Assembly: GCA_945862285.1 (NCBI GenBank)
Contig: CAMAYN010000014.1
Location: 1-36,640, forward strand
Reading direction: 5' to 3'
Origin: Akkermansia muciniphila
GTDB taxonomy: Bacteria; Verrucomicrobiota; Verrucomicrobiia; Verrucomicrobiales; Akkermansiaceae
DNA: 36,640 nt
Position 1 is the stretch's first letter, and each line of letters begins with the position of its first letter. The notes below the pieces were generated by a model that saw only the letters and a list, made by a program, of their open reading frames with translations, was not told where the DNA came from and did no database searches. Below, piece after piece: positions 1-36,640 of this stretch. A program made the position numbers and the translations under genes.

Positions 1-428
1 CTTATTACGGTGGACATGTTCGCCAAAACGTTGTTGCCGCCGTTCATCCAGAGAGTGGAGACTTCGTTAGTCTCATCGTGCCGCATAACGACAAAGAAGT
101 ATTTCAAGCATTCCTCGATACCTTCGCTCAGGAAGTAATACCACAAGAAGGGAAAAAAATTGTTCTCGTGCTGGACAACGCCAGTTGGCACAAGGCGAAA
201 AGCCTCAACTGGCATCACATCACGCCATTTTACCTATCGGCCTACAGTCCTGATTTCAACCCGATCGAAAGACTCTGGCAACACATAAAAAGCCATTACC
301 TCGCAGGGTATATTACCCGCAACGGAGCTGACCTCGAAGCAAAGTTATACGATACGCTACAATCGCTCTTAGAAAAGCCTGACGCCGTTCAATCTGTCTG
401 CGCTCACGGCTCCTATAAAGGCAAGTGA
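1..428 (+). CDS. IS630-family transposase, C-terminal part (5' end outside window)
   Basis: The frame is open from the left edge (first full codon at position 3) to a TGA at 426-428, so the gene is cut by the window. The visible part is the C-terminal half of a DDE-type transposase of the IS630/Tc1-mariner group (DDE_3 fold). It has the hydrophobic strand ending LVLDNASWH, which carries the second catalytic Asp, and the YSPDFNPIERLW block with the third acidic residue, here Glu. These enzymes cut and join transposon ends, usually at TA targets. The catalytic end looks intact. Whether the whole gene is intact, or is read in two frames as many IS630 members are, cannot be seen. Only about 40 bp separate it from the sigma-factor gene converging from the other strand. 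I found no convincing terminal inverted repeat because the other end is missing. Confidence 0.85.
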   Translation, partial: YYGGHVRQNVVAAVHPESGDFVSLIVPHNDKEVFQAFLDTFAQEVIPQEGKKIVLVLDNASWHKAKSLNWHHITPFYLSAYSPDFNPIERLWQHIKSHYLAGYITRNGADLEAKLYDTLQSLLEKPDAVQSVCAHGSYKGK

Positions 429-470
429 TGTTGGCAAACAGTATAATAACAGCGAGGGCAAGATGCTCCC

Positions 471-1229
471 TTACGAATCAAAGGATTGAAACAGGGAGTT
501 TAGTTCTTCCTGCACCAATTCTTGATTTACCAAGGTCTCGCCGATTTCCGTACGAAGTAGTTCCCGATATTGAGCTCGCAGACGGTGTACTGCCACTCGA
601 ACAGCCCCTTCGCTCATCGTTAAATTCTCCGCCACTTCGCTGTAGTCCATCAATCTTCGATCTGCAGTTAAACAGATCTTTAGTGCTTCAAACCATGGTG
701 TTTGCGCATGCATTACGGCAAGCTTTTCCAGCACTCGTCCGAGTAAAGTCATCGCCCAAGCGCGGTCGAAAAGTTTATCGGGACTCAGATGATCCACTGG
801 TTGCGTTTGATAGCGTTCGTCGGCGTTGTGCCAATCCAGTGAGAGAATTTCGACTCCGCCACCACGCTTGATTCTCCTGTTTTTATCCCAATCGTTTGCC
901 AAAAAATTCTTCAAAGAGACCAACAAGTAGGAACGGAAACGGCCATTCGCTGGGCTCAAGTCTGGAAAAGGATTTTTCTCTAGGAAATTCGCCAAAAAAC
1001 CTTGTGTTAGGTCTTCTGCATCTTCCTTTGAGTAGCCCAGACGCCGAATATGCGCATAGAGCGGATACCAATAACTGCGGCAAAGCTCTGCTACTGCAGC
1101 TCGTGCTCCATCTTGAGAGCCTTTCCCCGCCGCCAGAATTAGCGTCCACTTGGTGGTTGCAAAATGGTTGCGCTTACCGTGTATGATACGCTCTTCGCGA
1201 TTGCCCTCTCTGCTCACAAATCTGCTCAA
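471..1229 (-). CDS. ECF-type RNA polymerase sigma factor linked to a Ser/Thr kinase
   Basis: Encodes a 252-residue sigma-70 family protein. Region 2 lies at about residues 42-120, with the helix containing EDAEDLTQGFLANFLEKN and the basic KNRRIKRGGG segment. Region 4 with its helix-turn-helix lies at about 195-230 (DYSEVAENLTMSEGAVRVAVHRLR). It should direct RNA polymerase to a dedicated promoter set. The gene follows the kinase gene on the same strand and overlaps its stop: TTGA at 1229-1226 holds a TTG start and the kinase TGA. This suggests translational coupling. A GTG at 1217 is an alternative start, and no Shine-Dalgarno sequence is visible for either. ECF factors encoded beside Ser/Thr kinases are a known PVC theme, and phosphorylation by the partner kinase is the likely control, though that is inferred. 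No anti-sigma gene is adjacent. Confidence 0.85.
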   Translation of the reverse strand: MSRFVSREGNREERIIHGKRNHFATTKWTLILAAGKGSQDGARAAVAELCRSYWYPLYAHIRRLGYSKEDAEDLTQGFLANFLEKNPFPDLSPANGRFRSYLLVSLKNFLANDWDKNRRIKRGGGVEILSLDWHNADERYQTQPVDHLSPDKLFDRAWAMTLLGRVLEKLAVMHAQTPWFEALKICLTADRRLMDYSEVAENLTMSEGAVRVAVHRLRAQYRELLRTEIGETLVNQELVQEELNSLFQSFDS

Positions 1230-4135
1230 CGTTTGCTATTACCGCCAGCAGCTCGGCCTTTAATGGCGCCAATCGCTGATTCTGCCGCCGCCCTTGCAAA
1301 AAAGTCTTTGCTCTTGGCCGCCGTTTGCAGGGCACTAAGACTGGAATTGGTACCGATTTTTGCTAATACATCCGCAGCACGTTTTCGTGTTTGTGCATCT
1401 TCACTGTTTAGATAGGGAATCACCGCGCTTTCGGCTATGCTTCCCAATTGGATCAGCGATGCTCCCGCACGATACGTTTCTTGCGGGTCTGGCAATAGTG
1501 CCGCTAAAGGCTTTGCTACGCGTACGTCCTTCAGTTCCACCATCATCTCCATGGCAAATCGCTGCGTTTTTTCGTCAGTAGAAGTAGTATGTTGCATCAA
1601 AAAGTCTGCATCTGCCTTGGTCGCTAATTTTTTCATTGTGGTTTGTGCGAAATCCCGCAGGCGCTGATCCGTATCATTAATCAAAGGGCGAATTGCCAAG
1701 GCGACACCAATTTTTGCTTCTTCGGCTAATTTCTGGGCTGACAAATATTCCAGCGCGGCCCAGCGCGAGTTCACGCTATCTGCTTGCAGGGCTTTCATTG
1801 ACTCTGCATAAACCTCTGTATCGCTTATACTGTAGCCTTGGAGTAACTGGCGCGCAACGTCGCGCACACGACGGTCATCGTGAAAGTAGTAAGGCAGTAT
1901 TCCTGGCTTTGCGATAGGTCCAAGGGCCACTAACGCCGCTTGCGCGTCGCGGGCGATGTGAAACTCTTTCAAGCACTCCGCCAAAGGTTGCGCAGCTCGC
2001 GCGTCACCCATTCGGGAAAGAATTTTCATGCACTCCTTTCCTCGTGCGGAATTGGGAGAAATTTTTAGCATCTCAATAAATTCTGGCGCGTATGATTTGT
2101 CGGCCCATTTCGCAAAGATCGTAAAAGCCGCAGCACCGTGTTCCACATCATTTAGCAGCGGTTTAACAAGCTCTAAAACTTCTTTCGCGTGCGTTGACTC
2201 GATTTCCGACTTAAGAATCACTTGGAGTAAAGGGCGCATTTCATCTGGCTTAGACGACTTGAGTTCTACCAACGCGCGCTCTAAAGTCATTGGTTTTTCG
2301 ATGGGATTTGGCTTTGTGACATCGGGGAGTGGAGAAGTAGGTGCCTTCGTAGAACTCGCTTGCCCGTGCCTTGAAGGAGGGCCTGACACCACACTGTAAG
2401 TAGCCTTCGGTAATAGGAGAAATTCGTTCTCGCTCACAAAGCGAACGATCAGACTTGCATCCAGAATATTGCGCCCCACCGCTTGCTGTCCGGCAACGCC
2501 ATAACTTTCACGAGGCCAAACGATCATCACTCCATTCGCTTGCATACCACTAGGACGCGCGTAAATGTAGCTCGCTTGTCCCGTTACCTTGTTCTGAAAG
2601 GGGCTTTGCAAAGCCTTCTCTTTTACGTATCCCTCTCGAACCAAAGCCTCCAAACTGGGAGGATAAGCGCCACTATGCGTAGATTGATAGCGAGAAATTC
2701 CCTTGCCGATTTCGTTTAAATTCTGTGCACATAACGCCGTATTCGCACCAAACTTCATCGCTGAATAGGCGCCCTTTGCCATCGTGTAATGTAAAGGAAT
2801 CATCAATGCCGCGAGCGCACCAGTTACCGTTCCCGCGATCGCGATCCCACGGCTGGTCGTTTTTTTCATCAAGGCGACAATTCCGAAAAGCAACCCAAGT
2901 AGTCCTGTCGATATGCCGAGGATAGGAATCAAGCCGATGATTCCTAGGACTAAGGCCCAAATCGCCCAGCCCTTGGCGCGCTTTGTCACAGAAGAAAGTT
3001 GCGGTTGCCATGCGGGAACCGAAGGTGGAGGTGCAGTAAGAGGTACAATCATCGCTTGCGAGCAACTTGGGCAATTCACTTCCGTTCCCCCAGCTGATTC
3101 ATCAACGGAGAGTTTTTGGTGACAACTGGGACAATGAAATGAGATATCCATATTCTTTTTCTTGTTTGTGTTTTCGTAAATGGCTGTATCGAGAATGGTC
3201 AAGACGGAATCTTTCACTTGGCTGGCTTGCTGATAGCGCAGTTCTGGATTGCGCTGCATCGCGCGTTGCACGACTACATCAAGCCTGATATCGCTTTGTA
3301 TTTTTTGTGAAGGTGGCGCCCAATCTGCCCCTGGTAATTCGCCGGTAAGCATTTGGTAAAGTACAACACCAAGCGCATAGATGTCGGCACGATGATCCAC
3401 CTCTTGTGGTTTTGTGGTCTGCTCAGGTGCCATGTAGTAAGGCGTGCCAACCACTTGTCCGATATCTGTTAAAAACGGATTCGCTTCCACTGACGATGTA
3501 TGAGAATATTCCTCTTCACCTACGAGTTTCGCCAAACCAAAATCGGCAACCTTCACCCTTCCTCCTTGGTCTAATAAAATGTTTTCTGGCTTAATATCGC
3601 GATGTACTAATCCTGCGTCGTGTGCGTATTGTAGTGCATCACAAACCATCGAGACGATCGTAAGTGCCTCTTGCACGGAAATGCGTCCCTTGTCTAACAA
3701 TTGGCGCAGATTCAAACCATCGACGTATTCCATGAGCAAAAAATAGATTCCATCGACTCTACCGCTATCGTGAATGGTAACGATGCTTGGATGATTTAAC
3801 CTAGCAAGTGCCTTCGCCTCCCGCGTAAATCGGTCTGCAAATCCCGGACGATCGTCTAAACCTGGTGGGAGAATTTTCAGAGCAACAGTTCGGTCTAGTT
3901 CACGCTGACGGACTTTATAAACGGCACCCATCCCGCCGCGTCCGATCAATTCGAGAATTTCCCATTGCGGAAATAAATGGGTCAGATCCAATAGATCAGG
4001 CGGTGTAAAGGGCACTGCAGCCACATGATCTGCTACGCCTTGACGCAATAAACAAGCCGGACATAGCCCCGCTAACCCTGCGGCAGAAAATTCCAGCCCG
4101 CAGTCAGGACAAATATCAAGCTCAGCTCTGTGCAT
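1226..4135 (-). CDS. Multidomain Ser/Thr protein kinase with zinc ribbons, membrane and HEAT-repeat regions
   Basis: A 969-residue protein. Residues 9-28 form a small CPDC/CPAC zinc ribbon. A Hanks-type kinase domain follows at about 58-315, with glycine loop GRGGMG (63-68), Lys85 in VALK, catalytic HRD (176-178), IKPEN, DFG (196-198) and APEQ. All key residues are present, so it should be active. A second zinc ribbon (CPSC/CPSC) lies at about 332-356. Two or three hydrophobic segments follow at 387-450, of DUF4190-like character. A pseudopilin-like stretch with a conserved QNLNEIGKGISRY-type helix is at about 466-540, and HEAT-like helical repeats run from about 620 to the end. The kinase is therefore cytoplasmic, and the repeats probably sit across the membrane as a sensor. 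The stop overlaps the ECF sigma gene, its likely effector. An exact TATAAT on the minus strand at 4199-4194 could serve as a -10 element. Confidence 0.9.
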   Translation of the reverse strand: MHRAELDICPDCGLEFSAAGLAGLCPACLLRQGVADHVAAVPFTPPDLLDLTHLFPQWEILELIGRGGMGAVYKVRQRELDRTVALKILPPGLDDRPGFADRFTREAKALARLNHPSIVTIHDSGRVDGIYFLLMEYVDGLNLRQLLDKGRISVQEALTIVSMVCDALQYAHDAGLVHRDIKPENILLDQGGRVKVADFGLAKLVGEEEYSHTSSVEANPFLTDIGQVVGTPYYMAPEQTTKPQEVDHRADIYALGVVLYQMLTGELPGADWAPPSQKIQSDIRLDVVVQRAMQRNPELRYQQASQVKDSVLTILDTAIYENTNKKKNMDISFHCPSCHQKLSVDESAGGTEVNCPSCSQAMIVPLTAPPPSVPAWQPQLSSVTKRAKGWAIWALVLGIIGLIPILGISTGLLGLLFGIVALMKKTTSRGIAIAGTVTGALAALMIPLHYTMAKGAYSAMKFGANTALCAQNLNEIGKGISRYQSTHSGAYPPSLEALVREGYVKEKALQSPFQNKVTGQASYIYARPSGMQANGVMIVWPRESYGVAGQQAVGRNILDASLIVRFVSENEFLLLPKATYSVVSGPPSRHGQASSTKAPTSPLPDVTKPNPIEKPMTLERALVELKSSKPDEMRPLLQVILKSEIESTHAKEVLELVKPLLNDVEHGAAAFTIFAKWADKSYAPEFIEMLKISPNSARGKECMKILSRMGDARAAQPLAECLKEFHIARDAQAALVALGPIAKPGILPYYFHDDRRVRDVARQLLQGYSISDTEVYAESMKALQADSVNSRWAALEYLSAQKLAEEAKIGVALAIRPLINDTDQRLRDFAQTTMKKLATKADADFLMQHTTSTDEKTQRFAMEMMVELKDVRVAKPLAALLPDPQETYRAGASLIQLGSIAESAVIPYLNSEDAQTRKRAADVLAKIGTNSSLSALQTAAKSKDFFARAAAESAIGAIKGRAAGGNSKR

Positions 4136-4193
4136 GCATTATCTAAAAGCGAATTTCTATTTTTGTTACAAGAATTATTCCCGATTTTGCATG

Positions 4194-4199
4194 ATTATA
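4194..4199 (-). promoter_or_regulatory. Possible -10 element upstream of the kinase gene
   Basis: The minus strand reads TATAAT here, about 60 bp before the kinase ATG, in a very AT-rich intergenic stretch. No good -35 hexamer lies at 16-18 bp, so this is only a weak promoter candidate. Confidence 0.25.
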
Positions 4200-4278
4200 G
4201 AAAATGAGAAAAAAGAGTTTTATCAACAGCATGAAACGAGAAAATTGCCATTCTTTACCGATTGTAGTTGTACCGATA

Positions 4279-4662
4279 TTATGATTGCCGTAATTTTTGT
4301 TCCCAGATGATTTTTGACCCGAGCGCGATGGCATATCCCATGCGACCACCGAGTTGCTGCCATTTTTTCTCTGGAGTATTATAGTGAAAGAGCTTGGCAT
4401 CAGGATGAGAATTAAGAATCGATATAATTTCGTCCTTAAGTTGCTTTTGATTCGATTCTGAAAATGCATGATAATGCATTTGGAAATGATCTTCAAAATT
4501 TTTTGGATTCAAGTCATGTGTCTTGCAATCCCATAGGTAGGTTTTCCACTGAATATCTCGTTTTTCTTGTTCTTTGCTTTCGATCAAAGCGTAGCCGAAG
4601 ATAAGGCTCAGTAAAACTGCGAAGATTAAAGTGAAATTTATGATCGTTGCCCAGAAGTTCAC
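4279..4662 (-). CDS. Small membrane-anchored protein of unknown function
   Basis: A 127-residue reading frame starting at GTG 4662. Residues 8-26 form one strongly hydrophobic segment, suggesting an N-terminal membrane anchor with the rest soluble. The soluble part is charged and rich in His, Lys and aromatic residues. I do not recognise a family. It lies between the giant repeat protein and the kinase, all on the same strand but with gaps of over 100 bp, so an operon is not evident. There is no Shine-Dalgarno sequence, which is normal in this window. A second frame in the same region (4143-4496) is less protein-like and probably not coding. Existence is supported by length, a plausible membrane segment and lack of a better frame, not by homology. 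Confidence 0.5.
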   Translation of the reverse strand: MNFWATIINFTLIFAVLLSLIFGYALIESKEQEKRDIQWKTYLWDCKTHDLNPKNFEDHFQMHYHAFSESNQKQLKDEIISILNSHPDAKLFHYNTPEKKWQQLGGRMGYAIALGSKIIWEQKLRQS

Positions 4663-4783
4663 AGAATTAAAACGACGCTGCTTGGTGCTTTATTAGCCCT
4701 AGAATTGACATACAATAGAGAAAAGAGATTGCATGCCGTTTTTTTGAGTCGATTTGGTCACTTCGTAAAGTAGCGAAATTTCA

Positions 4784-7700
4784 TTATGGTATGACCACTT
4801 TCAGACGTAAAAAACTCGTCGGTTCGCTGGCGGGCAAGGTGAAGCTGATTGTGTCCTGCCCTTGCTGTGGTTCATCAGATAAAATGCTGATGTTGGGCTC
4901 GGCAGCTTCTTGCGTGAGAGGTATGAAATAGGAATTGGGCCATGATTGTAAATCGGGCGAGGTCTCGATGAAGAGTGTCGTTGCGGGATCGATGGATGAG
5001 CGATTTCTGATAAAGCGATAAAGGTAGTTATCTCCTATTTTCGAGAGCGTAGGGAGGAGATGTCGATCATGGGTAACGTGGCTACCACCGAGAACATATT
5101 CTACGCCATTTGGCACACCATCGGCATCAGCATCGAGATTCGCTAGTTGATTGTTCGCATGGATGGCTGACCAATTTGCATAGCTCGCAAGGGGCGTAGC
5201 AACGAGGTAACCGTTAGAATTCAAGGAAAATGTGCCATAGCCTTCTGCGGAAATGCTTGCAAGCTGGGTGGCGCTCAAGCCGGAGGCATTTGTGCCAAAG
5301 CGGATGGATTGACCAGAGATCCATTTGCCCTTGATGACGAGCGTGGTAGCAGTGGGCGAGGTGGGAAAATCTGTCCAATTGATCGTGCTGGAGTCCGCGA
5401 ATTGTAGGGTGGCATCTTGCGAGAGATCAAGCGTGGCATCACCCGTGAGATCCAGAGTACCGAGCTGTTGGGAAAATCCGCCGACGGCAAGTGTAGCATC
5501 GCCAAGTGTAAGCGGTGTGGCAGGTAGGGCATTTGTTTTAGCTAACGATAAGGTTCCGGCAAGGATGGAGGTGGTGCCGGTGTAGCTGTGGGCGTTTCGG
5601 AAAATCTGTGTGCCGAGGCCCGATTTAATGACCGACATTCCCGCAGCTCCATTCGTGATGATGCCCGAGTAATCACATGTGACCTCCGCGGCAGGATTGA
5701 GAGTAAGCTGAGTGAGGTTAGAATATCCTCCAGAGGTGGTTGTGAAAATGGTGGCAAGATTTTTTTCACCGATAAGACCGCCAAGGGTAAGAACGGTTGC
5801 TGTGGTTTTAAACCCGTTTGTGGCATCGCCAACAATCGATTCGGTGGTTTCGATGGCACTGTTTTGCACGGCGAGAGAATGGGTGAGTTCCAGAATGCCT
5901 TCGGTAACGGATGTAAAGCCGCTGTGGGTATTTGCGGCGGCAAGAGTTTGTGTGCCACTACCTGTTTTATTGATGCCGAGATCGTTGCCGCTAATGCTGC
6001 CAGAGTAGGTGAAATTGGTGGAATTATTGATCGTGAGAGTTGCCGCTTGTGAGGCGGTATTGAATATGCGTTGATTGCGCAATGTGAGTCCTGTGGTGTT
6101 TGTTAGGCCTGCGATTGTTTGGTCAAAGCCATTGAGATCAAAGCTAACAGTGCGGCCTGAACCAGCACCATTTCCTCCATGCAATGTAAGAATTGTCGTG
6201 GTGGGTAGAGTATCGGCTTGAAGTGCCCTCACAGTTAAGGTGACGCCACTATTTGCGGTGGTGATCGTGGTCGTGCCGTCGTAGGTATTTTGTTCTCCAA
6301 GAAGGATGGTTTGGAGATTGTTATTACTATTATTGAGCGTGCTAAAAGTTACATTGCCCGTACCACTGATGAGCCCGCTGTATCGCATGGTGCCACGTGC
6401 ATTGGCATTCAGGCCGAAGGAAAATGTTAAGTCGTTCGATAAGACAATTGGCACATAGGAGGTAAACTCATTGAGCTGTGAAGATACAGCAGCAGCACCC
6501 GTAATTTCGATCGCTGTTGCTTCTCCTAAGGCATTCGCATGAGCAAGATCGACGCGGCCTTGATGGATTGAGAGCAGACCAGAGAAAGTAGTATTCGCGC
6601 CTGAGAGCGTGAGTAGGCTCGAATTTTCTTTGCGTAAGGTTCCGCTGCCACGTAGTTCCCCAGAGATATTTAGTGCGTTAGAGCTGTTGTATCGGAAGGT
6701 AGAATTGCTACCTATCTCGATACTGTTAGAAAAAATTCCTGCACTCAACGAGCTTGTGCCGCCGATTTCGAAGGAGCCAGAATTGGCAGGTAGCGTGATA
6801 TTTCCCGTGAAGGTATTCGCGGCTGTAAGCAATGCGGTGCCAGCGCCCTCTTTGGTAATGGGATAAGCGCCAGAAATCACACCACCGATGGTAAGTGTTC
6901 GACTGGGTGCAACTCGCCAAACTTGAGCGTCTGCTAAGGCGATGGCGCAGTTCAGGGTCAAACCCACTGTAGCAGAATCCATATTAATATCGGTGGCATT
7001 TGCTCCAAGTGTCAGAGTATTTCCTGAGTTGATCGTAACATTTCCTGTGGGATTATTGATCGTTATGCCAGCCCATGTTGCATTGGCACCAAGGACTGTG
7101 GTATTTGCCGTAGTGACTGTATTATTCCACACTGCGGTGGTAGTGGCGTTTGGTCGTGTGCCATTTACCCAGCTTGTGGTTAGATTCAGATTGTTAGCAT
7201 TATTCGCCTTCACAGCAAAAGGAAGAGTTGTAATGAGCAGGTTGAGCACATTACCTGAAACAGTAAGGCTGGCAGATGAGCCGTCTGGTAATCCATTTGT
7301 GCCACTCGAATTGAGTATGACTAATGACGTTGGCAACGTCCCTGTCGTACTCGCCCAAGCCATCAATGGATAGGTACCAGTTGTTAGAGCTTGATCGATG
7401 ATCACGCGCACGTGTGGCGCGGCAGAGAAAGTTGCTGTTCCCGTGATGGTCATGGGAGCGACGGCACTTGGGAGATTATTACCGAAATGAAATTCTAGAA
7501 ATCCAGCAGCGGCGGTGGTGACTGATGCGCAAGTCCAGGTCTTCGTGTTATCAGTAATGGCCACGCCGAGGGCCGCTGTCGTGCTGGTGACTGTGATTGG
7601 TGAATTTGTAAGACTGCCACCCGTCACGCCCTGTAGTATGCCGTCCGCAATCGTCGTAGTGCCGGTCATGGTATGAGAACCAGACAAAGTTTGCCGCGCT

Positions 7701-10700
7701 GGCCCGGTTTTGATCAAGTTGAGATTCGAGCCGTTGATTCCACCTGCGAAACTCGCATCTTTAGCGGCGTTGATGGTGAAAGTGGCGGGTGTGGTAGAAC
7801 TATTTATCACACGTTGACTGCGCAGACTGGTAGCAACGCTAGACAGCCCAGCAACGGTTTGGCTGAATCCATTTACATCAAAAGTATTGCTACGTCCTGA
7901 ACCGCCTCCCGCACTGCCATCAATGGAAAGAACGGTCGTGATGGGTAAGGCATTATTGATCCCGATTCTCACAGACAAATTCGCATTACTTCCTGTCGGA
8001 TGGAGTCTTGTATTACCAGTGTAGGTGCTAGCCGCATTGAGCAGTATCGTTTGTTGCGAATTATTGGCCACCGTTGATGTAGCGCCAAAGATTATTGAAC
8101 CAGTTCCTGATAGAGGGGAGTTGAGAGATACGCTAGAAGTTGTTGATCCACTACCGAAGTCAGGTGCTTGAATGGTAGGCGTATCAATGATGGTAACGGG
8201 GGCATTACAGATGACGTTTTGTATCGTAGTGCGTAAAATCGAAGTCCCTGAAAGTGTGAGCGAAGTTGCCGCACTGATGGCATTTGAGTTTGCTAAGTTT
8301 AGTGTTCCCTCATTGTGAATGATCGTGCCCGTGAATGATGGGTTGGCGGCACTGAGAGTCAATGTACTATCGCTGTTCGATTTTTGTAGTTGGCCACTAC
8401 CAGAAATAGCGCCAGAGAAGTTCTGTGTGGTAGAACTGGAATAGTGCAACATGGCGTTCGTACCTAGTGAGATCGGCGCGTTATAATTCCCTGCGCCTAG
8501 ACTACCGCCGTTTGCAATCTGAAGTTCCCCGCCGTTTGCAGCGATTGTCGTTGACCCTGTGTAGGAATGATTTCCTGTTAGTATTTGCGTCCCCGCTCCT
8601 ATTTTTGTTAGATTCATTGCTGCGCTACCATCGCTGATGTCACCGGCGTAGTTGTGTATCTGGTTCGTTGCTAGATTAAGGGTGAGATCTGATAAAGCAG
8701 ATCGACCATTGTTCGTAGTAGTAAATAATGAAGCAAAATTTTTCTCTCCTGAGAGTCCTCCGATTGTGAGCGTAGGAACGGTAATGCGAAGACCATCTGT
8801 CGCACTGCCAACGAGAGAAAGATCAGAATCCAAGACGCTATGTTGTAAGGCGAGTGGGTTTTCCAGTGATAAAATTCCGGCTACGATTTTTGTAGAGCCT
8901 GAGTAGGTATTTTGTCCAGCGAGGGCGAGGGTGAAATTTGCGCTATCTTTTGTTAGATTTTTACCAATGCCTGAGATGATTCCAGAGATCGTTAGGAGTG
9001 AACCACTGGAGGTGCCAGAGGTACGAACGGTAAGGTTATCGTTAAGAATGATGTTGGTATTACTTGCGATGGAAACATTACCAGTGCCGCCAGCGGTACG
9101 CGTGATGAAGGATGTTGCGTTATCAAATTGATCAAATGTGATCGAGCCGTTTGTTCCGCGTTGTAAGGTAGTGGTTTGATTTCCCGAACTATCACCAAGG
9201 GCGAGTTCTCCGAGGGTTACAGGGATGTCGATGTTGACTGTTTGGTTGCCAGTGATGTTAGAATTGATTCTGGCAACATATCCCATACTGTTAGGGATGG
9301 TGGCAGGATTCCAGTTTGTAGCTGTATTCCAACTATAACTTCCCGCCGCGGTGGGTATCCACATGCTGCCGACTGGTGGTGGCGCGGGTGTGGCAATGAC
9401 TGCTGTATTTGAAGTAACGACGGGAGTGACACCTGAAGAAAATCGTGCTTGGGCTTGGGAATTTGTGCCGCTCACTGTTGCTAAGCTATTACCTCGGTAA
9501 GCGATGGATGAACCATCACCAAGGTAGAGAGTAATGCTGTCATCACCATTACTCGATATGATGCCAAAGCGTCCTTTAAAAGTGATTCCAAATGCGGAAT
9601 CAGTATAGGTTTCGGTGGGATTAGGATTCGAAAAAACGTATTGCACTTGGCTGCGGGAGCCTGTTGTGCTTTCGACTTTTACCCCACATACTACATTGCC
9701 ACGAGTAAGAGTGGTGACGTTGCGAATCGTGTCTGTGCCATTGCCTAGTTGTGGCTCGTAAACAGTGGCAAAGGCTTTTTCCCACGCTTCACCGATTTGG
9801 CGGATCACGAGTGTGGGAGCAACGCGAGAGCTGTAAGGACTGGGCGCATCGACGATGGCTGGGCTATCGACTTTTGCATACTCGCGATTTGCCACGGCGG
9901 GCATGTGCACATTCATGTAACGCGGAGTGCCTGCAACCGTGGCAGAGAATTTCGCCCGAAAGGCCTGATTGGTAGGACTGCTTACGCGAGTGTTCGTGAA
10001 ATAGCGCCAGCCAGGTTGATCGTAAGTATCGCCGATGTCATTGGCAAAACGATTTGGCTGGCTCACAGTAGTAAGCGGCGAACCATCGGCCAGAAGTTCT
10101 ACTGCGGTATCGCCGAAATTTCGATAGATGTAATCATGGTATTGATTTGTGACATTTCCATTGAGCGTCGTTGCCGTGCGATTGGTAACGGTGGATCTGG
10201 TACGGAAAAAATCGACATAGTATCCTGAATTCGGCGATGTCCTAACGATTGCCATGGTGCGCTGTTGGGTGCCTTCGGCCAATGCGCCGCGATCATCAGC
10301 AAACGAGCTACAGGTAAAGGAATAGTTCTCGGATACTGGTGCAACATCCACTTTTGGTTCCATAGAAACGGTCTGTACTGTATTGATGGAAAGGTCTTGC
10401 CAGCCACCTTCCCCTCGCGAGCCACCATTCACGATGACGGTATTATTCGCGGCGAAGAGACGGTAGTATTTTTCATGATCTTCATCGCCATACGATGTTC
10501 TGCCAGATTTTGCACCCATAACATGACCCGCGCCGTAGATCTCCATACTCATGCCGCTGGCGTGGCTATGGATGTGAGCTGCTCCGCCCACAAAGCACAT
10601 AAGGCCAAAGTTGGGATCTTTCGTCGGGGATTCGTTACGTTGCAGTGCTATGCCCGCATACGGCAAGGTATCTGTGCGGGGAAGTTCAGGGAAAACTGAT

Positions 10701-12517
10701 GGTTCGGGAATGACGGCTGCTTGCCAAAGAAGCTGAACCGGATCATTGAGCATGGATAATCGATCATACTCATGGAGTGTCGCACGATTGTATTCGCCTG
10801 CGGCTTGACCACCGTTGATCAGCGAGCCGAGCAGCGTCGCGAGCTTGGTATCACCAATGGCTACGGCGTGTTGATAAACGACTTCATATTGAAAATACGG
10901 TTGCCCACTCGAATCTCGATGGCCATCGCCGAAGCTAACTTGTTGGCCATTCGGGTAACGAAGCTCGCTAATCCGAGGCAAGCTTTTTGGGAAGTTCGGG
11001 TATTTATCAAGTAGGTTTAGGCTCGGGTTAAATCGATCCAACTGCACGAGGTGAGTGGAGCGGATGGAACCGACCGCGCCGGCATACTGCAGTGACTCTG
11101 GCCAAATATTTCCTTCGCTTTGGTAATGACGATAATCATACTCGAGTGACGCCTGACGCGATGTTCCCGTTGTGAGATAGACTTCAATCGCGGTATTGCG
11201 TTCGGTTGTGTTATCGAGGGCCAGTAAATTATTCAGCATGGCTGTTGCCATGAGAGCAGACCAGTTTGAGTCTCGTTGCCCGTGATCACGTGTGAGTTGA
11301 TAATATTTCCGAAAAACGGTCTGGGCATTGGTGAAGTTAAAATTGACGTTGGTCGCTTTTTTCACATCGTAAACTTGGTTTGTTAGAATCCATGGATGTA
11401 GGAGGTCATAAATGATGGGGAGCTGAACGGCATTGACCCGGGCCTCTTTGAGCAGATCGGTTTGGAAGATCCAGCCGCCGTTACCCGTACTTGTAGAGGC
11501 AGCAACTGGCACAAGCGTGGTAATGGTATTATGTAAAATATCCGCTGCGCAACGGGCATAGGCTTCATTTCCTGTTAGATAAAACAGAACAGCGCAATCT
11601 TGGGCATCGTTGAGCATTTGTTCGAGAATGAAACGTACCGTGCTTTCTGAATAGGCGGGTATGGTTTTCAATCGTGGAGTCGCGTCCGTCCAGTTGATGA
11701 CGGGAAGTTGACGTAAAAATGTATTACGATTCGCTTGATGGCTGGCGAAATCATTCGCAACGCGCGCGACGATTCCATTGTAAACAGATGTGGCCCATGG
11801 ATTACCGGCAATTTTGGCCAGAATATTCGCTTTTTCCGAATCTCTTACCCAAATAAACGGGCGAACATTGCCGCTGGGATTATTGTAGATGATACGCGGT
11901 GCGTTAGCGGAGGCGTTTGCTGATGTGATGGAAAAACTCGCCGCAACGGAGGGCGCGGAGTCGGGGCTCAGACGAATAAAAACGTATTGTCCCGCACCTG
12001 CGCCATTGGCGTATTGGGTGTTGAGGTAATTCCTCAAGGATGTTCCAGAGCTGTTTGTATAAATCGGACCATTGGCCGATGAACTGGTCAAAAAATCGTT
12101 CTGCAAGAGTGTCGCATCGCTGGGATCGACGGTCGTAGTTTGACCATAATAATCGGTGGCCAAGACAGTCGCCGATGCTCTACGGCCTAAGCCATAGAGA
12201 TCGACGTTTGGTGGTGTCGATGTTTTTGATGCGACCAATACGCGCAACGATGCTGATGAAAATGGATTGGAAACGGCTCCGAAGTTAGGTAGTTGAAAAA
12301 CCAACACGGGAGAACTTCCAGGGAGAGGGCTACCCGTAGAGCCTGCTACCAAGGTGGTATTTGATGATGATGCAAGGGTGCTATTCGATCGACTATCGGC
12401 ATCCTGAGATAACCCTTGCATGCTAGCGGAATCCGCAGAGCTGAGAAAAACGATTTGCCAAATCATGAACAAAATCAGCAATGAACTGCGGGAAAAATCG
12501 CTGATTTTGATATTCAT
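4784..12517 (-). CDS. Giant secreted heparinase II/III-like protein with autotransporter-associated beta-strand repeats
   Basis: A 2577-residue protein. Residues 1-33 form a Sec signal peptide. Residues 70-205 look like a beta-sandwich of DNRLRE/CBM96 type. Residues 215-600 are helical and resemble the alpha-toroid of alginate and heparin lyases. Residues 610-900 match a heparinase II/III-like beta-sandwich, including the His-rich HIHSHASG block near 648-655 and SYGDEDHEKYYR just after. From about 1060 to 2390 there are at least eight autotransporter-associated beta-strand repeats of the form LTKxGxGTxxLxGxxxYTGxTxI. The C-terminal 150 residues carry a DADADGVPNGVEYVLGG calcium-loop-like motif and end in FLRLKV, a tail common on secreted Verrucomicrobiota proteins. 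No autotransporter barrel is present. The protein is probably exported and cleaves uronate-containing polysaccharide by beta-elimination. The substrate cannot be told from sequence. Confidence 0.85.
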   Translation of the reverse strand: MNIKISDFSRSSLLILFMIWQIVFLSSADSASMQGLSQDADSRSNSTLASSSNTTLVAGSTGSPLPGSSPVLVFQLPNFGAVSNPFSSASLRVLVASKTSTPPNVDLYGLGRRASATVLATDYYGQTTTVDPSDATLLQNDFLTSSSANGPIYTNSSGTSLRNYLNTQYANGAGAGQYVFIRLSPDSAPSVAASFSITSANASANAPRIIYNNPSGNVRPFIWVRDSEKANILAKIAGNPWATSVYNGIVARVANDFASHQANRNTFLRQLPVINWTDATPRLKTIPAYSESTVRFILEQMLNDAQDCAVLFYLTGNEAYARCAADILHNTITTLVPVAASTSTGNGGWIFQTDLLKEARVNAVQLPIIYDLLHPWILTNQVYDVKKATNVNFNFTNAQTVFRKYYQLTRDHGQRDSNWSALMATAMLNNLLALDNTTERNTAIEVYLTTGTSRQASLEYDYRHYQSEGNIWPESLQYAGAVGSIRSTHLVQLDRFNPSLNLLDKYPNFPKSLPRISELRYPNGQQVSFGDGHRDSSGQPYFQYEVVYQHAVAIGDTKLATLLGSLINGGQAAGEYNRATLHEYDRLSMLNDPVQLLWQAAVIPEPSVFPELPRTDTLPYAGIALQRNESPTKDPNFGLMCFVGGAAHIHSHASGMSMEIYGAGHVMGAKSGRTSYGDEDHEKYYRLFAANNTVIVNGGSRGEGGWQDLSINTVQTVSMEPKVDVAPVSENYSFTCSSFADDRGALAEGTQQRTMAIVRTSPNSGYYVDFFRTRSTVTNRTATTLNGNVTNQYHDYIYRNFGDTAVELLADGSPLTTVSQPNRFANDIGDTYDQPGWRYFTNTRVSSPTNQAFRAKFSATVAGTPRYMNVHMPAVANREYAKVDSPAIVDAPSPYSSRVAPTLVIRQIGEAWEKAFATVYEPQLGNGTDTIRNVTTLTRGNVVCGVKVESTTGSRSQVQYVFSNPNPTETYTDSAFGITFKGRFGIISSNGDDSITLYLGDGSSIAYRGNSLATVSGTNSQAQARFSSGVTPVVTSNTAVIATPAPPPVGSMWIPTAAGSYSWNTATNWNPATIPNSMGYVARINSNITGNQTVNIDIPVTLGELALGDSSGNQTTTLQRGTNGSITFDQFDNATSFITRTAGGTGNVSIASNTNIILNDNLTVRTSGTSSGSLLTISGIISGIGKNLTKDSANFTLALAGQNTYSGSTKIVAGILSLENPLALQHSVLDSDLSLVGSATDGLRITVPTLTIGGLSGEKNFASLFTTTNNGRSALSDLTLNLATNQIHNYAGDISDGSAAMNLTKIGAGTQILTGNHSYTGSTTIAANGGELQIANGGSLGAGNYNAPISLGTNAMLHYSSSTTQNFSGAISGSGQLQKSNSDSTLTLSAANPSFTGTIIHNEGTLNLANSNAISAATSLTLSGTSILRTTIQNVICNAPVTIIDTPTIQAPDFGSGSTTSSVSLNSPLSGTGSIIFGATSTVANNSQQTILLNAASTYTGNTRLHPTGSNANLSVRIGINNALPITTVLSIDGSAGGGSGRSNTFDVNGFSQTVAGLSSVATSLRSQRVINSSTTPATFTINAAKDASFAGGINGSNLNLIKTGPARQTLSGSHTMTGTTTIADGILQGVTGGSLTNSPITVTSTTAALGVAITDNTKTWTCASVTTAAAGFLEFHFGNNLPSAVAPMTITGTATFSAAPHVRVIIDQALTTGTYPLMAWASTTGTLPTSLVILNSSGTNGLPDGSSASLTVSGNVLNLLITTLPFAVKANNANNLNLTTSWVNGTRPNATTTAVWNNTVTTANTTVLGANATWAGITINNPTGNVTINSGNTLTLGANATDINMDSATVGLTLNCAIALADAQVWRVAPSRTLTIGGVISGAYPITKEGAGTALLTAANTFTGNITLPANSGSFEIGGTSSLSAGIFSNSIEIGSNSTFRYNSSNALNISGELRGSGTLRKENSSLLTLSGANTTFSGLLSIHQGRVDLAHANALGEATAIEITGAAAVSSQLNEFTSYVPIVLSNDLTFSFGLNANARGTMRYSGLISGTGNVTFSTLNNSNNNLQTILLGEQNTYDGTTTITTANSGVTLTVRALQADTLPTTTILTLHGGNGAGSGRTVSFDLNGFDQTIAGLTNTTGLTLRNQRIFNTASQAATLTINNSTNFTYSGSISGNDLGINKTGSGTQTLAAANTHSGFTSVTEGILELTHSLAVQNSAIETTESIVGDATNGFKTTATVLTLGGLIGEKNLATIFTTTSGGYSNLTQLTLNPAAEVTCDYSGIITNGAAGMSVIKSGLGTQIFRNAHSYTGTTSILAGTLSLAKTNALPATPLTLGDATLAVGGFSQQLGTLDLTGDATLDLSQDATLQFADSSTINWTDFPTSPTATTLVIKGKWISGQSIRFGTNASGLSATQLASISAEGYGTFSLNSNGYLVATPLASYANWSAIHANNQLANLDADADGVPNGVEYVLGGSHVTHDRHLLPTLSKIGDNYLYRFIRNRSSIDPATTLFIETSPDLQSWPNSYFIPLTQEAAEPNISILSDEPQQGQDTISFTLPASEPTSFLRLKVVIP

Positions 12518-12584
12518 TCGAAAGGCAGTATGGTGAAGCGATGAGTCTCGAATGTGGATCCGGTATTTCTGTTAGAAGTTCAAC

Positions 12585-13916
12585 TTAGGCTTTTTTTGCC
12601 AGTAAAGAATCTAGGACAGTTCCGCCGTCACAAATCTCAATGGGGCGATCCCCCGGTGCCATCAATTCCTTATCGGCATTGATACCGATTTGATGATATA
12701 TCGTAGTCGCTAGATCAGAAACACTTACCGGATCGTTTTCTGGCTCTCCGCCAAGAGCATCGGAACTTCCATGAACATAACCCTGTTTGAAGCCACCACC
12801 CGCAATGACGGTGGAAAAAACGCGAGGCCAGTGATCACGTCCGCCCGTAGGATTGATTTTCGGCGTGCGACCAAATTCCGTGGTAATCATCACAAGCGTG
12901 GAATCCAGCATACCACGCCGATCGAGATCTCGAATTAAGGCCGCTATAGCTTGATCTGTACGCGGTAAATTCCCCTCGATACCGGCTTTGATGTTATCAT
13001 GATGATCCCAACTACCAGTGGTGAGAGAAACGAATCGCACACCCGCTTCGACAAGACGTCGTGCGAGAATCATGCGTTGCCCGGCTTCATTTTTTCCGTA
13101 TTCGTTGCGAAGTGCCTCAGGTTCAGCTTCGAGATTAAATGCCTCACGTGCTTGCTGGGATGAAATCAGCTTGTATGCGTGTTGGTAAAAAGCATCCATC
13201 GAGTCGAGGGCATCTGATTTTTCCATGGAGCGGAAATGCTCATCGACAGAGGCAAGAAGTGATCGACGACGAGCAAAACGCTCATCACTGACGCCATTGG
13301 GGAGGTGTAAATCACGGACTTTAAAGCCTTTTTGTGCGGGATCTGCTCCTAAGGCAAAGGGGCCGAAGGCAGAAGATAAATAGCCAGAATTGGCAAATTC
13401 ATTCGGCACGGAAGGCACACATACATACGGTGGTAAATTATTGCGTGGGCCGAGTTCATGGGAGATGACCGAGCCGATGGACGGATATTCCACAGCAGGC
13501 GATGGCCGATAGCCGGTAAACATGTTGTGCGTGCCGCGTTCATGCGCCGCTTCGCCATGAGTCATGGAACGAATGATCGTCAATTTATCGGCAATCTGTG
13601 ACGTATGTTTCATAAACTGCCCGAACTGAACGCCTTTAAGCTTGGTATCGATGGCACCAAATGGCCCACGATACTCCGCTGGAGCAAGAGGTTTCGGGTC
13701 GAAGGATTCTTGATGAGAAAGACCACCGGGTAGGAAAATATGGATGACTCCTTTGGCAATGCCCTCCTTCGATTCATAAAATTTCTGCGCTGCCAGTGCT
13801 TGGTTTTTCAAAAAGCCTGGCAGTGACAAGCCAAGACCTCCTAGCAGACCTACGTAGAGGAATTCCCTGCGAGAGGAGTAATGTTCCAGAGGATTACCAG
13901 GACAGCGATGTTTCAT
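12585..13916 (-). CDS. DUF1501 family protein, Tat-exported
   Basis: A 443-residue protein with a twin-arginine signal: SSRREFL at residues 14-20 followed by a glycine- and leucine-rich hydrophobic core and an ALAAQ cleavage region. The body matches DUF1501, a sulfatase/alkaline-phosphatase-fold family abundant in Planctomycetes and Verrucomicrobia. Visible blocks are HIFLPGGLSHQESFDPKP, MTHGEAAHERGTHNMFTGY and a C-terminal TTEFGRTPKINPTGGRDHWP. Tat export implies folding in the cytoplasm, often with a cofactor or metal, before release into the periplasm. DUF1501 genes usually sit beside a DUF1549/DUF1553 cytochrome-like gene, but none is present here. The upstream leader has a purine-rich AAAGGAG 19 nt before the ATG, too far for ordinary ribosome binding. 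The reaction is unknown. Confidence 0.9.
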   Translation of the reverse strand: MKHRCPGNPLEHYSSRREFLYVGLLGGLGLSLPGFLKNQALAAQKFYESKEGIAKGVIHIFLPGGLSHQESFDPKPLAPAEYRGPFGAIDTKLKGVQFGQFMKHTSQIADKLTIIRSMTHGEAAHERGTHNMFTGYRPSPAVEYPSIGSVISHELGPRNNLPPYVCVPSVPNEFANSGYLSSAFGPFALGADPAQKGFKVRDLHLPNGVSDERFARRRSLLASVDEHFRSMEKSDALDSMDAFYQHAYKLISSQQAREAFNLEAEPEALRNEYGKNEAGQRMILARRLVEAGVRFVSLTTGSWDHHDNIKAGIEGNLPRTDQAIAALIRDLDRRGMLDSTLVMITTEFGRTPKINPTGGRDHWPRVFSTVIAGGGFKQGYVHGSSDALGGEPENDPVSVSDLATTIYHQIGINADKELMAPGDRPIEICDGGTVLDSLLAKKA

Positions 13917-14000
13917 AACGATGGTTTTTTTGTTACTCCTTTCTTACGAAAGGAAAGAGGAAAAATATCATCGTTGTAAAAAATAGCCAGAAAAAGAAAA

Positions 14001-14021
14001 GACCAAGAGTTCCTCGCGGTC
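14001..14021 (-). terminator. Possible terminator after pdhB
   Basis: An imperfect hairpin (GACC...GAG paired with CTC...GGTC, two internal mismatches) is followed on the minus strand by TTTTCTTTTT. It lies 25 bp after the pdhB stop and would end the pdhA-pdhB transcript. Stem quality is modest. Confidence 0.4.
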
Positions 14022-14045
14022 ATTCCTTTTTTTCATTTTGTTGAA

Positions 14046-15029
14046 TTACGCAATCGTCAATACTTTTTCAACGATACGGCGCGGATTCGGCAACTGCTCA
14101 TCCTCGATATAAGGCGAATAAATTGCGGGTGCATCCAAGGAGCAAACACGTTTGATCGGTGCATCAAGGTCATCGAAGCAATGATCTTGGATCAATGTGG
14201 CAACCATGGCAGAAACTCCGCCAAAGCCCTTGGATTCATCGACGAGAACGACGCGATGTGTCTTACGAACGGTGCGCAAAATTGCGTCTTGATCCAAGGG
14301 GCGAATACTGCGCAAATCAAGAACGTCGCAGGAAATATTGTGCTCTTTTTGCAAGGTTTCGGCAGCTTCAAGGCAATGAAGTACGGAACGACCGTGGGCA
14401 ATCAAAGAAAGATCAGACCCCTCACGCTTCAAGTCAGCCACGCCTAGTGGAATAACATGATCACCATCGGAAAGGTCCGGAACAGGTCCGGTATTTCCAT
14501 ACAACTTGGTATTTTCCATGAAGAAAACTGGATCGTTGTCGCGGATCGCCGACTTGATTAGGCCTTTCACATCATAAGGTGTCGCTGGTGCAACAACTTT
14601 GATTCCTGGAAACGCGGCAAACAAACCTTCCGGTATGTGTGAGTGAGTCGCTCCTACGCTAGTGCCGCCGTTGGCGGGTCCACGGACTACGATTGGGCAG
14701 TTGATTTTTCCACCGGACATGTATCGTACGCAACCAGCATTGTTGACCATTTGGTCGAAAGCGACGGAATGAAATGACCAGAACATCAGCTCCATAACGG
14801 GGCGAACCCCCAGCATGGAGGCGCCAATGCCCATACCAATGAAGCCCGCTTCGGAAATAGGAGTATCAACGATGCGCTTATCGCCCCATTTTTTCCAAAG
14901 TCCTTCGGTGACTTTGTAAGCACCGTTGTATTGAGCAACTTCTTCTCCCATGATGACTACATTTTCATCACGTGCTAATTCCTCATCCAATCCCTCGCGG
15001 AGTGCTTCTCTGTATGTCAGTGTACGCAT
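14046..15029 (-). CDS. pdhB: Pyruvate dehydrogenase E1 component, beta subunit
   Basis: A 327-residue protein of usual length for the beta subunit of the alpha2beta2 2-oxoacid dehydrogenase E1. It has the N-terminal LTYREALREGLDEELARDENVVIMGEEV region, the VDTPISEAGFIGMGIGASMLG block and the C-terminal LRSIRPLDQDAILRTVRKTHRVVLVDE segment of the transketolase C domain. With the alpha subunit it decarboxylates pyruvate using thiamine diphosphate and acetylates the E2 lipoyl domain, feeding acetyl-CoA to the TCA cycle. It lies 56 bp after pdhA on the same strand, so the two are almost certainly cotranscribed. E2 and E3 genes are not in the window. A branched-chain 2-oxoacid substrate cannot be excluded from sequence alone, but the close match and pairing favour pyruvate. 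Confidence 0.93.
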   Translation of the reverse strand: MRTLTYREALREGLDEELARDENVVIMGEEVAQYNGAYKVTEGLWKKWGDKRIVDTPISEAGFIGMGIGASMLGVRPVMELMFWSFHSVAFDQMVNNAGCVRYMSGGKINCPIVVRGPANGGTSVGATHSHIPEGLFAAFPGIKVVAPATPYDVKGLIKSAIRDNDPVFFMENTKLYGNTGPVPDLSDGDHVIPLGVADLKREGSDLSLIAHGRSVLHCLEAAETLQKEHNISCDVLDLRSIRPLDQDAILRTVRKTHRVVLVDESKGFGGVSAMVATLIQDHCFDDLDAPIKRVCSLDAPAIYSPYIEDEQLPNPRRIVEKVLTIA

Positions 15030-15085
15030 AATATTTTAAGCAAATTCGTTGTAAAAAAGTATCCTGATTTGTAAGGAAAAATTGA

Positions 15086-16168
15086 TTAGTCGTTAAAAAA
15101 ATGGCGACCGGTTGCTCCCGCAGTTGTCCGGTTATCCACTTCCCAATAAACATCGTCCATGATGTCGGATACGGTAGGTGCGGGAGAATCATCAGCAAAT
15201 TGCACTGCTGCTTGCGCTTCTGTCTGCGCTGCTTTTTTGATCGCATCAGCCTGCTCTGCAATGAAAACACCTTCCTCAATCAAACGCTGACGGAAAGTAC
15301 TTATGGGATCGTGATTATTTTTGTAGTTTTCGATTTCCTCGGGACTGCGGTATTTTTTGGCATTCGCATCTGCTACGCTATGTCCATAATAACGATAAGT
15401 ATTGATCTCAAGGATCGTAGGACGGGATTCGTTTCTCGCGCGATCCATCGCAATTTGTGTTTTGGCACGAACTTCGTAAAGATCAGAACCATTCACCACA
15501 TCCCACTCCATATCGTATGCTTCAGCGCGCTGCGCAAGGCAACCACGATAAGCGGAAGAACGCTTTTGGGAAGTTCCCATCGAATAACCATTGTTTTCGA
15601 TGACGTAAATGACGGGTAATTCGAAAAGTGAAGCAAGGTTCAGAGATTCATGATACGCCCCTTGGTTGACGGCACCATCACCCAAATAGCAAAGAGCCAC
15701 GCCATTCAGACCTTTGTATTTCAATCCGTATGCCAACCCTAAACCGAGAGGTGTCTGACCAGCCACAATACCGTGACCGCCCCAGAAATTTTTATCGGGA
15801 GCAAAAAGGTGCATCGAGCCCCCCTTCCCTTTGGCTGATCCAGTAGCTTTACCGAACAATTCTGCCATACATTCATTCATGCCCATGCCCGACGCAAGAC
15901 CATGTCCATGGCATCGATACGCGGTGACCGTATGATCATTGACACCACACAGAGAAATCGTGCCAACTGCAACAGATTCTTGACCGATGTACAGGTGCAA
16001 AAATCCACCCATGCGTCCCGCGTTGTAGTATTTCAGAGCCGTTTGCTCAAATACACGAATGCGAGTCATCTGTGTAAACAGATCGATTTTATTTTCGGCT
16101 GTTAAAGCGCGATTGATCGGAGAACTTGCGAAGTCCAGTCGTGAATAGTTCGAGGCAGCAAATGACAT
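15086..16168 (-). CDS. pdhA: Pyruvate dehydrogenase E1 component, alpha subunit
   Basis: A 360-residue protein carrying the thiamine diphosphate motif, which starts at GDGAVNQGAYHES and ends at ENNGYSMGTS about 28 residues later. It also has the GGHGIVAGQTPLGLGLAYG block and the RYYGHSVADANAKKYRSPEEI phosphorylation-loop region. It forms the catalytic E1 with the beta subunit encoded downstream. I start it at ATG 16168 (MSFAASNY). The frame stays open upstream to 16360, but that extension overlaps the DUF6580 gene, is Cys-rich and does not look like family sequence. The start lies 17 bp after the DUF6580 stop, so that gene may share the transcript. No Shine-Dalgarno sequence is visible. Confidence 0.93.
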   Translation of the reverse strand: MSFAASNYSRLDFASSPINRALTAENKIDLFTQMTRIRVFEQTALKYYNAGRMGGFLHLYIGQESVAVGTISLCGVNDHTVTAYRCHGHGLASGMGMNECMAELFGKATGSAKGKGGSMHLFAPDKNFWGGHGIVAGQTPLGLGLAYGLKYKGLNGVALCYLGDGAVNQGAYHESLNLASLFELPVIYVIENNGYSMGTSQKRSSAYRGCLAQRAEAYDMEWDVVNGSDLYEVRAKTQIAMDRARNESRPTILEINTYRYYGHSVADANAKKYRSPEEIENYKNNHDPISTFRQRLIEEGVFIAEQADAIKKAAQTEAQAAVQFADDSPAPTVSDIMDDVYWEVDNRTTAGATGRHFFND

Positions 16169-16185
16169 AATTGATGTGAGGTAGT

Positions 16186-16755
16186 TTATCCTTTGATAAG
16201 TTCGTTTCGCGGACGCAGGGTATATGGGGAATAGCGCTGAATCGCAAGCATAAAAAGTGCTGTAAAAATCATATTTGAAGCAACAAGATTGCGTAAGAAT
16301 ATCCACGTTGGCGCATAACCAGCAGGGCCTGTCCACTGTGCATGCAGGAATCCATCCCAAGTTTTTGTGTAAAGATCTGTCATGACAAAAAAACTAAACG
16401 TATTGGTAATCAAGTGAAATAATAATCCAGCAGCAATCGCAAAAGATTGCGCGCGGAGGATAGATGGATATTTTCTAACCCATGGCACGAGCACAAGAGC
16501 AGCGACAAAACCAATGAGTGTAGCAAATTCATTCCATCCAAAGAGAGGAAGATCGTAGCAGAAATTCATCAATGGATTCGAAATGAACCATGCGAGAGCA
16601 GGTAAGATCCATTGACGCGAACCTCGGAGAAAAATTAAACTACACAGTAAAAATGCTGGCAAAGGAGTAAAATTGTTCAGCCCGATACGACTGGCCATCA
16701 ACCGGAAGACAATGAATATGGTGAAAAGTAACAAAGACGGCAACCACTGACGCAT
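16186..16755 (-). CDS. DUF6580 family integral membrane protein
   Basis: About 189 residues from ATG 16755 (MRQWLPS). A GTG at 16767 would add four residues. Five or six hydrophobic segments fill most of the length, so it is an inner-membrane protein. The NFTPLPAFLLCSLIF segment and the C-terminal GLLFHLITNTFSFFV...PTWIFLRNLVASNMIFTALF region fit DUF6580, annotated as putative transport proteins. Substrate and mechanism are unknown. It precedes pdhA by 17 bp and diverges from cdd, so it is probably the first gene of a DUF6580-pdhA-pdhB transcript. A link to pyruvate metabolism or a cofactor such as thiamine is possible but not shown. Confidence 0.65.
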   Translation of the reverse strand: MRQWLPSLLLFTIFIVFRLMASRIGLNNFTPLPAFLLCSLIFLRGSRQWILPALAWFISNPLMNFCYDLPLFGWNEFATLIGFVAALVLVPWVRKYPSILRAQSFAIAAGLLFHLITNTFSFFVMTDLYTKTWDGFLHAQWTGPAGYAPTWIFLRNLVASNMIFTALFMLAIQRYSPYTLRPRNELIKG

Positions 16756-16803
16756 GCATGAAAACACTATATTTTCCGCGTTCTGACCAGTAAAAAATCA
16801 TTA

Positions 16804-16832
16804 TTTACCAACTGGGCTTTACTGCTTATACT
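16804..16832 (+). promoter_or_regulatory. Candidate sigma-70-type promoter of cdd, possibly leaderless
   Basis: TTTACC (16804-16809, four of six matches to TTGACA) and TATACT (16827-16832, five of six matches to TATAAT) are separated by exactly 17 bp. The -10 box ends only 6 bp before the cdd ATG at 16839, so transcription would begin at or next to the start codon, giving a leaderless mRNA. Confidence 0.45.
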
Positions 16833-16838
16833 TTGCGT

Positions 16839-17225
16839 ATGGAAGATTCTCACCTCATGCATAGCGCCTGGCAGACGCGAGCAAATGCTCATGCTCCCTA
16901 CTCCCAATTTCAAGTTGGTGCTGCTGTAGAAACGTGTGACGGAAAAGTTTTCTCTGGTTGTAACGTTGAGAATCTTTCATTTGGGCTAACTATTTGCGCG
17001 GAGCGCGTTGCGATTTTTTCCGCCGTAGCCGCGGGGCATCGCGACTTTTCGCGTATCGTCGTAGTAGCCGATACAGATCAACCTATCTCTCCCTGTGGTG
17101 CATGCCGACAAGTCATGGCAGAGTTTTCCATTCCGGAAGTCATTCTAGCCAATCGCCACCAACAACTCAGATTCACTTTAGAAGAGCTTCTGCCACGCGC
17201 CTCCACAGGTATTTTAAATCGATAA
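16839..17225 (+). CDS. cdd: Cytidine deaminase
   Basis: A 128-residue protein of normal length for the small tetrameric zinc cytidine deaminases of pyrimidine salvage, which convert cytidine and deoxycytidine to the uridine forms. All catalytic elements are visible: CNVEN (41-45) for ribose contact, CAE (53-55) with one zinc Cys and the proton-shuttling Glu, and PCGAC (85-89) with the other two zinc Cys. I start at ATG 16839. A TTG six bases earlier is possible but less likely. The start lies 6 bp from a good -10 box, which suggests a leaderless message. mnmG follows after 43 bp on the same strand, with a parS site in the gap. Confidence 0.93.
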   Translation: MEDSHLMHSAWQTRANAHAPYSQFQVGAAVETCDGKVFSGCNVENLSFGLTICAERVAIFSAVAAGHRDFSRIVVVADTDQPISPCGACRQVMAEFSIPEVILANRHQQLRFTLEELLPRASTGILNR

Positions 17226-17241
17226 TGTTCCACGTGGAACA
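17226..17241. other. parS site 1 (ParB-binding palindrome)
   Basis: The perfect 16-bp palindrome TGTTCCACGTGGAACA matches the ParB consensus TGTTNCACGTGAAACA except for one A-to-G change that makes it fully symmetric, as in the Pseudomonas-type parS. It overlaps the end of the cdd-mnmG gap. ParB loading here would seed chromosome partitioning and SMC recruitment, and such sites cluster near replication origins. Confidence 0.85.
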
Positions 17242-17268
17242 GACTTTTCCACTTTATAGATCTTTCCC

Positions 17269-19161
17269 ATGTTTCTTTATCCAAAATCATACGACGTCAT
17301 GGTCATCGGAGCTGGTCACGCAGGTGTCGAAGCCGCTCTCGCGGCCGCACGGCTTGGTGCCTCAGTAGCCATGATCACCCAAAATATCGATAGTATCGGG
17401 CAAATGAGCTGTAATCCAGCGATCGGTGGACTCGCCAAAGGACATATGGTTCGAGAAATCGATGCCCTCGGAGGTGCCATGGCACTCAATACCGATGCGA
17501 CAGCGATTCAATGGCGCATGCTCAATACTAGTCGTGGCCCCAGTGCCCGTGCACCACGTGCCCAGTGCGATAAAAAAGCCTACCAATTTCGCATGAAATG
17601 GCTGCTTGAAAGTACACCCAACCTCGAACTTCACCAAGGAAACGTTGCTAAGCTTCTCGTGAAAAATGATCAGATTTACGGAATCACAACTTCTCTAGGA
17701 TTAGAATTTCATGCAAAATCCGTTATTCTCAGTGCCGGTACTTTTATGCGCGGACTGATGCATGTGGGGCTACAAAATGAAAAAGGTGGTAGAATGGGCG
17801 ATGCGATATCGACTGTCAGCGATAGTCTGCGTGAGTTAGGCTTTACTGTAGAACGATTTAAAACCGGCACACCATGCCGACTTAATGCCCGCTCACTAAA
17901 TTTATCCGTATGCGACATTCAATGTGGCGATACGCCCCCGCCCGAATTTAGCTATCGCAGAAATACCATTCACCGAGATAAAGACGAGATCTTTACGCTC
18001 AACTCTTGGGCTGATCCAGAGTTCCACGTGGAACAATTACCCTGCTACATCACCTATACGAATCAAAAAACCCACGATATTATCAGAAATAATCTCGATA
18101 AATCACCCATGTATTGTGGTGTAATTGAGGGAGTGGGTCCAAGGTATTGTCCATCAATCGAGGATAAAGTCGTTCGCTTTGCCGAAAAAGAACGTCATCA
18201 AATTTTCCTCGAACCTGAAGGTCGCCATACGCGCGAATATTATGTAAATGGCGTATCCACTTCACTCCCCTACGATATACAACTTGCTTTCCTGCGCAGC
18301 ATTCCCGGACTCGAGCAATGCGAAATCCTTCGCCCTGGATACGCTGTTGAATACGATTACTGCCCACCCACACAGCTATACCCCACGCTGGAAACCAAAC
18401 GAATATCGGGACTTTACTTTGCTGGGCAGATCAACGGCACATCAGGATACGAAGAAGCAGCGGCACAAGGACTCATTGCCGGCACCAATGCCGCACGTAA
18501 AGCCGCAAATCAACCAGAATTTTTGCTTGGCAGAAACGAAGCCTACATCGGCGTCATGATCGATGATCTCGTCACCAAAGGCTGCACAGAGCCGTATCGC
18601 ATGTTTACCAGCCGTGCGGAATATCGCTTGCTCCTAAGACAAGACAATGCTGACATTCGCCTTACCCCAAAAGCCGCAGTAATTGGCCTCGTATCTCAAG
18701 ATCGCATCGACGATGTTCAGCAAAAAATTGCCCAACTTCATAAAGCCGACCATTTCCTCCGAAAAACAAATCACGAAGGAGTAAAACTGAATGTTTGGCT
18801 GAAACGTATCGAAAGTGAATGGCAAAATTTACCAGATACGATGAAAAAGGAATTCCCTGAATCACTCTGGCCTATCATCGAGACCGATCATAAGTATGAA
18901 GGTCATCTCGCGCGGCAGCAGACACAAATTGATCGGCTTAGCAAAGCAGAACAGAGAAAAATACCTGCGGATCTTGATTATTCTAGCATTACGAGTATGA
19001 AAACAGAGGCCAAAGTCAGGCTGAGTGCCATCCGTCCTCAAACGATTGGGCAAGCTTCTCGCATTAGCGGAATTACCCCAGCTGACTTAGCACTCCTAAC
19101 CATTTGGCTAGAAAAACAATCGCGACGTTCCGATTCCGTAAGTTCATCAGCTCAAGTGTAG
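17269..19161 (+). CDS. mnmG: tRNA uridine-5-carboxymethylaminomethyl modification enzyme MnmG (GidA)
   Basis: A 630-residue protein, the usual MnmG length. Working with MnmE, this FAD enzyme installs the carboxymethylaminomethyl group at the wobble uridine (U34) of certain tRNAs, using methylenetetrahydrofolate and NADH. The N-terminal Rossmann motif [19 protein letters not shown] binds FAD. Further signatures are [30 protein letters not shown], the [14 protein letters not shown]...QIFLEPEG block, [16 protein letters not shown] and the [18 protein letters not shown] region. ATG 17269 gives the normal N-terminus. The second parS site lies inside the gene and is read as FHVEQ, where relatives such as the E. 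coli protein have a variable segment. mnmG often sits with rsmG, parA and parB near the origin, but none of those follow here. Confidence 0.96.
18020..18035. other. parS site 2, inside mnmG
   Basis: AGTTCCACGTGGAACA, identical to site 1 except for the first base and sharing its 14-bp palindromic core. It lies about 0.8 kb from site 1 within the mnmG reading frame, where the core is read as Phe-His-Val-Glu. Two such sites so close are very unlikely by chance. Confidence 0.8.
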
Positions 19162-19222
19162 AATCTCCTTGCCATATCCAGTAAAAATGTTAGCGTACGA
19201 ATCGTCCCTAACCCAATATGCT

Positions 19223-19750
19223 ATGAAAAAATATCTCTCATTATTGTTGATTGGATCTTTGCTTGTAATTTTACCTGCCCATGCACAGGAAAAAACTCCG
19301 GCAACGATTTCGCCAAATGCTTTATATCAAGCTGGAATTCAAGCCATGAATCAAGGTGAAATCGCAATGGCACAAAAATACCTTACAGCGGCTAAACAAG
19401 CGAATCACCCACATGCGGATTATCAGTTAGGTCAACTTTCCGCCAATCGCGAAGGGCTCATCGCAAAAAAACGTGAACTAACGTTAAAGAAAATCATCAT
19501 AGATAAGGTCCAATTCGTTGATGCGGAGTTATCTGATGTTATTACTTTTCTAGCAAAAAAAATTACCGACAAGGATCCTCAATACATTCCTAATTTCGTC
19601 ATCCGCGATCCAAATAAGAAACTGCATGATGTTCGCATTGATCTTGAGTTAACGAATGTTCCAGCAACTGTCATCCTAGAAAATGTCATGACCATAGCCA
19701 GTTCCAAAGCAAAATTTGGCGAATATTCCATTGTAATTCAGCCACAATAA
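19223..19750 (+). CDS. Periplasmic protein with STN-like (secretin/TonB short domain) C-terminal half
   Basis: A 175-residue protein from ATG 19223 (MKKYLSLLL), preferred over upstream starts because it begins exactly at a Sec signal peptide ending AHA before QEK near residue 21. Residues 30-75 resemble one or two tetratricopeptide-like helices (ALYQAGIQAMNQGEIAMAQKYLTAA). Residues 95-175 follow the pattern I-I-x-K-V-x-F-x-D-A-x-L-S-D-V-I-x-F-L, seen in short secretin N-terminal-like domains that are common in Verrucomicrobiota. It probably acts in the periplasm as a binding or scaffold module. No function is established. It lies 61 bp after mnmG and 6 bp before the SDR gene, so it may be cotranscribed with both. 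Confidence 0.7.
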   Translation: MKKYLSLLLIGSLLVILPAHAQEKTPATISPNALYQAGIQAMNQGEIAMAQKYLTAAKQANHPHADYQLGQLSANREGLIAKKRELTLKKIIIDKVQFVDAELSDVITFLAKKITDKDPQYIPNFVIRDPNKKLHDVRIDLELTNVPATVILENVMTIASSKAKFGEYSIVIQPQ

Positions 19751-19756
19751 TTCATT

Positions 19757-20416
19757 TTGTCGCAGCAACCGACACTCATCATTACGGGCGGTTCTAGTAC
19801 AATTGCTCAGCATATTGGCCAATATTGGAAAAAACATCATACCGACTGGTTGACATTAGTTGTTAATCGATCTGTACTCGATGTAACAGATACAAATGCT
19901 GTGCAAGAATACTTTTCTAATCATAAATGTGATTTGCTCGTTTGTGCAGCCGGTATTTCCGATAATTCTCTGCTCAGACAAACGTCAGCTACTGCATTTG
20001 AAAAGTCACTACAAGTCAACCTGCATGCGGCAGCAAACTGCGCAGTTGCTGCTGCTAAAAGAATGGCAAAGCAAATGTCTGGTCATATCCTATTTCTTTC
20101 CAGCTACTCCGCGTATCATCCACCGAGCGGCCAAGTTGCTTATGCGACAAGCAAAGGTGCATTACTTGGCTTAACTCAGGATTTCGCAAAAGAATGGGGA
20201 CCCTACAATATACGCGTCAACACCATTCTTCCAGGTTGGATTGACTCGCCAATGACGCAAATAGTATCGGAAAAAAGACGCTCACAAGTTCTAGCTGAAC
20301 ATACTCTCAAAAGATGGAATACCTCCGAAAATGTTGCGGCATTCGTTTCACATTTACATCACTACTTAGTCAACACCTCAGGACAAATCTTTAATCTGGA
20401 CAGCAGAATCATTTAA
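19757..20416 (+). CDS. Short-chain dehydrogenase/reductase with altered nucleotide-binding motif
   Basis: A 219-residue SDR-fold protein starting at TTG 19757. The catalytic Ser (LFLSSYSAY, about 115-116) and the YATSK motif (Tyr129, Lys133) are present, as are VCAAGIS in place of the NNAG motif and Asn88. The Gly-rich turn reads TGGSSTIA instead of TGxxxGxG, so two of the three glycines are replaced by Thr and Ala. The active site looks intact, but the cofactor pocket may be modified or prefer one cofactor. The overall match is to FabG-like 3-oxoacyl reductases, yet the substrate is unknown. It follows the STN-like gene by 6 bp. Confidence 0.85.
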   Translation: MSQQPTLIITGGSSTIAQHIGQYWKKHHTDWLTLVVNRSVLDVTDTNAVQEYFSNHKCDLLVCAAGISDNSLLRQTSATAFEKSLQVNLHAAANCAVAAAKRMAKQMSGHILFLSSYSAYHPPSGQVAYATSKGALLGLTQDFAKEWGPYNIRVNTILPGWIDSPMTQIVSEKRRSQVLAEHTLKRWNTSENVAAFVSHLHHYLVNTSGQIFNLDSRII

Positions 20417-20434
20417 AATATGATTTACCTGCAT

Positions 20435-20566
20435 ATGAAAAAAACACTTACCTATACCGCTATTTTGATGCTGATTTCATTTTCATTTTCATCCTGTGGC
20501 ATTGCGCGAGGTCTCGGAAATACCGTAGGCCGTACTCTACAAAGTGTAACACGATTAGCTCGGTGA
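20435..20566 (+). CDS. Mini-lipoprotein, 43 residues
   Basis: ATG 20435 opens MKKTLTYTAILMLISFSFSSCGIARG, a short basic N-terminus, a hydrophobic core and a lipobox-like FSSC at about residue 21. The mature peptide of about 23 residues is small, basic and glycine-rich (GLGNTVGRTLQSVTRLAR). It is probably lipid-anchored after signal peptidase II processing and resembles entericidin-like small lipoproteins in size only. An in-frame ATG at 20420 would add five residues. It comes 18 bp after the SDR gene on the same strand and converges with tsaE. Function unknown. Confidence 0.65.
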   Translation: MKKTLTYTAILMLISFSFSSCGIARGLGNTVGRTLQSVTRLAR

Positions 20567-20591
20567 AAAATTAATAAATTTATATAAATTA

Positions 20592-21002
20592 TCAGTGCTT
20601 GTTAATGTCTACAATACGTTGATTTCCAAGAATATTTATAGTGATGATAGTAAGATGATCGAGCCAAAGTTGAGGAAAAAGATCAGCCCACTCAACGAGA
20701 AGAATGCCTTCATCAGAATATTCATCCCAACCGAAGTCTAGAATTTCATTCATTGTTTTAATTCGATGCCAATCGAAATGAAACAATGGCACACGCCCAC
20801 TACGATACTCCTGAACCAAGGAAAATGTAGGACTTGTAACTTCTTCTTGAATTCCTAAGCCACTAGCAAACCCCTTAGAAAAATGGGTTTTCCCGGCACC
20901 CATTGTTCCAATTAATGCGACCATTCCTAATCCATTACATGATTCACCAAAGGAAAATCCTAGTTGAAACATTTCTTCAACAGTCGATACCTTATATTGC
21001 AT
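20592..21002 (-). CDS. tsaE: tRNA threonylcarbamoyladenosine biosynthesis ATPase TsaE
   Basis: A 136-residue protein of normal TsaE length. The Walker A motif is GTMGAGKT (32-39), followed by the family blocks TSPTFSLVQEY, FHFDWHRI and the late EWAD motif. TsaE binds and hydrolyses ATP and is needed with TsaB and TsaD to make the N6-threonylcarbamoyl group on A37 of tRNAs that read ANN codons. It stands alone on the minus strand between two plus-strand groups and converges with the mini-lipoprotein gene across an AT-rich 25-bp gap. A weak TTGTCG / TAACTT pair about 16 bp apart ends 6 bp before the ATG, again suggesting a short or absent leader. Confidence 0.9.
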   Translation of the reverse strand: MQYKVSTVEEMFQLGFSFGESCNGLGMVALIGTMGAGKTHFSKGFASGLGIQEEVTSPTFSLVQEYRSGRVPLFHFDWHRIKTMNEILDFGWDEYSDEGILLVEWADLFPQLWLDHLTIITINILGNQRIVDINKH

Positions 21003-21074
21003 ACGATCAAGTTACAAAAATCAATCACTCCGACAAAGGAAAAAAGAATCTCATTTTTTTCAAAAAAAATCTTG

Positions 21075-21094
21075 TCACATCAGTAGAGATGTGA
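21075..21094. promoter_or_regulatory. Perfect 7-bp stem hairpin upstream of rplU
   Basis: TCACATC and GATGTGA are separated by a 6-nt loop, about 80 bp before the rplU start. It could be a leader element for the L21-L27 mRNA or an operator. On the minus strand it is followed by a T-rich stretch, so a terminator for minus-strand transcription is also possible, but no gene would feed it. Confidence 0.3.
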
Positions 21095-21175
21095 TGAACT
21101 TCGCGCCCCGCACGACACAGCATCCGGCTTTGTCAGCAAACAACAGCGGTAGGAAACGCAATCACAACTTCCAAT

Positions 21176-21487
21176 ATGGGCTACGCAGTCATCAAAACCG
21201 GCGGTAAACAATACCGCGTTCAAGCAGGCGATAAGATCGATGTTGAAAAACTCGCTCTCGAAATCGGCCAAGAAATTAGCTTCGACGTTCTTCTCAAAGG
21301 AGAAGGCGCAGCCGTCGAACTAGGATCCCCCACCATCCCAGGTGCATCCGTCACCGCTAAAGTCATTGATCAACATCGTGGCGCGAAAGGTGTGGCATTC
21401 AAATTCAAACGCCGTAAAGGTTTCCACAAAAAAATCGGTTTCCGCCGTCATCTTACTAAGCTAGAAATTCTCAACGTTCCCGCGTAA
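21176..21487 (+). CDS. rplU: 50S ribosomal protein L21
   Basis: A 103-residue protein opening MGYAVIKTGGKQYRVQAGD, the classic L21 start, and ending in the KKIGFRRHLTKLEILNV region that contacts 23S rRNA. L21 binds 23S rRNA domains and helps assemble the large subunit. The gene is followed by rpmA after 27 bp, the usual bacterial pairing. obg, which often follows, is absent. The start has no Shine-Dalgarno sequence (CACAACTTCCAAT precedes ATG) despite the high expression expected. Confidence 0.97.
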   Translation: MGYAVIKTGGKQYRVQAGDKIDVEKLALEIGQEISFDVLLKGEGAAVELGSPTIPGASVTAKVIDQHRGAKGVAFKFKRRKGFHKKIGFRRHLTKLEILNVPA

Positions 21488-21514
21488 TCATCTAACAATT
21501 AACTCTACTAACTC

Positions 21515-21763
21515 ATGGCCCATAAAAAAGGACAAGGTTCCGTAAAAAACGGACGCGACTCACGCAGCAAACGCCTCGGTGTCAAAAAATTCGGCAGCCA
21601 GGCTGTCATTGCTGGTAACATCATCATTCGTCAACGCGGCACACGCTGGACTCCCGGTCTTAATGTTGGCATTGGCAAAGATCACACCATCTTCGCTCTT
21701 ACCGATGGCCGCGTGCTCTTCGATAAAGGCGGTAGCCGTGTAAATGTTGTCACCGCAAACTAA
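21515..21763 (+). CDS. rpmA: 50S ribosomal protein L27
   Basis: An 82-residue protein with the [23 protein letters not shown]-terminus, whose flexible end reaches the peptidyl transferase centre, and the [21 protein letters not shown] core. It begins directly at MAHKKG, so the N-terminal extension that some Firmicutes process is absent. It forms an operon with rplU and is followed 22 bp later by a strong terminator. Confidence 0.97.
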
Positions 21764-21785
21764 GCGATTCACTTTTTCCATTCTT

Positions 21786-21822
21786 AACCCGTCAGTTCTC
21801 CTATGAACTCGACGGGTTTTTT
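21786..21822 (+). terminator. Rho-independent terminator of rplU-rpmA
   Basis: The arms AACCCGTC and GACGGGTT, with inner arms AGTTC and GAACT, form a long hairpin followed directly by a run of T. It ends the ribosomal operon and marks the left border of the DnaA-box-rich region. Confidence 0.85.
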
Positions 21823-21862
21823 ATTACCAAACTTCATGTGCAACAAAACATTTCTACAAAAG

Positions 21863-22098
21863 TCATTCACATGTTGAATAAGTACGTATTAAAAAACATA
21901 AAGAATATCATCATCATAAGCATGTGAATAACCTACTTAAAATCCTGTTTCACTTCGCTTTATCATGTGTTCCACCGATCGAATAACTTGTGAGAGAAGT
22001 AGCAATATTTCGTGAATCTTTCTTGATCGGAACATGCTCGTTCACAGTATTCACATCAACTCATCAACTCATTCACACAAATGGCTAGTTTATTCACA
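21863..22098. other. Cluster of DnaA-box-like motifs; candidate oriC or DnaA-control region
   Basis: The gene-free stretch after rpmA contains two exact TTATNCACA boxes: TTATTCACA at 22090-22098 on plus, and the same on minus at 21931-21923. One-mismatch boxes occur at 21863-21871, 22047-22055 and 22069-22077, and a two-mismatch box at 22038-22046. The last four are direct repeats at 9, 22 and 21 bp spacing, which puts three of them on the same helical face. The interval 21886-21920 is very AT-rich and could unwind. Apart from these motifs I see nothing else in the stretch. It may be a replication origin, or a regulated promoter for the gene that follows. Confidence 0.5.
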
Positions 22099-22143
22099 AA
22101 TCGATACGTTCGAGTGAAATCTCAAAATTGGTCCAACACACTT

Positions 22144-22539
22144 ATGGAAAGCACCGGAATCGAAACGAATCACCTGATCCCCTTGTTTGTTTATGGAACT
22201 TTACGTTCGGGAGGAAGTAACCATTGGCGAATGGCTAAGGCTAGCTTTATTTCATCCGCGATCACTCATGGTAGTCTCTACTGCATCGACTGGTATCCTG
22301 GCCTTGTTATCGATCAATTGTCATCGATCGTTTACGGAGAACTCTATTATTGCGATGAACTTTTGCTGGAAAAACTCGATGATTTTGAAGGTGATATCGA
22401 ATATGAACGGCAAAAACGATCCGTAAAAACGCCTGATGGCAAAGAAATAGAAGCTTTCATCTGGATTTATAAAAAGCCTATTGATACATTTACAAAAATC
22501 ACTTCGGGCGATTGGTTACTGCACTTAAATCGGAAATAA
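22144..22539 (+). CDS. Gamma-glutamylcyclotransferase-like (AIG2/YtfP family) protein
   Basis: A 131-residue protein from ATG 22144 (MESTGIETN). The signature FVYGTLRSGGSNHWRM lies at about 15-30, and the LLEKLDDFEGDIEYERQ block carries the Glu that is catalytic in this fold. Family members cyclise gamma-glutamyl amines or peptides to 5-oxoproline, or act on related adducts. Bacterial YtfP-type members have uncertain substrates. The frame is open to an ATG at 22081, but that extension overlaps the DnaA-box repeats and adds residues not typical of the family, so I use the later start. Confidence 0.8.
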   Translation: MESTGIETNHLIPLFVYGTLRSGGSNHWRMAKASFISSAITHGSLYCIDWYPGLVIDQLSSIVYGELYYCDELLLEKLDDFEGDIEYERQKRSVKTPDGKEIEAFIWIYKKPIDTFTKITSGDWLLHLNRK

Positions 22540-22688
22540 TTGATTGTGAAGTGAGTATAGGCGAAAAATCACCCAAGATGAACGGAAGCAAAATGTGATC
22601 ATTTTTTTCCTTGCTCATTATCCGGAAAAAACTATTATTGGTCAGTCCTTTTACCTGTAATTTGACTATCATCCTCGAACTTCCTCTT

Positions 22689-22802
22689 ATGGCACGTCTT
22701 ACCATTATCGCATTTCTTTTCTCACTCCTTGCTTCCAGTTGCTGCACTAGCGAAACAATCGTTGCCCCATCGAAGCCAACGTATATCGAGCCAACGAAGT
22801 AA
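22689..22802 (+). CDS. Mini-lipoprotein A of a tandem pair, 37 residues
   Basis: ATG 22689 begins MARLTIIAFLFSLLASSCCTS: a short basic N-terminus, a hydrophobic core and a lipobox-like ASSC around residue 18. Only about 20 residues remain after it, rich in Pro, Thr and Glu. It is probably lipid-anchored. A frame starting at 22611 exists, but the signal peptide itself starts at 22689. The next gene encodes a related peptide 47 bp downstream. Function unknown. Confidence 0.6.
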   Translation: MARLTIIAFLFSLLASSCCTSETIVAPSKPTYIEPTK

Positions 22803-22849
22803 ACTGGAATTTCCGATCTCCCAATAAAACAGTAAACACGCAAAAAACT

Positions 22850-23017
22850 ATGTCACGCACTCTATCCGTAATCGCCGTAGCACTATTGGCCATTGTAGCA
22901 AGTTCATGCTGCTGCACCAGTGATGTTAAGCCACCAAAATTGAAAAAGCTTCCAAAATTCATGGAATTTCCTGATGCACCACCAGAAGTGGAAGTTGATT
23001 TAGAGAGTTCCAAATAA
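22850..23017 (+). CDS. Mini-lipoprotein B of a tandem pair, 55 residues
   Basis: ATG 22850 begins MSRTLSVIAVALLAIVASSC and continues with CCTSDVKPPKLKKL. It shares the M-(A/S)-R start, hydrophobic core and SSCC(C)TS lipobox region with the preceding gene, so the two look like diverged duplicates. The mature part is rich in Pro, Lys and Glu and ends in an acidic tail. It is followed by a strong terminator 26 bp after the stop, suggesting a two-gene transcript. It was missed by length-based gene finding because it is so short. Function unknown. Confidence 0.65.
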   Translation: MSRTLSVIAVALLAIVASSCCCTSDVKPPKLKKLPKFMEFPDAPPEVEVDLESSK

Positions 23018-23043
23018 TTTCATTGAATTGATCCAAAAATTAC

Positions 23044-23087
23044 TTGCTCTGCTTTGCCAATCTGGCCGTAAGCAGAGCAATTTTTTT
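23044..23087 (+). terminator. Rho-independent terminator after the mini-lipoprotein pair
   Basis: Arms TTGCTCTGCTT and AAGCAGAGCAA enclose a 15-nt loop that itself contains a GCCA/TGGC stem. Seven T follow. It ends the mini-lipoprotein transcript and lies upstream of recQ, which shows that the recQ frame extension into it is not coding. Confidence 0.9.
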
Positions 23088-23127
23088 GTCTCGTAACCAA
23101 TTTTTGAAAAAATTCGACTCATTCCCT

Positions 23128-25059
<1,932 letters not shown>

Positions 25060-25145
25060 TCCAAGTACAACTTTTCTCCCTATGACATCACTCTGTCTAC
25101 ATGGGACAAAATATTTTAAGAAATCACAGACAAAGAGAATAAATT

Positions 25146-25697
25146 GTGGCATTTTCTCTTTTGAAGATGTCGATGACGCAACAAGAGATGTGGCAAGCAT
25201 GGTTCGATGAAAATGGACCACGACTGCTCCTCTGTGCGCGTGGATGGAGCACGAATAAGGAAGAAGCCGAAGACCTCGTGCAAGAAACAATGCTGCGGAT
25301 GTGGCACTATCAAGCCGAGCGCGGGGGCGCGCCCCCTGATTTGCCACTAGCATTTTCAACGATTCGCTTTTGTGGCCTGAATCAAAAACGCACCGACAGT
25401 CGTCGTCGCAAAAGAGAGGAATCACTGATTTATTTGAATGATTTTGAAGATGTATGGCTTGATCCAGCGCTGGAAGACGATGAAGATGCGACCTTGCTAC
25501 AAGAGTCTGTGCAACGTCTCGCCCCTAAGTTACGCGATGTCGTAATCATGAAAATCTGGGGTGGCCTTACTTTCCATGAAATTGCCACAACGTTAGCGAT
25601 ATCCCCAAATACCTGTGCTTCGCGCTATCGATACGCCCTTGAACAACTTGCGCAAGTGTTGGCTTCAATGAAGAAAGATCGACATGAATACGCCTAA
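25146..25697 (+). CDS. ECF-type RNA polymerase sigma factor
   Basis: Up to 183 residues from GTG 25146. ATG codons at 25167 and 25173 are alternative starts, and the conserved part begins only at WQAWFDENGPRLLL. Region 2 lies at about 25-90 (EEAEDLVQETMLRMW and a basic SRRRKREES stretch). Region 4 lies at about 120-172 (LAPKLRDVVIMKIWGGLTFHEIATTLAISPNTCASRYRYAL). It is distinct from the kinase-linked sigma factor earlier in the window. The anti-sigma-like gene overlaps its 3' end by 14 bp and a PDZ gene follows, so the three form one tightly coupled operon. Release of the sigma factor from the membrane partner on envelope stress is the likely control, by analogy with other ECF systems. Confidence 0.88.
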   Translation: MAFSLLKMSMTQQEMWQAWFDENGPRLLLCARGWSTNKEEAEDLVQETMLRMWHYQAERGGAPPDLPLAFSTIRFCGLNQKRTDSRRRKREESLIYLNDFEDVWLDPALEDDEDATLLQESVQRLAPKLRDVVIMKIWGGLTFHEIATTLAISPNTCASRYRYALEQLAQVLASMKKDRHEYA

Positions 25698-26232
25698 CGA
25701 TATTGAAAAATCTTTGCAGCGTCTTATGCCTGCCGCACTTAGCGAGCGGGCGCATGGGAATATTTCCCGGATGATCGGTAATTTGACTGCAAGGAATGAC
25801 GCCACACCCGCACCGATTTATAAATACCATGACAGTTACTCGGTGCGGAACAAAAATCACATTTCTCCGCGAAGGAAATGGGCAATGGTTGCGGCAGTAG
25901 CAGCTTTGGTTTTGTTCGCAGCCTTTCCCGCTTGGATGAATCACAATTCAGATCTTGATGCATCACGAGTAATCAAGTCTTTTGAAGACGCAACGAATGC
26001 CGCAAAAATAGCCCAATCTCCTGTAGCTGAGACGATTCTTCTTGAGCGCTTATCTGTCACAAACCATGAGGATTCGCCGCGTGTCGTGCGGAATAGTGAT
26101 GGAAGCGTGGTGGAGGAAATTAATCGAAAAATTCTTACACGTGAGCGTTATCGTGCTGGGAAAAACGGTTACCTAATCACAATCTCGGAGTCACGCGCGG
26201 AAAAAGTTTTCGTACCAAAAAGTAGTTTCTAA
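25684..26232 (+). CDS. Probable membrane-bound anti-sigma factor
   Basis: A 182-residue protein. Residues 1-60 are cytoplasmic, with a short IEKSLQRLMPAALSERA helix that could bind the sigma factor. One transmembrane segment lies at about 66-84 (MVAAVAALVLFAAFPAW). The last 95 residues would be periplasmic. No zinc-binding HxxxCxxC motif is present, so it is not a ZAS-type anti-sigma. The call rests on topology and position: its ATG lies 14 bp inside the sigma gene, and its stop shares one base with the next start (TAATG). I cannot confirm binding from sequence. Confidence 0.6.
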   Translation: MNTPNDIEKSLQRLMPAALSERAHGNISRMIGNLTARNDATPAPIYKYHDSYSVRNKNHISPRRKWAMVAAVAALVLFAAFPAWMNHNSDLDASRVIKSFEDATNAAKIAQSPVAETILLERLSVTNHEDSPRVVRNSDGSVVEEINRKILTRERYRAGKNGYLITISESRAEKVFVPKSSF

Positions 26233-26978
26233 TGCACTTCCACCGACCCATCTTGATTCTATTTCTATCTAGCCTGACTGCTATGTTGCCGACTGCAGCG
26301 CAGCAAGATTTTTCTGCGAACCAAGAACCTGCGGTGTTAGCATTGCCGAATCAGGAGCTTCCTTGGCTTGGCTTTCAGGTAGAGCGCGTCACTGATGCGG
26401 TACGTGCCCATTTACCTGATCTGCCTAAGGGTACGGGATTTGTTATTACATCTTTAGAGAGTCAAAGTCCCAGTCATGAAGCGGGGCTGCTTCGTCATGA
26501 TGTTGTATGGAAATTGAATGACCAATTGCTTATTAATGAAGCTCAGTTAGAAGTTTTACTCAGCCACAAGCTGCCAGGCGATTCCGTAAAAATTCATTTC
26601 TTTCGCTCAGGAGCCAAACATGAAGTTACCCTCGTGATCGGTAAACTGCCGCCCGCAAAGGTAGCCATCATGGGCCCTAGTAGTAATCAATCGGAAAATA
26701 GTAATTCGGGAAATCAGCAAAAAATCCAGCTTCCACAAATTCCTCAAAACACTCCTATCGAAACGCAAAAAACTGCAACACTCGAATTGCCCAATACATT
26801 AATTCAAATCGAGACCAGAGAGCAAGCACTGTGGCTATCCATCGACCACAAAGGGGTTAATATCTTTGATGACGAACTGAATGAGGAAAACACAAAAAAA
26901 ATCCCCGCTCATTGGGTGGAACCTGTCAACGAACTCCGGCATACTTTAGAAAATCGACCCGGGTGTAAACCTCGATAA
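26232..26978 (+). CDS. Periplasmic PDZ-domain protein of the ECF operon
   Basis: A 248-residue protein with a Sec signal peptide of about 24 residues ending in AAQ. One PDZ domain follows at about 35-115, recognisable by GFVITSLESQSPSHEAGLLRHDVVWKLNDQ and LLSHKLPGDSVKIHFFRSGAKHEVTLVIG. A Gln/Asn/Pro-rich linker leads to a charged C-terminal part. No protease domain is attached, so it is a PDZ adaptor rather than a DegS-like enzyme. It probably senses or binds periplasmic peptides and modulates the anti-sigma partner encoded just upstream. The start overlaps the previous stop by one base. Confidence 0.8.
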   Translation: MHFHRPILILFLSSLTAMLPTAAQQDFSANQEPAVLALPNQELPWLGFQVERVTDAVRAHLPDLPKGTGFVITSLESQSPSHEAGLLRHDVVWKLNDQLLINEAQLEVLLSHKLPGDSVKIHFFRSGAKHEVTLVIGKLPPAKVAIMGPSSNQSENSNSGNQQKIQLPQIPQNTPIETQKTATLELPNTLIQIETREQALWLSIDHKGVNIFDDELNEENTKKIPAHWVEPVNELRHTLENRPGCKPR

Positions 26979-27008
26979 AAAAAGTCGCTGATCTGTTTGG
27001 ATCGCCAC
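26977..27008 (-). terminator. Terminator after ssb, in the convergent gap with the PDZ gene
   Basis: On the minus strand GTGGCGATC pairs imperfectly with GATCAGCGAC (one bulge and one mismatch) and is followed by seven T. It lies 18 bp after the ssb stop. Confidence 0.6.
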
Positions 27009-27025
27009 TGGTAATGAAGTGCGAA

Positions 27026-27490
27026 TTAAAAAGGAATTTCGTCTTCGTCTTCGAAGTGAGTATCCGCAGGGCTACCGCCATAGGAGTCACCACCTTGAGG
27101 AGCACTGGGGCGCTGTGTAGCAGCGGAAGCTGGGGCAGAACCTCCGGTGTTGCCTTTGCCATCTGGCATAAATTGCATGTTTTCAGCTACAATTCTTAGC
27201 TTGCTGCGCTTCTGCCCTGTGGCTTTGTCGTCCCATGTGTCAAGGGTTAGTCGGCCTTCTATAAAAACACTACGGCCTTTCGTGAGATACTGTTGTGCGA
27301 GTTCGGCTTGCCGTCCCCACAAGGTAATATCGACAAATGTAACCTCCTCTTGACGTTGATTTTGATCATTGGTCCAAGTGCGTTTTACAGCGAGTCCGAT
27401 TTCGGCTACAGCACTTCCCTTAGGAGTATAACGAAGCTCGGGGTCTCGCGTGAGGTTTCCCAGAAGCATAACTTTATTCAAACTAGCCAT
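27026..27490 (-). CDS. ssb: Single-stranded DNA-binding protein
   Basis: A 154-residue protein. Residues 1-110 form the OB fold: MASLNKVMLLGNLTRDPELRY, TFVDITLWGRQAELAQQYLTKG, VFIEGRL. A Gly/Ser/Ala-rich linker follows, then the acidic tip DEDEIPF, which recruits partners such as RecQ, PriA and exonuclease I. It coats single-stranded DNA during replication and repair. It follows rpsF by 68 bp in the common pth-rpsF-ssb order. rpsR and rplI, which often come next, are absent here. Confidence 0.96.
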   Translation of the reverse strand: MASLNKVMLLGNLTRDPELRYTPKGSAVAEIGLAVKRTWTNDQNQRQEEVTFVDITLWGRQAELAQQYLTKGRSVFIEGRLTLDTWDDKATGQKRSKLRIVAENMQFMPDGKGNTGGSAPASAATQRPSAPQGGDSYGGSPADTHFEDEDEIPF

Positions 27491-27558
27491 ATCAGTGATG
27501 ATTTACGGAAATAATGATCAAATTGGTGAAATGACATTTCACCAAGCATAGAAAAAAA

Positions 27559-27846
27559 TTAGTTAGCGCGTTGGAAATACTGCATGTGCACATGAGTATT
27601 CAAGCGAAGACGTCCTTTGATTTTTGCGATGCTAGCAGGCTCTGCAGTGAGAGAAAAATTTAGGTAGTGGCCAGACTCAAGATGGTTCGATGTATAAGCG
27701 AACTTACGGCGTCCCATATCGAGAACGTCGGCAACTTTGGCGCCTTCGGCTTCCATTTCCTTGGTTACTGTGCCGATGAGATCTTCTACACCGCCGTCTG
27801 CGCCTTTGGTGTTAAGAATGATGATGCCTTCATATTTTCTGCTCAT
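27559..27846 (-). CDS. rpsF: 30S ribosomal protein S6
   Basis: A 95-residue protein, MSRKYEGIIILNTKGADGGVEDLIGTV, with the central DMGRRKFAYTSNHLESGHYLNFSL and the C-terminal LRLNTHVHMQYFQRAN. S6 pairs with S18 on the 30S platform and binds 16S rRNA. It is encoded 53 bp after pth. There is no acidic glutamylated tail. Its S18 partner is not encoded nearby. Confidence 0.95.
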   Translation of the reverse strand: MSRKYEGIIILNTKGADGGVEDLIGTVTKEMEAEGAKVADVLDMGRRKFAYTSNHLESGHYLNFSLTAEPASIAKIKGRLRLNTHVHMQYFQRAN

Positions 27847-27899
27847 AATGACTGAAGAGTTATGCTGTTGATGTATTCGTTAGTGGTGGGATCACGAGG

Positions 27900-28472
27900 C
27901 TAATTGGGAGCCGCATTGTAGAGACAAGCAGCTTCATTTATACCTCGGGAGAGACAATCATGCACGGCATTTGCCGCCATGGCAAGCATGTTTTTCAAAG
28001 TTTCTTGCTCGTTCTCTGCAAATTTGCCTAAAACATGCCCTGTCATCGAATTTGCTTGGGCTTCGCCAATACCCAATTTGAGGCGGGGAAACTCATCGCT
28101 ACCGAGGTGTTCGATCATTGATTTCACGCCATTATGCCCTCCGGCGCTGCCATTTGCACGCAAACGCAAGCGACCGAGCGCTAGGCTGACATCGTCATAA
28201 ACAACGAGACATTGTTGGGGCGACCATTTGAAATATCGTAAAATTTTCCCTACCGAGCGCCCACTCAGATTCATAAATGTCTGAGGTTTGGCAAGTAATA
28301 CGGATGATTCTGGCCATTTTGCCATCTGACATTCCCATTTCGGCAGCGTTTCAAAGTCACAGCGCAGCCTCGCGGCGAGTACGTCAAGTACCATAAACCC
28401 CACATTGTGCCGAGTAGCCGCGTAGTCTCTTCCTGGGTTTCCTAGTCCAACGATCAGTTTGATTTCACTCAT
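27900..28472 (-). CDS. pth: Peptidyl-tRNA hydrolase
   Basis: A 190-residue protein of normal length. It shows IVGLGNPGRDYAATRHNVGF with the catalytic His in RHN, the KPQTFMNLSG block with a key Asn, and VVYDDVSLALGRLRLRANGSAGGHNGVKSM with the catalytic-dyad Asp. It frees tRNA from peptidyl-tRNA that drops off ribosomes and is normally essential. Its ATG overlaps the pssA stop (ATGA at 28472-28469), so the two are translationally coupled, and rpsF and ssb follow. Confidence 0.96.
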   Translation of the reverse strand: MSEIKLIVGLGNPGRDYAATRHNVGFMVLDVLAARLRCDFETLPKWECQMAKWPESSVLLAKPQTFMNLSGRSVGKILRYFKWSPQQCLVVYDDVSLALGRLRLRANGSAGGHNGVKSMIEHLGSDEFPRLKLGIGEAQANSMTGHVLGKFAENEQETLKNMLAMAANAVHDCLSRGINEAACLYNAAPN

Positions 28473-29329
28473 GATACAGAGTTTGGCGGCGTGGAATCTT
28501 CTTCCTCATCTTCCCATTCAATGTCACGCTGCCAACGTTGAGAAATCCATGGACGCACGAAGCCGTAAAGCAAATACGCGCTAAATAGCACAACCGGTGC
28601 GTGATAATGGTAGGTTGCAATGAGCATAATGGTCACGGCGGCGGCCATCAGTGTCCAGATCGAGGAACGCGCGCGCGCATCGATCTTCTTAAAACTCGGA
28701 TAGCGGATTTTACTCATCATCAAAAAGGATAGAATCAACATCGTTGCCGCGAGGGCATATTTCCACATCCCTAAATCTTTATCATTCTGGTAATAATGGA
28801 TCAGCAACATCGTCAGCGAGGCGATAAATCCCGCCGCCATGGGTATGGGTATGCCGATGAAATCCCCATGATCGTTCGGTTTTTTCGGCATCACAGCCAA
28901 GCAATTGAACCGCGCCAAACGCATCGCTCCACACAGCAAATACAGCATCGCAATGCCCCAGCCCACATTATTTGGTAATTCAAAAAGCACAGCCTTCGCC
29001 AATAACATCGCCGGTGCCATGCCAAAGGAAATAATGTCGGCCAAAGAATCAAACTCCCGACCAAACGGCGAGTCTTGCCCGGTGAGACGAGCCATCCGAC
29101 CATCTAACAAATCGAAAATACACGAACCAAAGATAAACAGGATCGCAATTTCATAATGCCTTTTCGCTAACAAAAACGACACCGCATCCTTGGAGGTGCC
29201 TACCGCGCCGATTCCGTAATGGATCCATAAAACCGCAAGGAAACCGCAGCATAAATTTCCCGCCGTCATGAGGTTCGGAAGAAAAGGAATTTTCAGTTCC
29301 TCGCTCGGTGGTGGATTCGATTCTTTCAT
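28469..29329 (-). CDS. pssA: CDP-diacylglycerol-serine O-phosphatidyltransferase
   Basis: A 286-residue membrane protein. The CDP-alcohol phosphotransferase signature DG(x2)AR(x8)G(x3)D(x3)D is complete in LLDGRMARLTGQDSPF and the following GREFDSLAD. Seven or eight hydrophobic segments fill the rest. The PNLMTAGNLCCGFLAV start and the later GIPIPMAAGFIA block favour phosphatidylserine synthase over the phosphatidylglycerophosphate enzyme. It makes phosphatidylserine, the precursor of phosphatidylethanolamine, in the inner membrane. The charged C-terminal tail (WEDEEEDS) is cytosolic. It overlaps pth by 4 bp. A decarboxylase gene (psd) is not in the window. Confidence 0.9.
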   Translation of the reverse strand: MKESNPPPSEELKIPFLPNLMTAGNLCCGFLAVLWIHYGIGAVGTSKDAVSFLLAKRHYEIAILFIFGSCIFDLLDGRMARLTGQDSPFGREFDSLADIISFGMAPAMLLAKAVLFELPNNVGWGIAMLYLLCGAMRLARFNCLAVMPKKPNDHGDFIGIPIPMAAGFIASLTMLLIHYYQNDKDLGMWKYALAATMLILSFLMMSKIRYPSFKKIDARARSSIWTLMAAAVTIMLIATYHYHAPVVLFSAYLLYGFVRPWISQRWQRDIEWEDEEEDSTPPNSVS

Positions 29330-29400
29330 ATCAGCTGTTTTGTGCGGATCACAGTATCTAAAGAATCACGGGACGATGTCAAGATCGGGCATGCGCAAAG

Positions 29401-29436
29401 GAAAAAAAGAGGGAAATCTCCATGGATTTCCCTCTT
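29401..29436 (-). terminator. Rho-independent terminator of sodA
   Basis: A 12-bp perfect stem (29407-29418 with 29425-29436) and a 6-nt loop are followed on the minus strand by seven T. It lies 28 bp after the sodA stop and upstream of pssA. Confidence 0.9.
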
Positions 29437-29463
29437 GTCGAAAAATACTGAAGACCGCGTTTC

Positions 29464-30102
29464 TTACGCGCCTTTCACCTGAGCGAAGAGACTGGCGACT
29501 TTGTCCCAATTAACAACGTTCCAAAAGGCACCAATGTAATCGGGGCGGCGATTTTGATAGTTTAAATAGTAGGCATGTTCCCAAACGTCTAAGCCTAAGA
29601 TTGGCGTTGATCCGCAGCAGCCAGCAATGGAACCCATCAGCGGATTATCTTGATTCGGTGTGGAGGTCACGGCCAGTTTGCCGTCAGCTTTGACCACGAG
29701 CCAGGCCCAACCAGAGCCGAAGCGTGTAGCCCCCGCTTTGGCAAATGCTTCTTTAAAGGCATCAAAAGATCCAAACGCAGCATCGATCGCCACAGCAAGA
29801 TCGCCCGATGGAGCCGCAGCGCCGCCCGGTGCGATGATTTCCCAAAAGTGGCTATGATTCACATGACCACCGGCGTTGTTGCGTACTGCTGTTCGAATGT
29901 CCTCGGGAATGGCAGCAAGATCTTTGATCATGTCCAAAGCGGTTTTTTCTTCCACGTCAGTTTTGCCAGCAACGGCGTTATTCACGTTTGTGATGTAGGC
30001 TTGGTGGTGCTTGCTGTGATGAATTTCCATCGTGCGTGCATCGATGTGTGGTTCAAGCGCATTGTAGTCGTAGCCAAGTGCAGGTAGTGTCGATTGTGCC
30101 AT
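29464..30102 (-). CDS. sodA: Superoxide dismutase, probably manganese type
   Basis: A 212-residue protein. Metal ligands are His28 (EIHHSKHH), His83 (NHSHFW), and the Asp and His of DVWEHAYYL. The NQDNPLMG segment carries the Gln typical of manganese enzymes, and the GGHVNHS Gly pair supports the same. It turns superoxide into oxygen and hydrogen peroxide. No signal peptide is present, so it is cytoplasmic. It has its own strong terminator and no close upstream partner, so it is a single-gene unit. An iron or cambialistic form cannot be excluded. Confidence 0.93.
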
Positions 30103-30298
30103 AAGATGATAAATGTATGAAGTTGCGGCATTAGATTCACCGCATTTTCTATTTTCGCAAGCGGGAAAAGGAAAATAAATCGCTGCGATGTGCGGATTTT
30201 TTCAATCAGTGCTGGACGCATTGCAGATTTCCATTCAGCTTCTGGCCCCACCTCATTGGGAAAAATCGTCAAAACATTTATCAAGTAACTCATTTATT

Positions 30299-30721
30299 AT
30301 GGACATCCAAATTGCCGCACTTTGTGACTTCGCTGCCGACTACAATGGCAAACTCGTCATTTCTGGCGTTCTCGAAACACTTGTTTCCCGCGCACTTCCT
30401 TTAGTTCAGCCCCATTGTTCGCTGGCCTTGCGCTTTTGCTTCACTCCAGAAGACAGCGGACATCACCAGCTCTCGATCAATATCATCGATGAAGATGGCC
30501 AGCCGCTCGACCCCGAAAATATGCCCATCGAGCCAGAATTCGACGTGCAACTCCCACCACAAGTACCCTTCCTCACACGGAATTTAATCATGAATCTTCA
30601 GGGCTTGCGCTTTCCCAAAGCCGGCATCTACTCCATCGACATCGGCTGCGATGGTGAAATGATGCAACGCATTCCTATCCGCATCGTTCAGGTCAACCAA
30701 GAAGGCCAGGCAGCGAACTAA
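30299..30721 (+). CDS. DUF6941 family protein
   Basis: A 140-residue soluble protein from ATG 30299 (MDIQIAALCDFAADYNGKLVISGVLE). This opening is typical of DUF6941, so upstream in-frame codons are not used. The body alternates hydrophobic strands and suggests a compact beta fold, with the ending SIDIGCDGEMMQRIPIRIVQ. No catalytic motif or signal peptide is visible. The family has no known function. It is flanked by divergent sodA and convergent pgi and shares a bidirectional terminator with pgi. Confidence 0.75.
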   Translation: MDIQIAALCDFAADYNGKLVISGVLETLVSRALPLVQPHCSLALRFCFTPEDSGHHQLSINIIDEDGQPLDPENMPIEPEFDVQLPPQVPFLTRNLIMNLQGLRFPKAGIYSIDIGCDGEMMQRIPIRIVQVNQEGQAAN

Positions 30722-30743
30722 ATCGATTGCACATTCCGCTAAC

Positions 30744-30778
30744 AAAAAAGGGCACTCATCATCATGAGTGCCTTTTTT
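30744..30778. terminator. Bidirectional terminator between the DUF6941 gene and pgi
   Basis: The stem GGCACTCAT / ATGAGTGCC with a 4-nt loop has A6 on one side and T6 on the other, so it can end transcription from both convergent genes. Confidence 0.9.
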
Positions 30779-30806
30779 GTAGGGAATACCCCCCATTTTT
30801 TGCGAT

Positions 30807-32372
30807 TCACGCCTTCATGAACATGTCATCGGCAGGGGTATTTCCTAGAGCTAAGAGTGCCTCGCCATTCGCGGCCAAGTGATTGAGACAGTGATACGCC
30901 TCTTCCACATCAGCACCGATCTTTGTCGCAATCGCTTCTGCCGTGGCCGCTTGCCCGCTCAGAGCAGCTAGAGCATCCCGAACGCTGGTAAGAGTATGTA
31001 AAAAGAGAGCCGCCGCCTTTTTCCCCGCCTCCACACCTGGTTGATGATACGCATTGATATTGACCAGCGATGCGTAGAAAGAAACAGCCCGCTCATAAAG
31101 AGCGATCAATACTCCAAGCTGGAAGGCGTTGACCTCCGGTAACGAAATGGTGATCGATTTCCTGCCATTTTGATAAAGCGCATTTCGCGTGCCTCGCAAA
31201 AATCCCTGCAAATAATCCGCCGAAGTATTACCCGGCTCCACCTCGATTCTTTTCCCTTCTCGACCCTTACGCACTTCAATAAATGTCGCAAAGAAATTCG
31301 CCACGCCGTCCCGCAACTGCTGAACGTAAGCATGTTGATCCGTCGATCCCTTATTTCCATAAACTGCAATCCCTTGGCAGACTTTATTTCCATCCAAATC
31401 AAGCTCCTTGCCCAGCGATTCCATTACCAACTGTTGTAAATACTTCGACATCAGGACCAGCGAGTCCTTATACGGCAGCACCACCATATCCTTTTCGCCT
31501 TTGCCGTTTCCTTCGTGAAACCAAGCGAGCGCAAGACGCATGGAAGCATTTTGAGCAACATCAGGCACCCGAGTTTTTGCATCCATGGCCGCCGCTCCCG
31601 CCAGCATCGCATCCACATCCAACCCTTGCAACGCCGCTGGCACTAGTCCCACCGTGGATAGCACACTCGTGCGCCCACCGACCCAATCCTCCATGGGAAT
31701 TCTCGCCAAAAATCCTTCCGCCGATGCGTATTGATCCAACTTCGATCCAACACCAGTAATCGCCACCGCATACTTGCCGAAGTCAAGCCCCTGCGCCTCA
31801 TAAGCCTGCCGCGCTTCGATCATCCCATTTCGCGTTTCCGGCGTTCCGCCCGACTTCGATATCACCAAAACCAAGGTGCGGGCTAGTTCCGCTGCGCCGA
31901 TCCGCGCCAACACCCGATCCATGCCATCGGGGTCTGTATTATCGAAAAAATCAAGCGGCATCCGCGCATCCGGTGCCAATGCCTCAGCCACTAACTGTGG
32001 GCCCAAGGCGGAACCACCTATGCCAATTAGTAAAACCCTCGCAAATGCCTCGCCCGCCGGGTTTGTCACAACGCCGGAATGCACATCCGCCGCAAATTTT
32101 TTCAACTGGACTAAAGGTTCAGTGATGGCAGCTTGCAGTTCCGCTGTCGGCGCCAGAGCCGCGTTACGCAGCCAATAATGCCCCACCATCCGTTGCTCAT
32201 CCGGGTTGGCAATGGCACCAGCCTCCAGTGCGACCATATCTTCAAATGCCCTAGCCACCTTCGCTTGCATCGACGCGACAAAATCCGTCGGCAAATCCAT
32301 ACGTGATGTGTCTAACACAAATCCCATTTCTGGGTAACGGAGTAATTCTGATGAAAATGTAACAAATGACAT
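30807..32372 (-). CDS. pgi: Glucose-6-phosphate isomerase
   Basis: A 521-residue protein of normal length with two SIS-type sugar-isomerase subdomains. Visible motifs are [39 protein letters not shown], the [11 protein letters not shown] block, and [20 protein letters not shown] with the catalytic His and Lys region. It interconverts glucose 6-phosphate and fructose 6-phosphate in glycolysis and gluconeogenesis. It stands as a single gene. A TTGGAC / TACGTT pair with 17-bp spacing ends 8 bp before the ATG, which again would give a very short or absent leader, though the match is weak. Confidence 0.93.
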
Positions 32373-32489
32373 GGCAGGAAAACGTAACGAGAAAATGCCT
32401 CGCGTCCAAGGAAAATTCCGTATTTGTCCATGATCGAGTGAATCCAGAACAACCGGGTCGTCTATAACCCTCCCGACTAACTTAAATTG

Positions 32490-33695
32490 TTATGCAGCGG
32501 AGGGTTGGAGGGCGAAGCCCAGTGCGGCGGCTTGTTTTTCTAAAGATTTACGACGACGGGATGCGCTTTGGGGGGTGATTATAAAGGCTTCTTTTTCGTC
32601 GTAGGCTTTCTGGCTTTTGATCATGCCGTGGACGATGCGGGCGAGCTTGTGCGCGGCTGCTGTGGTGCCTTCGGCTTTGCCCAGTCTGCCTTTCATTCGT
32701 CTCACGTAGCCTCCCATTTCACTTTGCGACTTTTGCAGCCCGAAGACTCCTAGACGGAATGCTCCTGCTAGACGACTCGTCACTTTCCGCGTCCGTGCTT
32801 TTCATACTTTGCCACCGCTAATCCGGTTGTCGGGGCACAGGCCTAACCATGAGGCGAAGCGCTCTGGTGTGGGAAAGGCGCTGAGTAACTGACTTCGTGT
32901 GCCGACTTCGCTCATCATCGCACAGAGTAATCCTGCGTTCACCCCGGGGGCGCAGCTTAGATCGACTCCGTGAAATTTCCACGCCGTTTCATATACGGCG
33001 AACTGTGGGCTGTTTTTACTCAGTATGCGTCGCCTTTGAGCGCTTCGATGATGTCTTCGCTACTGCTGCGGCAGCGTTTGTCGCGCAGGGCGGCGAGTTT
33101 TTTCGCATCGCGCTCGCCGGTGAGGATGGCGGCGATGATGGCTTGGGCACTGACTCCATCAATGTCGCTAAATACATGTTGGATCTTGATGTTCATCTCG
33201 GTGAGGGATTTTTGGATGAGCTGGAGTTGTTTGGCTGCGTCGCCTACCATCTCGGCGCGGTGGCACATGAGAAACCGCAGGGGCACGATGTCGAGCGCGG
33301 GGCGAAATGATTTGCGCAGTAATCCTGCGGCGTGGAGCTGTTGGAGCCACTGGGCATCGCAAACATCGGTTTTCTTGCCGGGAACACCTTTGACGTGCGT
33401 TGACTAAATATACCTCAATGCCTGCTGCGATGAGCGTATCGTAGAGGGTGATCCAGTAGTTGCCCGTGCTCTCCATGGCTGCGGTTTTGATGCAGCATTG
33501 GATGAGCCAATCACGCAAGGCATGGACGCCGTTGGTGAAGGAGGCGTAGGTGCGCACGGGGTCATCGCAACGTCCTGGCGGCACTGCGACGACGAATTCT
33601 TCCGCTCCCACATCAATACCTGCCGCATCAGGCTGAGTTTTGGTGTTGATGACGGGCTGGGACTTGCGCTTGCGACCAATTGGTTTTGCTTTCAT
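32490..33695 (-). pseudogene. IS110-family transposase, broken by at least three frameshifts
   Basis: The minus strand carries remnants of an IS110-type DEDD transposase in order. From ATG 33695, MKAKPIGRKRK...GIDVGAEEFVVAV with AMESTGNYWITLYD and VYLVNARQ. A first shift follows near 33405. Then GVPGKKTDVCDAQWLQQLHAAGLLR through VFSDIDGVSAQAIIAA to a stop at about 33020. In another frame come NSPQFAVYETAWKF and SWLGLCPDNRISGGKV, then a stop near 32810. A third shift leads to the final LAGAFRLGVFGLQKS...AAAHKLARIVHGMI region. The full length of about 1.2 kb matches an intact IS110 gene, so the element decayed by small indels rather than large deletion. It lies between pgi and the YdjM-like gene. 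No terminal repeats were found, as is usual for IS110. Confidence 0.8.
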
Positions 33696-34033
33696 CTGTG
33701 TCAGTGTCACTTGATGAGGTCTGACGCAGGAGCAACTGCCGAAAGAAGGATGGACGTATCTCCCGAACGGGGTCACAGCGCGGTTGAGCGAAATCAACCA
33801 CACTGCGCCACCAATGATCCACTCGTGGGAGCTGCGCTCATGATAAAAAACGGGATTGCGACTCGCGAGAATCACATCACCAATGCATTTCCGACCTTCA
33901 TCCTACGGCAGCAGCAAAATCTTGCATACGTCTCTTTCAAGTGAAAGCCCAAGTTACTCCGTTTTCCACACCCCAGCACAGCGCGGGTTCTGGTGGTGAG
34001 AAACAAAAGTTTACCAGTTCGCGAAAATCGAGA
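33696..34033. other. Gene-free flank of the IS110 remnant
   Basis: About 340 bp between the IS110 start and the YdjM-like stop. It probably holds the noncoding end of the element and the original intergenic DNA. I see no credible gene, terminator or repeat in it. Confidence 0.5.
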
Positions 34034-35032
34034 TTACCTGCCCCACACCATCTTCCAGAGTTTTTGCCACGATTCATCATTCGTGCGACGGAAGGTCAGG
34101 AATGGTACGTGTTGCTCCTGCTTGCTGAAGTCGATTCCTATACCCCATAGCGGGGACACTCCATCCGGAGACACCGCATAGCGCAGATCGCCCAACACCC
34201 CTGCTTGCTGCGGATGCCAACTCAACCAGCCATCAGAGAAATGGGAAAATCGGGCAATATCTTTTGCTAAAACCGAATCCGCTTTGACCCCAGGTACATC
34301 CTTCACCACGACCAAGGGGATCTTACTTTCTCCAAGCAATTCGCATTTTTTTCCCGCCCGAAAACACAAAATGTGAGCCTGCCCCCGATCTTGATACATC
34401 ACCCGCCAGACGACAATGTTGGCAAAGGATGGCTTGGCCGTGAGCCGTTCCAACGCATGCCCACGCTCTTGACCGATCTCACGCGTCACGTCTAGCACAC
34501 GCTGTTGCTGCCCGTAACACAATGCCAAATAACAAGTTGCCCAGCTAAGCGCGGCCACCGACCAGCGACGCGAGCGTTTCACGATCGCCACGATCACTAA
34601 GGGCAACAACGGCAAGGTAAATAGTGGATCGACCACCGAGATTAAATCCCATGATACCCGGACATCCGAAAAGGGCCAAAACCAACGAGTGCCGTAGCTC
34701 GTCCAAACATCGCAGAGTCCATGGCTGAATGCTGCGGCAATGCCTGCTAGCACTAAAACCCGCACTTGAAATCCCCGCCCCCGCCAGCGGCACCAAGAAA
34801 TCACTAACCCTGCCATCATCAAGCCGATCACAGGAGCGAGCAACAAGGAATGGGTGAAATGCCGATGCATCGCCAAGCCAAAAAGTGGATCATCCTGCGA
34901 GCGCAAAAATACATCCAAGTCCGGAAATTCTCCCGCCAAAAACCCCACCAATGCCGCTTGCCTTCTTGATTCCCGCGGAGCAATCGCCACCGCCATTGCC
35001 ATGCCCAGCAGCCCGTGTGTTACATTATCCAT
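34034..35032 (-). CDS. YdjM/DUF457-type membrane-bound metal-dependent hydrolase
   Basis: A 332-residue protein. The N-terminal MDNVTHGLLGMAMA, then FPDLDVFLRS, HRHFTHSLLL and SVVDPLFTLPLLPL, form the His/Asp-rich motif set of the PF04307 (LexA-binding, inner-membrane-associated putative hydrolase) family. Three to five transmembrane segments cover residues 1-185. The C-terminal 140 residues are soluble and not typical of the short family members. The His and Asp residues could bind a metal, but the substrate is unknown. It lies 83 bp after the tRNA gene on the same strand. Confidence 0.8.
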   Translation of the reverse strand: MDNVTHGLLGMAMAVAIAPRESRRQAALVGFLAGEFPDLDVFLRSQDDPLFGLAMHRHFTHSLLLAPVIGLMMAGLVISWCRWRGRGFQVRVLVLAGIAAAFSHGLCDVWTSYGTRWFWPFSDVRVSWDLISVVDPLFTLPLLPLVIVAIVKRSRRWSVAALSWATCYLALCYGQQQRVLDVTREIGQERGHALERLTAKPSFANIVVWRVMYQDRGQAHILCFRAGKKCELLGESKIPLVVVKDVPGVKADSVLAKDIARFSHFSDGWLSWHPQQAGVLGDLRYAVSPDGVSPLWGIGIDFSKQEQHVPFLTFRRTNDESWQKLWKMVWGR

Positions 35033-35126
35033 TGCGCGTTCACATTCGTTGCAATCATGAAAAACACCAATGGAAAATCTGTTTTCTTGCGTGATTGATC
35101 GATAAATAATCCCTCACCAGCCAGCA

Positions 35127-35210
35127 TGCGCACGAGAGGACTCGAACCTCCACAGGATTGCTCCTACTAGTACCTGAAACTAGCGCGTCTACCAATTCCG
35201 CCACGTGCGC
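35127..35210 (-). tRNA. tRNA-Leu (anticodon CAG)
   Basis: The minus strand folds as a class II tRNA of 84 nt. Acceptor arms are GCGCACG and CGTGCGC with A as discriminator, and the D-arm is GGCGGAATTGGTAGACGC. The anticodon stem CTAGT/ACTAG encloses loop TTCAGGT, reading CAG. A long variable arm (AGGAGCAATCCT) and T-arm GGAGG TTCGAGT CCTCT follow. Leucine identity is supported by the long variable arm and A73. It decodes CUG. The 3' CCA is not encoded, so it is added afterwards. Confidence 0.95.
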
Positions 35211-35339
35211 GTTTACCTTGGCTTCGGGAGGAACACTCCAGCACAGGATCGATTTTTTGACAACTGCTGATTTGATAAAAAATTTGCTATTGCAGAAAAA
35301 TCAGATTGTTTCTGCGTTTTGTTCCGTTGAGACTGCGGC

Positions 35340-36640
35340 ATGCGAAAATTCATACCTTTTCTCGTTAGTATCTTCATTGCAGGCGCGGCACTCATGTATC
35401 TCAGCGCGAAGAAGCCCCCTACTCCCGCATCTTGGGCTCACCAGACATCGGACATTCCCGCCGATCCCAAGGCAGTTTTTTCCTCATTGCCCAATGGCAT
35501 GCGCTACATGATCTACCCGAATGCCGAGCCTCCCGGTCGCGTCTCCATGCGCCTGCACATCGCCGCTGGTTCATTGATGGAACAGGAGGATCAACGCGGA
35601 CTAGCGCACTTTTTAGAGCACATGGTGTTTAACGGCACCAAGAGCTTTCCGCCGAATGATCTCATCCCACGGATGCAGCGGCTCGGCATCGGCTTTGGCG
35701 CTCACGTCAATGCCTACACCTCCTTTGACGAGACGGTTTACATGCTAGATGTCCCCGATCTCAACCCAGAAACGGTGAATCTCTGTTATAATGTGATGCG
35801 TGATTTTGCCGACGGTGCTCTGCTCCAAGCCGACGAGATTGATAAGGAACGCGGCGTGATTCTTTCCGAAAAAGTCAGTCGTGATGACGTGCAGTTCCGC
35901 ATGATGGAAAAACAATTCCTCCAACTTCTCCCAAACTCCCTCATCCCGAAACGCTTCCCGATTGGCACCGAAGAAGTCATTAAAAAGGCCCCACGCGAGC
36001 GTTTTGCTGATTTTTATGCCAGCTACTACACTCCACAGCGTATGACCTTTATCGTCGTTGGTGACATCGATCCAAAAGCAACGGCAAAGACCATCCAAAA
36101 AACCTTCACCACGCTGGAAAATCCAAAAAACCCCGGAAAAAATCCTGATCTTGGCTCCATCGATATTATCTCCGGCATCAAGCCTGCCGTTTTTGCTGAC
36201 AAAGAACTCAAAAGCACAGAAGTCGCCCTGACGAGCATTCGCCCGTATGAAAAAAAACCAGACACTTCCGCCGTGCGAGCATCACGCATGCCATTGTCTC
36301 TCGCCCACGGGATGCTGAATCGCCGCTTTGCTCGCCTCACCAAGCAAGAAAACACCACCATTCTCGCTGGTTCCGCAAGTCGCTCACCCTTGTTTAATTT
36401 TGCCGAGCTTGGGAGCATAGAGATCACGGCCAAGGACGATAACTGGCGGGCGGCACTTCCGACATTAGAGCAAGAATTCCGCCGTGCGAACCTTCACGGC
36501 TTTACGGAATCCGAACTCGCAGAAGCAAAAGCAAACCTTCTCAACGCCTACGAACAAGCGGTGAAAAGCGCGGCATCCCGCAAGTCAGATGGACTCGCCA
36601 CGGCGATTGCTCAATCCATCAATGACGAATCCGTTTTTTC
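35340..36640 (+). CDS. M16 (insulinase/pitrilysin) family zinc metalloprotease, 3' end outside window
   Basis: The frame starts at ATG 35340 (MRKFIPFLVS) and stays open to the right edge, giving the first 433 residues. A signal peptide or membrane anchor covers about residues 4-22, so the enzyme is exported or periplasmic. The inverted zinc motif HxxEH is HFLEH (90-94), and Glu170 in ERGVILSE, 76 residues later, is the third ligand, so the N-terminal half is catalytic. The usual VNAYTSFDETVYML block lies between. The second, non-catalytic half begins near residue 190 (FYASYYTPQRMTFIVVGD). Full members of this type are about 900 residues. It probably degrades small peptides in the envelope. 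Confidence 0.92.
   Translation, partial: MRKFIPFLVSIFIAGAALMYLSAKKPPTPASWAHQTSDIPADPKAVFSSLPNGMRYMIYPNAEPPGRVSMRLHIAAGSLMEQEDQRGLAHFLEHMVFNGTKSFPPNDLIPRMQRLGIGFGAHVNAYTSFDETVYMLDVPDLNPETVNLCYNVMRDFADGALLQADEIDKERGVILSEKVSRDDVQFRMMEKQFLQLLPNSLIPKRFPIGTEEVIKKAPRERFADFYASYYTPQRMTFIVVGDIDPKATAKTIQKTFTTLENPKNPGKNPDLGSIDIISGIKPAVFADKELKSTEVALTSIRPYEKKPDTSAVRASRMPLSLAHGMLNRRFARLTKQENTTILAGSASRSPLFNFAELGSIEITAKDDNWRAALPTLEQEFRRANLHGFTESELAEAKANLLNAYEQAVKSAASRKSDGLATAIAQSINDESVF

Follow-up and report, generated by a model that had tools for sequence, protein, structure and literature searches.

A conserved DnaA-box module downstream of rpmA is the probable chromosomal replication origin of an Akkermansiaceae bacterium

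The intergenic DNA between rpmA and a GGACT gene is very probably the chromosomal origin of replication (oriC) of this Akkermansiaceae bacterium. The reading is based on the sequence of the locus, on its conservation, on the presence of about one strong match per genome, on linkage to mnmG, on the position of parS sites in eight genomes, on low duplex stability, and on a flip in GC skew in the complete genome G039. The initial annotation of the window, by which we mean the whole 36,640-nt stretch analysed (contig C14 of a 3.65-Mb draft genome in 279 contigs), had proposed a candidate origin at this place, and the conserved core, the mnmG linkage, the low stability and the G039 skew flip lend that proposal strong support.

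The locus contains a cluster of DnaA boxes in intergenic DNA, as expected of an oriC. A scan of the window finds the exact box, TTATNCACA, only at 21923-21931 on the − strand (box 2) and at 22090-22098 on the + strand (box 5), both written here as TTATTCACA. Three boxes with one mismatch complete the cluster, all on the + strand: box 1 at 21863-21871 and box 4 at 22069-22077, both TCATTCACA, and box 3 at 22047-22055, GTATTCACA. The span from the first to the last box is 236 bp. Once a weak two-mismatch box read from the sequence at 22038-22046 (+ strand, TCGTTCACA) is counted, the tandem steps are 9, 22 and 21 bp. The motif TTCACA occurs within 21823-22143 five times on the + strand and once on the − strand. 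When the whole window was simulated 500 times with a Markov-1 model, a 236-bp stretch with at least five boxes of at most one mismatch turned up somewhere in 1 simulation; when the 321-bp stretch was simulated with its own composition, five boxes were obtained in 4 of 5000 simulations and at least six TTCACA motifs in 0 of 5000. It is the clustering alone that is unusual, because the total of near-boxes in the whole window is not raised (24 with at most one mismatch observed versus 30.2 expected, slightly below chance). These results bear out the initial annotation, which had listed two exact, three one-mismatch and one weaker box within 236 bp, the tandem steps, six TTCACA motifs on the two strands in excess of chance, and no further exact box in the window.

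To the left of the cluster is a gene that we take to be rpmA (ribosomal protein L27; 21515-21763, + strand), consistent with its reading frame and with relatives, and 3′ of it a terminator-like hairpin with a T run can be read from the sequence at 21788-21822 (+ strand), in agreement with the strong terminator that had been described as bounding the cluster. To the right is a GGACT (gamma-glutamyl cyclotransferase-like) gene, identified by PF06094 and by relatives, with a predicted extent of 22144-22539 (+ strand). The cluster had been described as lying in gene-free DNA, which is a reasonable reading up to 22143 rather than a proven one: the list of open reading frames starts the GGACT gene at 22081, but most GGACT homologues align only from residue ∼27-35 (a few from 8-15), and there is an in-frame ATG at 22144. 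Genes for ssb and peptidyl-tRNA hydrolase are found on the − strand at 27026-28472, 5-6 kb to the right of the candidate origin.

Part of the cluster belongs to a conserved core module of 137 bp (21860-21996, + strand), defined by an alignment (A1) and by matches to a sequence-only profile model (R1). Alignment A1 joins 18 genomes from six genera in 137 columns with a single gap and a mean column identity of 70%. In the window's genus, all 10 genomes (our own and 9/9 others) carry the core downstream of rpmA with a common layout: box 1 (+) is followed by AT-rich DNA and a triplet tract, then by box 2 (−), 60 bp away from box 1, by a pair of GTTCCAC-like motifs and an AATAAC..TGTGA motif, and lastly by more boxes. 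The spacing of the core is fixed in these genomes, while individual boxes vary, some by two or more mismatches. Loss of boxes in relatives that keep the flanking genes had been named beforehand as a finding that would speak against an origin; the whole module is kept in all nine of the other genomes, but single boxes, above all box 3, decay in some. Column conservation was assessed in 44 rows, which are the loci kept from both profile searches, best matches only. The best-conserved columns are those of box 1, a tract of WTC triplets at 21908-21918, box 2, AAA at 21939-21941, GTTCC at 21947, GTTCCAC at 21969, AATAA at 21982 and box 4 at 22069. The majority letter is present in 22-40 of the 44 rows per column in box 1, and in 37-44 rows in seven columns of box 4 (26 and 29 in the remaining two). 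Conservation is poor in box 3 and weak in box 5.

The core also supplies the second feature expected of an oriC, an adjacent AT-rich unwinding element (DUE) of low stability. The candidate DUE, recognised by its low-stability 50-mers, extends over 21872-21907, and the 35-bp stretch at 21877-21911 is 83% AT, matching the very AT-rich stretch that had been reported. Of the window's 36,591 50-mers, only 10 have a lower stability than the one at 21871-21920. Across 42 of the 44 loci, two being left out as shorter than 2.5 kb, the corresponding 50-mer ranks among the least stable 1% of the locus in 39. Box 1 faces this unstable DNA from one side, and box 2 faces it from the opposite side.

Adjoining box 2 is a phased tract of WTC triplets (21908-21918, + strand), in which T at 21911, 21914 and 21917 and C at 21915 are present in 44/44 rows. 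Three or more consecutive WTC triplets, on the strand running 3′→5′ away from box 2, are found in 37 of the 44 modules, compared to 0.1% in shuffles. The arrangement is like that of the basal unwinding system of Bacillus subtilis, in which a DnaA box at the border of an AT-rich stretch is accompanied by a triplet-phased tract (PMC8287927, PMC10316083). Unlike in B. subtilis, however, the tract reads 5′-WTC-3′ on the strand where 3′-GAT-5′ is expected, and strict DnaA-trios (3′-GAT/AAT/GAA-5′; at least three consecutive, starting within 16 bp of the box) are found in 0/44 modules from box 1 and 0/44 from box 2. We therefore rejected a basal unwinding system with strict DnaA-trios. With a relaxed 3′-NAN-5′ pattern, runs of at least three occur from box 1 in 32/44 modules versus 58% of shuffles, which is somewhat above, and from box 2 in 15/44 versus 36%, which is not above. 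The tract also differs from the oriC of Thermotoga maritima, where the triplet is TAG and where both box sequence and layout are different.

Beyond box 2 the core holds two further motifs of one kind. The first, GTTYCAC (here GTTTCAC; 21947-21953, + strand), is half-parS-like and has G in 43 and T in 44 and 44 of the 44 rows at 21947-21949; the second, GTTCCAC (21969-21975, + strand), follows 22 bp downstream, with TTCC at 21970-21973 in 44/44. They are followed by a weakly DnaA-box-like motif, AATAACNTGTGAA (21982-21994, − strand), seen both in the alignment and in the 44-row columns. The GTTCCAC motif could be a half-site for ParB, a weak DnaA site or an element of another kind. GTTCCAC is half of the parS of the family, and its two copies 22 bp apart are what one would cite for a second centromere-like element, at which ParB would bind the half-parS motifs and the DnaA boxes would be secondary. 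We give this explanation hardly any weight: the conserved columns include DnaA boxes and the DUE tract, which a centromere would presumably not need, and full parS sites are present 4 kb away.

For the locus as an oriC, we infer DnaA binding, unwinding, the choice of strand and any role of GTTCCAC as follows. DnaA would bind the boxes at 21863-22098. Between box 1 and box 2, which point towards one another, lie ∼50 bp of very unstable DNA, and this DNA would be opened by DnaA that assembles from box 2 and from the boxes to the right. On the phased WTC tract, DnaA may hold the T-rich strand with one molecule to each triplet, which would allow helicase to load. The two parS sites 4 kb off, one inside mnmG and one next to it, would mark the same region for segregation. 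A more far-reaching proposal, possible but doubtful, is that the class has an origin design of its own, in which boxes face inward across the DUE, DnaA reads a WTC code at the strand and polarity of GAT trios elsewhere, ParB on the half-parS motifs in the core couples segregation to initiation, and the core moves as a unit with fixed spacing.

The genes on either side of the core differ between genera. The box-cluster scan covered 20 mnmG loci from other genera of the family, with two clusters listed per locus, and the core spacings were recognised upstream of mnmG in eight genomes from five other genera, antiparallel to mnmG in four of the eight. For the 12 loci missed by eye, the profile search found matches at E<1e-10 in ten genomes, some of them outside the fetched stretch, and weak ones in the remaining two (G023 and G025). 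The module is flanked by a DUF4184 protein in G027, by a short-chain dehydrogenase and a 2-oxoacid dehydrogenase E2 in G033 and G021, by a PLP decarboxylase in G030, by a BamB-like propeller and RibD in G017 and G029, by DUF6580 and RibD in G024, and and in G039 by a LamB porin and, with small ORFs intervening, by MutS; the Pfam search gave no match for the flanking proteins of G015, nor for one side of G027 and G030. Because the flanking genes differ in this manner, rpmA and GGACT are not part of the system; they are the setting in the window's genus only, and the core keeps its internal layout while its neighbours change. The same comparison bears on the suggestion that the boxes serve as a promoter through which DnaA regulates the GGACT gene, or as the leader of a flanking operon, as their position directly upstream of GGACT in the window's genus might indicate. 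That suggestion is scarcely credible, since the layout is kept beside unrelated genes in other genera, a GGACT match at E≤0.001 is lacking in 20 of 57 relatives, and no Rfam family matches 20500-23200 at E≤1. A gene for rpmA was found in 56 of the 57 genomes, our own genome being among the 57.

The profile model locates the probable origin module in most genomes of the family. In the 57 relatives, R1 gave 45 matches at E≤0.1, and our own genome has one strong match, the next best having E values of 0.03 (overlapping) and 0.09. The family search covered 178 genomes, 56 in genus g3 and 122 outside it, and 136 of the 178 match R1 at E≤0.01. Outside g3 the matches are strong (E<1e-5 in 117 of 122 genomes), G023 and G025 match weakly, and three genomes (G013, G133 and G197) have no match at E≤0.01. 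An mnmG gene is listed for 112 of the 117 genomes with strong matches: it is on the same contig as the module in 98 (median distance 6.3 kb, maximum 45 kb), at no more than 20 kb in 95 of these 98, and on another contig in 14. The 101 matches not used for model building comprise 82 on the contig of mnmG, 79 of them within 20 kb, 14 on a different contig and 5 without a listed mnmG. As expected of an oriC, there is one module per chromosome: each of six single-contig genomes of the family outside g3 (G027, G114, G126, G136, G145 and G153) has one match, at most 10 kb from mnmG, and our own genome has the one strong match. There are two exceptions, G183, with two equal matches on two contigs (listed contamination 6%), and G039, with two weak copies 0.5 kb apart.

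In genus g3, 17 of 56 genomes match R1, all weakly, with a best E value of 2.6e-6. We fetched five of these 17 matches, three of them chosen for proximity to mnmG. Four (G082, G076, G083 and G090) have 5-8 near-boxes in ∼250 bp or less, together with portions of that half of the core which comprises box 2, the WTC tract and the AT-rich DNA. In the first three, mnmG lies ∼10-27 kb from the match and shares its contig; in G090 it is on another contig. The fifth, G061, is probably noise, as there is no box cluster there. In the order outside the family, 13 of 22 genomes match, some weakly, with nine of the matches on the contig of mnmG at a distance of at most 20 kb and four on other contigs. In a sample of the class, 56 of 237 genomes match at E≤0.001, of which 32, from 14 families, are outside the order. 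For these 32, mnmG is on the same contig within 20 kb in 13, at 72 and 82 kb in two, 3.4 Mb away in G335 and on other contigs in 16. The few and weak matches in g3, the 56 of 237 at class level and the mnmG genes that are on another contig or, in G335, 3.4 Mb off count against the module as the origin. The absence of a match is weak evidence in these searches, because the stricter filters of the larger searches lose weak matches. Conservation in relatives, a check that the initial annotation had named, was found by alignment, by family profile search and by mnmG linkage, and is as expected of an oriC; at the class level presence is wider but patchy. In family f22 the module is away from mnmG in 8/8 genomes with a match (on another contig in seven, and at 3.4 Mb in G335:C2), and here the position of the landmark mnmG may have moved relative to the module.

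In the window, mnmG (gidA; 17269-19161, + strand, PF01134) is the landmark gene to which the module is linked, and a scan for parS-like sites finds one site, TGTTCCACGTGGAACA, at 17226-17241 and a second, AGTTCCACGTGGAACA, inside mnmG at 18020-18035. The pair is 3.8-4.6 kb from the module, in line with the ∼4 kb first given. In all eight genomes tested, parS sites with at most one mismatch, two in six genomes and three in two, are inside mnmG or within 3 kb of it and nowhere else.

The module is not located beside dnaA, as an oriC of the dnaA-dnaN type would be. The initial annotation had remarked that dnaA is not in the window, and the gene is indeed found on a different contig, C13, of 38 kb. 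There are no DnaA boxes with at most one mismatch in the 3.5 kb around it. The rest of that contig has 16 such boxes, including four in ∼310 bp at ∼7.5 kb from dnaA, none of them exact. These four boxes are a point against the module as the origin, but with a box-free 3.5 kb and a cluster 7.5 kb away that has no exact box, an origin linked to dnaA is not supported. The distance between module and dnaA is 2.0 Mb in G027 and 497 kb in G039. The DnaA protein of our own genome (L101:16068-17480) has 470 amino acids and the box-recognition motif GGRDHGTVIHAC (DHGTV); the motif at that place in E. coli DnaA is DHTTV.

In E. coli, oriC is near gidA and not at dnaA, and its unstable DNA is on the side faced by the nearest box. 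The module described here is like this gidA-mioC type of oriC in being near mnmG/gidA and away from dnaA, but differs from it in that the module is on either side of mnmG, 1-45 kb off in the family, with neighbours that depend on the genus, and in that a second inward-facing box closes the DUE at its far side. Box 2, the tract and the AT-rich DNA together have the geometry of the unwinding side in E. coli and in B. subtilis. Origins away from dnaA and near gidA are already known; for example, the predicted Yersinia origin is reported to be between gidA and mioC, as in E. coli (PMC10225481), and bacterial origin layout is described as diverse (PMC8287927).

With respect to Akkermansia itself, the origin of A. 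muciniphila YL44 has been placed by parS, skew and coverage, and the origins of 12 species were found not always to coincide with dnaA, as stated in the part of that report at our disposal (PMC10197239). Our candidate is like that of YL44 in being at the parS region, but the same part of the report describes no origin sequence, DnaA boxes or module (PMC10197239). In a further report, A. muciniphila genomes were rotated to dnaA as the origin (PMC6624636). A search of the literature on Verrucomicrobia, Akkermansia and gidA/mnmG origins, judged by titles and the starts of abstracts, yielded no description of a Verrucomicrobial oriC sequence, which is a weak absence; DoriC may hold automatic predictions. 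The 137-bp core locates the probable origin in draft genomes from most of the family and from other families of the class, in which dnaA would be the wrong guide to the origin. The true position of the origin would help methods that derive growth rate from coverage, and the conserved triplet tract would provide a direct test case for the opening of DNA by DnaA.

A flip in GC skew coincides with the module in the complete genome of G039, an order-level relative. In this genome, the orientation-corrected skew is −0.29 at dnaA (at base 7 of the record) and −0.27 at 175 kb; its sign changes to positive from the 480-kb to the 525-kb sample, and the best fits are at 0.41-0.52 Mb. The sample preceding dnaA (3.25 Mb) is negative too, so that dnaA has negative samples on both sides. 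One sample, at 3.00 Mb, is positive within an otherwise negative arm, against the trend. At the 1-kb level the skew ranges from −0.20 to +0.01 over 480-497 kb and from +0.08 to +0.25 over 498-514 kb, which places the flip at 497-498 kb; the module copies, both weak matches (E values of 0.002 and 0.012), start at 497,138 and 497,640. The core is present there twice in tandem, ∼0.5 kb apart (G039:C1:497138-497740; L259:17138-17740). The flip, at the module at the 1-kb level, also bears on the idea that the boxes form a DnaA-titrating or DnaA-reactivating locus near the origin and not the origin itself. Loci of the datA and DARS kind are also clusters of DnaA boxes, which act on the supply of DnaA and do not open, and boxes alone cannot distinguish them from an oriC. 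Nevertheless, we consider such a locus very improbable here, given the G039 flip, the inclusion in the module of some of the least stable DNA of the locus, and the lack of a second strong R1 match in its own genome.

Our argument from skew, for the module as the origin, rests on G039, because the other genomes give noisy, small or opposite signals. The initial annotation had proposed that a skew minimum far from the module would count against it; the flip in G039 is at the module, the complete genome of G027 is ambiguous, the pooled genus contigs give a small positive step, and the window itself gives a negative one. For G027, a family-level relative, skew was measured in 41 stretches, none longer than 20 kb (40 at spaced positions and one at mnmG); the skew is weak and noisy, with the twelve best fits spread over 1.8-3.85 Mb and the best two, at 3.74 and 3.42 Mb, 0.4-0.7 Mb from the module at 3.03 Mb, and we set it aside as too weak to locate an origin. 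After correction for orientation, the step is negative in the window (−0.104, 26 ORFs) and in G005 (−0.010) but positive in the remaining five contigs of the genus, where it ranges from 0.014 to 0.079; pooling the seven contigs within 100 kb gives +0.045 (interval 0.019 to 0.073, with related ORFs treated as independent). Raw GC skew was rejected as evidence for an origin in draft contigs, in which gene orientation dominates and the corrected step is small. The raw skew of the window has positive values at 4-14 kb and largely negative ones from 17 kb on, the opposite of that expected on the + strand for an origin at 22 kb. The strong positive local skew at 4-14 kb coincides with an open reading frame at 4784-12517 (− strand) for a 2577-amino-acid autotransporter-like protein with passenger-associated transport repeats.
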